DNA of 64,000 nucleotides from Spiroplasma endosymbiont of Diplazon laetatorius (GCF_964019625.1 NZ_OZ026458.1:558001-622000); one strand, 5' to 3'. Positions 1 through 64,000 are shown, numbered from the stretch's first letter. Program-made: numbers and translations. The notes: generated from the letters alone by a model not told the origin.

Positions 1-175
1 AGTCACCTTTTTCATTAAAAATAGCTCAAATACTGTATTCTTCATTGTTTTTAGGAACACCAATATTAATCATTCCTTTAATTAACATTTCCAATAAAAA
101 GACTGTGATTAATACTGCAACAACTAATTTATATCAAAGTCTAAAATCTTTTAAATTTTGTTTTGTAATAAACAT
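1..175 (-). CDS. N-terminal part of a membrane protein (cut by window edge)
   Basis: The first 58 codons of a minus-strand gene are visible, starting at the ATG at 173-175 and running off the window. The visible protein begins MFITKQNLKDFRLWYKLVVA and has one hydrophobic segment at about residues 13-32, so it is probably a membrane or secreted protein anchored by its N terminus. Two TGA codons fall where Trp is sensible. Only the signal/anchor region is seen, so no family can be named. Confidence 0.55.
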
Positions 176-205
176 GTTTTTTACCTCTAATCTTTATACA
201 AGTAA

Positions 206-250
206 GGCAACTTGCTTCGCAAGTTGCCTAAGAAGCACGCTACGCGTGCT
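206..250. repeat. two adjacent GC-rich hairpins
   Basis: GGCAACTTGC (206-215) and GCAAGTTGCC (219-228) form a perfect 10-bp stem with a 3-nt loop. Six bases on, AGCACGC (234-240) and GCGTGCT (244-250) form a 7-bp stem with a 3-nt loop. Both are strikingly GC-rich for this genome. No T-run follows, so they do not look like ordinary terminators. They lie 31 bases upstream of the ATG at 175. Confidence 0.5.
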
Positions 251-274
251 ACACAACGTTAACTAAATATTAAC

Positions 275-312
275 AAAAAAAACACAAAACATAAAGTTTT
301 TGTGTTTTTTTC
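275..312. terminator. bidirectional terminator
   Basis: AAAAAACACAAAAC (277-290) pairs with GTTTTTGTGTTTTTT (296-310) around a short loop with one bulge. A- and T-runs flank the stem, so it can end transcription on either strand. It lies directly downstream of the lipoprotein gene ending at 312. Confidence 0.6.
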
Positions 313-617
313 TATTCTATATTAAAAATTAATTTATTTAAATACTTATTAAATCATTCTTTAGTGCCAATTAAATTAACATAACTTTTTTGAGTACCAT
401 CTTTAAAAAATAATTGTAAATCTATATCTGTACTTCCTTGAATACCACCAAATAATTTAAAATCTTTAACAGTTGTTTTATCAACAGTATCAACATAATT
501 ATTTCTCATATCCCTAATTTCCACCATATTAGTATTTTTATCAGTACAAGAAATAACAACAGCACTAGAGACAGAAATCAAACTTACAGCTCCAAATAAA
601 GATAATAATTTTTTCAT
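312..617 (-). CDS. small lipoprotein
   Basis: A 101-residue protein with a mollicute lipoprotein signal: MKKLLSLFG, a hydrophobic stretch and a lipobox ending at Cys24 (AVVISC). The mature part is polar and soluble-looking. The reading frame passes an in-frame TGA (354-356) read as Trp and ends at a TAG at 312-314, adding 14 residues to the standard-code frame. An AAGGAG-type ribosome site precedes the ATG. Surface-exposed and membrane-anchored by inference; no functional family recognised. It borders the phage-like element and could belong to it, but its signal peptide matches other host lipoproteins here. Confidence 0.8.
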
Positions 618-644
618 AATTTTTTCTCCTTTTTAAAAGAATAA

Positions 645-674
645 CAAAAAAATACCTTAATTAAAAGGTATTAA
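645..674 (-). terminator. terminator after the phage-like secreted protein
   Basis: Read on the minus strand, AATACCTT pairs with AAGGTATT around TTAATT and is followed by a run of T. It lies about 120 bases past the stop of the 797-2266 gene and just upstream of the lipoprotein gene at 312-617. Confidence 0.6.
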
Positions 675-796
675 TATTAGTATTTTTGGAAAAAAAATTC
701 TTTAAATTTCATTAGCTATTTTTTAACATGTTCCAGGAAGTATTTAAAATAAATCAATATTTATGGTAAATTTTAAAAAATACATTGGAATATTTT

Positions 797-2266
797 CTAA
801 AATATTTTACCTAGTGCAATAGCTATTGCTAAAGTAAGAATAGAATAAACCATTAATGAAAAAGTAACATTAAAAGCAAATAAATTTTGAATAGATTTTA
901 ATAACTCTGTTGTACCAACTAAAGACTGAATTAAAGGTCCTGTAATCTTATTAAAACCTGTAAAATCTAAAACAGTATTAATTAAATATATTCCAGCGTT
1001 AGTAACACACCCAAAAAGATTAGTTAAAGAACATGTCATATATGGAATATTAAAATTTCCACTAGGATTTTGAACTACATTATTTCAATCATTAGAATTG
1101 TAAATAGTAAAATTTAAATCTCTTAAAATTATATTTTTAATTCTATCTGTTGAAATACTATTAAATCCTAAAATTGTAGAAAATGAATTAAAACCTTTTA
1201 TTTGCTCTTTAATTTCATAATTTACTAATTCAATATCAGGTGTATTAGTATTCGAAGAACCAGTGGAATAATCAAAAATAGAACTTTTACTATTTAAATA
1301 TTGATAATAATTTTGATTAGAATCATAAATAATGTTTGAAATATTATCATATTTAGCTTGAAAACTAAAAGGTAAAACTTCATTGCTTTCTACCATTCTT
1401 TTATCCATATTTACTAATAGCCCTTTTGGATAAAGGTTAAAACCATTTTTTATAAAAATATTATAGTTAATAAAGTGCTTTTTTAAAACAGTACTATAAG
1501 GCATATTCATAATAACATTTGTATCTGGATCTAAATCAAAAATAAATTGAACCAAATTTCTATAAAAACTATTAAAAAGATTAATAATTTCATTAATATT
1601 ATATTCCTGGTTTAATTTATACTTATCAAAAAACTTATTTAAAGCATTTTCGAAATCAAAATTAAAAACTAATCTAGAACTATTAAAGCTATAAGGACTT
1701 TGATTTTCAATTAAAGGAGTAAATAAAACATTGAAAAAGTCATAATAAATATTTTCTTTCCCAGAACCACCAGTAACTTTAAATTCAAATTCTTTGTTAT
1801 TAACAACATCTAATAAACTGAATTTATCTTTATAAATTTGAAATGAAAAATACTCTTTATCTTTAATTACTAAATCCAAATCATAAAAACTATCACTACT
1901 TAATTGGGTATAAAAATAAAGAACTCACAATTTAACTCAATATTTACTACTATTAGAATCGATAGAACTAGAATCAAATCAAGTACTAATATCGTTAAAA
2001 TCTTTTAATGGAGTTAAACCAATAGAAAAAGCATAGTTTTTAGGGTTTATACCTTGATTAAAAAAATCAGACCTTAACATTAATTGAGATTGAATATCAT
2101 ATCTTTGAATAATACTATAAAGAGTATTTTGAGGATCAACATTAACATAATTAGTAACTTCATTAATTAATCTATTTCTAACTCCTATTTTAGTACCAAA
2201 ATCTAAAGTTAATGGCAATGACGAAAATAAAGATATTAGAAAACTAAAGAAAATTGAAAAAAACAT
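797..2266 (-). CDS. secreted, C-terminally anchored phage-like protein (adsorption-type)
   Basis: A 489-residue protein once five TGA codons are read as Trp. It starts with a signal-like hydrophobic stretch (MFFSIFFSFLISLFSSLP), has a long polar Asn/Ser/Asp-rich middle, and ends in a hydrophobic region from about residue 410 with a final transmembrane helix (VYSILTLAIAIALGKIF). That layout, signal peptide plus extracellular domain plus C-terminal anchor, is that of filamentous-phage adsorption proteins. The ATG at 2266 is preferred over an upstream GTG-type start because AAGGAG sits 7 bases before it. That site overlaps the stop of the upstream Cys-rich gene, so the two are coupled. The phage role is inferred from layout and the neighbouring Rep, not from sequence identity. 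Confidence 0.7.
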
Positions 2267-2277
2267 GTAATCACTCC

Positions 2278-2496
2278 TTATCCACAATAAACCTTCATTT
2301 TACAACAAGTACATATATCTTTATATGGTGCTGCTAAATGTTCACAATCACAATTATTACATAAACATAAATTTTTATATCTTTGATATTTTGAAATACT
2401 TTCATTTGAACGACAACTATATTTTAATGTATATGATTGTTGTTGCGCTTTATTATAACAATCATTACAAAATTGATTAATTTTTATTCATGGCAT
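2278..2496 (-). CDS. small Cys-rich protein of the phage-like element
   Basis: A 72-residue protein, MPWIKINQFCNDCYNKAQQQ at its start, with nine cysteines in CxxC, CxC and CxCC arrangements plus a His. This suggests one or two zinc-ribbon-like sites and possible nucleic-acid binding. One TGA is read as Trp at residue 3. Its TAA overlaps the AAGGAG ribosome site of the downstream secreted-protein gene. The frame stays open a few codons upstream through the poly-A tract, so the true start could be slightly earlier. No family recognised. Confidence 0.6.
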
Positions 2497-2519
2497 AGCT
2501 TCAACTTCTTTCTTTCTTG

Positions 2520-2536
2520 TTTTTTTTTTTTTTTTT
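2520..2536. repeat. homopolymer tract T17
   Basis: Seventeen consecutive T on the plus strand (A17 on the coding strand), 24 bases upstream of the start of the Cys-rich gene. Similar 16-17-base tracts occur at 11639, 21727, 30540 and 30640. Long homopolymers slip readily in mollicutes and can switch expression. Confidence 0.8.
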
Positions 2537-2552
2537 GATAAATTTAAATAGG

Positions 2553-2580
2553 TATTATTTTTTGTCGAAGGGAAATAGTA
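2553..2580. repeat. GTCGAAGG stem-loop, copy 1
   Basis: TATTATTT (2553-2560) pairs with AAATAGTA (2573-2580), with one G-T pair. The loop carries GTCGAAGG at 2564-2571. It lies about 60 bases upstream of the Cys-rich gene on the coding strand. See copies at 2898 and 4178. Confidence 0.6.
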
Positions 2581-2587
2581 CTAAAAG

Positions 2588-2608
2588 CACTATTTATAGT
2601 GTTTTTTT
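2588..2608 (+). terminator. plus-strand terminator-like hairpin inside the phage-like element
   Basis: CACTAT (2588-2593) pairs with ATAGTG (2596-2601) and is followed by seven T. No plus-strand gene ends here, so it may belong to an antisense transcript or to replication structure. Confidence 0.45.
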
Positions 2609-2897
2609 GTTTTAGTGGGTAAATCTTGTAATTTTTTTATTTTTATTCATGGTAGGTTTTTAGGCGGTAATTTCTAGGTGCTTTTTTCATTTAAACTGCT
2701 TATTTTTTAAAATGAGAGATAAGCAATTTAACTATATATTTAATCTAAATATATTTATATCGTAGGAAAAATATCTATTGCCACAAATTTAACTTTTTTA
2801 TAATTAAAAATTATAAATTGCAAGGAAAGTTAAATATAAATATTTTTTAGTTACTATAGTAAAACTATAGATACAATTTTAAAATTTTTTAAATATC

Positions 2898-2921
2898 TTA
2901 AAATTGTCGAAGGAAATTTAA
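2898..2921. repeat. GTCGAAGG stem-loop, copy 2
   Basis: TTAAAATT (2898-2905) faces AAATTTAA (2914-2921), seven of eight positions pairing, with GTCGAAGG (2906-2913) forming the loop exactly. Confidence 0.6.
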
Positions 2922-3178
2922 TAATTTAATTTTTAAGGCATTTAAAAAACCTTAAACTTTTAATAACATTTTTTTATCATTAATCACAACCCTTCTTGCT
3001 TATATACTTTTATGGACCTATAAAGATACATAAAATAACACACAAACAAATTTTAACTTTATAAGCCCGTAAAAATATATAAGCTCTTAAATAACATTTT
3101 TTTAATAACGGCAAATGGCGCTAAGGCGCTGGGTAACTAATTTATAACTAAACCTTTTTTGTTTAAAATAATATCTTG

Positions 3179-4078
3179 TTAATGTTCTTTTATTTTTTCC
3201 CTACCTTTTTTCATTCAATATGAATATTTATCAGGTAAATAAGTAGCATAACCATCAATAATAGCTTGTCTCATTTTTATAGCTATATGAATATATGGAT
3301 CTAAATCAACTTCAAAATCAAAAATTTTTAATCTATCACAAACTAAACCAAATAAAAAATCACATTTACTGCTTAATTTAAACAAATATAAATTTTCTGT
3401 TTTAACCATAAATTGAGTTAAATCATTAGGATTAATATTTAATACTCCAATTTTAGTTTTAGGATTAGAACAATTACTACTAAAATGATAAGACTTGATA
3501 TTTAAATCATATTTATTTAAATCTTTTGAGTCCAATTTATTTACTTTACTCATATATTTAGATAAATATTTAACTACTTTTTTTCTTCCTGTTGTTCCAC
3601 CTTTTACTTTAACATTTCAATTAATACCATGAGGTCAATAAGTAAAAATTATAGAGTTAGGAATATATACATTTAATATTATGTGGAAATGAACTGCTCC
3701 ACGTTTTTGATATTCATATATAGATACATATTTTAATTCTTGGTTTTTACGAAATTTAGATCGCTTTTCGCTATAAAATCAATATTTTAATTTTTGAAAA
3801 AATAACTTTAAATCATATTTAGCTTGTTTAATATCTTGCATATTTTTTGCATAAGTGAGAGTAAGAAATGATAATGTTTTTTGGTTATAAAAGTTATGAA
3901 ATGATTTTCTAATAAATCTACCTTTACTGCGAATTTTACTATTATTTAATTTTTCTTTATTTTCACCAGTATTTTTAACACCACCCTTATTACGCAAATT
4001 ACTCTCATAACTACTTAAAGGCAATATACTAGTCCTTACCATATCTCCATAATAAGTCTTTGAACAATAATATTCCAT
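3179..4078 (-). CDS. HUH-family rolling-circle replication initiator (Rep)
   Basis: A 299-residue protein after reading TGA as Trp at four places. Three Rep motifs appear in order: motif 1 FLTLT at residues 71-75, motif 2 HFH at 130-132 (the metal-binding His-hydrophobic-His), and motif 3 with Tyr171 and Lys174 (VVKYLSKYMSK), where the Tyr is the nicking residue. This is an endonuclease that nicks the origin strand and stays covalently bound to DNA, as in single-stranded phages and rolling-circle plasmids. AAAGGAG lies 11 bases before the ATG and sits in a hairpin formed by AAACTC and GAGTTT, which could limit translation. The C terminus after the Tyr motif is unclassified. Confidence 0.85.
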
Positions 4079-4177
4079 AAATAAAAAAACTCCTTTTTAA
4101 AGAGTTTCAATCAACATTATAAAATAATAAAGCAGTATTAATACTATTAATTAATAATAATTAAAAATAACTACTAT

Positions 4178-4206
4178 TTAAGTTTTTTGTGTCGAAGGAA
4201 ACTTAA
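4178..4206. repeat. GTCGAAGG stem-loop, copy 3
   Basis: TTAAGTTT (4178-4185) pairs perfectly with AAACTTAA (4199-4206); GTCGAAGG lies at 4191-4198 in the loop. It is about 100 bases upstream of the Rep start, near the right end of the element. Confidence 0.65.
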
Positions 4207-4290
4207 TTTTAAATTCTATTTAATTAAAGAATAACATAATAATCACTTATTAAACTATTCTTTTCTTCCGTTGTGTTATTTTATTAAAAA

Positions 4291-4317
4291 AATTATAGAC
4301 CATTTAAGTCTATAATT
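4291..4317 (-). terminator. terminator
   Basis: AATTATAGAC (4291-4300) pairs with GTCTATAATT (4308-4317). On the minus strand a T-rich run follows. It closes the 4320-4679 gene. Confidence 0.75.
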
Positions 4318-4319
4318 CA

Positions 4320-4679
4320 TTAGTTTTTGATTTCTTTTGACTCCTGATCTGAAAACTTATCTATTTTTGATGCATAAACAAAATAGAATAAACCTCAATC
4401 TAGAGCTGATTTTTTTTGAACTTTTTGTATTTCTTTTCAATCCTTATTAGCTTTTAAAAATACTAGTCCACCTGTCATTGAAAATAAAGTAAAAATAGAG
4501 ATTAAACCAGTTAAAACAGCTAAACCAAGTCACATTCAAGTTTGTTTTTCTTTTATGCTTTCTAATAAAAGAACAGTTATAAAAACACCCGTAAGCACTA
4601 GCGAAACTAGAAATATTATTATAGATGTAAGAGCTACTTTATAAACTCCCAATTTAATCTTTTCAATCTTATTATCCAT
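4320..4679 (-). CDS. small membrane protein with two transmembrane helices
   Basis: A 119-residue protein. Two long hydrophobic helices lie at about residues 15-38 and 49-73, and the cytoplasmic-looking C-terminal third is rich in Lys, Glu and Trp. Four TGA codons encode Trp. The ATG at 4677-4679 is chosen because it is the first in frame; the upstream AAGAG is a modest ribosome site. A strong terminator follows the stop directly, so it is a single-gene unit. It lies just outside the right boundary of the phage-like element. No family recognised. Confidence 0.7.
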
Positions 4680-4767
4680 CTCTTGATACCCCTATTTCCT
4701 ATTAAATATATTATAGATTATTTTAAAATAATTACAAAAAAAGTATTTTAGTGAGGTTGAAATATTT

Positions 4768-4790
4768 TTAGCTTTTTTTAAAAAAGCTAA
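4768..4790. terminator. perfect inverted repeat, terminator-like
   Basis: TTAGCTTTTTT (4768-4778) and AAAAAAGCTAA (4780-4790) are perfect 11-bp arms around one base. It stands in the divergent gap between the 4320-4679 and 4843-5277 genes and may insulate them. Confidence 0.45.
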
Positions 4791-4842
4791 CATATAAAAA
4801 AGTGTTATTATCTAGATAGGTACAATTTTAGGGGTAATTATT

Positions 4843-5277
4843 ATGAATTATGAAATTAAATTAGATATAAACATTAAAGCACCAATTGAAGTGGTTTGAA
4901 AAGAACTTGTAAACTTTGAAGTTTACAATAGTTGAAACCCAGTATTTGCTTCAATAATAGGTGATTTTAAAGTTAATAGCAAATTAAAAATCAAATTAAA
5001 AAACGACATGAAATTAAAGGCTTTATTATTAGAAATAAATGAAGAAAAAAGCTTTAAATGACTTATGACAATTGGTCCTAAATTTCTTTTTAACTCAATT
5101 CATAGTTTTGAATTGGAAAAAATAGACGAAAATACAACAAAATTTATACAAACAGAAACATTTGCAGGAATGGGAGTTAAAAAGTTTTGAAAGAAAATGA
5201 AACTAGCTACCGAGCAAGGTTATGATTATATGAATATGGCTTTAAAATATAGATGTGAAAATTTAATGAAAAAATAG
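4843..5277 (+). CDS. SRPBCC (START-like) domain protein
   Basis: A 144-residue cytoplasmic protein that reads as one SRPBCC/polyketide-cyclase-like fold. The N terminus IKAPIEVVWKELVNFEVYNSWNP matches the typical opening strand and helix with an NW-P motif, and a final amphipathic helix contains KKFWKKMKLATEQGYDYMN. Such proteins bind hydrophobic ligands; no substrate can be inferred. Four TGA codons are Trp at conserved Trp positions of the family. It lies 18 bases upstream of the DegV gene on the same strand, so the two are probably co-transcribed. The pairing with a fatty-acid-binding protein suggests a lipid link, which is inference. Confidence 0.8.
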
Positions 5278-5295
5278 AAAAGAAGAAGAAAACAA

Positions 5296-6117
5296 ATGAA
5301 AATTGCTATTTTAACAGATTCATCTTATGGTTTAACTTCAAACATTAAAGATGTTTTTATAACTCCATTATCAATTAACATATCTGGTGAAAAATCAATT
5401 AAAGATGATTTAAACTTATCAAATGAAGATTTTTTAAAAATAATAAATAACAATTTAAAAACTAGTCAAACAGCGTTTGGTGAACTAGAAGAAACTATCG
5501 AAAACATTCTAAAGAATTATGATCAAGTTATAATTTGTGGTGTTGCAAAAGCACTTTCAGGACAATACAACAGTTACTTAAACTTTGCAAGTCAAGAAAA
5601 ATTTAAAAACAAAGTATTTGTAATTGACAGTGATGGAGTAAGTATAATACTTGAAAAACAAATAAAAGATATTAGTGATTTAATAAATAAAGGAATGTCT
5701 TCAAAAGAAATAAAAGACTTCATTGAAAAAGATAAAAAAAATTATGAATGTTTTATAATTCCAAAAAAATGAAATACCATGGTTGCAAGTGGAAGAATAA
5801 GTAAATTAAAGGGACTTATTGCTACAACTTTAAAAGTAGCAGTTGTTTTAAAAGTAGCTGATGAAAAAATAGTGTTAGATAGCAAACAAAGAAGTTTCTT
5901 TATTGGTGTTAAATATATTTTGAATGAACTTAAAACTAAAATAAAAGATTTAAAAAAAATAGATGTTGCTTGTGGTATTTTTGATAACTCAGTTATCGAA
6001 AAAGTAAAATCAATTATTAAAGATTGTGGTTTAGAAATTAATTTATGATCACCTCTTACAAAAACTATAATGATAAATACAGGAGAACAAACTTTTGCCT
6101 TTTGTGGTTGAAGATAA
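5296..6117 (+). CDS. degV: DegV family fatty-acid-binding protein
   Basis: A 273-residue protein, normal for DegV (about 280). The N terminus KIAILTDSSYGL contains the family's DSS/DS motif, the central part carries the GVAKALSGQYNS segment, and the C-terminal lobe includes MVASGRISKLKG, matching the family GRI motif. DegV (FakB) proteins hold a fatty acid for phosphorylation by FakA, feeding host-derived fatty acids into phospholipids; no fakA is seen here. Three TGA codons are read as Trp. The gene follows the SRPBCC gene by 18 bases and ends at a strong terminator. Confidence 0.88.
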
Positions 6118-6120
6118 AAA

Positions 6121-6150
6121 AAACTTTGAAGATAAACTTCAAAGTTTTTT
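6121..6150 (+). terminator. terminator after degV
   Basis: AAACTTTGAAG (6121-6131) pairs with CTTCAAAGTTT (6137-6147), followed by a T-run. It also lies against the stop of the convergent DUF1295 gene (6150), so it serves both strands. Confidence 0.85.
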
Positions 6151-7001
6151 TATTTATTTTCTTTTTGCATTTTTTTAACTTTACTTGTATAACCTTTTCT
6201 TCCAATAAACGGAAACACAATACTAGTTTTTGAAATGTAGTTTTGATAATCTTTATTATCTTTAAGTTTTTTAAATGCATTTCTTTCAAGGATAGGAACT
6301 CCAGAAACAAATAATAATAAACAAATAATATAAATTGGTGATAGTAATCAAAATAAATAATAATAAATTTCATTATTAGAATTATTTTTCATAATGATAT
6401 TTGTTAAAAAAGCTATTGTTAAAAATAATCAAAAAACCATTTCACCAAAATAGTTTGGATGACGTGATATTTTTCAAAGACCTGTGTCAATAAAGTCTTT
6501 CTTCTTATTTTTATAAAATTTAGATTTTTGTTCATCCCCTATTGTTTCAAAAATTAATCCAAGTAATGCAATTAAAATAAATGCATAGCTAATATAATTT
6601 TTATTATCAAAGTATTGTTCTGGAATTGTTAAAGCAAAACATGCTGGTAGAACAATCAAGAAAACAGAAACTCCTTGTAGAACTCAAAATCCTAAAAATT
6701 TAAAAAATGAATTTCTAATGTTGTCAAATCTTTTATCATGTTTAATTTTTATTATTCTTTTGAATAAATAAGAACCCAAACGAATTGATCATAAAACAAC
6801 AAGTGAATAAATTAATATTTGTATGATTGAAAAATTTTGTTTTCAAGCAAAAATAATTGTAGTTGATATAAGGAATGTTAAAGCATAAGTTATATCTGTA
6901 AATACATCTGATTTAAAAATGAATGCTATAACAAAGAAAAATAAATTTAAAACAATACATAATGCAAATAAGTACGCTATAAAAATATAATTAATATCCA
7001 T
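6150..7001 (-). CDS. DUF1295 / steroid 5-alpha-reductase-like membrane protein
   Basis: A 283-residue polytopic membrane protein with about seven hydrophobic segments. Near residue 190 it has WKISRHPNYFGEMVFW, the R-H-P-N-Y-x-G-E signature of the DUF1295, steroid-reductase and isoprenylcysteine-methyltransferase superfamily, where it contacts the cofactor. The substrate is unknown. An AAAAGGAG ribosome site precedes the ATG at 7001. The gene is convergent with degV, and its stop falls in the degV terminator. Six or more TGA codons are Trp. Confidence 0.8.
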
Positions 7002-7064
7002 AATAATCTCCTTTTATAGAATTTATTATATATATAAATTTAACTTTTATATTTTATAAAAAAT

Positions 7065-7103
7065 AAAAACCTCTTTTACTTTTAAAAGTAATAGAGGTTT
7101 TTT
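7065..7103. terminator. bidirectional terminator
   Basis: AAAAACCTCT (7065-7074) pairs with AGAGGTTTTT (7093-7102), with an inner TTACTTTTAAAAGTAA helix. On the minus strand it lies about 60 bases past the 7166-9241 lipoprotein stop. Confidence 0.75.
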
Positions 7104-7165
7104 GTGGTCTTTTATATATTCTTTTATTTAATTAATTCTTATTTTTTTGAATCTTAAGATTCTTT

Positions 7166-9241
7166 TTATTTAACTAAATTAATTTCTGAAATAACTAATT
7201 TAGTTTTTGATGCGTTTTGTTTTAATTTGACGTTAAATACGTACTCTGTACTTCCATCAGTTACAGTATACTCAAAGTCATTAGTTGCTCTTCTTTTAGT
7301 TGTAACAGTTAATTTTTTAAATAATTGAGTTGCTTCTTTAACAAGATTCTCTATTTTAGTGTTGCTCTCTTCAACTCATTTTTTAAGTATTGAGTTTGAT
7401 TGAGCTACTAATTCTTTTGAATCTTCTAATATTTTAAAGAATTGTTCAAATACTGAACCCTCTTTTAATGTTCCATCACTGTTATAACCTAATATTTCAA
7501 ACATGTTTTTAATATCATTTAAAGCTTTTTGTAAAGTATCATCTTTTATTAATCTACCAATTAATTCAGAATAATCATCAAATTTAATTGTTGATTTTGT
7601 AGTTTTAGAAAATGCAGTATCAAATTCTTCAACTATTTCTTTTATAGACTTATCAGTTAAGAATTCAGTACCAATAGATCTAGCTTCGTTGAATCTACTT
7701 TTTCCATCACTTGAGTTAATTGCAAATGTTTCTGTACTTCCCATTAAACCTTTTAAATCAATTTTATTTAAAGGTGTTTGCATTAATTTCATTAATGAGA
7801 AACCTAATTTTTCATTTGTGTTATGTCATAAATAACCTAATCAGTTTTCTTGGAATTCTTCTTTATCTCCATTTTTATCAATTTTATCTAAAATGTTTCC
7901 TAAAAATTCTGGTAACATTCCTTTAACTGAGAAAATTAAACCTTTAATTGTGTTGTATTCAGCTCCACCATATTCTGGTTTTAAACCAGCATTAATAAAT
8001 GATCTAACTATTGAGTTAATATATATTTTCATAATTGTAGCATCTACATATTCTGCACCGTTTGCTTTTATAGCAACTTTAGAAAGTAAATCCATTAATC
8101 CACTATTAACTTTTTCTTTAAAATCACTACCTGCTTTAAAGTTTGTAGAGTTTGTAGCTAATAAAATTCCAATATAGTTTTTAAAAGTTACTCCTTCTTC
8201 GTCATTTACCATATATTTCAATTTCTTGAATACTTGTTTAAGGTCAATTGAGTTTGTACTAAATTTAGCAGTTCTTTTTGCTTCAATTTGTTCTAATGTA
8301 AGTATATTTGAAGTCATTTCATCATAACTAAATTGTTCAATATATACTAATAAAGTTCTTACAAATCTTATAATTTCAGCAATTGAGTCAACATTTTCTA
8401 TTAAATCGAATTTAAATTCAACTTCTTTGTCCATTAATTTTTTAATGTTGTCAGCTAAACTAGTTGTACTTTGATCATAGTTTGAATCAACATCTTTTTG
8501 AGTTGCATAACTTAATATTACTGCATCTTTACCTTTAATAAATTTGTCTAGTGCATTTGAAAGTCCAATTACACTTGAATTTAGTGCTGTTTGATTATTC
8601 ATATCTTTATAAATATCTGCACTAAATGCATTTTGAAGTATTTGTAATTTCTCATTAGACAATACTTTACCTAATGTTTTTAATATTTCTGGAGAAAGAA
8701 TGCTTTCAATCATTTCTGGATTTTCAGCAACTAATCCCAATAATCCTTGTAACTGACTTGGATCAGATAAGAACTCTAATAATTGAGGTAATGTATTTTT
8801 AATTGTATCTAAAATACCTTCGTCTTTAACACTTGGATCAAAAGCATAGTCTTGATAAATGTTGTCTGAAATTTTTAAATCAGATGCTAATAAAGAATTT
8901 GGATCAAAGTATTTATTGGCAATTGTACTAAATTTAGAGTTATTTTGTACATTCTCTGATTCATCAAAATCAGTTAATCCTAAATCTTTTAAATAAGCAT
9001 TTTTAACATCATTTTCCATTGTGTATTTTGAACTATAATGTGATTCACCATCAGATAATGGTTTTTGGTTTAAGTATAAAGATTTTGCATACTGAGTCAT
9101 TAACTTAGAAATAGTATCTTGTTGCGCTTCAGTATCAAAGTTATTTCCTAAAACTGGTGTGTTATCACCACAAGCAATAACACTCCCTACAGTAGAGAAA
9201 GTCATTGTTGCAGCTCCTAATAAACTTAATAATTTTTTCAT
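7166..9241 (-). CDS. large surface lipoprotein
   Basis: A 691-residue lipoprotein. The signal peptide MKKLLSLLGAATMTFSTVGS ends in the lipobox GSVIAC, so Cys24 is lipidated and the mature protein is displayed on the outer face of the membrane. The mature part is mostly alpha-helical and polar, with no enzyme motif seen. Two in-frame TGA codons (at 7841 and 7376) are Trp. A short 25-base gap separates it from the GDSL lipoprotein upstream, with AAAGGAAG as ribosome site, so it is the last gene of a three-gene operon (11341 to 7166). Likely an Entomoplasmatales-specific lipoprotein; function unknown. Confidence 0.88.
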
Positions 9242-9266
9242 GTGTATCTTCCTTTAGTAATTTTGA

Positions 9267-10406
9267 TTACTTATTCATTCATTTATCTTCAATGTCTTTA
9301 AAAATAAATTTTTCTGCGAACTTGTGTCCTTCTTTTGTTGGATGAACAAAATCTATAAAGAAGAAGTTGTCTTCTTTTCCAACATTGCCACTTTTTAAAG
9401 TAGCTTTAATTTCCAAATTTTTTGGATCAATACCTGATGAAAAATCAGGCATTGAAGAATCACAAAGTTCATCTTTTATATTGTTACTTGGATTTAATTC
9501 CTTAAATCCACTTATTATTTCTCCAAATCTTCCATAAAGGTCAAAGTGGAGAATACTGTTATCATAATTTTTATTTGCTTTATTTATGATTTGAGTTATT
9601 TCATAATCAAAATCATCACCGATCATTTTGATTATGTCCTTGTCTGATTGTGACTTATCTTTGTATTTTGGAATCAAAGTCATATCAGGCGGAGTTACGA
9701 AAACTATTTTTTTGGCTCCATTATTTAATAATGTATATAAAGAATTCTTAATATTTTCTAATGCGTTTTGCATTATTTCTTCTCTTTTATTTGGATTTTT
9801 TACATTATCTAAAATAGCAAACATATCATTTCCACCTATTTCAACAAAAAATAAATCATCTTCGTGAATTACTTGTTGTTGCACAAGGGCTTGAGCCTGT
9901 TTATAGATACCTGTGTTACCCATCAACATTGCTGCAAGCCCGCCTTGGGCTTCATAGGCAGTTGCTCCACCAACAGAATAGTTTTTTCCTCAAACTTTTT
10001 CTCCACCTCTATCAACATCTGCAGAGTGAATTAAGTTTGAAGATTTAAATTCTTCTTCTTCGAAATTTAGTTCTTTATTAAGTAAAGAAGCAGTTACAGG
10101 ACCGTTGCTGAATCCTTTGTCATACATTCCAGTTAACTTAACATCAACTTTCAATTCATCTTTTGCAATAGCAACTATACCACCTTGATCACTTAGAGAA
10201 TCTCCAAGTGTAAAGAAGTTTGAAAACCCCTTGTGTTTGGTTTTATCATCACTTGTATCTTTTGCATTTCTTTTATCAAATTGTGTACCAATGTTTTTAT
10301 CAAAGTCAAAATTAATTTTTGCACTTGATGGAACACAAGATACTACTATAGATGATGTTGTAGTTAGAAAACTAAGAGAAGAAAGTATTGCTAAAATCTT
10401 TTTCAT
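9267..10406 (-). CDS. GDSL-type esterase/lipase lipoprotein
   Basis: A 379-residue lipoprotein with a signal peptide and Cys24 (IVVSC). The SGNH/GDSL blocks are present: GDS with the nucleophile near Ser70 (FFTLGDSLSDQGG), the oxyanion block VEIGGNDM, and the C-terminal DFVHPTKEGH carrying the catalytic Asp and His. It therefore hydrolyses ester bonds, probably of host or medium lipids, at the cell surface. The ATG overlaps the stop of the upstream gene by one base (TAATG), which implies translational coupling. Two TGA codons are Trp. Substrate specificity cannot be read from the sequence. Confidence 0.9.
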
Positions 10407-11341
10407 TATTTTCTTTCTCCTTTTTTATAATTAATTATTCATATAGTTAAGAAAGTTATAAACACGGGAAGTATTAAAGCTAGAAAAAGTATAAACATTA
10501 TTGAACCGGCTCTAAAAACTTCTAATGTATCTGTCAAGAAAGGATAACTAAGTTCGTCATAAGTAACTTTTGTTTTGTTCATGTTACTTTCATTTAAATT
10601 TTTATTTTTAAATATACTGTGACCTAAAATATTAAAACCAAATTTAATATTTTCTATTTGTCTATTTAAAAATCAAACTTTATTGTTAATAATCATTGTT
10701 CCTAATGACTTTTCAACTTTCAATCCAGAAAGCCCTGGACCTTCATATTTCATATATGAATCATAAACATCTTGATCAATTATTGTTTGATCCCTTTTTA
10801 TTTGTTGATAGAAATCACTTGAAAAAGCTTCTGATAAACCATTACTTTTAAACATTCATTCTATTCCTGAGTGAACATATGAGAAACTTAAGAATTTAGT
10901 TGCAACAGCTTTATCAAACTTTATTAAGTCAATTCCTAAATCATAAAGATCTACATCTTTTTTATTTTTAATATCTTCACCTCACCTATTTTCAAATCAT
11001 TGTTCTGAAAATTTAGTGTACTCTTCTTTTTTGATAACTATATCTTTATCTTCATATGAATTTAAAGTTGAAAGTGCATCACTTACATAAGCACTTTTAA
11101 CAGAAGTATTCATAGCAGTTTCATAAACAACATCATCTTGTCCATCAATAACATACATACCTTTAGGCATTATAGTTTTTATTTGTTTTTCGATACTGTT
11201 TATGAACTTTTGTGATTCAAGACCTAAGCCAGGAATCACCATTAAAAAACTTAGCAAAAATAAAAATGTTGCTATACTTGAAGAAATAATTATTTTTAAT
11301 TTTAATTTCTCTTCAAAAAAGTTTTTGAATTTTTCTTTCAT
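10406..11341 (-). CDS. bitopic membrane protein, first gene of the GDSL operon
   Basis: A 311-residue protein with a transmembrane helix near each end (about residues 17-39 and 283-307) and a roughly 240-residue extracellular-looking domain between them, followed by a short basic tail (NYKKGERK). No enzyme motif was recognised. AAAGGA precedes the ATG at 11341. Its TAA overlaps the GDSL start codon by one base. The arrangement suggests a surface complex with the two downstream lipoproteins, which is inference. Several TGA codons are Trp. Confidence 0.8.
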
Positions 11342-11379
11342 ATTTTTTTGCGTCCTTTGTTAAAAAATTTATTACAATT

Positions 11380-11595
11380 TTATTTGGATTCATGTTTTAA
11401 AATGAATCGATTAAGTTTAATTACATCTGTAATTTTTTTCACTCAAAGTTTTTTAAGTAAAACATTGGGCTTACAAAGAATATAGTCTTTTAAATTTTCT
11501 ATTTCAATAAAAATCACACTCACCAAAAACTTGACTTTTATTTTTTTGATTAGTTTAAATTCAAAAATATTTTTAACTTTTTTAAAAAACCCCAT
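11380..11595 (-). CDS. possible small basic protein (uncertain)
   Basis: An open frame of 71 codons starting at the ATG at 11595 and ending at TAA 11380, upstream of the GDSL operon. The translation is very rich in Lys, Ile and Phe and contains one TGA-Trp. The ribosome site is weak and the composition is close to that expected from random AT-rich DNA. It could be a gene remnant or part of the 5' region of the operon. The only other notable thing in this gap is the A17 tract. Confidence 0.25.
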
Positions 11596-11638
11596 TTCTA
11601 CTAACGTTTTAGGATTGGTATTCTGTTAAATATTTCTC

Positions 11639-11655
11639 AAAAAAAAAAAAAAAAA
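11639..11655. repeat. homopolymer tract A17
   Basis: Seventeen A on the plus strand, followed by a short hairpin AGCAAAA / TTTTTGCT. On the minus strand it is T17 upstream of the GDSL operon, in a position where it could affect promoter spacing. Confidence 0.8.
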
Positions 11656-11785
11656 GCAAAATGGTGTTTTTGCTAAATTTACATGTTCAAAAAATCTTTT
11701 ATTTATGGTAATTATTTAAGATGAAAACTTGTCAAAATAAAAAAATTTTTAAATTAAAAAATATCTTTTAAGTTAATTCAAAAAT

Positions 11786-11816
11786 AAAAAAAGTAAATCT
11801 ATTGATTTACTTTTTT
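11786..11816. terminator. bidirectional terminator
   Basis: AAAAAAAGTAAATC (11786-11799) pairs with GATTTACTTTTTT (11804-11816) around TATT. The stop codon of the P-type ATPase (11799-11801) lies inside the stem. Confidence 0.85.
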
Positions 11817-14711
11817 CTTTGATTTTCTTTTTTGTTTTTCTTTTTGAATATCTATTTCAACTAACTCTTGAGCAAGAATTCTATTTCTTCTTCAAGGATC
11901 TGGTCTATAGTGGTAAGTTATATAAACTAATCCATCTAACATTAACATAAACATTGATGGAAGAATTGCAATACCAATAGCTCCTGGAATTAAATATCAA
12001 TTTGCTGAACTGTATTTATTAACTTCAGCTAGGTTTAAAATTTTATCATTAAATCCTGGTATGAAAATTACAACTAAGTTTAAACTCACTGCAAGTAAAC
12101 TTGCTAATCACAATGGTTTGTTAGTAACTATTGTTAATTTCTTATCAGCTTTTCAGTTTGATAATTTAATAAAGTTTGCATACAGACATGGAGCACAAGT
12201 AATAGCAACAAACATTGCTGTTCTACCATAATCTCCAATTTCAATTTTTGTTTCAACACTAATTTCTTTACTTCTTAAAGCTGCAAATCAATTTGTGAAT
12301 GTTAGAGAATCATTTAAACTATTTTCATGTGTCTTTATAATGTTATTTAATTCTTCATTACTTAAGAACATCATTCCAAAGTAGTATGCCCCAATTGAAG
12401 CAATTGATGTAAATAATATTATTTTAAATAATGTAAATCCTAAACCTTTAAACAATGAGTTTTTACCTTTAACAGGTTTGATCTTCATAAGTGTAGAGTC
12501 ATTTGCTCCCATTCCCATTGCAAGAGCAATAATTGATTCAACAATTAAGTTCATTCATAAAATATTTGTAGCTTCTAAAGGAGAAACTGAGTTTATTACA
12601 GAAAGAACAAAGATTGCCAATACGTTTGCCAAGTTTACACCAATAACAAATGCAATTGCTCTCTTAATTTTTTGATAAACGTTTCTTCCCTCATTAACTC
12701 CTTTGATAATTGTTTCAAAGTTGTCATCAGTTAAGATAATATCACTGGCTTGTTTTGCAACATCAGTTCCAGTAATACCCATAGCAACTCCAATGTCAGC
12801 TTTACTTAAACTTGGAGCATCATTAACTCCATCACCTGTCATTGATGTTATGTTTCCTTTTTGTTTTAAAGCATCAACAATTCTAACTTTATGCTCTGGA
12901 TTAACTCTGGCAAATACTTTAATTTGTTCAATAACTCTTAATAATTGTTTGTCATCTAATTGATTTAAAGTATCACTGTTCATTACTTCATATTCAGAAT
13001 GAGCTAAGTCTAAGTCTTTTGCAATAGCAAGAGCAGTTACAGCATGATCTCCTGTAATCATAACAACTTCAATTCCAGCTTCGTGAGCTAAACGAACAGC
13101 GTTAACTGCAGTTTCTCTAACTGGGTCAATCATACCAACAGCTCCTAAGAATACTAAGTCTTGTTCTAAGTCATCTTTATCTTCTAATTTGTCATAGTTT
13201 ATATGATATGCAAATGCAAGAACTCTTAAAGCATCTTTTGAAAGTTCATTTGCCATTTCAAGTAATTCTTTTTTGTCTTCATCAGTAATGTCTCTTAAGA
13301 CATTGTCTATCATTATTTTGCTACATCTTTGTAGTAATTGATCAATAGCTCCTTTTGTGAAAGCTGTATTAACTCCATTAATGTTATTAACAGTTGTCAT
13401 CATTTTTCTTTCACTGTCAAAAGGCATTTCATCAATTCTTTGTCAAATATCTCTTGAATCTTGTTCGTCATAGCCTATTATTTCTGCATAATCAACAAGT
13501 GCAAGTTCAGTTGGATCTCCAATTCTTTCATTTCCTTCTGTAACTGAATCGTTACATAAAACTAATGCTTTTAAGAATAAGTCCATGTGATTATCATTTT
13601 TTTCTTTTTCATATTCTTTTGATGCAAGAATTTTATTGTCCATTATCATTTTTTTAACAGTCATTTTATTTTGAGTTAAAGTTCCTGTTTTATCAGTACA
13701 AATAAAGTTAACATTACCTAAAGTTTCAACTGCTTGAAGTTTTTTAATAATAACGTTTTGTTTAACCATTTTTTTAGTACTTATACTTAAAGTAATAGAC
13801 ACAACCGCTGCTAAACATTCTGGAATAACACCAATTGCTAAAGTAATAGCAACCATTAAGTAGTTAGCTCATGCATTACTATCTCCACTAAAGAATAAAG
13901 TAGTAAAGATTAAAATAGCTAAAATGAAACTTAAACCACTTATTCAGTAAGTAAATGAGTTTAATTTCTTTTCTAATGGTGTTGATTCTTCTTCATTTTC
14001 ATTAATTGATTTTGCTATTTTTCCAATTTCAGTTTGTTCACCAGTTTTAATAACTACCCCAATTGCTCTTCCTGATGTAATGAAAGTTGACATAAATGCG
14101 ATGTTTTTCATTTCAGCTAGAATTGTAGTTGATTCTTTTAAGGGTAAGTGTGTTTTTTCAACAGGCAATGATTCACCGGTTAAGTTAGCTTCATCAATTG
14201 TTAGATCACTTGATTCAACAATTCTTAATTCAGCTGGAATATATTTTCCTGCTTCTAAAACAACGATATCTCCAGGAACAAGTTCTGAAGCATCAATTTC
14301 TTGTTGCATATCATTTCTTATAACAACAGCTCTTGGTTTTGAAAGAGATTTTAAAGCATCCATTGATTTTCTTGCTTTAATTGTTTGAACTGTTTCTAAA
14401 ACAGCATCAATTAAAACAATTGAGAAAATAACAGCTGCATCAATAAATTCTGATGCTTCAATGTGTCCACCACTTGAAATAATTGGAGCAACTATAGATA
14501 CAATTGCAGCTCCCATCAATACCAATAAGATTGGTTCTATTAAAGTTTTTAGAAAGATTAAATATCAAGGAGTTACTTTTCCTTGAGGTAGTTCATTTAA
14601 TCCGTATTTAGCCTTTTTAGATTCAACTTCTTCAGTAGTTAAACCTTTTTTAATATTAGTTTCTAATTGTTTTTCGAGTTCTGGTTCAGAACTTAACAGA
14701 TTTTCTTCCAT
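11799..14711 (-). CDS. P-type cation-transporting ATPase (type II, Ca2+/Mg2+-like)
   Basis: A 970-residue P-type ATPase with the full domain set. It has an N-terminal cytoplasmic region, a first membrane pair, the actuator loop with TGES at about 178-181, the TM4 motif region near 297, the phosphorylation site DKTGTLT with Asp near 340, the nucleotide domain, the hinge MTGDGVNDAP, and a six-helix C-terminal membrane domain. The layout matches the SERCA/PMCA and MgtA group. The ion-site motifs are unusual: TM4 reads IPECLAAV rather than PEGLP, and TM6 reads NLIVESIIA rather than NLVTDGLPA, so the ion is uncertain. The start ATG follows a GAAGTG-type site. Transcribed alone, ending at a terminator. 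Confidence 0.92.
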
Positions 14712-14836
14712 ATATTTTTTCACTTCTTTTATAATAATAAAATTATAACAAAAATTACAATTATTATAATAATCTTTGAATATTTAGGTTAATTAATTTA
14801 TCACCATTATCAAATCCTGAATTTAATCAAAATTTT

Positions 14837-15211
14837 TTAAAGAATCTTTTTCATTTTTTTGTAATTATATTTTAAGGTTAGTTCTCCATACCAACTTTTT
14901 AAACCAAATTCTGATAAAACAAACTCAGCTGTAGAAGTAGATATATTTTTATCTACAAGAATACTTTCTAAGATAGTCATTGAAAAATCACATTCTGGAT
15001 TTTTTTCAATAATTTTGCTAAAGATTTCTTTTATAGTTGGTAAGTCTTCTTCTCCATCAATTTCACCCAAATCTTTGTTAGTAACAAATTTGGAAATATC
15101 TCTTATAAAATCTGGTTGAGTATTATTTATTTTGCAAGATGTTGCCATTACAGACCCTAATCCAGTCGCTAAAAAACCAACAATACCTAAAAAACTTAAT
15201 ATTTTTTTCAT
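14837..15211 (-). CDS. small lipoprotein
   Basis: A 124-residue protein beginning MKKILSFLGIVGFLATGLGS, with a lipobox around VMATSC (Cys26). The rest is acidic to neutral and ends in a Lys/Tyr-rich tail. AGAGAGG precedes the ATG. No in-frame TGA. It lies between the ATPase and the glucosidase gene with its own promoter-length gaps on both sides. Surface lipoprotein of unknown function. Confidence 0.8.
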   Translation of the reverse strand: MKKILSFLGIVGFLATGLGSVMATSCKINNTQPDFIRDISKFVTNKDLGEIDGEEDLPTIKEIFSKIIEKNPECDFSMTILESILVDKNISTSTAEFVLSEFGLKSWYGELTLKYNYKKMKKIL

Positions 15212-15306
15212 ATAAATAAAACCTCTCTTTTTAAAATTATAGATTTAAAGTGTATAAAACATTTTTATATTAATTGTAATATTTTATAAACTATATTAAA
15301 AAATAA

Positions 15307-15330
15307 AAAAAACACCTAATGGTGTTTTTT
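15307..15330 (-). terminator. terminator after the phospho-beta-glucosidase
   Basis: AAAAAACACC (15307-15316) pairs with GGTGTTTTTT (15321-15330) around TAAT. The glucosidase stop codon begins at its right edge. Confidence 0.85.
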
Positions 15331-16735
15331 ATTTTAAGTTTTCTCCATTATTTTTGATTAATTCTTTATATCAAAAGAAACTATCTTTTCTAATTCTTTT
15401 CATATCTTTTTCATCAAATTCATCTCTGTTAACATAAACGAATCCATAACGTTTTGAAATACCTTCGTGAGTAGAAACTAAGTCGATTGCACTTCAAGGC
15501 ATATAACCTATCATTTCAACACCATCAGCTATAGCTTCGGCCATATATTTAATATGTTTTTCATAGTATTCAATTCTGTAATCATCGTGTATTTTTTCAT
15601 CATCTGTTAAAACATCTCTTGCACCAAGACCATTTTCTGTAATCATAATTGGTAATTGATATCTATCTCAAACATCTTTTAAAGTGTTTTTAAATCCAAT
15701 TGGATCTATTTCTCATCCGAATTGAGTTTTATCTAAGTTTGGATTTTTAACAGTTTTTCCAACACCTGGGAAAACCATTCCAGAATGTTGATCGTCTTTA
15801 TTTTTTAAAGATTGTTCATAATCTTCTTGAGTTGCGTTAGCAACAGTCATAGTTGTATAGTAATTGAAAGCAATAAAATCAGGTTTTGAATCTTTAAGTA
15901 TTTCTTTCTCTTCTTGTGTCATTTCTATTTCTTCATTAATTGATTTTAAGTAGTTTGCAAATCAATTACTGTATTCACCTCTACAAACTATATCTAAGAA
16001 AGTTCAGTTTCTTATTTGATCAAAATTTAATTTAGCTTGGTAATCTTCAGGTTTGCTTGAGGCTGGATAAACTGATGATATGTTTGGAGCAGGACCTATT
16101 TTTGCATTAGGTAACATTTTTCTAAACAATCTAATAGCTCTTGCTTGAGCAACATTTAAGTTATGCATTATTTGTCATTTAGAAGCTTTTGATTTTTCTG
16201 AAATAACACCAATGATTTGACCAACAAGAGCAAACATATTAAGCTCGTTTATTGTAAGTCAGTATTTAACTTTTGAACCAAAGTTTTCAAATAATACTTT
16301 TGAATAGGTTTCAAATAATTTTGAAAAGTCGTGACTATCTAGACCACCAATTTCATCAATAAAGTTTGGTGTGTCAAAGTGAAACATTGTAACAACAGGT
16401 TCTATATTATTTTTTAATAATTCATCAATTAAATCATTATAAAACTTTATACCTTCAGGATTTATTTCTCCCTTAACATTTTTAATTATTCTTGGTCATG
16501 AGATTGAAAATCTATAAGATTTAAAGCCCATTTCAGCCATCATTGCAACATCTTCTCTTCAATGATTGTAATGATCTGAAGCTACTTTAAAACCAGTAAT
16601 ACCTTTTGGATAAGTTTCTCTTTCATCAAATCTATCCATTATAGAAGGAACTTTACCACCTTGGTCAATTGCACCTTCTACTTGATAAGCACTTGTAGAT
16701 GCTCCTCATAAAAATTCTTTTGGAAATTTACTCAT
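15329..16735 (-). CDS. bglA: 6-phospho-beta-glucosidase (GH1), intact copy
   Basis: A 468-residue family-1 glycoside hydrolase, normal length. The N terminus FLWGASTSAYQVEGA is the family signature; the acid/base Glu lies in TINELN (the NE-[IL]-N form typical of phospho-glucosidases) and the nucleophile in MITENG. Near the C terminus STHEGISKRYGFVYVN carries the S-x-K-x-Y phosphate-binding pattern, which marks 6-phospho-beta-glucoside substrates delivered by a PTS. Eleven or so TGA codons are Trp. AAAAGGAGAG precedes the ATG at 16735. A terminator and an inverted repeat separate it from the broken GH1 gene upstream, so it can be expressed on its own. Confidence 0.92.
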
Positions 16736-16753
16736 AATTTCTCTCCTTTTAAA

Positions 16754-16785
16754 TTAGATAACATAATTTTTATTACGTTATCTAA
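16754..16785. promoter_or_regulatory. inverted repeat, possible operator for bglA
   Basis: TTAGATAACATAA (16754-16766) faces TTACGTTATCTAA (16773-16785): 13-base arms with one mismatch and a 6-base spacer, starting 19 bases upstream of the glucosidase ATG. This is the size and place of a repressor site or RNA stem in the leader. No T-run follows. Confidence 0.5.
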
Positions 16786-16810
16786 ACATATTTTCCCACC
16801 ATTTACAAAA

Positions 16811-16834
16811 TAAAAACTTTCCATAATGGAAAGT
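16811..16834 (-). terminator. terminator after the broken GH1 gene
   Basis: ACTTTCCA (16816-16823) pairs with TGGAAAGT (16827-16834); on the minus strand it is followed by TTTTTATTTT. Confidence 0.75.
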
Positions 16835-16845
16835 GTTTATATTTT

Positions 16846-18297
16846 TTATAATTCTCCAGTTTCTCTGAATTTTTTGAATCAATCAAATGATTTTTTCTTG
16901 AATCTGTCTCCAGTACCTTTGTGGTAATCATCGTAATCTACGAAAATTAATCCATAACGTTTTGACATTTCATTAGTTGATAAACTAACTACGTCAATTG
17001 GAGTTCACATTGTATAACCAAATACATTTACACCATCAAGGATAGCTTCGTTAATTTGTTCAAAGTGTGAACCTAAGTATTCAATTCTGTAATCATCTTC
17101 TACTGTGTTGTTATCATTTAATGTTTCAACAACACCAATACCATTTTCAGAAATAAATAATGGTATTTCATATCTATCTCATAATTCATTTAAAGTAACT
17201 CTCAACCCGATTGGATCAATTTGTCATCCTCATTCAGTAGCTTTTAAGAATGGGTTTTTACCTCCCATTAATAAGTTTCCTCCAGCTTTTTCAACAATTT
17301 CTTTTGAGATTGTTGAAGTCATGTAGTAACTGAAAGTAATGTAGTGAATTGGATTATTTTTAATTACTTCTAACTCTTCAGGAGTTGTTTCAAATTTAAT
17401 GTTGTGTTCTTCAAAATATCTTTTTGAATAAGTTGGATATTCTCCTTTGATCATTACATCATAGTAGAAGTATCTTTCCATTTGTTGGAATTTTAAGTTT
17501 TCCATTACGTTAACTGGGTTACAGTCAGAATAATAAGTTGTCATATTAGCAACCATACATCCCATTTCAAGGTTACTTGAAATTGATTTAGCAATTTCGA
17601 TAACTTTAGCTTGTGCATAGAATTGGTTGTGTAAACCTTGTCATGAAGCGTTTACATAATCTTGTTCTGTTGCAAAGTCTTCTCTAAATATTCCTAAACC
17701 AGTAATTGGTGATAATGGTGCAATGTTGATTTCATTAAATGGTAATCAGTATTTAACTAAATCTTTATATTCATTCATAATAACTGTTGAGAATTTAATA
17801 AATAAATCAATAACAGCTTTGTTTGATCATCCACCATATTTTTTAGTAATTGGATATGGTACATCATAGTGTTGAATAGTTAACATTACTTCCATACCTG
17901 ATTTTTTACATTATTCAAAAACACTTCTGTAAAATTCAATAGCATTTTTGTTTGGTTCTGCTTCATCTCCGTTAGGAAAAATTCTACTTCATGCTATAGA
18001 CATTCTGTAGATATTAATTCCCGCTTCTTTAAATAAAGCAATATCTTCTTTATATCTATGATATTGATCTACACCAAATCTTTTTGGATAGTGTAAACCA
18101 TCTTTGTTCTCGATTGATTTTTCATAATCTTCTCTAGTATAAGCATTTAATTCGCTTACACTTTTACGATCTAAATTAGGGTTAAAAGGTCTCATTTCAG
18201 CGATAGTAAGTGATTTACCATCAACATCGTATGCACCTTCTACTTGTGAAGCTGAAGTTGCTCCTCCTCACAAGAAATCTTTTTTAACAAATTTCAT
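16846..18297 (-). pseudogene. 6-phospho-beta-glucosidase (GH1) interrupted by an in-frame TAA
   Basis: Reading TGA as Trp gives one 483-codon GH1 frame with FLWGGATSASQVEGAY at the start, NEIN as acid/base, FISENG as nucleophile and the SKRYG phosphate-binding pattern. At 17911-17913 the codon is TAA, between VFE and CKKSG, where a sense codon (for example GAA) is expected. The frame is otherwise intact on both sides, so a single-base nonsense change explains it. The N-terminal fragment (128 residues) lacks the active site. The gene follows EIIABC by 17 bases with a strong GGAGG site, so it was the operon's own hydrolase. A sequencing error is possible. Confidence 0.85.
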
Positions 18298-18314
18298 AAT
18301 TTGCCTCCTTGTTA

Positions 18315-20858
18315 TTAAATTGCTAATAGGTTTTGCTTTTGTTGTTTTGTAAAGTAAATTTTTTTCTCATCCACTATTCCATAACCAACTTCAACAGCAT
18401 TAGCTGCATTTCAATATAAATCTTTAAATTGTAATAATTCAACTTTGTGAGTTTGTTTTGAAATGTCATCTACAAATTTATTTGCAGCATTTTCTAATTC
18501 AGTAATTGTTTTTCTATAATTTTCAACAACATCTTTTCCTTGTTTGATTAAATCTTCTTTTTCAATCACTAAAGGATTAATTTTTTCAATTAAATTGTAT
18601 GAGTTGTATTTTTCAACTATCATATCAATTTTATCTTGATCAAGTTTTTCATTACCTTGGGCTTTAGTTGCTTTTTTATATAGTTTAGTTTTATTTTTTT
18701 CTTCCACACCATTTAAATGAGCAATTTTAGCTTCTAATTTAAGTAATTTTTGAATATATTTTTCATAGTTTTTTATAACATCTTTTTTATCTTTGATTTC
18801 TGAAGATAATTTTTTTGAATTTTCTTCAAATGATTCCATATTATCAAATTTTATTTTGTTTAATATTTTTTTAATTTTTTGAGAAATTTTAATTGAATAT
18901 TGGTATTCATTTTTTCTTTCTTTGTAAAATGCAAAAGTTAATAATATTGAAGTTCCAATAGATATTGCAAATGAAACAAGTAATAAAACTTTGTCTATGT
19001 TGTCATTATAATTCATTACAGCAAGTATTCCTTGTGGTCCCACTGTATTTTGGACCACCCCTAAAGCTCCTGCGAATAAAGAACCAGTAAATGCTCCTAC
19101 ACAACCAATCATAAATGGCTTAATTTTTGGTAAGTTAACTCCATAAATAATTGGTTCTGTTATACCAAATACCCCTGCAGGTATTGAACTTAGAGCTAGG
19201 TTTTTTAAATTACCATTTTTTGTAAATATTGAAACACCAATACATACACCTAATTGACCCATAACAGCTATAGTAACGGCAGGTAACATAGGTGATGAAA
19301 CACTTGGATCTCCAGCCATTAAAGGTAACATCATAGTCATAGCAACAGCTACGTGAACACCAGTAAGAACAAGTGGTTGTCATATTAATGCAAATATAGC
19401 AACTCCAAACCCAAATGGAATTTGACCTATTAATCCTACTAATAATGTCATTAAATATTCAATGAATCCTAATACAGGACCAGCAACAAACAGTATTGGC
19501 ACTACAGTCATTAAAACTATTAATGCAGCTCTGAAAACCACATCAATTGAAGAAGGCATTCATGTTTTAATTCATTTATCAGAGTAAAAACATAAGAATC
19601 CAGCCATTATAAATGGCAACACACTTCCTTCGTAAGCTTTAACAACAATTGGATAATTACCAATTTTAAATAAGAATCATCCTGAAATTTGATAATCAGC
19701 ATTGAATATTCAATGACCTAATTTTAACTCATCATCAGGAGTGCTTTCTATTCCTGTTGGTACAAATAAAATTCTTGAAACTAGTATAAGACCTATTAAT
19801 ATAGCTATTACTTCGGTTCCTCCTAAATACTTAACAGTATTATAAATGAAGAAAACCCCAACTAAATTTAGTCCAACTTTTTGTAATACATATAATACTA
19901 CAGAAAATACATCAGCATCTTTAATTCCAACTTTATCAATATCAACGATTATGTGAGTTTGAAGAGCAATTGCATATAAAGCTCCAAATATACCAGCCGC
20001 CATTATAACAGGGATAATTGGAACCATAATTCCAGCAATACCTTCCATAACTATAGAACCAAATGATTTTTTAACTTTTTGTTTTGAATCTTCAGTTGAT
20101 CCAGAATAGCTATCTTGTTTCTCTATTTCTTCTCTAACTTTGTAACATTCACCACCAATAATGATCTGTAATTCATCACCAGCTCAGTTTGTTCCTTTGA
20201 CTAATTCATTTTGTTTAATCTTAGCTTCATCAACTTTTGATTTATCATTGATGTTAAATCTAAGTCTTGTCATACAGTTATAAACTCTTGAGTAATTTTT
20301 TTTACCCCCAACTGCATTTACAAGATATTCTCCTGCTAATTGATATTTAGATTTAAACTCTTTTAAACCTGTTTCACTTTTAGCTGGAGCAACTGATTTA
20401 TAACTAACTTTACAAATCAATTCACCCTTTTTATATTTTCCCTCTTTTAATCCAACTATCTGAATATCTTCAGCACTTGATGGATCAAATACTATAGGAG
20501 TTTCACTTGTAACATTGTTATCTTTTAAAACTTGTAGATCAACATCAAATATTGCATCATTAAGCTTTAAGTTTTGTTCAAGTTTAACTTTTTGGGTAAA
20601 TGGTTTCCCATTTAATTTAACAGTATCAATACCACAGTGAATAAGTACATCTAATTCGTTGTTTATTTTAAAACCATAAGCATGTTTTGTGTCAAAAGTC
20701 ATTTTACACTTAGCTTTATCAAATGGAAGTGAAAATTTTCCATTTTCAGGTATTACAACTATTCCATCTCCAAGCATTTTCTCCGAAAAAACAGCATCGC
20801 TACATTTAGAGATGTGTTTTACTTCACAGTCAACTGGAGCATATAGATTAATTTCCAT
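18315..20858 (-). CDS. beta-glucoside-type PTS permease EIIABC with coiled tail
   Basis: An 847-residue permease with domains in the order A-B-C. EIIA comes first with the phospho-His in VLIHCGID (His74), EIIB has the phospho-Cys in NCMTRLRF (Cys195), and EIIC spans about 235-610 and includes GVFGITEPIIYGVNLP. This is the glucose/beta-glucoside superfamily, in which BglP-type enzymes normally run B-C-A, so the order is unusual. After the last helix comes a charged, helical tail of about 220 residues, probably coiled coil. The ATG at 20858 is chosen for its GGGAGGA site; an upstream in-frame ATG has none. RpiR lies upstream and a GH1 gene downstream, so aryl-beta-glucosides or cellobiose are likely substrates. 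Confidence 0.9.
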
Positions 20859-20932
20859 ATAAATTCCTCCCTTAAAATAATATTTTCCATTATTGCAGAA
20901 AAAAAAGAATAGATTTCTCCATTCAGTCAAGT

Positions 20933-20951
20933 ACTTTACAAATTGTAAAGT
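20933..20951. promoter_or_regulatory. palindrome, probable operator upstream of EIIABC
   Basis: ACTTTACAA and TTGTAAAGT are perfect 9-base arms around a single base, lying between the rpiR stop and the EIIABC start. On the coding strand it abuts TTGACT, a plausible -35 box. RpiR-family regulators bind such palindromes. No T-run follows on the minus strand, so an operator is preferred over a terminator. Confidence 0.5.
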
Positions 20952-20953
20952 TT

Positions 20954-21679
20954 TTAAAGTTTATTAAATATAGTAAAAAACAACATATTTAAAGCTAAAA
21001 CCCTTGTTTCAGCTCTTGAATTATCTAATGAAAAATTCACAATCATCTTAGAAGTGAAATTCATATTTAGTTTTTCCGACTGTTTATCAGTCACTATAAT
21101 AAAGTTTTTACTCTCTTCATTATAAGATTTTGTAAAGTTATCCATTAATTTATCATTATCTCTTCCAGTTAAAACTACTAAATTGATGCCATTTTTTGGT
21201 GTTTCTCTTGGTTTAAATCTAAACTCGTTGTTAAGTAAAAATGCATCTTTCCCAGACTCTATTAATAGTCCTGCCAAATATTTTGAGCAATCATATGCTT
21301 GATAGGAAGAATATATATTTATAACTTGAGCATTTTCAATCGCACGAGATATATCATTTATAAATTGCTCGTTTTCAGAGATTCAATTCTGAATTGAGTT
21401 AAATATTTCTCATGTGTCTATTTTCACACTTTTTTCTCAATTATATTTAGATCATTCATTTTTAATAGTAAATATAAATTCTCTATAGCCAGCAAAACCA
21501 AGTCTTTTTGAAAACTTTGTTAAAGTAGAAATTGACACAAATGTTTGATTAGCTAATTCTTCTTGGTTATAAAATTTACCACTCTTTATATTTTCTAATA
21601 GTTTTTTTGCAATCAATTTAAAAGTGGTGTCCTCAAAATCCTTGCTCATAATTTCTAATTTTTCAAATACAGATGTCAT
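20954..21679 (-). CDS. RpiR-family (MurR/RpiR) transcriptional regulator
   Basis: A 241-residue regulator. The N-terminal helix-turn-helix of the RpiR type is seen at about residues 40-72 (NQEELANQTFVSISTLTKFS then KRLGFAGYREF), followed by a SIS-like sugar-phosphate-binding half. Three TGA-Trp codons lie in the middle. It is transcribed toward EIIABC with a 95-base gap carrying a palindrome, so it most likely controls the beta-glucoside operon in response to a phosphosugar. Whether it represses or activates is not shown by the sequence. A17 lies upstream of its promoter region. Confidence 0.85.
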
Positions 21680-21726
21680 TTTAAGTACCTCTTACTACTT
21701 TGATTATAATTATTTTTGACTAAATT

Positions 21727-21743
21727 AAAAAAAAAAAAAAAAA
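21727..21743. repeat. homopolymer tract A17
   Basis: Seventeen A on the plus strand, T17 on the coding strand, upstream of rpiR. A TATAAT-like box follows on the minus strand (about 21705), so the tract is just upstream of the likely rpiR promoter. Confidence 0.75.
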
Positions 21744-21763
21744 TTTATGTCACTAAAATGTTT

Positions 21764-22261
21764 TTATAAATCCAAATATTCTTTAACATCTATTAATCTT
21801 TGATTACTACTACCCCTATAAAGAATATTGGGATCATAAAGTTCTTTTACAAATCTACCATCAACCAAAGTATCTACTAATAATAACAACTCATACATAG
21901 ATGATTGTTTTTCGTCTTTATCATCTTTTTTAGCTATTAATTCTTCTATTGTAAAGCCAGTATAAAGTCAAATATTTAAACCAGTTTCTTTTTTGATTCT
22001 TTTAACAAAAGGAATCATTTCAATAGCACTAAACATAGGATCTCCACCACTAAAGGTAATCCCGTTTATTAAAGAATTAGATTTTATTTCATCAATTATT
22101 TCTTGTTCATATTCTTTGTCAAAGTCTCTTCCTATTTTAAAACTTCAACTAATCATATTATGACAACCCATACAGGCATGTAAACAACCAGCAACATATA
22201 TTGAATATCTAATTCCTGGTCCATCACTTATAGTTTCTTTAAAGATCTTTAAAATCTTCAT
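21764..22261 (-). CDS. nrdG: anaerobic ribonucleotide reductase activating protein
   Basis: A 165-residue radical SAM enzyme of normal NrdG size. The cluster motif is CLHACMGC (C-x3-C-x2-C) at about residues 26-33, followed by FSGGDPM, the GGE/GGD SAM-binding motif. It uses SAM to generate the glycyl radical on NrdD. Its ATG overlaps the nrdD stop codon by one base, so production is coupled. Two TGA codons are Trp. Confidence 0.93.
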
Positions 22262-24384
22262 TAGATATTAGTGTTGTGTTTTACTCTTTCTGATTCTTCT
22301 GATTGTTTACCTTTATTTCAACCATCTAAATCACCAACTAAGTACCCAGTAATTCTTCTAGTTCTTGAAATGTCATCACTTCCACACATTTGGCATTTGA
22401 AAGGTATTAAAGAAGTATAATTACATTCTTTACATCTATCAACTGGGTGATTTAAACTACCATAGTTTATTCCTTCAACTCTCATTGCATTAATTATAGA
22501 AAGAACTGCATGAAGATTTTTCTTAGCTTCTCCATCTAATTCAACATAACTTATACTTCCAGCTAAAGTTAAAGAATGATATGCTGCTTCTTTTTTTATT
22601 TTATTGATTGCACTTATTTTGTAATACACAGGAACGTGGTTAGAATTTGTAAAGTAATCTCTGTTAGTTACTTCATTAATAACTCCAAATTCTTTTTGTG
22701 TAACTTTTGCCATTCTTCCTGCAACTGATTCAGCTGGAGTTGCAATAACTCCAAAGTTTAAGTGAGTTTTTTGTTTTCACTGTAAAGCAACTTCATTAAT
22801 TTTTTTAATAACTTCTAAACCAAACTCTTGAGCTTCATTGCTTTCCCCGTGATGAGAATTTAATAAAGCTTTAAGAGCTTCTGCTAAACCAACAAAACCA
22901 ACTGTTAATGTTCCTTGATTAAAAACTTCTTCAACATATTCTTCTGCTTGAAGTTTTCCCCCTCCAGATAGAATATTATTTTTCATTAAGAAAGGAAATT
23001 CTTTTGCTAAAGCGCTTTTTTGATATTCATATCTTATCTTTAATTGTTCACACACTTCTTGTGAATATTTTTCTACTCTATTTAAAAATTCTTTTTTAAT
23101 GTTTTCAATATTAATTTCTTCAAATAATATTTCATTATCTTTAATTTTATTTTCTTCTCTTAAAAGTTCTAAAGCTATGTAAGGTAGATTTAGAGATGTA
23201 AAACTTAAATTACCTCTTCCAACAGATGTTTTATCTCCATTTATATTTTCAAAAACTCTTGTTCGACAACCCATTGTTGCAGGTTCGTAGTATCAAGATT
23301 TTTTATCATTTTCTTTTCACATTTCGTGTTGGTTAAAAGGTTGATCTAAAAACATAAAGTTTGGAAACAATCTTAAACTTGTTGTTTTAATTGCTAATAA
23401 AAATAAATCAAAGTTTTTTGTTTCTCATTTATTTTTTTCATCAAATCATTTTTCTTGACTTAGACTCATAGCTCTTTGATAATCTTTTTCACTAAAGTTA
23501 ACTTTATCTTTTACTTTAAAAATTACAATTGGAAAAATTGAAGTTTCACCATTTCCCAAACCATTTTCTAACGCTTTGCACAAAGATCTAGTAACTTGTC
23601 TTCCCTCTTTAGATGTATCTGTTCCTAAATTAATAGATGAAAAAACTACTTGATTACCACCACGTGAGTGTTGAGTATTTAAGTTATAAACAAAACCTTC
23701 CATAGCTTGATCTGTTTCTTTTTCAACTTCATGGACTGATAAATTATATATTTTTTCAAATTCTTCATCACTGAATTTGTAGTTAAAAGAATAACTTTCT
23801 ATAATACTTTTTGTTACATTTTTATAAGTTATTCTTTCATCTTTTTTTATTTCATCTATTTTATTTTCACTAAATTTTATATTAGTAAATATAAAAAAGT
23901 GTTTTAAATTTTTTATTAAAGACTTTCTAAAACTTTTATTAACTCCTGGTGCCATAAAATAATCAAAAGCAGGAATTGATTGACCCCCATGCATTTCATT
24001 TTGTGCAGTTTGAAAAACTATTGCAGCTAACTCTGCATATATTCCAATTGATTGAGGTTCTTTAATTAAACCATTTTTTGTTTTAAAACCATTTTCAAAT
24101 ATTTCTTCTATATTATATTGAACACAAGTAGCTGATTTAGTTGCATAGTAATCTAAATCATGAATATGCATCAAAGCCTTTCTGTGTAATTGTGCGTGGT
24201 TTTCTTTTACAAGATTTTCTAAAGCAAAATCTTTTGCAGTTATTGATGCAAACTTCATCATTTTACCACTTGGAGTGTTACCACTCATGTTTGCATTTTC
24301 ATTTTTAATATCATTACTAGTTGTTGAAATAACTTGTTTAAACTCATCAAGTATATTAACATAATTTATTTTTTGATCACTCAT
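22261..24384 (-). CDS. nrdD: anaerobic (class III) ribonucleoside-triphosphate reductase
   Basis: A 707-residue class III reductase that makes deoxyribonucleotides without oxygen. The C terminus has two CxxC zinc pairs (CKECNYTSL... then CQMC) and the glycyl-radical site RRITGYLVG. The N terminus starts near the catalytic barrel, so the roughly 100-residue ATP-cone found in E. coli NrdD appears absent. GGGGAGG precedes the ATG. Four or five TGA-Trp codons occur. Operon with nrdG, one-base overlap. Confidence 0.93.
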
Positions 24385-24513
24385 AATGTTATTTTCCTCC
24401 CCATCTTTTTTAAACTCAAAATAAAACTTAATAAATAAGTGTTAAGAAATCAAAATACTTTCTGGAATTATAAATTTAATATTCTCTAATTTCTTTTTGA
24501 GTTGTGTTGTTAT

Positions 24514-24542
24514 ATTATAAAAATATTTTAAAAAATCAATAA
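24514..24542 (-). promoter_or_regulatory. promoter of nrdDG
   Basis: On the minus strand TTATTG (24537-24542) and TATAAT (24514-24519) are separated by 17 bases, a good sigma-70-type promoter, with transcription starting about 120 bases before the nrdD ATG. No NrdR-type box pair was recognised. The rest of 24385-24705 shows nothing but AT-rich DNA and the next terminator. Confidence 0.6.
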
Positions 24543-24651
24543 AATATTTTTGGAATTTCAAATATAAAATGTTAATAATTTTTATAAACTATTATTATAT
24601 TTAATTATTTTTAAAAAAGTTATTAACATTTTATCCACTTTGCAAAATAAA

Positions 24652-24674
24652 AAATACCTACATAGTAGGTATTT
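24652..24674 (-). terminator. terminator of the sucrose operon
   Basis: AAATACCTAC (24652-24661) pairs with GTAGGTATTT (24665-24674); on the minus strand a T-rich run follows. It lies 30 bases past the fructokinase stop. Confidence 0.85.
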
Positions 24675-24705
24675 ATAAAATGATTTTATTATTACTAAAA
24701 TATTT

Positions 24706-25626
24706 TTAGTTTAAATTATCTAGGAAAGTTAATGCACCAAGATATCTAACTGCTTGGTTAGCAAATTTATTTGAAGACGAAACTATTTCAATCACTTCTT
24801 CTTTTGTTGAGTTTTCATTAATATCTTTTGTTACAAATTCATTAATTAAACTTGAAATGAAAGCATCTCCAGCTCCAGTTGTATCTGCAAGTTCTTCACA
24901 AAGAATTGTTGGCACGTAAATGATTTCACCATTTCACCCACACATTGTATCTTTGCTTCCTCTTGTTACACAAATTAAAGCTTTAGGATTATTTTTCATT
25001 AATGATTTTAAAGCATTTTCTTCTTTAATCATTCCAGTAACTAATAATAATTCTTCATCACTTAATTTGATTAAACTAGCTTCATTTAAAAATGAAGCAC
25101 ACAATCTTATGAATAATTTAATTTCGGCTTCAGTAGTTCAAAGTTTATCTCTAAAGTTTGGATCAAAACAAAATTTAGTTTTATTTTGTTTTGCAAAGTT
25201 AAATAAATCTCAGTAAGATTCATTTAAATCTCCATCAAGTAAAGCTGTTGCACTTCCAAAGTGAATGAAATCAATTTCTTTTAATTTATCTTCACTAAAG
25301 TTTGATAAGTGAAAATCAGCATCACTGTTTCTAATGAATTCAAAGAATCTTTCTTTATTTTCATCTAAAGTAACCTTAGCAATAGTTGTCGGTAATTCTG
25401 ATTGCTCAATGAAATCTGTTTTAATATTAAATTTTTCTATGAATGAGTTGATTTCATTTTTGTATTCGTCATTTCCTAAACTTCCCATAAAATAACTTTC
25501 GTTATTTTTTAACGCCGCAATTGAACAAGCAACATTAAAACTTGCTCCTCCAACTTCAGCTTGTTTAGTTCCATTTGCTGAATACACATCCATCAACACT
25601 TCACCTATTGAAACTATTTTTTTCAT
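24706..25626 (-). CDS. scrK: PfkB-family fructokinase
   Basis: A 306-residue PfkB/ribokinase-family sugar kinase. It shows the N-terminal SIGEVLMDVY, the GG motif VGGASFNVA and the C-terminal signature DTTGAGDAF with the catalytic Asp. Its place directly after a sucrose-6-phosphate hydrolase, 4 bases away, points to fructose as substrate, giving fructose-6-phosphate for glycolysis. AAAGGAA site overlaps the end of scrB. Three TGA codons are Trp. Confidence 0.9.
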
Positions 25627-25630
25627 ATTT

Positions 25631-27082
25631 TTATTTTTCCTTTAATTCATTTTTAAACATAATATTGTTTCAAACATATTTGTTTGAATCTAATTGAATA
25701 ACTTTTATGTCATTTAAATTTGTAATAATCTTGTTGTGATCTTTAATAAAGAATCTCAATGATATTGCATGTTGACCTTCGTTGATAAATATTTCTAAAC
25801 AACTTCTGTCTACTAATATTCTAACATCATTAACGTTTAAGTTATCAAAGTTAATTATTGAAGGTAAGTTTTCTTCATCATTGTAGTCCATTTGTGTTCT
25901 GTTGATTGAAAATTTATTATTTTCATTTTTTAAAATGATAAATTTGTTTTCACTTGCTAATTTAATTTCAAAGTCTTTGTTTTCAATGTTGTTTGATAAA
26001 ATTTCAACTAAACCATTTTCATAATTGAAAACATTATCTTGAGATTTAATTTCATCTAATCTCAAGTTTTCTAATTCTTTAATTGGTAATTGATATAGGT
26101 AATCATTTTTAACAAACAATTCTCTTGGAACTGTTAAGTGATTACTTCAAGTTGTTAGTTCGGGTGGAAAAGGATTTGATTTTGAGTTTCCTAATCAACC
26201 CAACATAATAATTCTATCTTCTGTATTGTTGAAAACTTGTGGAGCATAAAAATCAAAACCTAAATCAATTTTTCTTAATTCAGTTTTAAATTTAAAGTTA
26301 GCTTCACCATCAACTTCAACTTCTCTGTACTTTACAAAGTGACTTCCTTCACTTAAAGGAAAGTCTTGTTCAAGACAAGCAAAAACATATTGCTTACCAT
26401 CTAATTCAAAGTAGTTTGGACATTCAACCATATAAGAGTTTTGTTCATCACCTTGATCAACTAAAACATCTTTTTTGAATTCTCATGTTTCACCATTGAA
26501 TTCATAAACATTAAGCACTCCTTTTTTGTCTAAAGTTTGTGCTCCATTTAACATAAATAATTTGTTTTCTTTTTCAAATACAATAGGATCTCTAAAGTGT
26601 CCTGTGTATTTTGTTAAGTCACATTCGAATAATAATTCTTTTGTTACAACTTTTTCTTTTAAATCAATTAAAGCTTTTAGTGTATAACTTGTTCTATCAA
26701 CATCATTAAATTTAACATTTCCTGTGTAATAGATTTCCATTTCACCATTTGAATTAACTCTTGCACTTCCAGAAAATACACCATTTTTATCATAGTCATT
26801 TGATGGAATTAAAGTTAAACCTTCATAAGTATAATTAATAAAATCTTTTGTTGTATAAAGTCCTCATGATTTATTTCAGTGTTCTATACTAAAAGGACAA
26901 CTTTGCATAAATACAAAATATTGTCCTTTGAAGTATACTAAACCATTTGGATCATTTGTAGAACCTGCATAACCAGATAAGTGAAATTGATTGTTGTATC
27001 AATCACTTTCTTTTTTATCATGGTATTCTTTGATCAGCTCTAAGTGACTTTCGTTTATTAAACTATATTTTTCTCACTTCAT
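25631..27082 (-). CDS. scrB: sucrose-6-phosphate hydrolase (GH32)
   Basis: A 483-residue GH32 enzyme with the three catalytic blocks in order: the nucleophile in NDPNG (Asp44), FRDP as transition-state stabiliser near 218, and ECPNYFEL with the acid/base Glu near 220-270. A C-terminal beta-sandwich follows. It splits sucrose-6-phosphate, produced by the PTS, into glucose-6-phosphate and fructose. Preceded by GGAG; about nine TGA codons are Trp. Lies between EIIBC and scrK in one operon. Confidence 0.92.
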
Positions 27083-27240
27083 TGTTTGATCTCCATTTTG
27101 GTTTTTTTATTTAATTAAGCTCTTGCTCTTTGTTCAGCTTTTTCAGCTTTCTTAGCGGCTTTTGCTTTTTGTTTTTCAGCTTTAACTTTTTCTAAATGAG
27201 CTTCTCATTTTTTTGGATCCTCTTTTAGTTTTGCTAATGC

Positions 27241-29145
27241 TTATTTTTCTTTTAGTTTAGCTTCTTTAGCTTTAGCTTTTTCAGCTTGTAATTTTTCTTT
27301 TTCGTCTTTTTCTTTTGCTCTTAAAACTTTAACTTCTTCAACGTAAGCTTCATATTTAACTTTATCTTCTTTAAGTTTTTCTTCGTTAGCTTTCATTTTT
27401 TCTAATTTAGTTTCAAATGCTTTTACTTTTTCTTCATGATTTTTAACATCAGTTTGTTTTTTAAATTTTTTAAAGTCAATTTGTGCATTAACAACTTTAG
27501 TTGCATAAGCATCAATTTGTTTTTGAGTAACTTTTCTTCCAGCTTCTCAGTAGAAGAAGAATGTTAATGCAAATGCTGATCCAAATGAAATAGCATTTAC
27601 TAAGATGATTAATAATAAGTTTCTTACACTATCTGTGTATAGTAGTAGACCAGGAATTACAGTAACACCCATTCCTTGACATCTAACATTTAAAATACCA
27701 GCAAATAATCCACCAGCAAATCCTCCGATCGAAGCATAAATGAATGGTTTAATTTTTGGTAGGTTAACTCCAAAAATTGCTGGTTCTGTAATACCAAACA
27801 TAGTTGATACAGCAGAAGACATTCCTAAGTTTTTTTCTTGTTTTGATTTTGTTTTTAAAGCAACAGCCATTGCAGCTCCACCTTGAGAAATAATTGATGC
27901 AGTTCAAATTGCATTAAATATTGATCCATCACCTTTTATTTGACCATCAATTACTAATTGCATTTCTAAACCTTGTAACACTTGATGACAACCAGTAATA
28001 ACAATAGCTTGTAATAACCCCGCTATTAATCCGGTTCCTAAACCAAATGGTATTTTCAACACCGCTTGTGTTCCTATTAAAACTCCCTGTTCAACCATTA
28101 ATAAAATTGGTCCTAAAGCAAATAAAGCTATCAATAGAGAAATTAATATTGTTAAGAATGGAGTAAATATAATATTTACAGATTTTGGCATTCATGTTTT
28201 AATTCATTTTTCTAAATAAGCCACACCAATACCTATTATTAAAGCTGGTAAAACAGAACCTTGGTAACCTGTTATTGGGATAAACAATAAGTATAATGGT
28301 TTTGTTTCACCAATTGGATTTTTATCTGTATTTTTTATTCATTCTTGAATTCATGCATTATTATCCGGATTTAAAAGATCCCCAGGTGTTGATCATTGAA
28401 TTCCACCAACCATACCTCCATCAGGAACATTATTCTTAATGAATTCTAATTGAGCATTTCATGTTGTAATATCACCTTTATTTGGTAATAACGGTGAAAC
28501 TAACATTAAACCTATAATAATACCTAAGACTGGATTTCCTCCAAATCTCTTAACAGTAGATCAACACACCAATACAGCTAGTGAATCGAATGCTGTTTTA
28601 GTTACAATATTTACAATTCTTCAAAGTAAAAGGTTTTCATCAACACTTCCACCAGTTTGTGTAATAATTGTTTTTAATAATGCAGCAAACCCCATTGCAA
28701 GACCAGCTGCAACAATAGCAGGAATAATTGGTAAGAAAATATCTCCCAATGTTTTCATACTTAATTGTACTCAAGCAAATTTTCCACCTTTATTTCTAAA
28801 TGCTTCTTTACTTGCTTTTGCTTTCATTGCAAATTCTTCAAATGATTCACCTTTTGATGAATCTGAAGAATTTGCAACTGAAGTTGTTTTAACTTCTAAT
28901 ATTTTTTGAACTTCTGCATAAACAGCTTCAACTACACCTGTACCTAAGATAATTTGTAGTTGAGTTGAACTTCAGTTAGTTCCTTTAGCAATTGGAGACT
29001 CTTTAATTGCATCAATATTTACTTTGTCTTTATCAATTACATTAAAACGTAATCTAGTAACACAGTGTAAGTATGAATCAATATTGTCTTTACCAACTGC
29101 TTCGACAAATCTTTGTGCTTCTTGAGCATAATTTACTTTTGCCAT
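27241..29145 (-). CDS. scrA: sucrose-type PTS permease EIIBC with truncated coiled tail
   Basis: A 634-residue permease: EIIB first with phospho-Cys28 (YLHCVTRLRF), then EIIC with about ten helices and STMFGITEPAIFGVNLP near residue 430. No EIIA, so it must use one from another protein, as sucrose permeases do. After the last helix is a Lys/Glu/Ala-rich helical tail. That tail ends at a TAA at 27241-27243, but the same frame stays open for 41 more codons of the same composition to a second stop at 27115, so the original protein was probably longer. The transport domain is intact. Operon with scrB and scrK; the GntR gene lies upstream. Confidence 0.9.
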
Positions 29146-29169
29146 GGTCAAATACCTTTCTTGAATTTA

Positions 29170-29868
29170 CTATTTTCTTCATTCAATAAAGTCTCAAGAG
29201 AAAAATCTTGGTTGGTAATAGCTTTTTCTATATTCTAATACTTCTCCGAATATATCATAAACTCTACCTTCATCTAGAATTAATCCATCCATATCTTCTA
29301 ACTCTAAGTTAAAATCTTTTAAATAAGATTTAGCATCAGTAATAAATGATATTTTCTTTGATGAGTGACTAACTATTGAATTGGTGTTATTTTCGATAAA
29401 ATGTAGTAGTCCAAATTGGTTAAGAATATCAGTTGATAAGTTTTTAAACTTATCTTTAGGCACTAAACTTTCTTGGAACAAGATAAGTTCACCCTCTTGT
29501 GTTCTTCTAATACATCTAAATTTAAATAGTTTACTACCTGTTAAATATCCACTTTTTTTCATCAATTCTTTATCGCAAGTAATTTCAGTTATTTCACTAT
29601 AAATACTTGATGATCCAGGGAATAGTTCTCTAAAACTAAATAATAAGTTATTTGAGGCTTTGTCTTGAACAACAAAACCTTTACCATTTACAGATTTAAC
29701 AATCTGTAATTCAATTAGTTTATTGAAAGCTATTCTTATGGGTTGTTCTGAATATTTAAATTTGGTTTTCAACATATTTTGACTAGGAAGCACTTCTCCT
29801 GGAAGTACTTTATTTTCCCTTATTAAATACATCAAATAATCAAAAACTATCTCTCATTTTTTATTCAT
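29170..29868 (-). CDS. GntR-family (HutC/UTRA) transcriptional regulator
   Basis: A 232-residue regulator with a winged helix in the first 70 residues (PGEVLPSQNMLKTKFKYS is the GntR recognition region) and a C-terminal UTRA ligand domain. Such proteins repress sugar operons until a phosphosugar binds. It lies 24 bases upstream of the sucrose EIIBC on the same strand, so it likely controls that operon and itself. Three TGA-Trp codons. AAAGGG precedes the ATG. Confidence 0.88.
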
Positions 29869-29880
29869 AAATTAAGCCCT

Positions 29881-29901
29881 TTGTATATAACAATTATACA
29901 A
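29881..29901. promoter_or_regulatory. GntR operator and promoter -10 region
   Basis: TTGTATA (29881-29887) and TATACAA (29895-29901) are perfect 7-base arms spaced by 7, ending 13 bases upstream of the gntR ATG. On the minus strand a TATAAT box overlaps the palindrome, so a bound regulator would block the promoter: autoregulation is likely. Confidence 0.6.
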
Positions 29902-30032
29902 AGTAATGATAGGTTTTGCTATCTAAATTTAATACTTATCAAAAATGTCACTATTATTATCACTTTATAAGTAAAGGCATAATAGACCTATGATTATAAG
30001 TTTCTTCTATTATTTGGTCTTTAAAATAAAAA

Positions 30033-30055
30033 AATTCTCTAAAAAATAGAGAATT
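30033..30055 (-). terminator. terminator with no gene before it
   Basis: AATTCTCT (30033-30040) pairs with AGAGAATT (30048-30055); on the minus strand TTTTTTATTTT follows. No coding gene ends here. Confidence 0.55.
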
Positions 30056-30454
30056 AAATTCTATAAAGAATATTTTAAGCAATAAAACTGACCTCAAAAC
30101 TCAACTAAGAAGTCAGTTTTAAAAACTATAAGAATAGTTTTTGGAAATTTTAAAATAACCAATACATTTTTTTACTCAACAACTTTAAACATAATAACTG
30201 CATTATTGATATTTAAAAATAAATAACAATCACACATTAACAGTATAGCCATTTTAAAGTTTTTTTAATAAACTTTATTAAAAGTCAATTAAAACTACAT
30301 CATTTTTAATTATGAATACCACTTTGAAAGGGTTTTTTTAAGCAGTATCAATGTAAATTAAATTAATAATATATTGTTAGAGATTAAAACATCATTTGGA
30401 TCTTTTATTATAGCGAACTCTCGTTTAGTATATTAGTTATTTCATTTCCTTTGC

Positions 30455-30476
30455 GAGCCAAACAAATGCTTGGCTC
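30455..30476. other. hairpin GAGCCAA/TTGGCTC
   Basis: Perfect 7-bp stem of unusually high GC for the region with an 8-base loop, followed on the plus strand by a T-rich stretch. It may be a weak plus-strand terminator or part of an RNA. Confidence 0.4.
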
Positions 30477-30490
30477 AATTTAATTTTATT

Positions 30491-30516
30491 AAAAAACCCA
30501 ATAAAACCTAGGGTTT
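30491..30516 (-). terminator. terminator-like hairpin with no gene before it
   Basis: AAACCC (30494-30499) pairs with GGGTTT (30511-30516); TTTTTT follows on the minus strand. Confidence 0.5.
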
Positions 30517-30539
30517 ATTTAAAGTTAAAAATTTTTTAC

Positions 30540-30655
30540 AAAAAAAAAAAAAAAAGCATTTGAGTCAATGAAAATGGTACTTTATGTTTTTTGGTTTTTG
30601 AAATTATAAAATATTTTTAACTTTGAACTTATGCTTTGCTTTTTTTTTTTTTTTT
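30540..30655. repeat. opposed A16 and T16 tracts
   Basis: A16 (30540-30555) followed by GCA and T16 (30640-30655) preceded by TGC form an inverted pair enclosing 84 bases. A transcript could fold into a 19-bp A-U rich stem. Confidence 0.7.
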
Positions 30656-30811
30656 ATGATTAGAGAGTGTTGGATGTTTTCCTATTACGTTCAACACACT
30701 GATATATTAGCTATTTTTTTTAAGAAAACATAATATATTCACTTTTTAAATATTACTTGCACTATACTTGCTATATTGTTTTAAAATATAAACATAGAGG
30801 TGAAATATTTT

Positions 30812-31648
30812 ATGAAAAACAAAGTGTGATTTATAACTGGAGCCAGTCAAGGTTTTGGTTTAATTTTTGTTAAAAAACTACTAGAACAAGGACATTGTGT
30901 TGTTGCTACAAGTAGAAGTCCTGAAAAAATAGTTGAACAAGTCGGGGAAAATGATTGCTTAATGGCAATCAAAGTTGATTTATCTAATCAAAAAGAATTA
31001 GATGAAGCAATGAAGCTTTGTGTTGATAAGTTCGGATCAATTGATATCTTATTAAACAATGCAGGATATGGACAACTTTGAACTTTTGAAGAAACAACTG
31101 AAGAAGAAATAAGAAAATGTTTTGAAGTTAACTTCTTTGGTACATTAAACGCTACTCGCGCTGCATTACCATATATGAGAAAACAACAATATGGACATAT
31201 CTTTACTACTTCATCAGTTTGAGGATATGTTGGAGACCCTTACATTTCAACTTATGCAGCTGTAAAATTTGCAACTGATGGTTGAACTGAAGCTTTAAGT
31301 CATGAACTTTTAGGTTTAAACATTGGAGTTAGTTGTATAAAACCTGGTGGTTTTAGAACAAACTTCTTAGAATCTACTTCAATGGTAACTGGAGAAGATA
31401 AAATTTCAGATTACAAAGAAGCAAGAGACAAATACTTTGATGGATTGGCTAAATTCAACAAACAACAAGACGGAGATCCAGAAAAATATTGTGACTTTAT
31501 TATTAACTTAACTAATAAAGATAGCAAACCTCCATTACACATCTTTACAGGTAGAGATGCTTACAAAAAAGCAGAAGATAAAATCGCTTCTGTAAGAAAA
31601 GATATGGAAGAACTTCAACAAGAAGCTACAAATTTACACGTACAATAA
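30812..31648 (+). CDS. short-chain dehydrogenase/reductase (SDR), complete active site
   Basis: A 278-residue classical SDR. It has the NAD(P)-binding TGASQGFG near the N terminus, NNAG near residue 90, Ser in TTSSVWG and the catalytic Tyr-x3-Lys in STYAAVKFA. It reduces or oxidises a carbonyl/alcohol; the substrate is unknown. AGAGGTG precedes the ATG. It is a paralogue of the gene at 33456-34286, sharing KNxVWFITGASQG at the start and EEATNLHV or QEATNLHV at the end. Five TGA-Trp codons. Ends at a terminator. Confidence 0.9.
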
Positions 31649-31654
31649 GCACAA

Positions 31655-31680
31655 AAAAACCACTTGAATAAGTGGTTTTT
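31655..31680. terminator. bidirectional terminator
   Basis: AAAAACCACTT (31655-31665) pairs with AAGTGGTTTTT (31670-31680) around GAAT, between the convergent SDR and ABC permease genes. Confidence 0.88.
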
Positions 31681-31691
31681 AATTTGCTTAA

Positions 31692-32624
31692 TTATTTTTT
31701 AGCACTTCATTTAAATGTAAATGTTGTTATTGTAAAGATTGCTGCAAGTATTAAGATTGCTCCTAAAATTGGTTGTCATGTTGTTGTAAAGTCTTGACCA
31801 ATTAATTTGTCTGGAGATAAAATTCCATTTTCTTCCATTTTTTGTGTGTAGTGTTTATTGAATGGAGCATCTCATCCCCCTTTACCTCAGCCTCTTGTTG
31901 CATATAAAAATAGGAATACTCCATATTTATGAGGAATAAAGTAGGTCATGATAATCATTCCCTTGCTTGTTTCAAATATTTCTGGAGGTAACATAATACC
32001 TGACAAGAATATACTAAAGAAGTAAACCATCATTATAACACCTTGACTTGATCCCGATGAACTAAACAGCCCACCAAACATTGTTGCAAGTGCAATTGAA
32101 GTTAAAGTAATTAAAATCATCGCCAATAAGAAATAACCTCAATTAATTTTTCCCATCAATTGAATTAGAGTAGGGTCATTGCCTCCACTTGATGCATTCA
32201 GAATTTCTGAAAAAATAATATTAAATATCATTAGTATAAAGAATGAAACTATTCCTGCAGTTAGATAAACTAATCATAAAGCTGCAATAAACACACTCTT
32301 TCTGATACCAGTTATATCAATTCTCTTTAAAAATACTGAGTTTTTTCACTCAACAACAGCTGGTGTTAAAAGTGTTAAACATGTCATTGATGGCAATAAA
32401 GTATATGAAAAAAGAATTGCATATTTTTCAGTATCCCCAACTTGATTATATTTACTTCCCATAATAAAGAAGAACATTATGTTAAAAAATATTGGAACAA
32501 TTAACATAAACACTATTGATTTAGGTTCTTTTATAAATGATTTAAATAACAATAAAGATAAGTTATTGAAAATACTGATTTGTTTTTTTGCTTCAAATTT
32601 AGTTTGTTTTTCAACTTTATTCAT
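31692..32624 (-). CDS. ABC-2 type transporter permease
   Basis: A 310-residue membrane protein with six hydrophobic segments in the ABC-2 pattern: one near residue 38-58, then a cluster from about 80 to 240 and one near the C terminus. It is the membrane half of an exporter with the ATPase encoded just upstream. Its ATG overlaps the ATPase stop by one base. The substrate is not shown. Several TGA codons are Trp. Confidence 0.85.
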
Positions 32625-33328
32625 TATTTGTCTTCTCCTTTAAAAAATTTATTCATAAGTTCTCTTACAGACTTATGTTTTTTAATTGTATTTTCAACTG
32701 AGTCATCGTATCAAACTTTGCTATCTTTGATAATAACAAGTCTGTCACACATTTCTTCCACTTCTTCTGGGTGGTGAGAAACTAATAATAATGTTTGTTT
32801 AAATTCTTTTGTATTTTTTTTGAAAAAATCAATGATCTTGAACTGTAATTCCATATCAAGTCCTGTTGTAAGCTCATCTAAAATAATGATTTTTGGATTA
32901 TTCATGATTGAAATCATAGCGTTAAATCTTTGTCTTTGACCACCACTTAATTTTTTAAGTGGTCTGTTGATGAATTCATCTATTTCAAAGACTTTTTTTA
33001 ACTTCTCTTCTCATTCTTTTGTAAATTTCGGATAAACTGATTTGTAGAAATCCAACATATTTTGTGCAGTTATCCCTGTAGGTCAACTACCTTCTTGTAG
33101 TTGAATCCCTATTTCTTGTTTAATATTGTTATTTAAGTTAATTACAATTTCACCTGAATCAGGTTTATTGAATTGAGCTATCATTTCAACTAATGTTGTT
33201 TTACCACATCCATTAGCTCCCATTAAAGCTATTCGTTGACCTTCGTTTATTGATAAACTAAAGTCTTTAAAGATAATTTTTTTGCCAAACGATTTTGAAA
33301 TATTTTTTACGTCAATGATTGTTTGCAT
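32624..33328 (-). CDS. ABC transporter ATP-binding protein
   Basis: A 234-residue ATPase with Walker A GANGCGKTT near residue 38, signature LSGGQRQR near 133, and Walker B IIILDE followed by LTTGLD. The Pro normally found after DE in this protein class is Leu here. The H-loop His is present in LLVSHH. ATG at 33328 is chosen because AAGGAG precedes it; the upstream in-frame start has none. It forms an exporter with the permease. Confidence 0.9.
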
Positions 33329-33455
33329 TTCTATTTTCTCCTTATAGAAAAAAGTATATATCAAAAAAATATAAAATATTTTAATTTATAAAATAAAAAG
33401 TGCCTATTTTATTGAATATAAACTATAATAATCTTATTAAAGGGGTAAATAAATA

Positions 33456-34286
33456 ATGAAAAACAACGTTTGATTTATAACTGGAGCAAGCCAAGGACTT
33501 GGTTTTGAATTAGTAAAAAAACTAGTTGAGCAAGGTTTTAAAGTTGCAGCAACTAGTAGAACACCAGAAAAGATTTTAAAAACAATCAAAAGCGATAACT
33601 TATTAGCTTTAAAAGCAGATGTAACTGTACAAAGCGAAATGGACAAAGCAGTTAAAGAAACTGTTGATAAATTTGGTCAATTAGATGTTTTAGTTACAAA
33701 TGCAGCTTACACAAGACTTTGAACATTTGAAGAATCAAGTGAAGAAGATATAAGAAAAAGTATGGATGTTAACTTTTATGGAGCAATCAACACAGTGAGA
33801 GCTGCTCTTCCCTACTTTAGAGAACAAAAAAGTGGTCATATCTTTATAACTTCAGCTAACTGAGGTTATGCAGGTTTCCCTTATTCAACAGTATTTGGAG
33901 CACCAAAATTTGCTCTTGATGGTTGAGCAGAAAGTGTTAGTCATGAATTAAAACCTTTAGGAATAACAATTTCTAGTTTAAAAAATGGAGGATTTAGAAG
34001 TGACTTCTTTAGAAAAGAAATCATGTCAGGAAAAGGTCAATTTAAAGAATATAAATTTGGAAGAGATCAATGATTTGATACTTTAAAAGGCTTTGATAAA
34101 AAACAAGATGGAGATCCAGTTAGATATGCTGATTTCTTAATTGAATTATCTAAAAAAGATAATTTACCTTTACATATATTCCCAGGAAGAGATTCAAATC
34201 ACTTTGCAGAAGTAAAAATTGGTAGATTAACAGCTGATATGGAAGCAATTAAAGAGGAAGCTACAAATTTACACGTAGAAGATTAA
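33456..34286 (+). CDS. SDR-family protein lacking the catalytic Tyr
   Basis: A 276-residue paralogue of the SDR at 30812. The cofactor motif TGASQGLG is intact, but NNAG is replaced by TNAA, and where the sister has STYAAVK this one has STVFGAPK, so the catalytic Tyr position is Phe while Lys remains. Ser is kept in ITSANWG. It probably binds NAD(P) but is unlikely to work as a standard SDR; a binding or regulatory role, or a shifted active site, is possible. AAAGGGG precedes the ATG. Divergent from the ABC exporter genes, with a terminator after it. Confidence 0.85.
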
Positions 34287-34291
34287 TAAAC

Positions 34292-34315
34292 AAAACCCAA
34301 CATAAGTTGGGTTTT
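34292..34315. terminator. bidirectional terminator
   Basis: AAAACCCAAC (34292-34301) pairs with GTTGGGTTTT (34306-34315) around ATAA; shared by the SDR and the convergent flavin-reductase gene. Confidence 0.85.
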
Positions 34316-35352
34316 TATTTTATAAAGTCTGAGTGTTTATATCAAGGGTTATTATTTCAGTGATATTTATCATCAATATGATCAACTTGTAATAAGTTTG
34401 TCATTACAAAACTAGCATTTGCAATTAAACATCTTCCAATTACAACTCCATCAACACCTTTTTCAAGAGCTTCATTTACATCGTTTTTGCAATCATAATT
34501 ACCACAAGTAATTACTGGCAATTTTGTATATTGTTTTAATTGAACTGAATAATCAAGTCTATGTAATTTAACTTTATTTTCTGCTCCAATTGTAGATTTT
34601 CTTTTTGAAAGAATATCTCCACCACTTACATGTAAGAAAGATAAGTATGGTTCAAGCAATGAAACTATTTCTTTCTAATCTTCTACTTTAATTCCATCAG
34701 GATTATCATCATTTACAGATAATCTTATTCCTGTTGGAATACCAATATTTTCTTTAATGTTTTTTAATATGTAAATGATTGGTTCTATTCTTTTTGCCAT
34801 ATCATCTTCTTTTATTAAAGTATTTAATTCTTTAATAAGTAAGTTAGATAGTAAAGTTCCATCTCCGATATGAACTTCTATAAAGTCAAAACCAGCTTCT
34901 TGAGCTCTTTTTGCAGCTCTAATGAATTCATCTGCAATTTCATATAATTCTTTTAAGTCAATTATTTTTAAATTACTTTGATCTAAGAAGTCAAAGTAAG
35001 TATTAATACTTCTTATTCCCTCTTCTAATTGAGATTTTGAACCACCGTGGAATAATTGAATTCCAACAACACTTCCTCCACAATGAGAAATGTTTACTAT
35101 TCTTTTTAAACCTTCAATGTGCTCATCTTTTCAAATACCTAAACTTTTTTCTCTGTATCTTCCATCACTTGTAATTGCAGTTCCTTCAACAATAATAGTA
35201 CCTACCCCACCATAAGCTCTTGCTCCATAATGTTGTATGTGCATATCATTTACAAATCCGTCAGTTGCAGCTTGAATATCCATTGGTGCTAAAACAATTC
35301 TGTTTCTTGATTCTTTATTTGGAATCAAATTAAATGTATCGTTTAATTTCAT
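34315..35352 (-). pseudogene. old-yellow-enzyme family NADH:flavin oxidoreductase broken by TAG
   Basis: A 345-codon frame of the OYE/NADH:flavin oxidoreductase family: RNRIVLAPMD, then the HYGARAYGGVGTIIVEGTAI block, HVSGGD and the C-terminal DGVVIGRCLIA flavin-phosphate-binding region. At 34675-34677 the in-frame codon is TAG, between KVED and KEIVSLL, while the frame is open on both sides. The N-terminal product would be 225 residues and miss the phosphate-binding half of the barrel. One substitution is enough. It lies 24 bases downstream of the HAD gene, so it was co-transcribed with it. Confidence 0.85.
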
Positions 35353-35376
35353 ATTTAATTACCCTTAAAATTTTTT

Positions 35377-36240
35377 CTATTTAAATTCTTCTATCATTTC
35401 GTTAAGTTTTTTACCAACACCAGCATTTTGTACTGTGTCAATAACTTCTTTTGCCAATTCTTTTATACCTTCAATTGCATTTCCCATTGCATAACAATGT
35501 GGAAAGTCTTTAAACATTGGATAGTCATTGTGTTCATCACCAAACACATGAATATCTTCTTTTGATAAGTTTACATGATCTAACAAAGCATTTAATCCTC
35601 AAGATTTAGTTACATCTTTTTTAAACATTTCGATTCTATATCATTCATCTTTAGGAAATTCTAAAGCTAATAAATCAAATTCTTTTATAACTTTACATAC
35701 TAACTCATATTCTTCTTTATTAGTTGTGTTCGCAACCAACACAGGAAAACTTTCATCAAGATCAAGTCCCTCTTCTATCATATGTTCTAAGTTATCATAT
35801 TTATAAAGTATTTGAGGATCAGGAAGATTTGAAAAATCTATTTGTGCTTTGCTATCTCTTAGCATTTCTTGTCAATCATCTTCTTTAATGTAGTGTGTTC
35901 TAAAGTCATTTGATATACAAATATCAACAGTTGACCCTAAAAATCTTTGCATAATTTCTTTTATCTCTTCTTTTGAGAAGTGATTTTTAGCAACATATTC
36001 ATAAGTGTGTGGATCAATAACTGATGCACCATTAGAACAAATAACTGGCAACTTAACTTCTAATGCTTTTGCAGCAAAATCTGCCATAAAATAGTTTCTT
36101 CCAGTTACAATAGTTAAACTATTGTTTGATTCTTCTTGGAACTTTAATAACTGTTCTTTGTTTTTTTCACTAACATTATCTCATTCATAGATAATTGTGC
36201 CATCCATATCTGTGGCTGCTATCTTTTTAATTTCTTTCAT
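35377..36240 (-). CDS. Cof-type HAD-superfamily phosphatase
   Basis: A 287-residue HAD hydrolase of the Cof/YidA type. Motif I DMDGTI at residues 10-16 holds the nucleophilic Asp, motif II is in IVTGR, and motif IV reads VFGDEHNDYPMF with the GDxxND core. These enzymes dephosphorylate sugar phosphates, flavin nucleotides or similar. GGAGCG precedes the ATG. Three TGA codons are Trp. It leads an operon with the broken flavin-reductase gene. Confidence 0.88.
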
Positions 36241-36344
36241 TTTAACGCTCCTTGTTATAAGAATATTTTAACTTGAAAACTTAAAAATGATTATATTTTA
36301 GAAATATAAGAGTGTATTGTTTATAGGATTCATTTTATTGCCCT

Positions 36345-36965
36345 TTAATAATCCATAATTTTAGATAAATTATATAACTTAACTATTGTAAGTATTATGT
36401 CTGGTTCATTTTTAGACAGAAATGTAAATATATCTTCTATTTTATCTAAGTTTTTATCACTATTTTTTTTGCTAAAAAAAGAAGTTAATAAGTTATTGTA
36501 TATATTGTTAAATTCTAAAAAAACATTATTCATATTCTTATTTAAAAAATTAGCATAAAACTCTTTTTCAATTTCTGGTATTTTGTTTATTTTTTTACCT
36601 TTAAAAATTATTGAATCACTTTGTAAATTCTTAAGGTGCATTTTAATATTTGTTTTATATCTTTTAAATACTTTATTTATATTTTGCTTATTTTCACTTA
36701 AAAAAGAGATGAAATATAAAACTTTATTTAAGTGATTTTCAATCAAATCTATACTTTCATTATTTATTTTTTCCATTGCAATAAATGAATTTATATCTTT
36801 TATTAAAACCTTATTAAAAGTAAAGAAATACTTTTCTTTAAATTCTTTGTAAAAGTCTTTATAGTCTTCTTTTCTATAAATTCATATTGATATAAAAGTT
36901 GCTAAAATTAGACTTACTATACCAGATATTAAAGATATTAAATCTACCAAACTAAAGTCATACAC
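36345..36965 (-). CDS. single-pass membrane protein, helical cytoplasmic domain
   Basis: A 206-residue protein with one N-terminal transmembrane helix (about residues 6-27, then WIYRKED) and a long Lys/Asn/Ile-rich helical domain. The start is GTG at 36965: AAAAGGGAG lies 8 bases before it, the nearby ATG is in another frame and stops at once, and the frame passes one TGA-Trp. Function unknown; layout resembles small membrane-tethered proteins rather than an enzyme. Confidence 0.7.
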
Positions 36966-37063
36966 AATAAAAACTCCCTTTTATAAAAAATTTCATTTTA
37001 AATTATTAAATAAATTAATATTCTTTAGATTTAAATATTTTCTTTTATAAATTATAAATTTAT

Positions 37064-37282
37064 ATGTTGGAAAAGAGTTTTTTATATAGTAAAGATTTTT
37101 ACTTTTTTGATTTGATCAATATGAAATTAAAACATTTTTGTTTATTTAAAACTATTTTAGTTATAATAATTAAGTACTATGGAAAACAAATGTTTTACAT
37201 ATTACTTAATTATAAAAAATGTTTAAAAGACAAATGGTTTAATTACTGAAGAAAAGTTAATAAATTGTATAGATTAATTTAG
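37064..37282 (+). CDS. doubtful small ORF
   Basis: An open frame of 72 codons (one TGA-Trp) that ends inside a plus-strand terminator-like hairpin, the one point in its favour. There is no ribosome site before the ATG, and the protein is Lys/Phe/Tyr-rich as expected from random AT-rich sequence. Confidence 0.2.
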
Positions 37283-37306
37283 TTTTTGAGAAAACTAAAT
37301 ATTTTT
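37277..37306 (+). terminator. plus-strand terminator-like hairpin
   Basis: ATTTAGTTTT (37277-37286) pairs with AAAACTAAAT (37291-37300) around TGAG, followed by ATTTTT. It lies 48 bases before the nitroreductase start. Confidence 0.5.
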
Positions 37307-37353
37307 ACTATCTTTAATTAGTTGTCTTTTTTCAATAGAAGGAAAAAAAGAAA

Positions 37354-38001
37354 ATGACAAAAAGCTTACAAATGTTAGAAGAACGTATTTCAGCAAAAAG
37401 ATACGTTGAAGATTTTAAATTAAGTGACGAACAAAAAACAGAATTATTAGAATCAATTAGATTCGCACCAAGTTCATTTGGTATGGAACCTTTTAGAGTT
37501 TTAATGATCGAGAATAAAGAAATTAGAGAAGAATTATTACCAGTTTGATGAAATCAAGTTGGTGTAACTCAATCATCTGCAATGTTAATTTGAGTTGGAT
37601 TTAGAGAAGATTACTTAAAAGCTACTCACTTTAAAGAACAAGTTGAAAGAGCAATTCCAGCTGATTTTGAAAACATTAGAGAAATGATGTATGGAGGAGT
37701 TGATGCAATCTTGCCTACTCTTGAAATGACAAGAGATGAATGAGTTGCAAGACAAGCATACATTTCATTAGGAACTGTTTTAAACACAGCACAAGAATTA
37801 GGATTAGATGTTTGTGCAAGTGAAGGATTTGACCAAAAAGGAATTGCAGCAATTCTTGAAAAACACGGTTTAATTAATTCTAAAGATGAAAAAGTTTTAG
37901 TTGGTATGTTTGTTGGTAAAGTTGATACAAATCAAGAATTCCACCACGCATTTACAAAAACTAGAAGACCTGCTGAAAAAGCTTACAAAATAGTTAAATA
38001 A
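37354..38001 (+). CDS. nitroreductase-family NAD(P)H oxidoreductase
   Basis: A 215-residue FMN-dependent nitroreductase of normal length. The N terminus ERISAKRYVEDF carries the FMN-phosphate-binding R-S/A-x-R pattern, and FAPSSFGMEPFRVLMI is the second conserved block; QAYISLGTVLNTAQELGLD is the typical dimer helix. It reduces nitro compounds, quinones or flavins. AGAAGGAAAA-type site before the ATG. Four TGA-Trp codons. Followed by a terminator shared with the convergent engB. Confidence 0.9.
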
Positions 38002-38008
38002 AAAAGTA

Positions 38009-38036
38009 AAAATATCACTTAATGTGATATTTTTTT
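38009..38036. terminator. terminator between nitroreductase and engB
   Basis: AAAATATCAC (38009-38018) pairs with GTGATATTTT (38024-38033), followed by T8. Confidence 0.85.
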
Positions 38037-38627
38037 TTAATTCATTTCAAACATTTCCATAAAAATGTCATAAACTTTATCTAAGTTACTCTTTTCTGTT
38101 GAAGATATTGATAAGAATCTATCATTTGGATCAAAATCTAAAGTTTTTTTAATTATCTTTTCATTTTTTTGAATGTCATTTTTCTTACACTTATCTCTTT
38201 TTGTTGCAACAATAAAGACTTTAATTTCATGATGTTTAAAGAAGTTATACATCTCTACATCATCTTTTGTTGGAGGATGACGCATATCTACTAACTGACA
38301 AATGAATTTTAGTTCATCTCTGTTTGTTAAATATTCATCCATCATTTTAGCAAATGCTAATTTTTGATCATGATTAACTCTCGCATAACCATATCCAGGA
38401 GCATCAACTATTCTAAATTGACTATTATTAATGTCAAAGAAGTTTAAAAGTCTTGTTTTACCTGGAGTTGATGATGTTTTTGCAAGTTTGTTTTGGTTTG
38501 TCAAAGCGTTAATAAAAGTGGATTTTCCTACATTACTTCTACCTATAAAACAAACTTCAGGAATGTTATCCTTTAATCAACCACTTTTGTTAGCAGCTGA
38601 AGTAATAAATTTAGCTTGTTTTATCAT
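38037..38627 (-). CDS. engB: ribosome-biogenesis GTPase EngB (YsxC/YihA)
   Basis: A 196-residue GTPase, the usual EngB size. G1 is GRSNVGKS near residue 29, G2 STPGKT, G3 DAPGYG, G4 TKRDK and G5 ISSTE. EngB acts in late 50S subunit assembly. One TGA-Trp lies in the N terminus. GGAG precedes the ATG at 38627. Possibly co-transcribed with the small upstream gene at 38656. Confidence 0.95.
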
Positions 38628-38655
38628 AATGTATTAATCTCCACTTTTTTATAAA

Positions 38656-38982
38656 TTATTTTTGAATTTTAATATATTCTTTTAACATATTTTCAAATTC
38701 TTCAGTGATGTAATCAGTTTCATCTTTGATTACTTCTCTTCTTTTTAATAGAACTTCGTTATAGTACTTATTTAAAGTATCAACAAAATGTTGTTGACCA
38801 GCTATTCTTTGCTCTAAAACTTTATTATTATATTTTTTTTCAATGTCATATTGTTGTTTCATTGATTCTAAGATAGTTTCTTCCATGTCTAAGTAACTTC
38901 TAAAATCTTGTCTTTTAATTTTTTTTAATGTTTTAATAGAAAATAACTTTTTTTCGTTTTTATTTAAAAATTTATCTAACAT
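38656..38982 (-). CDS. small helical cytoplasmic protein
   Basis: A 108-residue, strongly charged (Lys/Glu) helical protein with no membrane segment, likely coiled coil in the middle. The ATG at 38982 is chosen over an upstream in-frame start because GGGGTG lies 9 bases before it. No in-frame TGA. It ends 28 bases upstream of engB on the same strand, so the two may form an operon. No family recognised. Confidence 0.7.
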   Translation of the reverse strand: MLDKFLNKNEKKLFSIKTLKKIKRQDFRSYLDMEETILESMKQQYDIEKKYNNKVLEQRIAGQQHFVDTLNKYYNEVLLKRREVIKDETDYITEEFENMLKEYIKIQK

Positions 38983-39036
38983 TGTAATAAGCACCCCATT
39001 CAAACTATACTATGATTATAAAACATTTTTACTAAT

Positions 39037-39591
39037 TTAGTTGTTTATTTTTAAGTTTAGAGACTTTAAATAGTCCATTAACTGTCAGTTATAGGGTATT
39101 TTAATTAAATCTTCTAGGTTATTTTGATCTTTAAATGATATAAAAATAACAGTTCTCTTAAGGTTGTGACTTACAGACAAGATATCATCAATTTTAATAA
39201 CTTCATCGAATAAAATTAACTGTTTCTCATATTCAAAGGCCACTATTGAATATTGTTTTTTGGATTGGAAAATAATAAATATTAATAATTGGATGGTGTA
39301 AAGGAGATAACACACCGCAAATACATAAGCAATTATAGAACTTTTAATTGCTAAACTTATGGAAAAAATAATAGTTATTATCAAAAACATTGGTATAAAA
39401 CCTATGAAAAAATAATAAACAAATAATAAATGGATTTTTTTATTGAAATAACTATTTTCAGGTCTGATCATATTAATCTTTTTTATTCTTTTCAAATAAA
39501 GGCTAAAAATAAAGAATAAAACAGCTGTTGTTAATATCATTAATATAAAACCTATAATATTACTACTAATTAAAGTGTTTTGGTTTAACAT
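39037..39591 (-). CDS. membrane protein with three transmembrane helices
   Basis: A 184-residue protein with hydrophobic segments at about residues 11-31, 55-80 and 86-110, followed by a soluble C-terminal domain (about 70 residues) with beta-strand character. One TGA-Trp sits near the end. AAGGAGG gives a strong ribosome site, inside the end of the upstream gene (2-base gap). Coupled to the 39594-40130 gene; both may form a small membrane complex. No family recognised. Confidence 0.75.
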
Positions 39592-39593
39592 TT

Positions 39594-40130
39594 TTAACCC
39601 TCCTTTTTAGTTATTTCTTTTAACGTAAGCAGTAAAGAAAACTCTAAACTCCCTACAATATATATATCGTCATTAATTTCAATTTGTATTAAAAAAATTC
39701 AATTTTTTTTAAAATATTTTAAAATATAGTGACAATATACAGTATTTGTTAAATCATATTGTAAATACTGGTCATTTAACTTAACCATCATTCTTTTATT
39801 AGTTACATAAATAGAACAATTTACATTTGATTCTTTTAAGTCTTTTTTATAGTTTGATTTAACTTTTTTATTTTTAAGTTTCACATTCTTTAAATCGACA
39901 TTATCTTGAAAAAAATAACATTTTTCATCTTTTGGTAAATCAAATTCTATTTTTTGTTCCTTTAATTCAAATCTATTTTCTTCTTGAACAAACTGATTTT
40001 TAATCAATTCGCTTTGTGTTTTATAGTTTTTGTATTTTTCTTTAAAAATTAAAGCTAATAGGCCCGTAATTAGAGTTGCTATTATTCAAATAGAAACTAT
40101 AACAATGATCATAATGTCTTTTGTTGTCAT
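39594..40130 (-). CDS. single-pass membrane protein
   Basis: A 178-residue protein with one N-terminal transmembrane helix (about residues 6-29) and a Lys-rich soluble domain with a CSIYVTNKRMMVKLND segment like the beta-strand core of small PH-like domains. The start at 40130 was found by extending past an in-frame TGA (Trp15). Its stop is 2 bases before the next gene's start. Function unknown. Confidence 0.7.
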
Positions 40131-40232
40131 ATTACAAAACCCCTTTAACTTGTTTTATTATAACAATTAATAATTGTATATAGTGTTGTGTTTAAAAACT
40201 AGTTTTAATTTAAAATAACACATAAATGCAAT

Positions 40233-40266
40233 AAAAAAGCAAAAGATAATTATCTATTGCTTTTTT
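40233..40266. terminator. terminator
   Basis: AAAAAAGCAA (40233-40242) pairs with TTGCTTTTTT (40257-40266), with a nested AGATAATTATCT. It closes the lipoprotein at 40276-40713. Confidence 0.8.
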
Positions 40267-40275
40267 ATTTATAAA

Positions 40276-40713
40276 TTATAATACATTTCAATATTCTTTA
40301 ATTCTTTGATTGATTGTTTCAATTACACTTTGATCCTTTATTCCAAATTCTTTAAGAGTTTCTATAGCTTTATCCATTTTAACATTTTGAATAACTTCTT
40401 CTCTTCTTATACCCTTAACGTCTTCAACTAAATTTTCCCCTTTATCAAATTTATAAATTTCTATCAATACTTCATTCCTTTTAGTTCATCAATCATATCC
40501 AGCAGCTTCTGGTTCCCCATCTTTTATTGTATTAATTAAATGTTCTACTGATTTTTGTATACTAAACAAATAATTAATTTTTTCAATTCTTTTTTCTTTG
40601 CTCATTTTTTCAGCATCTTCTCCAGGAGTGGAAATTACCCTGCAACTTGTAGATGCAACACTTACATTTGTTATTAATCCAAAAACACTTAATAAACTAA
40701 TTATTTTTTTCAT
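40276..40713 (-). CDS. lipoprotein downstream of ABC cassette 1
   Basis: A 145-residue lipoprotein: MKKIISLLSVFGLITNVSVA then STSC (Cys24). The mature part is helical and charged. Three TGA-Trp codons. AAGGAG precedes the ATG, just after a 13-bp hairpin that also contains the stop of the ABC-2 permease upstream, so it may be the last gene of the cassette, with expression tuned by the hairpin. Confidence 0.8.
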
Positions 40714-40731
40714 TTTTTTCTCCTTCTTAAC

Positions 40732-40769
40732 GTTTAAATCTTTGTAAATATTTTTGCAAAGATTTAAAC
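40732..40769. other. 13-bp hairpin at an operon junction
   Basis: GTTTAAATCTTTG (40732-40744) pairs perfectly with CAAAGATTTAAAC (40757-40769). It includes the permease stop codon and lies just upstream of the lipoprotein ribosome site. No T-run follows on the minus strand, so processing or attenuation is more likely than simple termination. Confidence 0.55.
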
Positions 40770-41741
40770 AAATAAATCAATTTTCTTAATATAAATTGAA
40801 GTTAAATAAATAACTGCAGTTGAGGATCCTAGATAAATTATAGGAATAAAGATATTTAGATAGATGTTATCTTTAATAAAATATTCATATATAGTTCAGA
40901 AATATTTATATTCATCTTTTCATTTATTTTCACTAAATTCATTTCCAAAATTTAAAGGATTCATAATTAATTTATCTAATGTTAAAAATTCAACAGCTGC
41001 AAATCCTTTAAAAGGATTGTTGGGTGTATTTCCCCCGCCGCTTTTATAAAAGTAATACAATAATCACATTGTAAAAATATATATAATGATTGCTGTAAAA
41101 ATTAATATACTTATAAATGAAGGTTTTTTTACCAAAGTCAAACCAATCATTATAAATATTGTTGTTAAAAATATATTAAAAATTATAAATTGTAAACAAT
41201 ATCAGAATAATCTTAAAAAATATTTGTTTGCATCTTGAGCAGTAGAACAAAATATCAAAGTAACCATAGATACTGAAGATGTTAAAATTATGTTTATTAT
41301 AATTATTGATACAGCTTTCATTAAAAATATTTTTTGTTTAGAAATGGGCAAAGTTAATCATGTAACAATTTTCCCCTCTTTTATTTCTGAAGTGAAAAAT
41401 TTATTAATAAAGTAAGCTGTTGCAATACTTAAAAATACTGTTGTGGGTCCAATAAATAATATTTCTGAAATTCACTTTGAATAATAATTTTCTATATGTT
41501 CTCTGTATTGAAAAGGTAGTTCACTAGAACTACTATATCACATTTCAATTTTTCCAATATATGGTCCACCAAAATGTAAAGAAAATGAATTACCCTCAAT
41601 ATTTGAAAACATTCCAACAGATAACAATGAAATTGTATATAGTGTTAATATCGTTAAAAAATAAGTTAATGGTTTTCAATACATCCTTAAATGAGACAAG
41701 ATAATTTTGTTGTCGTTTTTCATTTTTATTAAAAAATTCAT
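40764..41741 (-). CDS. ABC-2 type permease, cassette 1
   Basis: A 325-residue membrane protein with six hydrophobic segments and a long extracellular loop after the first, as in BcrB/NatB-like exporters. The ATG at 41741 comes one base after the ATPase stop (TAATATG). It resembles the cassette-2 permease in layout: long first loop, then ITTWLTLPIS-like versus SIWMSFSFS-like cytoplasmic turns. Several TGA codons are Trp. Substrate unknown, possibly the neighbouring secreted protein or a peptide. Confidence 0.85.
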
Positions 41742-41742
41742 A

Positions 41743-42435
41743 TTATTTATAGAGACTTAAAAAGTCTTTCTCCATATCTTCTACATTATATTCACTGATT
41801 TTTATTTCTTTAATTATTTCACCATTTTTTAAAAAACCAATTTCATCACATAATTTTTTAATTTCTTCAAATATATGTGAACACATTAAAACTGTTGTTC
41901 CTAAATTTATTAAATATTTAATTTCTTCATTAAAAATATTTTGCATTAAAGGATCTAAACCACTAGTTGGTTCATCTAAAATTAAAATTTTTGGTTTATT
42001 TATTAACGCAGAAACTATAGCAACTTTTTGCTTTGTTCCTTTTGACATATTTTTTATTTTAGTTTTTAAATCATTTTCTAAATTAAATTTAATTAATAAT
42101 TCTTCAAAATATTTGTTTTGATCGATGTTTTTAAAACTTTTAATAAAGTCTAAATATTCTTTTCCTGTTAGCTCATCAAATAAAATGACTTCACCTGCAA
42201 CATAACCCACATCTTGCATTAGTACTTGAGAGTTATTTCAAGGGTTAATTCCATTTAATGTTATTTCTCCAAAAGATGGTTTTATAAATCCCATAATTTG
42301 CCTAATTAATGTTGTTTTACCTGCACCATTTGGTCCAAGTATTCCATAAATACCTTTTTCTTTTATATCTATTGTAATATTTCTATTAATTTCATTATTT
42401 CCAATTTTTTTACTAACTTTATTTACTTTTATCAT
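41743..42435 (-). CDS. ABC ATPase, cassette 1 (BcrA/CcmA-like)
   Basis: A 230-residue ATPase: Walker A GPNGAGKTT near residue 36, signature MSKGTKQK and Walker B LILDEPTSGLD. The signature with SKG in place of SGG is typical of BcrA/NatA-like exporters. Closely similar to the cassette-2 ATPase (LSKGNKQK). It starts 2 bases after the stop of the secreted-protein gene and is followed at once by its permease. Confidence 0.92.
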
Positions 42436-42436
42436 T

Positions 42437-43126
42437 TTAGTAATTAGGTATGAAATCAATAGATTTTACTTTTCGATAGGTATTTATATATTTTTTTGAT
42501 CCACTTGCATTTTTAAAGCTATATTTTCCATTATGTCTTACAATTAAGTTTCCTGAATCAGATCAAAAAGCTCCAACATTTATAAATGCCCATTTCGCAT
42601 AATTACCTGTTGAATGTTCGAAAACAAATGTTCCAGTTTGCTTTCCAATAAAGCCATAACCAGATCAATGATTACCAGTTATGTTTATACTATTTTGTTG
42701 TTTTTCTTCATTATCTGGTAATATATTGCTTTCAGGACCTTTTACATCTTTTAAAAAGGTAGTAAACTTTAAAGTTCTATCAAAAAAATTATATTCTCCA
42801 CCACTTGAAGCATAAATACCAATCTTTATATCAAATGTTATTTCAACTGATTTATAGTTTTTATAAATATATTCTAAGTCACCTATCTGATTAGAATATG
42901 TGTAAACATTTGTAGCTGTTAAAATTTTTTCACTTTTTGAACTTCACCTAGAATAGTCACCTTCTTTATTTTCAATGTTTGTTTCTTCTCAAATATTTGT
43001 GCTTTTAAATAATTTTGATGAAACTTGTTCATCACTATTTAAAGAATTTATATTTTGACTAGAGTGTGAAAATATAAATGTTGACATAAATAAACTTACA
43101 TTACATATATTTAATAATTTTGTCAT
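42437..43126 (-). CDS. secreted protein 1 of the paired ABC locus
   Basis: A 229-residue protein with a Sec signal (MTKLLNICNVSLFMSTFIFS then HSS) and no lipobox Cys, so it is probably released. The mature part is rich in Ser, Asn, Tyr, Trp and Gly and looks beta-rich; eight TGA codons are read as Trp. The C-terminal end SGSKKYINTYRKVKSIDF resembles the end of secreted protein 2 (AGSTHQCRTSSEINKIDF). AGAAGGAG precedes the ATG. Directly followed by its ABC ATPase (2-base gap). Bacteriocin-like, adhesin-like or toxin roles are all possible; nothing proves one. Confidence 0.75.
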
Positions 43127-43238
43127 AATAGTCTCCTTCTAATTAGCATAAAATTTTTAATAATTTATCTATTTAAAAGTACCTATGCTTGTGATTATAG
43201 CATAATTTTTTTTAACAATTATTTTTACCCAAGTTCTT

Positions 43239-43266
43239 AAAAAATCATATATAAATATGATTTTTT
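43239..43266. terminator. terminator after secreted protein 2
   Basis: AAAAAATCATAT (43239-43250) pairs with ATATGATTTTTT (43255-43266) around a 4-base loop. Confidence 0.85.
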
Positions 43267-43281
43267 AAAATTTATTTAGTT

Positions 43282-43839
43282 CTAACCTTTGAAATCAATC
43301 TTATTAATTTCAGAAGAGGTTCTACATTGATGTGTTGATCCAGCTGTTCTTGCATAAATGTATGAAACCAAAGTAATTCCTACAATTGCATTTACTGTAT
43401 CGTATTTTGCTGTAACTTTTAAAGTTATAGAAGATGTTTGATGTCCTCAACCTTTTCATGCATCATGTTGTTTATGAAATTTTCAAACTCTAATAGTAGA
43501 ATCTGATAAGTCCTCATTTTTTTGTAATTGTATTCTATTCATATTTAGTGGATCTTTATAAGTTCCAAAATCAAAATTACCTATAGCTGTTATTTCATTT
43601 CTTTTTGATAAAATAGTTTCTCACTCTAAGGAACTAGCTGATCAAGTTTCTGTTTCTGTATCTTCAACATCATGAGTTCCTGCTGGAGGAGTATTAATAT
43701 TATGTTTTAAAAACACTTTTTCTCATACACCATCAACCAAATAAGGTTGAATTGTATTTTCATTTATAGAACTAGAGGTTGTTCCTAAAAACGCAGAACC
43801 AAATAAAGATAATAAATTTAATTTTAAAAAATTTTTCAT
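43282..43839 (-). CDS. secreted protein 2 of the paired ABC locus
   Basis: A 185-residue protein with a signal peptide (MKNFLKLNLLSLFGSAFLG then TTSSS) and no lipobox. Six TGA-Trp codons. The mature part is rich in Thr, Ser, Trp and His. Its last 30 residues align with secreted protein 1 (YARTAGSTHQCRTSSEINKI, then DF), suggesting paralogues with divergent middles. GAAAGGAAAA precedes the ATG. It lies downstream of cassette-2 permease (52-base gap) and ends at a terminator, so each secreted protein adjoins one ABC pair. Confidence 0.75.
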
Positions 43840-43891
43840 AAATTTTCCTTTCTTTTAATTCGTTTAAAAAAATTAATCAAAAATTTAGATT

Positions 43892-44839
43892 CTATATTTT
43901 TATATCTTTATTTTTGAAAATACGAATTGAGAAATAATTTATCACTACAATCGATATCATTAATAAAATTAAAACTGTACTTTTAATTGCTCAAAGCACT
44001 TCTTTTAAAGTGGCTTGTTTAATAGTTACTTTATATTTACCATACTCATATTCTTCAATAAGATTGACATTTTCTGAACCAAAATTCATAACAGGTAACA
44101 ATAATGATTGAGGAGATATAAATTTAACATATTTCAACATTTTTATAGTTCCATCTGAAAGATCATAAACCAGATTTAAAATTCAAGTAGATAAAATTCA
44201 GAAAATAAATAATCCAAACACAACATTTAATAAAACACTCTTTTGATTAAACAAAATCGAGAAAATTATTAAAATAGAAACTAATAAAATTATAAATGTA
44301 ATAAATTGTAAAGAATACATAAACACAAATCCAATATATTGTTTTGAATCTTGTGCGAATGATGAAAATATAATTATTAAAATAAATGAAAAAGAGAAAA
44401 TTATTAGATTTATTATAAAAATTGTTAAAATTTTAGAAAAAATAACTTTAAATCTCGAAAAACTAAAACTCATTCAAATAGAGATTTGACCTTCATTTAA
44501 CTCTTTAATAATTATTTTATTAATAAGGTAAATATTTGCAATTAGAAAAATTGTAATTCCTGGAACACTATATATAGCTGTAGATAGAGAACTATATATA
44601 CTCCATGATATTATCCCATATGATCCATGACTACCATGTCCATTGTCAATTTCAGCATGTATTGAAGTTGGAGCAATATAAGGGAATTTTACAAAATCAT
44701 AATATTTAATTAATCCCATGCTAAGTAAGGCAAGCGTTACTAAAAAATAAAACACTGTAAAAAATATAATCATCGCTTTATTAATTGATAAGTGATTTCA
44801 TATAAGTTTATTTTTAACATTAAAATTAATTTTATTCAT
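43892..44839 (-). CDS. ABC-2 type permease, cassette 2
   Basis: A 315-residue membrane protein with six hydrophobic segments; the first extracellular loop carries a Gly/His-rich stretch (EIDNGHGSHGSYG). Its ATG overlaps the end of the ATPase gene by 8 bases, giving translational coupling. Several TGA-Trp codons. Sister of the cassette-1 permease by layout. Confidence 0.85.
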
Positions 44840-45560
44840 AATTAAACACCATTTCCTCTATTTGATTATTTGAAACCTTAAATGTTTCATTGAATTTTTT
44901 TTCTAAATCAATTTTGGGGCCTTCAACTAAATTAATAACTTCAACCATTTTTCCTTCTTTTAAAAGAACTACTCTATCACAAAGCTTTTCTATTTCTTGA
45001 AATATATGAGAACACAAGATTATTGTTGTTCCCTGTTTTTTTAGTTCAAGCATTAAAATGTTAAATTTGTTTTGCATAATTGGATCTAAACCACTAGTTG
45101 GTTCATCTAAAATTAAAATTTTTGGTTTTGACATAAGCGAACAAATAATAGAAACCTTTTGTTTATTACCTTTAGATAAAAGTTTAATCTTTTTATTTAA
45201 ATCTAGTTCAAAAAGCTTTATTAAGTTACTTAAAAAAGAATCATCTACATTTTCATTAAGATTTTTATAAATTTTAATGAAATCTTTAACTTTCATATTT
45301 TCATATAATTTTATTTCACCAGCGATAAATCCAACACTATTCATAACTTTTTCTGCTTCTAATCACGGATTAAAACCATTAATGATAATGTCTCCTTTTG
45401 TTGATTTAATAAAACCCATTATTTGACTTATTAATGTTGTTTTACCAGCACCATTTGGTCCAAGAACACCAAATATTTCGCCTTTTTCAATTGTTAATGT
45501 TATATCTTCATTAGCAAGATAACTTCCATATATTTTTGAAATATTATTTATTTTAATCAT
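44832..45560 (-). CDS. ABC ATPase, cassette 2 (BcrA/CcmA-like)
   Basis: A 242-residue ATPase: Walker A GPNGAGKTT, signature LSKGNKQK, Walker B LILDEPTSGLD, and CSHIFQEIEKLCD as the H-loop region. One TGA-Trp. AAGGAAG precedes the ATG at 45560. It is the first gene of the cassette; the 190 bases upstream hold a long TTTTACATAAAAA hairpin near 45692-45721 that may be regulatory. Confidence 0.92.
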
Positions 45561-45732
45561 TTATATACTTCCTTAATATTTAATTTTTTTAAAACAAACA
45601 ATATATTTATTAAAAAATTATTACAATAATTTAAATAAATATTATTTATGTTAACATAGTTAGTTAGCAGTCATAATTTTTATAAAACACCTTTTACATA
45701 AAAAAATATTTTTATGTAAAATAGAAAATTAA

Positions 45733-45753
45733 AAAAAGACCAAAAGGTCTTTT
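45733..45753 (-). terminator. terminator
   Basis: AAAAAGACC (45733-45741) pairs with GGTCTTTT (45746-45753). It follows the stop of the flavodoxin-fold reductase gene (minus strand). Confidence 0.8.
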
Positions 45754-45754
45754 A

Positions 45755-46342
45755 TTAAATATTAAATGTTGAGAATTGTTTTGTCATTCTTTTTAAGAAT
45801 GCTTGACGCTCTTCTAGAGTTGATTTACCAAGACTTTTGTAAGTTTCGATAATTGGGTTATATAGACCTAATTTTCTCATTACTTGAGCTGTTAAAGCTT
45901 CATTATTTCTCTTTGTTTGGTTTGTTGCAATTTCTCACATATCTCCAAGCGCTGTTTCTATAATGAAAGTTTTTTCAACATTGATTGAAGGTTTTCAATC
46001 AACTGGGTTTTCACCATCTTTTATTAAAGTTCCGATAAATACTCTATCAAAGAATCCTTTTAAAATTGCTGGCATTTCAAAAAATACTATTGGATAAATA
46101 AATATTATTTGTTCACAATCATTTTTCAATACATCAATGAAATGTTCCAAGTTTGGATCATATTCAGCATAACCAAATGCTTCAAATTCTTCTTTACTAA
46201 TAACTGGATTGAAATGCATTTTGTTTAAATCTCAAATTTCATATTCCTTATTTGCTATTTTTAGCCCTTCTACAACAGAATCAGCTATTGCATGGTTGAA
46301 ACTAGTTGGTTTGGGATTTGCTATTACTACAATTGTTTTCAT
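45755..46342 (-). CDS. flavodoxin-fold NAD(P)H-dependent oxidoreductase
   Basis: A 195-residue protein of the NQO1/MdaB/KefF family. The N terminus VVIANPKPTSFNHAIADSV is the FMN-binding loop, and IIFIYPIVFFEMPAILKGFFDRVF is the second conserved block, with the G-F-F-D-R-V motif. It reduces quinones or similar with NAD(P)H. Two TGA-Trp codons. AGGGGG lies before the ATG at 46342. Single-gene unit with terminators on both sides. Confidence 0.88.
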
Positions 46343-46395
46343 AAAAAATTATATCCCCCTTACTTCTATATATAATACACTTTTTAGTGAAATAA

Positions 46396-46419
46396 AAAAA
46401 GTAGGTTAACCTACTTTTT
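46396..46419 (-). terminator. terminator of the large surface-protein operon
   Basis: AAAAAGTAGG, TTAA and CCTACTTTTT form a perfect palindrome; the stop codon of the surface protein (46411-46413) lies inside it. Confidence 0.85.
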
Positions 46420-49036
46420 CACAGATTTTTTAACGTTTTGAAGTCTTGATTCTAACTGTGGATCTTTTTTATTACTTGGTTTTTTTGAACCTAGTTTTTT
46501 ATCATCTCAGTTATTTAAAACTGGATCCATGTCTTCTACTCTTCCTTCGTTAATTCAAACGTATTTTGATTCATAATCAGGATCATTTAGTTTATCTAAG
46601 TTGTATTCTAATTCTCTTTCGAATAGTCCACTTCTTACAATACCTTTATCTTTTTTAAGTTTTGCTGTTTCAGTTTTTTTAGCTTTTGAAACTGCATGTT
46701 TATCAGCTGCAATAGCTGCATATCTTGGTTGACGTTTTTGGAATTCACTTCTGAAGAATTTTCATCAAATGAAGTATCCACCAACTGATAATAACAATAC
46801 CAATAACACTACTAATAAAATAATAATTCATAGTGGCATTTGTTTTGGAATTGAAACTTGTAATGCAACTTTGTCAGAAGTTAAACTTGTTCCTCTAACT
46901 GTTTGACCAGAAAGTTGAACATTAACCACTTCTCCTGCTCCATTACCAGTAATTGTTAATTTACCAGTTTCTTTGTCATAAGATTGTGAGTATGATGAAA
47001 TTTGAGCTGTTTCACCATCTTTAAAAGTAGCTGATTGAATTTGAACTGTATTAAATAATTTATAGTTATCAACTTGGAAAGTTTTTGACTTTTCATTTCT
47101 AATATTTAAAGATCCATTAAATCCTTTTGCAGATATTTTGTTTTCTAAAACATTAACTGTTAACTTAGTTTTTAAGTCAAAGTTAGCATCTTTTATAGAA
47201 ATTGTTTGTCTACCAGCTTTTTTAAATGTAACTGATAATTGTTTACCAGTAATAGTTCCTTCATAGTTAGCGTTTTCAATTGTTCCTTTTGGAGTCTCAA
47301 CACCTTCTAAATCATAAACTACTGTTTCACCAACAAATGCTCCATCATTAAATGATGTATCTTTTAATGATGCTGTAACTTCTGGTAATTTTAAGTTTGT
47401 AAATGTAACATTAATTGATTTTTGAATTTGAGTTGGAATATTTAAACCATCTTTTGACTTAATGCTAAATGTAGCACTAGTTGAATTAGTTAAATCAATT
47501 GAAACTGGAGGATTTACAACTTCTAAGTTTGGTCCAATTTTTTTGTTAACATCATTTACTATTTCATTAATTTTGTTTGTATCAGTAATGTTTGTTTGAG
47601 AAACTTGAGTTGCAACTGAAACTGATAAGTTTTCAGGTACTTGTGAGTTATATCTTGAAATATTAACTTTTAAATCTTGTTTAAATGGTCCTGAAACAGT
47701 AATTGTTTTTTCTTTGTATCAATCACTTGTTGAGTTTCCATATTGTAAACTTTTAAAGTCATTTTCTGAAAACTTAACATATGTGTAAGCTTCATTTAAA
47801 GTTAAACCACTTGCGTTTTTAACAACAGCTTCAATGATTTGTTTTTTAGCATCCCCATAACTGTTTACATTTTGATCAAAAGCAATTTTTCATTTCTTGA
47901 CTTGAAAGAGTTGCATAGTCTCTTACAAGAGAAACTTTTTGGTGATCATCACTTATGTAGTAAGTTTTGTTTCCTGCTTGAATAGCAGTTGTGTTTGCTA
48001 AGTTTAAATTAGATATTTGTTTTTCTGGATCAACCATGTTAATTACATCACCATTAAATAATGGTTTTGTGTAATCAGCAACACCAGCATCTGATGTTAA
48101 TTTTAAATTTGTTCCATCAAAATCTATATCTGATATATTTTTAACTCCACTAACTTCTGAATAAGGTTTTCCATCCAATGTTAAAGATGTGGTCATGTCG
48201 TCAGGAGATACTTTATATATTCTATTTCCATCAGCCATCAATATGTCTCCATCTTGTGCCAAAGCTACAGAGTTAACATTTGGTAAACTAACAGTTTCAA
48301 CCAAAGCGTTGGTAGCATTTCCTTTAACAAAAACTAAATTATCTTTTTGTTGAGGTTTTTGAATTAAAATATTTTCCCCATCATATTGAATAATTGATTT
48401 TGCAGTTTTACCGTTGAAAATTTTATCAGCATTTGAAAGTTTTTTAATTTCCTTAGTTATACTTCCAACGTTATAAATATTTGCACTTGTAGATGTACCA
48501 ATTATATAATTTCCTGTTTTATAATCAAACAATGAATTAGTTGCTGTTCCATCAAACCCAACTTCTACAACTTGATTCATTTCGCTATCAAATTTTATTT
48601 CAGAAATATTAGATGAGTTTAACTTATCGCTTAAATCAGATTTAAATAATGTTGATATTTTAGCTGTATATGCTTCGGTAAAATATAAATTATTTTCTTT
48701 TACAAAAATTTGATTATATTTTTGATTATTATCCATATTTGTAATGAATGGCTTTCAAACTAAATCACCATTTTCGTTTGGTGCTTGTACCAAAATTTGT
48801 CCATTTTTAATATCTGTTTTAATTAGATAGTCAAAGTCACTTCCATCCATTTTCCCTGCATAAACAGCAAATGCATCACCTTCAGCAATTTGTCCATCTA
48901 AATAGTTAGATGTACCTCATTTTTCAGATTCAGCAGTTGGAAGAACTGAGTTTTCTTGAACACTAAATGCAGAAACACTTAAAGTAACAGGTACAGATAT
49001 ACTTAATGTTCCTAAAATTGTTAATAATTTTTTCAT
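46411..49036 (-). pseudogene. large surface protein B with a one-base frameshift
   Basis: The gene encodes about 875 residues: signal peptide (MKKLLTILGTLSISVPVTLS then VSAFS), a beta-rich extracellular region with repeated Ig-like VTF..AG..I modules in the second half, a single transmembrane helix (IIILLVVLLVLLLSVGGYF) and a basic cytoplasmic tail. The frame shifts at the T5 run 47886-47890: removing one base joins QEMKIAFDQNVNSYGDAKKQ in frame, whereas as written it stops 12 codons later. Without correction a 391-residue secreted fragment with no anchor is made. Could be phase variation, decay or a homopolymer sequencing error. GGGAGG precedes the ATG, 23 bases after surface protein A. Confidence 0.8.
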
Positions 49037-49058
49037 ATAAAATTATCCTCCCTTATAC

Positions 49059-51904
49059 TTATTTTTTAGTTTTTTCTTCTCTACGTTTAGCTTGTGCAAT
49101 TTTTGCAGCTTCTTTACCAACAGCTGATTTATAGAATCGTTTACGTGAAATGAATCAAGCTGACATGATTAGAAGTATGAAGATTGATAATCCTCCAAAT
49201 GCAAGAATTGGTGTCACTCATCTTGGTAATGAAGATGGTTTTTTAAGACCATAAATTGTAATTTCAATTGTTGTATAGTTATAACCTTGTTTGTTACTGC
49301 TTTCAACAGCAGTAGATGCACCATCCACAGCAAAAGCTCTATCAAATAATCTAACAGTTATTTTAGATGATATTTGTTCAAATGAATAATAGTTATTACT
49401 ATTTATGTTTATCAATTGTAATCCTAAAGCAGGATCTAAAGAAAGATGTTTATTTAATCTGTTTTGGATTTTAATTCTGTTTTCTAAAGTGTTTTCAGTT
49501 GTTAAACCAATACCATTAAATTGTAATTTTGAAACACCTTTTGCTTTTTCATTTAAATCCAATTTATTTTTTTCATTTAAAATTGATCCAGCTGCTGTAG
49601 ATTCCCCATCAATTGTTGTTTTACTTAAATCAACATTTATTACAAGTTTAGGTAATTCTACATAAGTTTGTTTATTTTCTTCAGAACCATTTTCTACATA
49701 GAAATAGTCACTGTCAGGACCTTTTTTAGGTTGAATTTTAATTCCATTTAAAACAACTTGTGTTTTTCCAGTTTCTTCATTAAATGTTGAAATAGAGTTT
49801 GCACCAAATAACCCTCAACCACTGTTGAAGTTATCTGCTTTTGCACCATTTTGTCAGTTATTAATTTCTCACTCTGTGCTTTCAAGTTCTTTTCACATTA
49901 CTTCATTTTGGAAACCATTTATTTTTTCTAAACTGTTTTGTACTTGGTTATAAACTCAACCTATAACACTATTAAAGTCATCATATTTGTTTAGTTCATA
50001 TCCATCTTCTCAAACTTTAAATTGAGAATTTTGGTTTGCTAATTCACTTAAATTAAATCTGTTTTTGTAATCAGCAATAACAGTTTGTCTTTTAGCACCT
50101 CTAAATCTTGAAGTTGGTGTATCACCAGCTTCAATAACAAATTCTCCAGAAGCTTGAATTTTACCAAATTTATTCTCAGGAATTAATTTGTTTCTTTCAG
50201 ATTCTTCTAAATAGATTTTGTAATCTCCATCTTCTGATTCTTCAAACATTTTTGTTACTTTTTGATCTTTTGATAATTGTCCAGTTTTTAATCCTGATTC
50301 AAGTTTTTCAATCATATCTTTTTCATATTGTTCAGATCCATTTAAAGGATAATCTGGTTTATATGTTAAGTCATTTGTATTTATAGTTGATAAATTTAAT
50401 TTTTCAAAAATAGAACCTATATAAGAATTAACATTTTTTTCACTATCAGTAAATATATATTTCAATTGATCATCGGAATAAATTATACTATTTCTTGCTA
50501 TTGTATAAATCGGATCTTCTCTTTGCCCTATAACAGAAGTGTCAACAAACAATATTTTTCTAGCTTGTCCACCTAAAGAAATATCTTTAGCTATTGTATA
50601 AGAATATTGATAAACGGAGTTAGATGTTGTAACAACCAAGTTGTAGTTTTGATTTATATTGTCAGAGTAAGAATAAAACCCATTTACTGTGTTATCTTCT
50701 TTTTTATTATTTTTACTTTCAGAAAATGTTTGAGGATTTAAACTAAATAAAGGAATTAATGTCTTTTTGTCCGCTCCACCAACATAATAAACTGATGAAT
50801 TTTGCGCATTACTAATTTCATGAGCGGCCACAATTGTATATTGGTAATCACTATCTTGGTGATCAGTGTTTGTAATATAATCAATAACAAGATTTTCAGC
50901 ACCACTTAAATGATTAACTGATGGTTCAATTTTTTGACCTTCAACTCCAGGTTTGAAACCTTCGTTACTTAATCCATATGAATTAAAACCACTTCCATCA
51001 TTAAAATTTACAGTAGGAATATTATCGTTACCTAAAGTAAATTCAACACTATTAAGATTACCTTCTGATTTAATTGAATAAATATAAGAAGGCTCTATTT
51101 TTCTCAAGATGTTAAGTTATTAAATTTACCATCATTCCCTACTTTATCCGATAAGTCATATTGAGCAACAGAAAGAGATGAACCTGATGAGTCATTTTGA
51201 TATAACATGTATAATTGATTGTCATTTTTATTACCTAGAATTCTTGTTGAAGAATAAATTTTAGAAACTTTATAAAAATCGTTAGGAACTTTTATAGAAG
51301 CACCATTAACAGTTTCCCCGGTTGAAAAGTCCATAAAATTTATTTTCACTTCAGCATGAGCATTCTCAGAACCATCTATACCACTCATATATGCCATATA
51401 ATTATTTTTTGATGTAAGACCAATAGAACTTTGGTATGTGCTTAAAAAAGATGTTGTATAAGAGTTGTAGTTTGCGTCACCACTATATAGGTCACCTGCA
51501 AGTACTTTTTCACCTATGTTATTTTCATTTTTTATAACAGCATTAACACCACTCCCATTAGAAGAAATGTTATAAATAATATCTTTTGCAGAATCAGTTC
51601 CATCATTGTATTTATAAGTAGCTACAATGCTTGTTGCAACTTTATTATTAGCCTGACCACCATCGATGTTGAATGTTTTTGCTTTACCTATTCCGTAATT
51701 TTTATTACTCATAGCAGATAGTTTGTTTTTACCTTCTTCTTGACTTTCTCCTTTATCAAATAAGTCAAAAATTCTATCTTCATCAACACCTTCTAAAGAA
51801 GCTGCTCTTGATCCTAAATCAAAAACACCAGTTTGTTCTGCCATTAAAGCAACTGGTTGTGCACCTACTGTAATTCCTCCTAATAAAGCCAATAATGTTT
51901 TCAT
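49059..51904 (-). pseudogene. large surface protein A with a one-base frameshift
   Basis: A gene for about 949 residues: signal peptide (MKTLLALLGGITVGAQPVAL), a long Asn/Ser/Asp-rich extracellular part, one transmembrane helix near the C terminus (VTPILAFGGLSIFILLIM then SAWF) and a tail of Lys/Arg (KRREEKTKK). At the T5 run 51098-51102 the frame changes: adding one base joins LTSWEKIEPSYIYSIK, but as written translation ends at a TAG at 51095-51097. Same layout as the downstream gene (46411-49036), so the two are probably partners or paralogues. AAAAGGGG precedes the ATG. The lesion type matches that of its neighbour. Confidence 0.8.
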
Positions 51905-52073
51905 GTTTATTTACCCCTTTTCTTAGTTAAGTTTTGTTTGTTTTAAATTTATCTATTTATTTGTATGCCAATTTGCATACAATATAAACTTATTATAGAG
52001 AATATTGGGTAAAAAACATAGTGAAAAAGTAAATATTTTTACTTTTTATAAAAAAACATTATTTTTAAATAAA

Positions 52074-52102
52074 AAATACCTTTTAAAAAATAAAAGGTAT
52101 TT
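52074..52102 (-). terminator. terminator
   Basis: AAATACCTTTT (52074-52084) pairs with AAAAGGTATTT (52092-52102); TTTTTTATTT follows on the minus strand. It ends the 52121-52627 gene. Confidence 0.8.
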
Positions 52103-52120
52103 CATAAATTTTTAAGTTAA

Positions 52121-52627
52121 TTACTTTTCATAATTATCAACATTTGTTTTTGCAAAAAATAAACCAAACAAGCTTCCCACAGATAGAAGTGTTCCATTTA
52201 AACCTACAAAAACAATTAATAAACCTAACAATAAATTAGATAATGCATCTCCATCATTTTTAGCATTTGTAATAATGATTGGCAATAAAAAGATAACAAA
52301 TAAAATAACTCCAATAGATAACCCTAAAATATATCCTATTTTTTGTTTATAAGCTTTTCTTGAGTTTATTAAAACTAAATCAAAGATTAATAAACCATAA
52401 GATATTAAACAAATAATAAGAACTGCTCATCCAATTGCAGATATACTTGTAAGACTTGAATCTGTTACATCTTTAAGCCATTCTCCTCATCTTGCAATCA
52501 TTTCATATCCCTTATTTACCAAACCTTTTAAATTAATCATTAAAATCGAAATTATCATGATCGGCATTAGAGTTGTTAATAATAAATAACAACCTACTTG
52601 TGAAATTGTTTTTGAAAACCTTATCAT
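52121..52627 (-). CDS. four-helix membrane protein under a structured leader
   Basis: A 168-residue protein with hydrophobic segments at about residues 11-31, 62-86, 97-117 and 129-152. No catalytic motif seen; two or three TGA-Trp codons. GGAGGAAAA lies about 10 bases before the ATG at 52627. Its leader carries a strong terminator and a long-range helix (see 52661-52935), so its expression is probably controlled by premature termination. Transporter subunit, channel or holin-like roles cannot be separated. Confidence 0.75.
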
Positions 52628-52660
52628 AAAAGTATTTTCCTCCTATTAATTTCTTAATGT

Positions 52661-52935
52661 GTACCTAGAGCAACTAAAATGATTATATTCTTTTGGTAAA
52701 AAAAGACAAAAAAAAAGCCCAGAGCGAACTCTGGACTAAAACTATTTAAGGGTAAAATAATTTTAAATTTAACAACTTGAATTGTTCTAGGTACTTATTT
52801 GCTTTTTTCAAAGCACTTTACAAGTAGCATTAACTTGTAGTTTCCTGATCCCACCCTTACACCCTTTAATTTCAAATAACTTTGAAAGTAACTGGAAACT
52901 TGGAGATTTTATAACAATTTATACATTGATAAAAA
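52661..52935 (-). ncRNA. structured attenuator leader (riboswitch-like)
   Basis: Upstream of the 52121 gene a likely minus-strand transcript starts near 52925 after TTGGTT and TGTTAT boxes spaced 17. Its RNA can form AGTTTCC/GGAAACT, TTTCAAA/TTTGAAA, ACAAGT/ACTTGT and TGCTTT/AAAGCA stems plus an AAGGGT/ACCCTT pairing. Then comes a terminator (52708-52735). GTACCTAGAGCAA (52661-52673) and TTGTTCTAGGTAC (52782-52794) match at 12 of 13 positions and would clamp around that terminator next to the ribosome site. This is the layout of a regulatory leader. No known riboswitch consensus was recognised. Confidence 0.55.
52708..52735 (-). terminator. attenuator terminator
   Basis: On the minus strand GTCCAGAG pairs with CTCTGGGC around a TTCG loop and is followed by nine T. 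It lies about 80 bases before the start of the 52121-52627 gene, so it acts within the leader. Confidence 0.85.
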
Positions 52936-53126
52936 CCAATACCTTTAATAGACTAATTATTTTTTTATTCCCTGTTTTTTATAACTTTGAAATACGATTG
53001 ATTTCGTAAGTTGATTTATAACCGCTTACATTTGTTATTATGAATTCTTTAAAAAAATATTCAATTGAAATAACTCAATGTAAAATGGTTTTTATGATTT
53101 AATAATTATTTTAGGTTAAAAATTAT

Positions 53127-53155
53127 TTGTATTTTTTTCATTTTTTTGATATATT
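53127..53155 (+). promoter_or_regulatory. promoter of the plus-strand structured RNA
   Basis: TTGTAT (53127-53132), 17 bases, TATATT (53150-53155). A start about seven bases later (near 53162) coincides with the first base of the first hairpin of the RNA. Confidence 0.6.
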
Positions 53156-53159
53156 TAAC

Positions 53160-53337
53160 TTATCTCTTACTTCTTTAAAAGAGAAGTTTGAGATGTTGTT
53201 GTAAGCCCTCCCAAGTTTATAATGACTCAGGGATTTACAACGATTATTCAATTCATTTAAAACTATTCATCTGAACGTATTTAATACATCTATTTATGAA
53301 TAGCGAAAACGATAATCAAGTAAATCCCTTTTTTTGT
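53160..53337 (+). ncRNA. structured RNA of about 175 nt, unassigned
   Basis: No ORF. Hairpin A pairs ATCTC-TT-ACTTCT (53162-53174) with AGAAGT-TT-GAGAT (53182-53194). Hairpin B pairs GTTGTAA-CCCT (53198-53209) with AGGG-TTTACAAC (53229-53241). Arm C pairs GGGATTTAC (53230-53238) with GTAAATCCC (53320-53328), followed by T7. It encloses GATTAT/ATAATC and a perfect CTATTCAT/ATGAATAG stem. B and C share AGGGATTTAC and exclude each other. It may be a free small RNA or an attenuator; no plus-strand gene lies directly downstream, which favours a free RNA. No known family recognised. Confidence 0.6.
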
Positions 53338-53384
53338 ATAATTTCTAAATAAAGCTTTAGCTTTAAAAGGCTACTTATCTATAT

Positions 53385-53411
53385 AGACTTCTGAAAAGAA
53401 GTCTTTTTTTT
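53385..53411 (+). terminator. second plus-strand terminator
   Basis: AGACTTCT (53385-53392) pairs with AGAAGTCT (53397-53404) around GAAA, followed by eight T. It backs up the terminator at 53320-53335 or ends a longer form of the RNA. Confidence 0.8.
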
Positions 53412-53672
53412 ACTTGAGTTATAGTTTTCATTTATTTCAAAGATCGTGTAGCATCAAATAAACTTCTTTATAAAGATGCTCTTAAAGTAATATATAACTG
53501 TTTTTTTATTCCCGAACGACATCAAATGATTACATGTTTAACTTAAATATGTAACGCCTTTGATATTTTTATTGTAATACTTTAAATTTAAATTGCAAAA
53601 AAGTTACATTTTTTTTATTATTAAAACCTAGTATTTATCTAGGTTTTAAAGAAATTAAAAAAATTTTTAAAA
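53412..53672. other. non-coding stretch with further hairpins
   Basis: Contains AGTTATA (about 53420) facing TATAACT with T7 after it (about 53500), a GCATC/GATGC hairpin between them, and ATCAAA-TTACAT facing ATGTAA-TTTGAT near 53523-53565 with a T-rich tail. These suggest one or two more plus-strand short transcripts. No ORF. Confidence 0.4.
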
Positions 53673-53700
53673 AAATAGTAAGTTTAAAAACTTACTATTT
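53673..53700. terminator. terminator of the phosphatase-like gene
   Basis: AAATAGTAAGTTT (53673-53685) pairs with AAACTTACTATTT (53688-53700), flanked by A- and T-runs. The stop codon (53695-53697) lies in the stem. Confidence 0.8.
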
Positions 53701-54147
53701 ATCGAATTTATAAGGGAAGTTTAATTCCAAAAACTTCTTTCAACCTGGGTTTGGAGAGTGATTTGGATAGATCTTTCAATACTCTTTTTGAGCTTCTTGA
53801 TAAGAATCAGCTTTTATTATGTTGTTTCTAACTAAATACATAAACACTATGCTAGCACTTCTGTTGATTCCTCAAATACAGTGTACATAGATTTTTTTAT
53901 CTTTTATGTTGTTTTCTATTTGTTGAATTGCATCAAGTATTAAAGATTTGTCCATATCTTCTAAATATGGATAATCTTCAAAGTTATACAAGATTCGATT
54001 ATTTTCTTCTTGTACAAGCTTATTTAATCCTTTTGGTGGGTTTTGATCTTCAAATATTTCTTGAGCACAGCTCAAGATTAATTCAGAATCACTTGGAGCT
54101 GAATGCATATCTCCTAAAAATAAGTTATCAACTATTTTTTTGCTCAT
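53695..54147 (-). CDS. dual-specificity-phosphatase-like protein
   Basis: A 150-residue protein with the Cys-phosphatase loop VHCIWGINRSAS (H-C-x5-R-S) near residues 89-100, followed by MYLVRNN, the usual helix. A general-acid Asp may lie in YPYLEDMD. The family removes phosphate from Ser, Thr or Tyr or from other molecules. Three TGA-Trp codons, including the one in the loop. AAGGGG precedes the ATG. The gene follows the 54168-54683 gene with a 20-base gap, so they are co-transcribed. Confidence 0.85.
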
Positions 54148-54167
54148 AATAATTTAATCCCCTTTTT

Positions 54168-54683
54168 TTATACTCAAAGTGGTAAAAATTCATTAAATAA
54201 TTGTTCTTGAGTATCTATATATAAACAATCAAAGTTTGTAGTACTTTGAGATGTTAAGTTTTTGTGTTCTAAGATATGAACAAATATATGTATTTGATCA
54301 TCACTTACTTGTTCTAAAAACACTATTGGTCAAAATTGTAAACCTACTGGTAATTGGTTTAAACCCATGTTACTTGGTTTATCCAAGTAAAGTTCTATTA
54401 AAGAATCTTTTTCTTTTTGTTCTTTTCCAGTTAAATCTAAACTATGAGAAGTGTTGTTTTGGTTACTTGCTTTGATAAGTCTATCTTTTTGATCAAATGT
54501 AATATATAAATTTACAAATTTATAGTTTCCATTTAAGTAATGAACTTTATATATGTTTTCTAAGTTAAAGCTCTGATTATTATCAATTACATTTACTGTT
54601 TGTGGTGCATAAAACTCTATTTGACTACAACTTTTTTCTTTTAAAGTTGTATTTAAACGTTTTATGAAGTTATTAATATCCAT
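54168..54683 (-). CDS. unrecognised soluble protein co-transcribed with the phosphatase
   Basis: A 171-residue protein without signal peptide or membrane helix; mixed alpha/beta composition. ATG at 54683 is chosen because GAGGAAA precedes it at proper distance; an upstream in-frame start lacks a site. Three TGA-Trp codons near the C terminus. Directly upstream of the phosphatase-like gene. No family recognised. Confidence 0.7.
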
Positions 54684-54710
54684 ATTTATTTTCCTCATAA
54701 ATAATTATAA

Positions 54711-54734
54711 TAAAAAACTAGCTGAAGCTAGTTT
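54711..54734 (-). terminator. terminator just upstream of the 54168-54683 gene
   Basis: AAACTAGC (54715-54722) pairs with GCTAGTTT (54727-54734); a T-run follows on the minus strand. No minus-strand CDS ends here, so it ends an untranslated RNA or acts as attenuator, 28 bases before the gene. Confidence 0.75.
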
Positions 54735-55053
54735 AAATATTATATTATTTTATTTTCATTTTAAAAGACTTGGCTAAAGGTTATTTAAAATTGTTAAGTT
54801 AAATGTAATCTGTTTTATTAATAAACTATTTTTAGTTTAATTGTATAAGGTTAAAAATTAACTATCTATTTCGATGAATTAAACAAAGAAACATCATCAA
54901 AAAAATTAATCTTTAATACTTTAAAATATATTGGCTATTTTTTTCAAATCCTAAGTAACCAAAACATTTTTCGTTGATAAATAAATGTAAAACTTTTTAT
55001 TCCCTACCTTCAATCTAAAGGCTCTTTGATTTTATCAATTAGTTGTGAAAAAA
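54711..55053 (-). ncRNA. probable untranslated RNA or attenuated leader
   Basis: A gene-free 340-base stretch lies between a minus-strand promoter and a minus-strand terminator. The first bases can form GGCT...AGCC with an inner TTGAT/ATCAA loop, then CCTT/AAGG and ACATTT/AAATGT stems. No ORF has more than a few codons with a ribosome site. It could be a stable RNA or the leader of the phosphatase operon. RNase P, tmRNA and SRP signatures were looked for and not seen. Confidence 0.45.
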
Positions 55054-55059
55054 AGCCAA

Positions 55060-55087
55060 ATTATACTAAACTACAAAACATTTTAAA
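55060..55087 (-). promoter_or_regulatory. promoter for the 54711-55053 transcript
   Basis: On the minus strand TTTAAA (55082-55087), 16 bases, TATAAT (55060-55065) with TAG before the -10 box. Confidence 0.5.
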
Positions 55088-55190
55088 AATAAAAAATCTA
55101 TTTTAATCTTAATAAAGAGATTTTTAAAACTCTAAAAATTGTATATTACAAAATAATTGTTTAAAATATTACTTAAAGGGAATGATGAGT

Positions 55191-56186
55191 ATGAATTATA
55201 AAAAAAGCTTAAGGAAGTTGAAGCGATACCATTACAACTGATTCAATATAACACTAATGATAATATTATTTCCAATAGTGTTTCTGTTATCAATGTTTTG
55301 TGCAATAGTATTCGTTCCATACTTATTTAAGTATCCAAGAAAAGGAAAATACAAAGGTGTTGAATTTAACACCTATGAGCACTTATTATACGATTTAGAT
55401 CGTAAGAAAATGACTAACTTTAATATTAAAAAAGAACAAATAAGAGAATTTAATATTGGTCCATTAAGTGAACAAATAAGTGCTTTAATGGTTAGAAACA
55501 AAAACAGTAAAAAGTGAATAATAGGACTTCACGGTTTTAAAAGAAACAAATATATGGGTTTAAGAGGAATTTATCACTTCTATAATCAAGGATATAACTT
55601 GATATCATTTGATGGATTTGCTCATGGATCAACTTATGGAACTTATTCAGACTTTGGTCTTACAAATTCAAAAGTTTTAAATGAAGTTATTAAGTTTGTA
55701 AAAGAATCATTTGATGTTGAAGAAATTGGAGTTTTAGGAACAAGTATGGGAGCTACAAGTGCTTTATACTTTGCAAAAAACTACTATAAAGAAAACAAAA
55801 TCGATTGATTAATAGCAGATTGTCCATTTGCTCAAGCAGTACCTCAAATAAGGTTCTTCTTACAAAAATACATGGTTCTTCCATGATGATTTATGTCATT
55901 GGGGATTAACTATAACTTTAGAAGATATGCTAAAGCAAGTATTAAAGAAGTTAACTTATTAAAAGGACAAGAAAGCATTGATGATCTAAAAGTATTGTTT
56001 ATTCACGGTAAAAAAGATGACTTTATAATGTATCACAACTCAGTTGTGATGTATCATTTAAAGCATCTAGCAGAGAATTCTAAACAAAGTGAATTAAAAC
56101 TCTATGAAAATGCAAAACACTCAAGTAGTATGCACAAAAACATGGAAGACTATATGAAAACCACTATTGGTTTTGCTAAAAAATAA
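55191..56186 (+). CDS. membrane-anchored alpha/beta hydrolase
   Basis: A 331-residue hydrolase with one N-terminal transmembrane helix (about residues 22-46). It shows an HGF oxyanion loop near residue 112 (IIGLHGFKRNKY), the nucleophile elbow GTSMGATSA (G-x-S-x-G) and a His in NAKHSSSM near the C terminus. Likely an esterase/lipase or peptidase-like serine hydrolase acting near the membrane. The ATG at 55191 is preferred to two earlier in-frame ATGs because AAAGGG lies 10 bases before it. Five TGA codons are Trp. Ends at a strong terminator. Confidence 0.87.
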
Positions 56187-56187
56187 A

Positions 56188-56212
56188 AAAAACTGCTTAA
56201 TAAGCAGTTTTT
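56188..56212. terminator. bidirectional terminator
   Basis: AAAAACTGCTT (56188-56198) pairs with AAGCAGTTTTT (56202-56212), between the convergent hydrolase and membrane-protein genes. Confidence 0.87.
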
Positions 56213-56220
56213 TTATTGTT

Positions 56221-56685
56221 CTAAAAACCTGTATTCTCAAAAGAATATCCATTATCTTTAAGTAATTTTTCAGCCTTTTTATAGAAAATTAATGTTGTAA
56301 AATACCCAATCAAAGGTATGTAAGCTAATCATAAGAATATAATAGTCTTTTTCTTATATGTTTGATCCATATGAATCAAAATTTTTCTAACAGAATAAGC
56401 AAATCATATACTTTTAATAATTAAAAATACTGCAAATATAATCATTGGTGTTGATATACCAATTGCTATTTGTTCAAAATTATATGGGTATTGAAAATAA
56501 TACATCAAAGCCATAAAAATAGCTCAAATTAATATATAGATAATTTGAAATATACCAAATATAAGGTATATAACAACCCTGCTTTTATCAATTACTTTAT
56601 TTTGATATTCCTCTCTTCTAAAGTTATATCTAAAACAAGATATTGTTCAGATGAATCATTCTTCAAAAAAGTCAAAAAACCCCAT
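56221..56685 (-). CDS. small polytopic membrane protein
   Basis: A 154-residue protein with an amphipathic Phe/Trp-rich N terminus (MGFFDFFEEWFIWTISCFRY) and about three transmembrane segments (around residues 38-62, 73-92 and 112-132). Six TGA-Trp codons. AGAGG precedes the ATG. Sits alone between terminators. No family recognised. Confidence 0.72.
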
Positions 56686-56767
56686 AAAATTACCTCTTTT
56701 TAGAATTTTAAACCTTAAAGTTAAAAAAAGACTTTTTGATAACAAAAGACTTTTTAAACAAAATAAA

Positions 56768-56787
56768 AACTTCTCTTTCGAGAAGTT
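56768..56787 (-). terminator. terminator
   Basis: AACTTCTC (56768-56775) pairs with GAGAAGTT (56780-56787); TTTTATTTT follows on the minus strand. It lies about 110 bases past the S1-domain gene. Confidence 0.7.
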
Positions 56788-56898
56788 AGATAAATTATTA
56801 ATAAATCAATTCTTTAATAAAACTTGGAAATTTAACGTAAAGACAGTTGTAATACTAATACTATAACTAAAACTTATTATTAAATGACAGATAGGTTA

Positions 56899-57135
56899 TT
56901 ATTTTGAAACTCTTTTTAATGATAATTTAGCTTGATCTTTGCTTTCATCTACTGAAATAACATAACCATCCATTTGTTGTCCTACAGTTACGTAGTCAGC
57001 AACGTTAGTTACGTATGCGTCAGCAATTTCTGAGATGTGGATTAATCCTTTATAGATTTTTCCATCAATTTCAGCATCACAGAATGCACCAAAATCAACG
57101 ATTTTAGTAATAGTAATATTTACAATTGTTCCCAT
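56899..57135 (-). CDS. single S1-domain RNA-binding protein (YugI/GSP13-like)
   Basis: A 78-residue protein that is one S1 RNA-binding domain: MGTIVNITITKIVDFGAFCD, KGLIHISEIA and the final VDESKDQAKLSLKRV strand pair. It resembles the single-domain S1 proteins (YugI/general stress protein 13 type) that associate with ribosomes. No in-frame TGA. AAGGAGA precedes the ATG. The gap upstream (57136-57355) shows TAAAACATTTT/AAAATGTTTTA arms and a TAGCTAA direct repeat. Confidence 0.85.
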   Translation of the reverse strand: MGTIVNITITKIVDFGAFCDAEIDGKIYKGLIHISEIADAYVTNVADYVTVGQQMDGYVISVDESKDQAKLSLKRVSK

Positions 57136-57355
57136 ATAAATTTCTCCTTACTTTTCTAACTATAAACTATTTTTATACAATAATGTAGAATTTATTATAA
57201 AAAATAAAACATTTTATTATTTATAACAAAAATGTTTTATTTAACGTCTTTTATTGAATTATTTTACATTATGGACTTTTTTGATATAAGGGTTTAAATT
57301 AGCTAATAGCTAATATATTGTTTTTTTCTTGATTAAATAAATATTATAAAAAAGG

Positions 57356-57487
57356 CTAGATAAAACTTTTCATTTTATGAGATCTTTTCTTCATGAGTTT
57401 ATAATGCTTCTTGCACATATAACCAGTCATGTAAGACTTATAACCTTTTCTAATACACCCATTCACTGGGCAAGCGTTTATTTTCAT
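57356..57487 (-). CDS. 43-residue Cys/His/Lys-rich mini-protein
   Basis: A small gene: MKINACPVNGCIRKGYKSYM then TGYMCKKHYKLMKKRSHKMK and FI. The spacing C-x4-C-x13-C-x2-H fits a single zinc finger, and the Lys/Arg content fits nucleic-acid binding. TTAGGA precedes the ATG. The Cys/His pattern is unlikely by chance in this AT-rich DNA. Between it and the 57738 gene lie AAATACTC/GAGTATTT, TTAACC/GGTTAA and CTTATAAA/TTTTATAAG hairpins. Function unknown; a ribosome- or RNA-associated role is a guess. Confidence 0.55.
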   Translation of the reverse strand: MKINACPVNGCIRKGYKSYMTGYMCKKHYKLMKKRSHKMKSFI

Positions 57488-57737
57488 ATAAATAATCCTA
57501 ACTATTAAATACTCTTTATAGAGTATTTAAAACGATGCTGATTCATATGTTATAAATAAGTTTACCTAGGTGTTGTTCTCTTTTTTAGATTAATATTACA
57601 GATTATTCATTAATTTCATATTTACATGTAATTTTAACCACGGTTAATTAAAACCTTATAAATATTTTATAAGAATATAGTGTTTTTAATATGTTTTTAA
57701 AGTAAGTGTAAAATTTTTTAGTGCACAAAAAAATATT

Positions 57738-58562
57738 TTAAAACTGATGGTCTAAAAGTAATGTATTGTTCTTTTTATATAGTTCATCTTCTTGTAAGTA
57801 ATACATATCAATTCAATGTTGTGTTTTGTTCTCATCAATAATTCTAAATGAGCTTTCAAAAGCATTTAAAAGAGGATCCATATTACTTGCCAATACCATT
57901 GCAGTAACTGAAGTTTGATCTATTATTTCATACATATCTGCAAATTTTGGATGGAATAAGTATGAGTTTTTATCATAATGTACAAATGGTAAAAATAAGA
58001 TATTGCTTATTTTTATGCTTTCTACTTCATGGTTTTCATCAATATATTTTGTAAGTCTTTCTCCTAATGGTTTAAAGTAATCTAAAATATGTTGATTTCC
58101 CTTTTTGGGCATTACCTCTTCTCAAAAAGGGTCATTGTCTTCTTGATCAACTATTGAAACAGATATTAAGTTAATATCATTTTCTTTTCCATAAGCTAAG
58201 AAAATAAAATCAAAAGATAAGTTTAAGTACTCTTGCATTGGATAAAGCATTACTAAAGTTTCTCTATTTAATCCTCTAGTTGACTTGATAACTTCTCTTA
58301 TTAACTTTACTCTTAAAATCATTTCTTCTATTTTCTCTTCTGTTGTCTCATAGCCAAGTAATATAAAGTAACGAGTTTTAAAAATTTGAGTTAAGTCTTT
58401 ATCATTAATATCCATAAAATAATCAAGTTTAAAAATACAAATAGAATGAATTAAAGCTTCATCACTAAATCAAACTTTTTTTGATTTGAAATTACTTAAT
58501 GTTTCTTTTTGTTTATTTGCAATTTTTAAGAATTTTTTTGAACTTGTATTTTTTCTATTCAT
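57738..58562 (-). CDS. unrecognised soluble protein
   Basis: A 274-residue protein after extending the start upstream past a TGA-Trp to the ATG at 58562, which has TTAGGA before it; the internal ATG at 58415 has no site. Basic N-terminal 45 residues, then a mixed alpha/beta globular part with no membrane helix or signal. Three TGA-Trp codons. No family recognised. It is a single gene with the mini-protein gene 250 bases downstream. Confidence 0.7.
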
Positions 58563-58642
58563 ATTAAATCCTAACTTTCATTATATCTATTATAACATTT
58601 TAAAGTGTTTATTTAAAGAGTCAGACATAATAAGAGTATTAA

Positions 58643-58669
58643 AAATAAATCTCATAAAGAGATTTATTT
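58643..58669. terminator. bidirectional terminator, end of the defence operon
   Basis: AAATAAATCTC (58643-58653) pairs with GAGATTTATTT (58659-58669), followed by T-rich sequence on both strands. It closes the minus-strand operon that begins beyond 64000. Confidence 0.8.
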
Positions 58670-58683
58670 TTGGTTATTTAATC

Positions 58684-58788
58684 TTAAAAAGGCAACATAT
58701 TACCAAGACTTAATTCTATTTGAGTGCTTGAAAATTCATTATAATACTTTAAGGCTTCTTTACTTGAAAAAGGTGCTATTATCAACAT
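58684..58788 (-). CDS. 34-residue ORF at the end of the defence operon
   Basis: MLIIAPFSSKEALKYYNEFS followed by STQIELSLGNMLPF. TTAGGGAG lies 8 bases before the ATG and includes the last bases of the DUF2075 stop codon, so it is translated in step with that gene; the operon terminator follows 15 bases later. No Trp, no signal. The spacing and site make it a plausible real gene, possibly a small partner of the defence proteins. Confidence 0.45.
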   Translation of the reverse strand: MLIIAPFSSKEALKYYNEFSSTQIELSLGNMLPF

Positions 58789-58799
58789 ATTTTTTCTCC

Positions 58800-60680
58800 C
58801 TAACTACTAATTTTACTTTTTATATAATTTCTTAAATTTTCATCTTCGCAATAAATATAACAACCTTTAACAGATCTTGTTAATAAAACTTTGTAAGTAT
58901 TTTTTATTATTGCATTAGATATTTCATTTGCTAGATCTTCTGAGAATTTACCAATTCCTTTTAAGCTCATATCTGTTTTAGCTCTCTTTTTATAATTAGT
59001 TTTTACTATTCCATTTTCAAGATATAAATCTTTTCCAATTATAACAGCACAATAATCTATTTCTAAACCTTGAGAAGTGTGTATACACCCAACTTGATTT
59101 ATTGATTCTTCATTCAACATAAAGTACTTATCATTTATAAGATTTCACTTCATTGAAAAATCTCCAATAACAATATCATCAATGGATGAATCATTTTTAG
59201 AAACTCAATTTCAACAATAACCAGCTAATACTCTTGCGTTATTGTTAGTATTTTTATTCAATAATTTGTTGTACATTTCTTTAGGTGATTCAAAAATTTT
59301 TAAATCAAAGTTTTTTAAAAAATCCAAATTATCCATTTCATCTCCATATAAAATATGATCAATAAATTTAATATATTCATCCGCTCCACTTGATCTAAAT
59401 TGTGTTTTTAATTCAGATAAGTTTTTAATATTCTTTTCTTCAATACCTTCTTTTATAGATCTTTGTTTTATTTCTTTAATTGTTCCAATATCTTTCATAG
59501 TTACAATTTGTCTTTCATCAATGAAAAATATAGATACTTTAGATTCACAAATTATTTCTTGAATTTGATTATCATAGCCTTTCCCTTTTGGTGTATATTG
59601 GTGACGATCAATTAACCTGTGAGCTTCATCAACTATTGAAACATCAAATTCATTTTTTCTTAAATTAGAAAACTTTGCACTACCAAAAAATAAATTATCC
59701 ATTCTAGCTTTATTATATTTTTTATCTTGATTATTATCTGTAATTATTTTTTTATAAGCATTTCTTAAACTTTCATTTTTAGAAACATAAATAGAATTAA
59801 GATCGTATTGTAAACACTTAGAAAGAATTCTTAAAGCAATTACAGTTTTTCCTGTTCCCGGCCCTCCAGGAATTATTATTACTCTTTTCTTGTTATCTTC
59901 TTTTGATTTTCTAATTAAACTAAGACACTTTTCAAAAACTTCTTTTTGATCATCTATAAGAGTAAAAACTTCCTCTCCATCAATAACATTTTTAACAAAT
60001 TCTTGAATTGATTTTCCAGGTCGTATTTGTCCTTCATCTATTTCCTGTAAAAGAAGACCATTATCTCCCTTATTTATTTTTTCACTTATAAAGTTTCTTA
60101 AAGTAATTCTATCTTTTTTATAGAACAATGGACTTTTATTTAAATATTCTTGATATTGTTTATCTTCTATATCAGGAAATTTTTCTAAATCATAATTGTG
60201 TAAGTAACCACAAGTTATTACTTCTACATTTTCATTTGAATAAACAACTTCTGAAAAGTCATTTAGAAAAACTCCATATGAATATGATTGGTAAGAAGGA
60301 TGAACAGTTTCTCTATAACCTTTACCTAGAAAGGTTTTAACAATCATGTCTCTGTCTAAGACAACTTCACATTGTTCTCACTGTTTTAATTCAATGATTA
60401 TAATTTTTCTTTTTTCGTCTTTAGATCCAGTTATTATAAAATCAATTCTTTTTGAGCTTCTGGGTAAGTTATATTCTATAGCTATTCCTAAATCATCCGG
60501 TAAATCAGAAGAAGCTAAAACAACATGCATTTGAGTTAAAGAGTTTTCTCAACTTCTAAATTCATTTTTGCTAACAGATTTATTTGCCATGAACTTAAGT
60601 TCTTCTTGAATTTTCTCAGCAATCATTCCTGATTCAACATCTTCTATAAAACCTTTTTTATTTGTTTTGTATATTATCAT
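58800..60680 (-). CDS. DUF2075 ATPase/helicase with N-terminal nuclease domain
   Basis: A 626-residue protein. The N-terminal 110 residues hold a PD-(D/E)XK-type nuclease core: Asp80 in KRIDFIITG, then Glu97 and Lys99 in IIIIELKQW. The rest is a DUF2075 superfamily-1-like ATPase: Walker A GGPGTGKT (272-279), Walker B VSIVDEAH near 351, then motifs around FIDERQ, QFRSSG and the HTSQGLEIDY segment typical of helicase motif V, and LLTRSVKG as motif VI. It probably acts on foreign DNA or RNA. Ribosome site AAAGGA, 31 bases after the HerA stop. Three TGA codons are Trp. Confidence 0.85.
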
Positions 60681-60711
60681 AACTTTTTAGTCCTTTCCTA
60701 TATTTGATTAA

Positions 60712-62406
60712 TTAAAAAATTTCATCATCGTCTTTTAAAGGTTTTATAACAGGATCATCCATTAATACAATTTGGTAATCCAAAATAACGTCACCGATCA
60801 CCAATGCTTCTCCAACTCCAAGAGAAAACAAAAATAATTCATTTATATTAAATTGTTTTATAAAAGGTTCAATACTCTTATAATCTTTATAGTTTTTTAT
60901 TCTGTGAATGAATAGGTTTGAAGTTTGAGCAATCATTGATTCACTTATTAAATTTGGCATTTGCGTTGAGTAAGTTATGAATAATTTAAATTTTCTTCCC
61001 TCCCTTACTATTTCATCTAAAATACTAAGTTCTTGGTCATCAGTTTTATTATCCATTACGTGAACTTCATCAAGGTATAAAATAGTCCTTATATTCTTAT
61101 TTTCAATTAAGAAGTTTTTTCTTTTTTCATTATATATTTTTTGACTCATAAATTTCATAACATTTCTTTTTATACCAATTGTTAGTTTGCTCAAGTTAAA
61201 TACAAACATTGACAATTTTCTCTCATCTTTACTTCTATTAATAAATACTTCATCAAATGTTTTGCTATTATCATTAATTGAAAATAGTTTTTCTCAAATT
61301 TGAAAATTATTAATTATTCTATTAATTAAAGGTTCTATATGATTTCTTTGAAAATCAGAGTCAATCAAATTAAAAATTAGTAATATTATGAAGTATTCAA
61401 ATCTGTTTAATTTATAGGATGATAAATCTATTTTGATGGACTCTATATCGTTTTCTTTAGCATTATTATAAAAATGATTACTAGTGATTTTTTCTTCAAT
61501 AACAGTGATTATTTCGTTACATACTTTATAGAAATCCTCATCCTCATCTAAAATAGTTGTTAACGTCCTCAATCTAAATTCGGCATTTTTATATCTAGAA
61601 AAACCGCCTTCATGCCCAATTGAATTAATACGTTTCAATTCTTTTACCAATATATTCGTATCTTCATATTTTAAACTATTTATAATAATCTTGTTCAAAA
61701 AAGGCTTTTGAGTTTTTTCTGATGCTCCAAAAATTAAATATAAAAAATCTAAATTATTCTCATCAAAATTTATAAATAAATCTTTTGTAAATGTTCAAAT
61801 ATTAGAATTGTATTTATCAGTAAATTTTTTATTGGAATACTCGCCATTTGTATCTAAAACTACAAATTCAATAGGATTTTTCAATTTATTGTCGATTAAA
61901 AAATCAGCACTCTTTGTGATTATATTTGATAAAGTGTAAGATTTTCCTTGACCTGTAGCTCCAAATATTCCGTTGTGAGAATTTAGTAATTTATTTAAAT
62001 CTATCAGAGTAGGATTATTAAGAGAATTAGTTCCCAATCTTATTTTTGCCTTTTTTCGAGAAATAAAACTTATAATTTCTAAATCAGCTTCTTCTATGAA
62101 ATAAGCAGAATCATTAATAGAAGGCACAAAAGAGACTCCAAACTTGTATTTTCCCTGCTCTATAAAACCATTTACATAGCCTTCAATAAAAATTGAGTCA
62201 TCTCTAAAATATTGCTTAGTAACTTTTAAAATAACCATTATATTTGAAGAAGATATTTTCAACATTGAATTTATACCATTAATTTCAATAATATCACCTT
62301 TACTTGTTAAACTATATTTTGCCATTTCCTCTTTTTTTAATGTTTTTAATATTTTTATATTAACAATGTTGTTATGAACAAAACTCACTTCTCCTATTTT
62401 AATCAT
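60712..62406 (-). CDS. herA: HerA/DUF87-type hexameric ATPase of a SIR2-HerA system
   Basis: A 564-residue HerA-like ATPase. An N-terminal beta-barrel (HAS-barrel-like, residues 1-120) is followed by Walker A GATGQGKSYT (149-158), LDTNGEY after it, Walker B ILYLDEVH with Asp446-Glu447, and the STQMP and NLFIHRI motifs of the HerA/VirB4 clade. Such ATPases form hexamers and pair with effectors such as SIR2. The ATG at 62406 overlaps the SIR2 gene by 8 bases, so the two proteins are made together. An upstream TTG in frame is less likely. Two or three TGA codons are Trp. Confidence 0.88.
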
Positions 62407-63508
62407 TATTTTCAATTTCTCCAGCTCTATTTGAATTGTAGAAAAAAATATCCATCATTTTTTTCATAGCATCTATTGGTGTTGACTCACAAATATAAAT
62501 ATTTTTATATCCTTTCCATTCATAAAATTCACTTTCAGAATATGAAAAAATAATTATTATTAAATCATTGTTTCTTTGTGATGAAGTGATTATTATATCT
62601 TTTATATGTTCGTCACTCAAACTAGTGCCTATAACAAAAAGTATATTTTTATTATTATATATTGATGATTTAAAAAATTGTTGCATTGAAAAAATGTGAT
62701 TCTGAAATACATCTAGGTATTTATCACTTGTGGGCATTACCATCGCTCTATCTAAATTATCTTCTTTATCAAAAAAACCCTTCCTTACAATTTTTCTTTT
62801 CTCTTGATCATTAACCCAATCTATAGAACCATGAATTTTTACAAGATTTATTAAATTTTCCTTTTTACCATCTTTTTCAAATGTGTTATTAAATTCATTT
62901 GCATTAAAGACCCTATTAATTTTGCCTTCAAATCCGTCATTATATTGCAGACCCAACTCATCAAACTTAAATTCACAGAATAAGTCATAATTTAAATTAA
63001 AAATATTAATTTTTTTATTTATATTTTTATGACTATTAAAATCAAAGTTTTCTTGAAATGACTTAATTAGATAGGATAAATTACTATAAAAGTCCATTAC
63101 TTTTTTTTGATTATCAGATTCATATCACTTAAGTGGTTTATTTATTATTTCAATTATGCTTTTTTTTAAATTATTTATAAATTCAAAATTTAATTCTTCT
63201 TTCTTTTTCAAATGATCTATAAAATTTTCTATTTGAGTTATGTTCAGAAAACCATTTTCAAATTTAAAGCTAGAGTTTTTATCTAATTCATTTATAAAAT
63301 CTAAATTAGGATAATATTTTTTTAATAATTTGTTAATTTCCAAAGAAAAATCAGACATTATTGGAAAACCCAAATAATTTTCATTTTCCTTATAGTAGGA
63401 ACAACCAGAACCTAATAAAAAATTAATATTATAGTTAGATATTATTTTTGCAACTTTATTAAGATAATCATCCTTTAAGTTTTTTTCATAGTTTTTATTT
63501 TCTTCCAT
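62399..63508 (-). CDS. SIR2-family effector of a SIR2-HerA system
   Basis: A 369-residue SIR2-like protein. NAD-binding residues are seen in FLLGSGCSYY (GSG at 33-35), IFNLNYD (171-175), the catalytic His in KIHGSID (His226) and FVIGTSLSDEH (294-301, G-x-S-x-x-D-x-H). In bacterial defence, such SIR2 proteins destroy NAD+ on phage infection. GGAGGGGG precedes the ATG, and the upstream DUF2130-like gene stops one codon earlier, directly abutting. Two TGA-Trp codons. The role as NADase is by family knowledge. Confidence 0.88.
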
Positions 63509-64000
63509 TTAAAAACTTACCCCCTCCAAGAAATCCAACATCAATATTTGTCAATTTCTTCATAATCTCTCTCTATGTTTTTTAATATCTTCTACTTTAT
63601 TTAAGATAGTTCTTTCATCAGATTCTATTCCTTCAATTGACTTTTGCACAATTCCTTTAAAAGTCTCTAATGAGTTTAGTTTTCAAGTGTTAAATTGTTC
63701 AAAAGACTCATTGTTATCTGTTTTATCTCTTAAATTAGACTCTATTAATATTAATTTTCTAACCATAGAACAAACAAATACAAAACTATCAGGATCTGCT
63801 ATTAAAATATTTTTGTTTCTTTGAGAAACTAAAAATGGTACTTTAAATTTCTCGCTTGTGCTTGTTGCCACAAGTATTGCATAATTAGCACCTTCTTTTG
63901 CCATATCTTCTGTTAATTTAGGCTCTCAAGTGTCTTTTCACTCACCATTTTTACATTCAAAAACAATTTTTCCTAAGTCCTTATCTTTATCTTTTACTAT
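63509..64000 (-). CDS. DUF2130-like PD-(D/E)XK nuclease, C-terminal part (cut by window edge)
   Basis: The visible 163 codons encode the C-terminal part of a DUF2130-like protein. KDLGKIVFECKNGEWKDTWE contains a nuclease-type strand with Glu and Lys (E-x-K), followed by EGANYAILVATST and VPFLVSQRNKNILIADPDSF, then a helical C terminus. DUF2130 proteins are assigned to the restriction-endonuclease-like fold. Its TAA is directly adjacent to the SIR2 ATG, so it is part of the same operon. The N-terminal half lies beyond the window. Confidence 0.75.

What the first reader, a model, noticed from the sequence alone, without database searches (positions are those of the whole stretch)
40276..45560. 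Two parallel cassettes, each an ABC ATPase, ABC-2 permease and secreted protein
Two BcrA-like ATPases with near-identical motifs (GPNGAGKTT, SKG signatures, LILDEPTSGLD), two layout-matched permeases and two non-lipidated secreted proteins that share a similar C-terminal tail lie side by side. This looks like a duplicated secretion or immunity unit with diverged cargo, for example bacteriocin-like proteins and self-protection exporters. The secreted proteins belong to no family I recognise.
Basis: partly seen in the sequence, partly recalled or inferred. Interest (0 to 1): 0.7.

Follow-up and report, generated by a model that had tools for sequence, protein, structure and literature searches.

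The report
Secreted proteins paired with protective transporters
A Spiroplasma-type bacterium carries two unrelated small secreted proteins, each beside its own ABC pump, and the same kind of pairing recurs across many Spiroplasma-type genomes, which suggests an uncharacterised family of secreted toxins with matching self-protection pumps, although no activity has been shown.

Summary
The genes are real (code 4). On the minus strand: ABC1-permease1-sec1, a strong hairpin, then sec2-ABC2-permease2-lipoprotein. The ATPases are 51% identical and the permeases 30%. The two secreted proteins are not detectably related (BLASTP E 0.14; profile-profile probability 0.3%), so the "shared tail" is unproven. 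A tree puts ABC1 and ABC2 with different species, so this is not a recent tandem duplication.

The proposed link to transporters holds up. Sec1 relatives (family F1) occur at 20 loci in 17 of 320 genomes of the order. At 17 of the 20, an ABC ATPase gene lies within 2.5 kb (2.7 expected). Sec2 relatives (family F2) occur in 4 genomes, all in ABC clusters. Both families pair with two different transporter types, in varying gene order, and some loci carry extra or broken cargo copies. Transporters of the same type are common without cargo. The permease profile matches staphylococcal PmtD, of a toxin-exporting and self-protecting transporter.

Best reading: Sec-exported antagonistic proteins whose producers are protected by dedicated ABC-2 pumps. 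Activity, target and direction of transport are untested. Neither cargo family matches Pfam, NCBIfam or the PDB, and the fold prediction failed. New variant of a known kind (toxin plus ABC self-protection).

The parts
44832..45560 (-). ABC1: BcrA/DrrA-like ABC ATPase, 242 aa
   Evidence: ORF; ABC_tran E 6e-26; best NCBIfam drrA 170 bits (cut-off 312); tree
43892..44839 (-). Permease 1: ABC-2 type, 315 aa, overlaps ABC1 by 8 nt
   Evidence: ABC2_membrane_2 E 4e-7; family profile matches PmtD in the PDB, E 2e-7
43282..43839 (-). Sec1: secreted protein of family F1, 185 aa, signal-peptide-like N-terminus
   Evidence: ORF; relatives in 17 of 320 genomes; no Pfam, NCBIfam or PDB match
43235..43270 (-). 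Strong A/T-rich hairpin after sec1, probable terminator separating the two transcription units
   Evidence: -12.8 kcal/mol, z -5.1; not found by the terminator scan, which requires G-C pairs
43194..43202 (-). TGCTATAAT, possible extended -10 promoter element for the second unit
   Evidence: read by eye in the sequence; the promoter scan found no excess over shuffles; inferred only
42437..43126 (-). Sec2: secreted protein of family F2, 229 aa, signal-peptide-like N-terminus
   Evidence: ORF; relatives in 3 other genomes; no Pfam, NCBIfam or PDB match
41743..42435 (-). ABC2: BcrA/DrrA-like ABC ATPase, 230 aa; ATG 1 nt after the sec2 stop
   Evidence: tree
40764..41741 (-). Permease 2: ABC-2 type, 325 aa
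   Evidence: 30% identity to permease 1; ABC2_membrane_2 E 4e-4, below cut-off; weak PmtD match E 2e-5
40733..40768 (-). Hairpin between permease 2 and the lipoprotein gene
   Evidence: -9.7 kcal/mol, z -6.5
40276..40713 (-). LP: small lipoprotein, 145 aa, lipobox STSC; doubtful member of the unit
   Evidence: LP_plasma 19.8 bits (cut-off 24); relatives lie on a separate 11-kb contig in G005, away from the cassette

Best explanation
Each unit pairs a Sec-exported protein of about 160-205 mature residues with an ABC-2 transporter that protects the cell making it. Sec1 (F1) and sec2 (F2) leave through the general secretory pathway and are thought to act on the membrane or surface of competing bacteria, most likely other wall-less relatives. 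The ATPase and permease pump the protein off the producer's own membrane, as PmtCD, LanFEG and LugGH are thought to do for their toxins. Shown here: the gene structure, the recurrent cargo-transporter linkage, the interchange of cargo families and transporter types, and the PmtD-like permease profile. Inferred: export by Sec, antagonistic activity, target, and the protective role of the pump.
For: F1 has an ABC ATPase within 2.5 kb at 17 of 20 loci, 2.7 expected if any ABC ATPase counts, P 8e-13. Four marginal F1 hits from a whole-genome search that knew nothing of neighbours (E 2e-5 to 5e-9) all lay near an ABC gene when read afterwards. F2: 4 of 4 genomes. F1 and F2 each occur with two transporter types, A (315-aa permease) and B (about 550-aa permease), and F1 occurs in tandem, convergent or divergent orientation to its ABC genes, so the link outlasts rearrangement. 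The dependence is one-sided: type A transporters are common without cargo, while cargo without an ATPase nearby is rare (3 of 20). One G086 locus has three cargo copies around one transporter. In G005 the sec2 relative is broken while ABC2 and permease 2 are intact. The permease profile's best PDB match is PmtD, E 2e-7; PmtAB/PmtCD secrete phenol-soluble modulins and give self-resistance (PMC7927808). Signal-peptide-like N-termini argue against the ABC transporter being the sole exporter.
Against: No activity, structure or expression data. The sec1 model is unusable (mean pLDDT 39). Two of the three exceptions (G067) have intact-looking F1 genes with no ABC gene nearby. The loci are not all independent: G050 and G052 share synteny. 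The one-sided linkage would also be seen if the pump were needed for export. Signal peptides were judged by a simple hydropathy rule, not a trained predictor. ABC-2 transporters of this type have many other roles.
Confidence: 0.5

Rival explanations
1. The ABC-2 transporter is the dedicated exporter or late-stage releaser of the linked protein, which acts on the insect or other host (a colonisation factor or effector) and not on bacteria.
For: Cargo rarely occurs without an ABC gene; spiroplasmas live in arthropods; Pmt also exports its toxins (PMC7927808).
Against: Both cargo families begin with signal-peptide-like segments that would already send them through Sec. Orphan transporters are common and in G005 the transporter outlives the cargo, which an exporter of one dedicated cargo would not predict.
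Confidence: 0.22
2. The transporters protect against host antimicrobial peptides or foreign bacteriocins, and the secreted proteins are decoys or sensors that bind such peptides.
For: BcrA/LanF-like ATPases and a PmtD-like permease; Pmt also gives resistance to other cationic peptides (PMC7927808); transporters are often present without cargo.
Against: A decoy or sensor would be expected to be conserved, but the cargo is patchy (17 of 320 and 4 of 320 genomes), of several unrelated families, and often broken.
Confidence: 0.13
3. The two units are ordinary paralogous ABC-2 drug or lipid transporters that happen to lie beside fast-evolving secreted proteins, with no functional link.
For: These genomes hold about 13-47 ABC ATPases each, and type A transporters are frequent without cargo.
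Against: 17 of 20 observed against 2.7 expected; linkage kept across changed orientation and two transporter types; ABC2 starts 1 nt after the sec2 stop.
Confidence: 0.1

Closest known systems
PmtABCD, phenol-soluble modulin exporter of staphylococci
   Same: ABC-2 architecture; permease family profile matches PmtD in the PDB (E 2e-7); two ATPase-permease pairs side by side; toxin handling with self-resistance (PMC7927808).
   Different: Far below the NCBIfam cut-offs for PmtA, PmtC and PmtD; permeases here are longer, with about 40 residues between the first two predicted membrane segments; PSMs are short leaderless peptides (own knowledge), while these cargos are 160-205 aa with signal-peptide-like N-termini.
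Lactococcin 972 cluster (lcn972 plus orf2-orf3, a putative immunity ABC transporter)
   Same: A structural gene with a putative ABC immunity transporter (PMC4055356).
   Different: No match of any cargo to a lactococcin 972 model in Pfam or NCBIfam; Lcn972 binds the cell-wall precursor lipid II (PMC4055356), which wall-less mollicutes lack (own knowledge).
LanFEG / BcrAB self-protection transporters
   Same: ATPases score well against the galliderm (lantibiotic protection) and drrA models (153-170 bits).
   Different: Below the curated cut-offs (about 310 bits); no lantibiotic precursor or modification enzymes seen in the cassette.
LugEF and LugGH of the lugdunin cluster
   Same: Two ABC pairs next to a toxin's genes, sharing release and self-resistance (PMC7927808).
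   Different: Lugdunin is a nonribosomal peptide; homology was not tested.

Membership tests
ABC-2 type exporters (BcrA/DrrA-like ATPase plus ABC-2 permease) | ATPase with ABC_tran domain and intact Walker A (GPNGAGKTT) and Walker B (LILDEP) | tested here: met
   both copies
ABC-2 type exporters (BcrA/DrrA-like ATPase plus ABC-2 permease) | Permease of the ABC-2 superfamily | tested here: met
   Permease 1 passes ABC2_membrane_2 (29.9 bits, cut-off 27.2); permease 2 is below it (20.3) but is 30% identical to permease 1
PmtABCD | Scores above the NCBIfam equivalog cut-offs for PmtA, PmtC or PmtD | tested here: not met
   137 of 350, 117 of 375 and 24 of 220 bits
PmtABCD | Exports and protects against linked amphipathic toxins | not testable with these tools
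   needs a transport or sensitivity assay
Lactococcin 972 family | Cargo matches the lactococcin 972 model | tested here: not met
   no match for sec1 or sec2 at E <= 1 nor for F1 or F2 members
Bacteriocin with dedicated immunity | Structural gene linked to a candidate immunity transporter | tested here: met
   F1 17 of 20 loci, F2 4 of 4, beside ABC genes; linkage only
Bacteriocin with dedicated immunity | Kills or inhibits related bacteria, producer protected | not testable with these tools
   needs a growth-inhibition assay
One family for sec1 and sec2 | Significant sequence or profile similarity | tested here: not met
   E 0.14; hhalign probability 0.3-0.4%, as for reversed controls

The most novel reading that the evidence does not exclude
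Spiroplasmas and their relatives carry a polymorphic arsenal of Sec-secreted protein toxins, with at least two and perhaps five or six sequence-unrelated cargo families that swap between two classes of ABC-2 self-protection transporter: a protein-based antagonism system of wall-less bacteria.
Probability: 0.35. Interest if true: 0.72.

Novelty: new variant of a known kind. Interest (0 to 1): 0.52.

Why it matters
Protein weapons of wall-less bacteria are little known; searches of the held open-access papers found nothing describing such a system in Spiroplasma. If the reading is right, it offers defined toxin-and-protection pairs that could explain competition among arthropod symbionts, and transporters with known partners whose substrates can be tested directly. 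Even if the proteins act on the host, the linkage defines families of secreted factors with a dedicated transporter.

Tried and rejected
Fold of sec1 (4 sequences): pLDDT 39, pTM 0.37, so no fold search was run. Profile comparison of F1, F2 and four other cargo groups with reversed controls: no significant link, apart from a weak hint between F1 and the L026 pair (E 8e-4). A shared C-terminal strand pattern (83% of 24 cargo proteins against 15% of other ORFs) mostly reflects F1 homology, so it was not taken as evidence. Plasmid and viral collections: no match. PADLOC: only generic ATPase matches. Rfam: nothing. The first F1 search over the order gave many false hits to signal peptides alone; it was repeated with mature domains. 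The lipoprotein was considered as a LanI-like immunity protein and set aside, because its relatives do not travel with the cassette.

Full report
WHAT IS THERE. The window lies in a 979,438-bp mollicute genome read with TGA=Trp. Two relatives named by the tools are Spiroplasma sp. JKS002669 and Spiroplasma sp. AdecLV25b; the others are unnamed, so "Spiroplasma-type" is used here for the group. On the minus strand, 45560 to 40276, the order is ABC1, permease 1, sec1, hairpin, sec2, ABC2, permease 2, hairpin, lipoprotein. ABC1 and permease 1 overlap by 8 nt; ABC2 begins 1 nt after the sec2 stop; permease 2 begins 1 nt after ABC2. A terminator-like site of the upstream gene lies at 45753-45734, and the strong hairpin at 43270-43235 (z -5.1) suggests two transcription units. 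A TGCTATAAT element at 43202-43194 could be the promoter of the second; this is read by eye, and the scan found no excess of promoter-like sites.

ARE THE UNITS DUPLICATES? The ATPases are 51% identical and the permeases 30%. Sec1 and sec2 are not detectably related. In a tree of 37 ATPases, ABC1 groups with genes of G017 and G012 (100/99) and ABC2 with genes of G005 and G011 (99/88); the two clades are sisters (97/83). The transporters therefore most likely diverged before this genome's lineage split from those species. Two old units lie side by side; this is not a recent tandem copy. ABC2 travels with F2 in all three genomes of its clade (window, G005, G011), while ABC1's two closest relatives have a different cargo or none.

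CARGO FAMILIES. F1 (sec1) was found in 17 of 320 genomes of the order at E <= 1e-4, using mature domains only, plus a C-terminal fragment in G001. In an even sample of 395 genomes of the class, every genome with a match belongs to the window's own family. F2 (sec2) was found in 4 of 320. Neither matches Pfam, NCBIfam or PDB sequences. Conserved F1 features include W-x-G-W-G-H-Q-T-S and Y-I-Y-A-R-T-A-G-S near the C-terminus.

LINKAGE. At 17 of 20 F1 loci an ABC ATPase lies within 2.5 kb. Counting every ABC ATPase in each genome (13-47) as a possible neighbour, 2.7 would be expected (P 8e-13). The loci are not fully independent, so P is a guide only; the G036 locus is close to the 2.5-kb limit. 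The exceptions are two G067 copies between transposase-like ORFs and one G025 copy beside a type B permease alone. Four F1 members found in a search that knew nothing of neighbours (G016, G036, and second copies in G030 and G037) were all near an ABC gene when their surroundings were read. Neighbour transporters are of two types: A, as in the window, and B, with a permease of about 550 aa that barely matches Pfam. F1 and F2 occur with both. Gene order and orientation vary: operon in the window, convergent in G052, divergent in G038, three cargo copies around one transporter in G086.

DECAY. In G005 the sec2 relative is broken while ABC2 and permease 2 are intact; in G013, G098 and G319 cargo and transporter are both damaged. 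Of 20 loci chosen by type A permease alone, about four have a small secreted protein beside the transporter, one of them an F1 member, and most have none. So transporters often occur without cargo, and cargo seldom without transporters.

MECHANISM. Signal-peptide-like N-termini imply Sec export (inferred). The type A permease profile has PmtD as its best PDB match, E 2e-7, with NosY a distant second, and the ATPases resemble DrrA and lantibiotic-protection ATPases below the curated cut-offs. PmtAB/PmtCD secrete phenol-soluble modulins and give self-resistance (PMC7927808); the lugdunin cluster uses two ABC transporters for release and resistance (PMC7927808); the lactococcin 972 cluster is one structural gene plus a putative immunity ABC transporter (PMC4055356). 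The best-supported reading is an antagonistic secreted protein with a self-protection pump (0.5). A dedicated exporter of a host-acting protein is the main rival (0.22), then peptide defence with decoys (0.13), then chance neighbourhood (0.1).

LIMITS. No activity was tested. The sec1 fold prediction failed. Signal peptides rest on a hydropathy rule.

Noticed in passing
L026:12434-13636 (-): Pair of related small secreted proteins (39% identical) beside an ABC ATPase and a 475-aa membrane protein; the best non-member hit of the remote F1 profile (E 8e-4), perhaps a distant F1 branch.
   Followed up: partly
L075:3712-4362 (+) and L084:7411-7869 (-): Another small secreted protein family (55% identical) next to type A transporters in two genomes; no detectable similarity to F1 or F2.
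   Followed up: partly
L078:3376-4095 (-): A 239-aa secreted protein between a type B and a type A transporter, without detectable similarity to the others.
   Followed up: partly
L110:3030-3476 and 6612-7097 (+): Relatives of the window's lipoprotein, twice, on an 11,138-bp contig with a ParA-like gene in G005, probably a plasmid.
   Followed up: partly
L065:8550-9170 (-) and L066:6646-7173 (+): Two 92%-identical F1 genes in G067 flanked by transposase-like ORFs, without an ABC gene nearby.
   Followed up: partly
window 31692-33328 (-): A further ABC ATPase and permease pair between two short-chain dehydrogenase-like genes (30812-31648 and 33456-34286).
   Followed up: no
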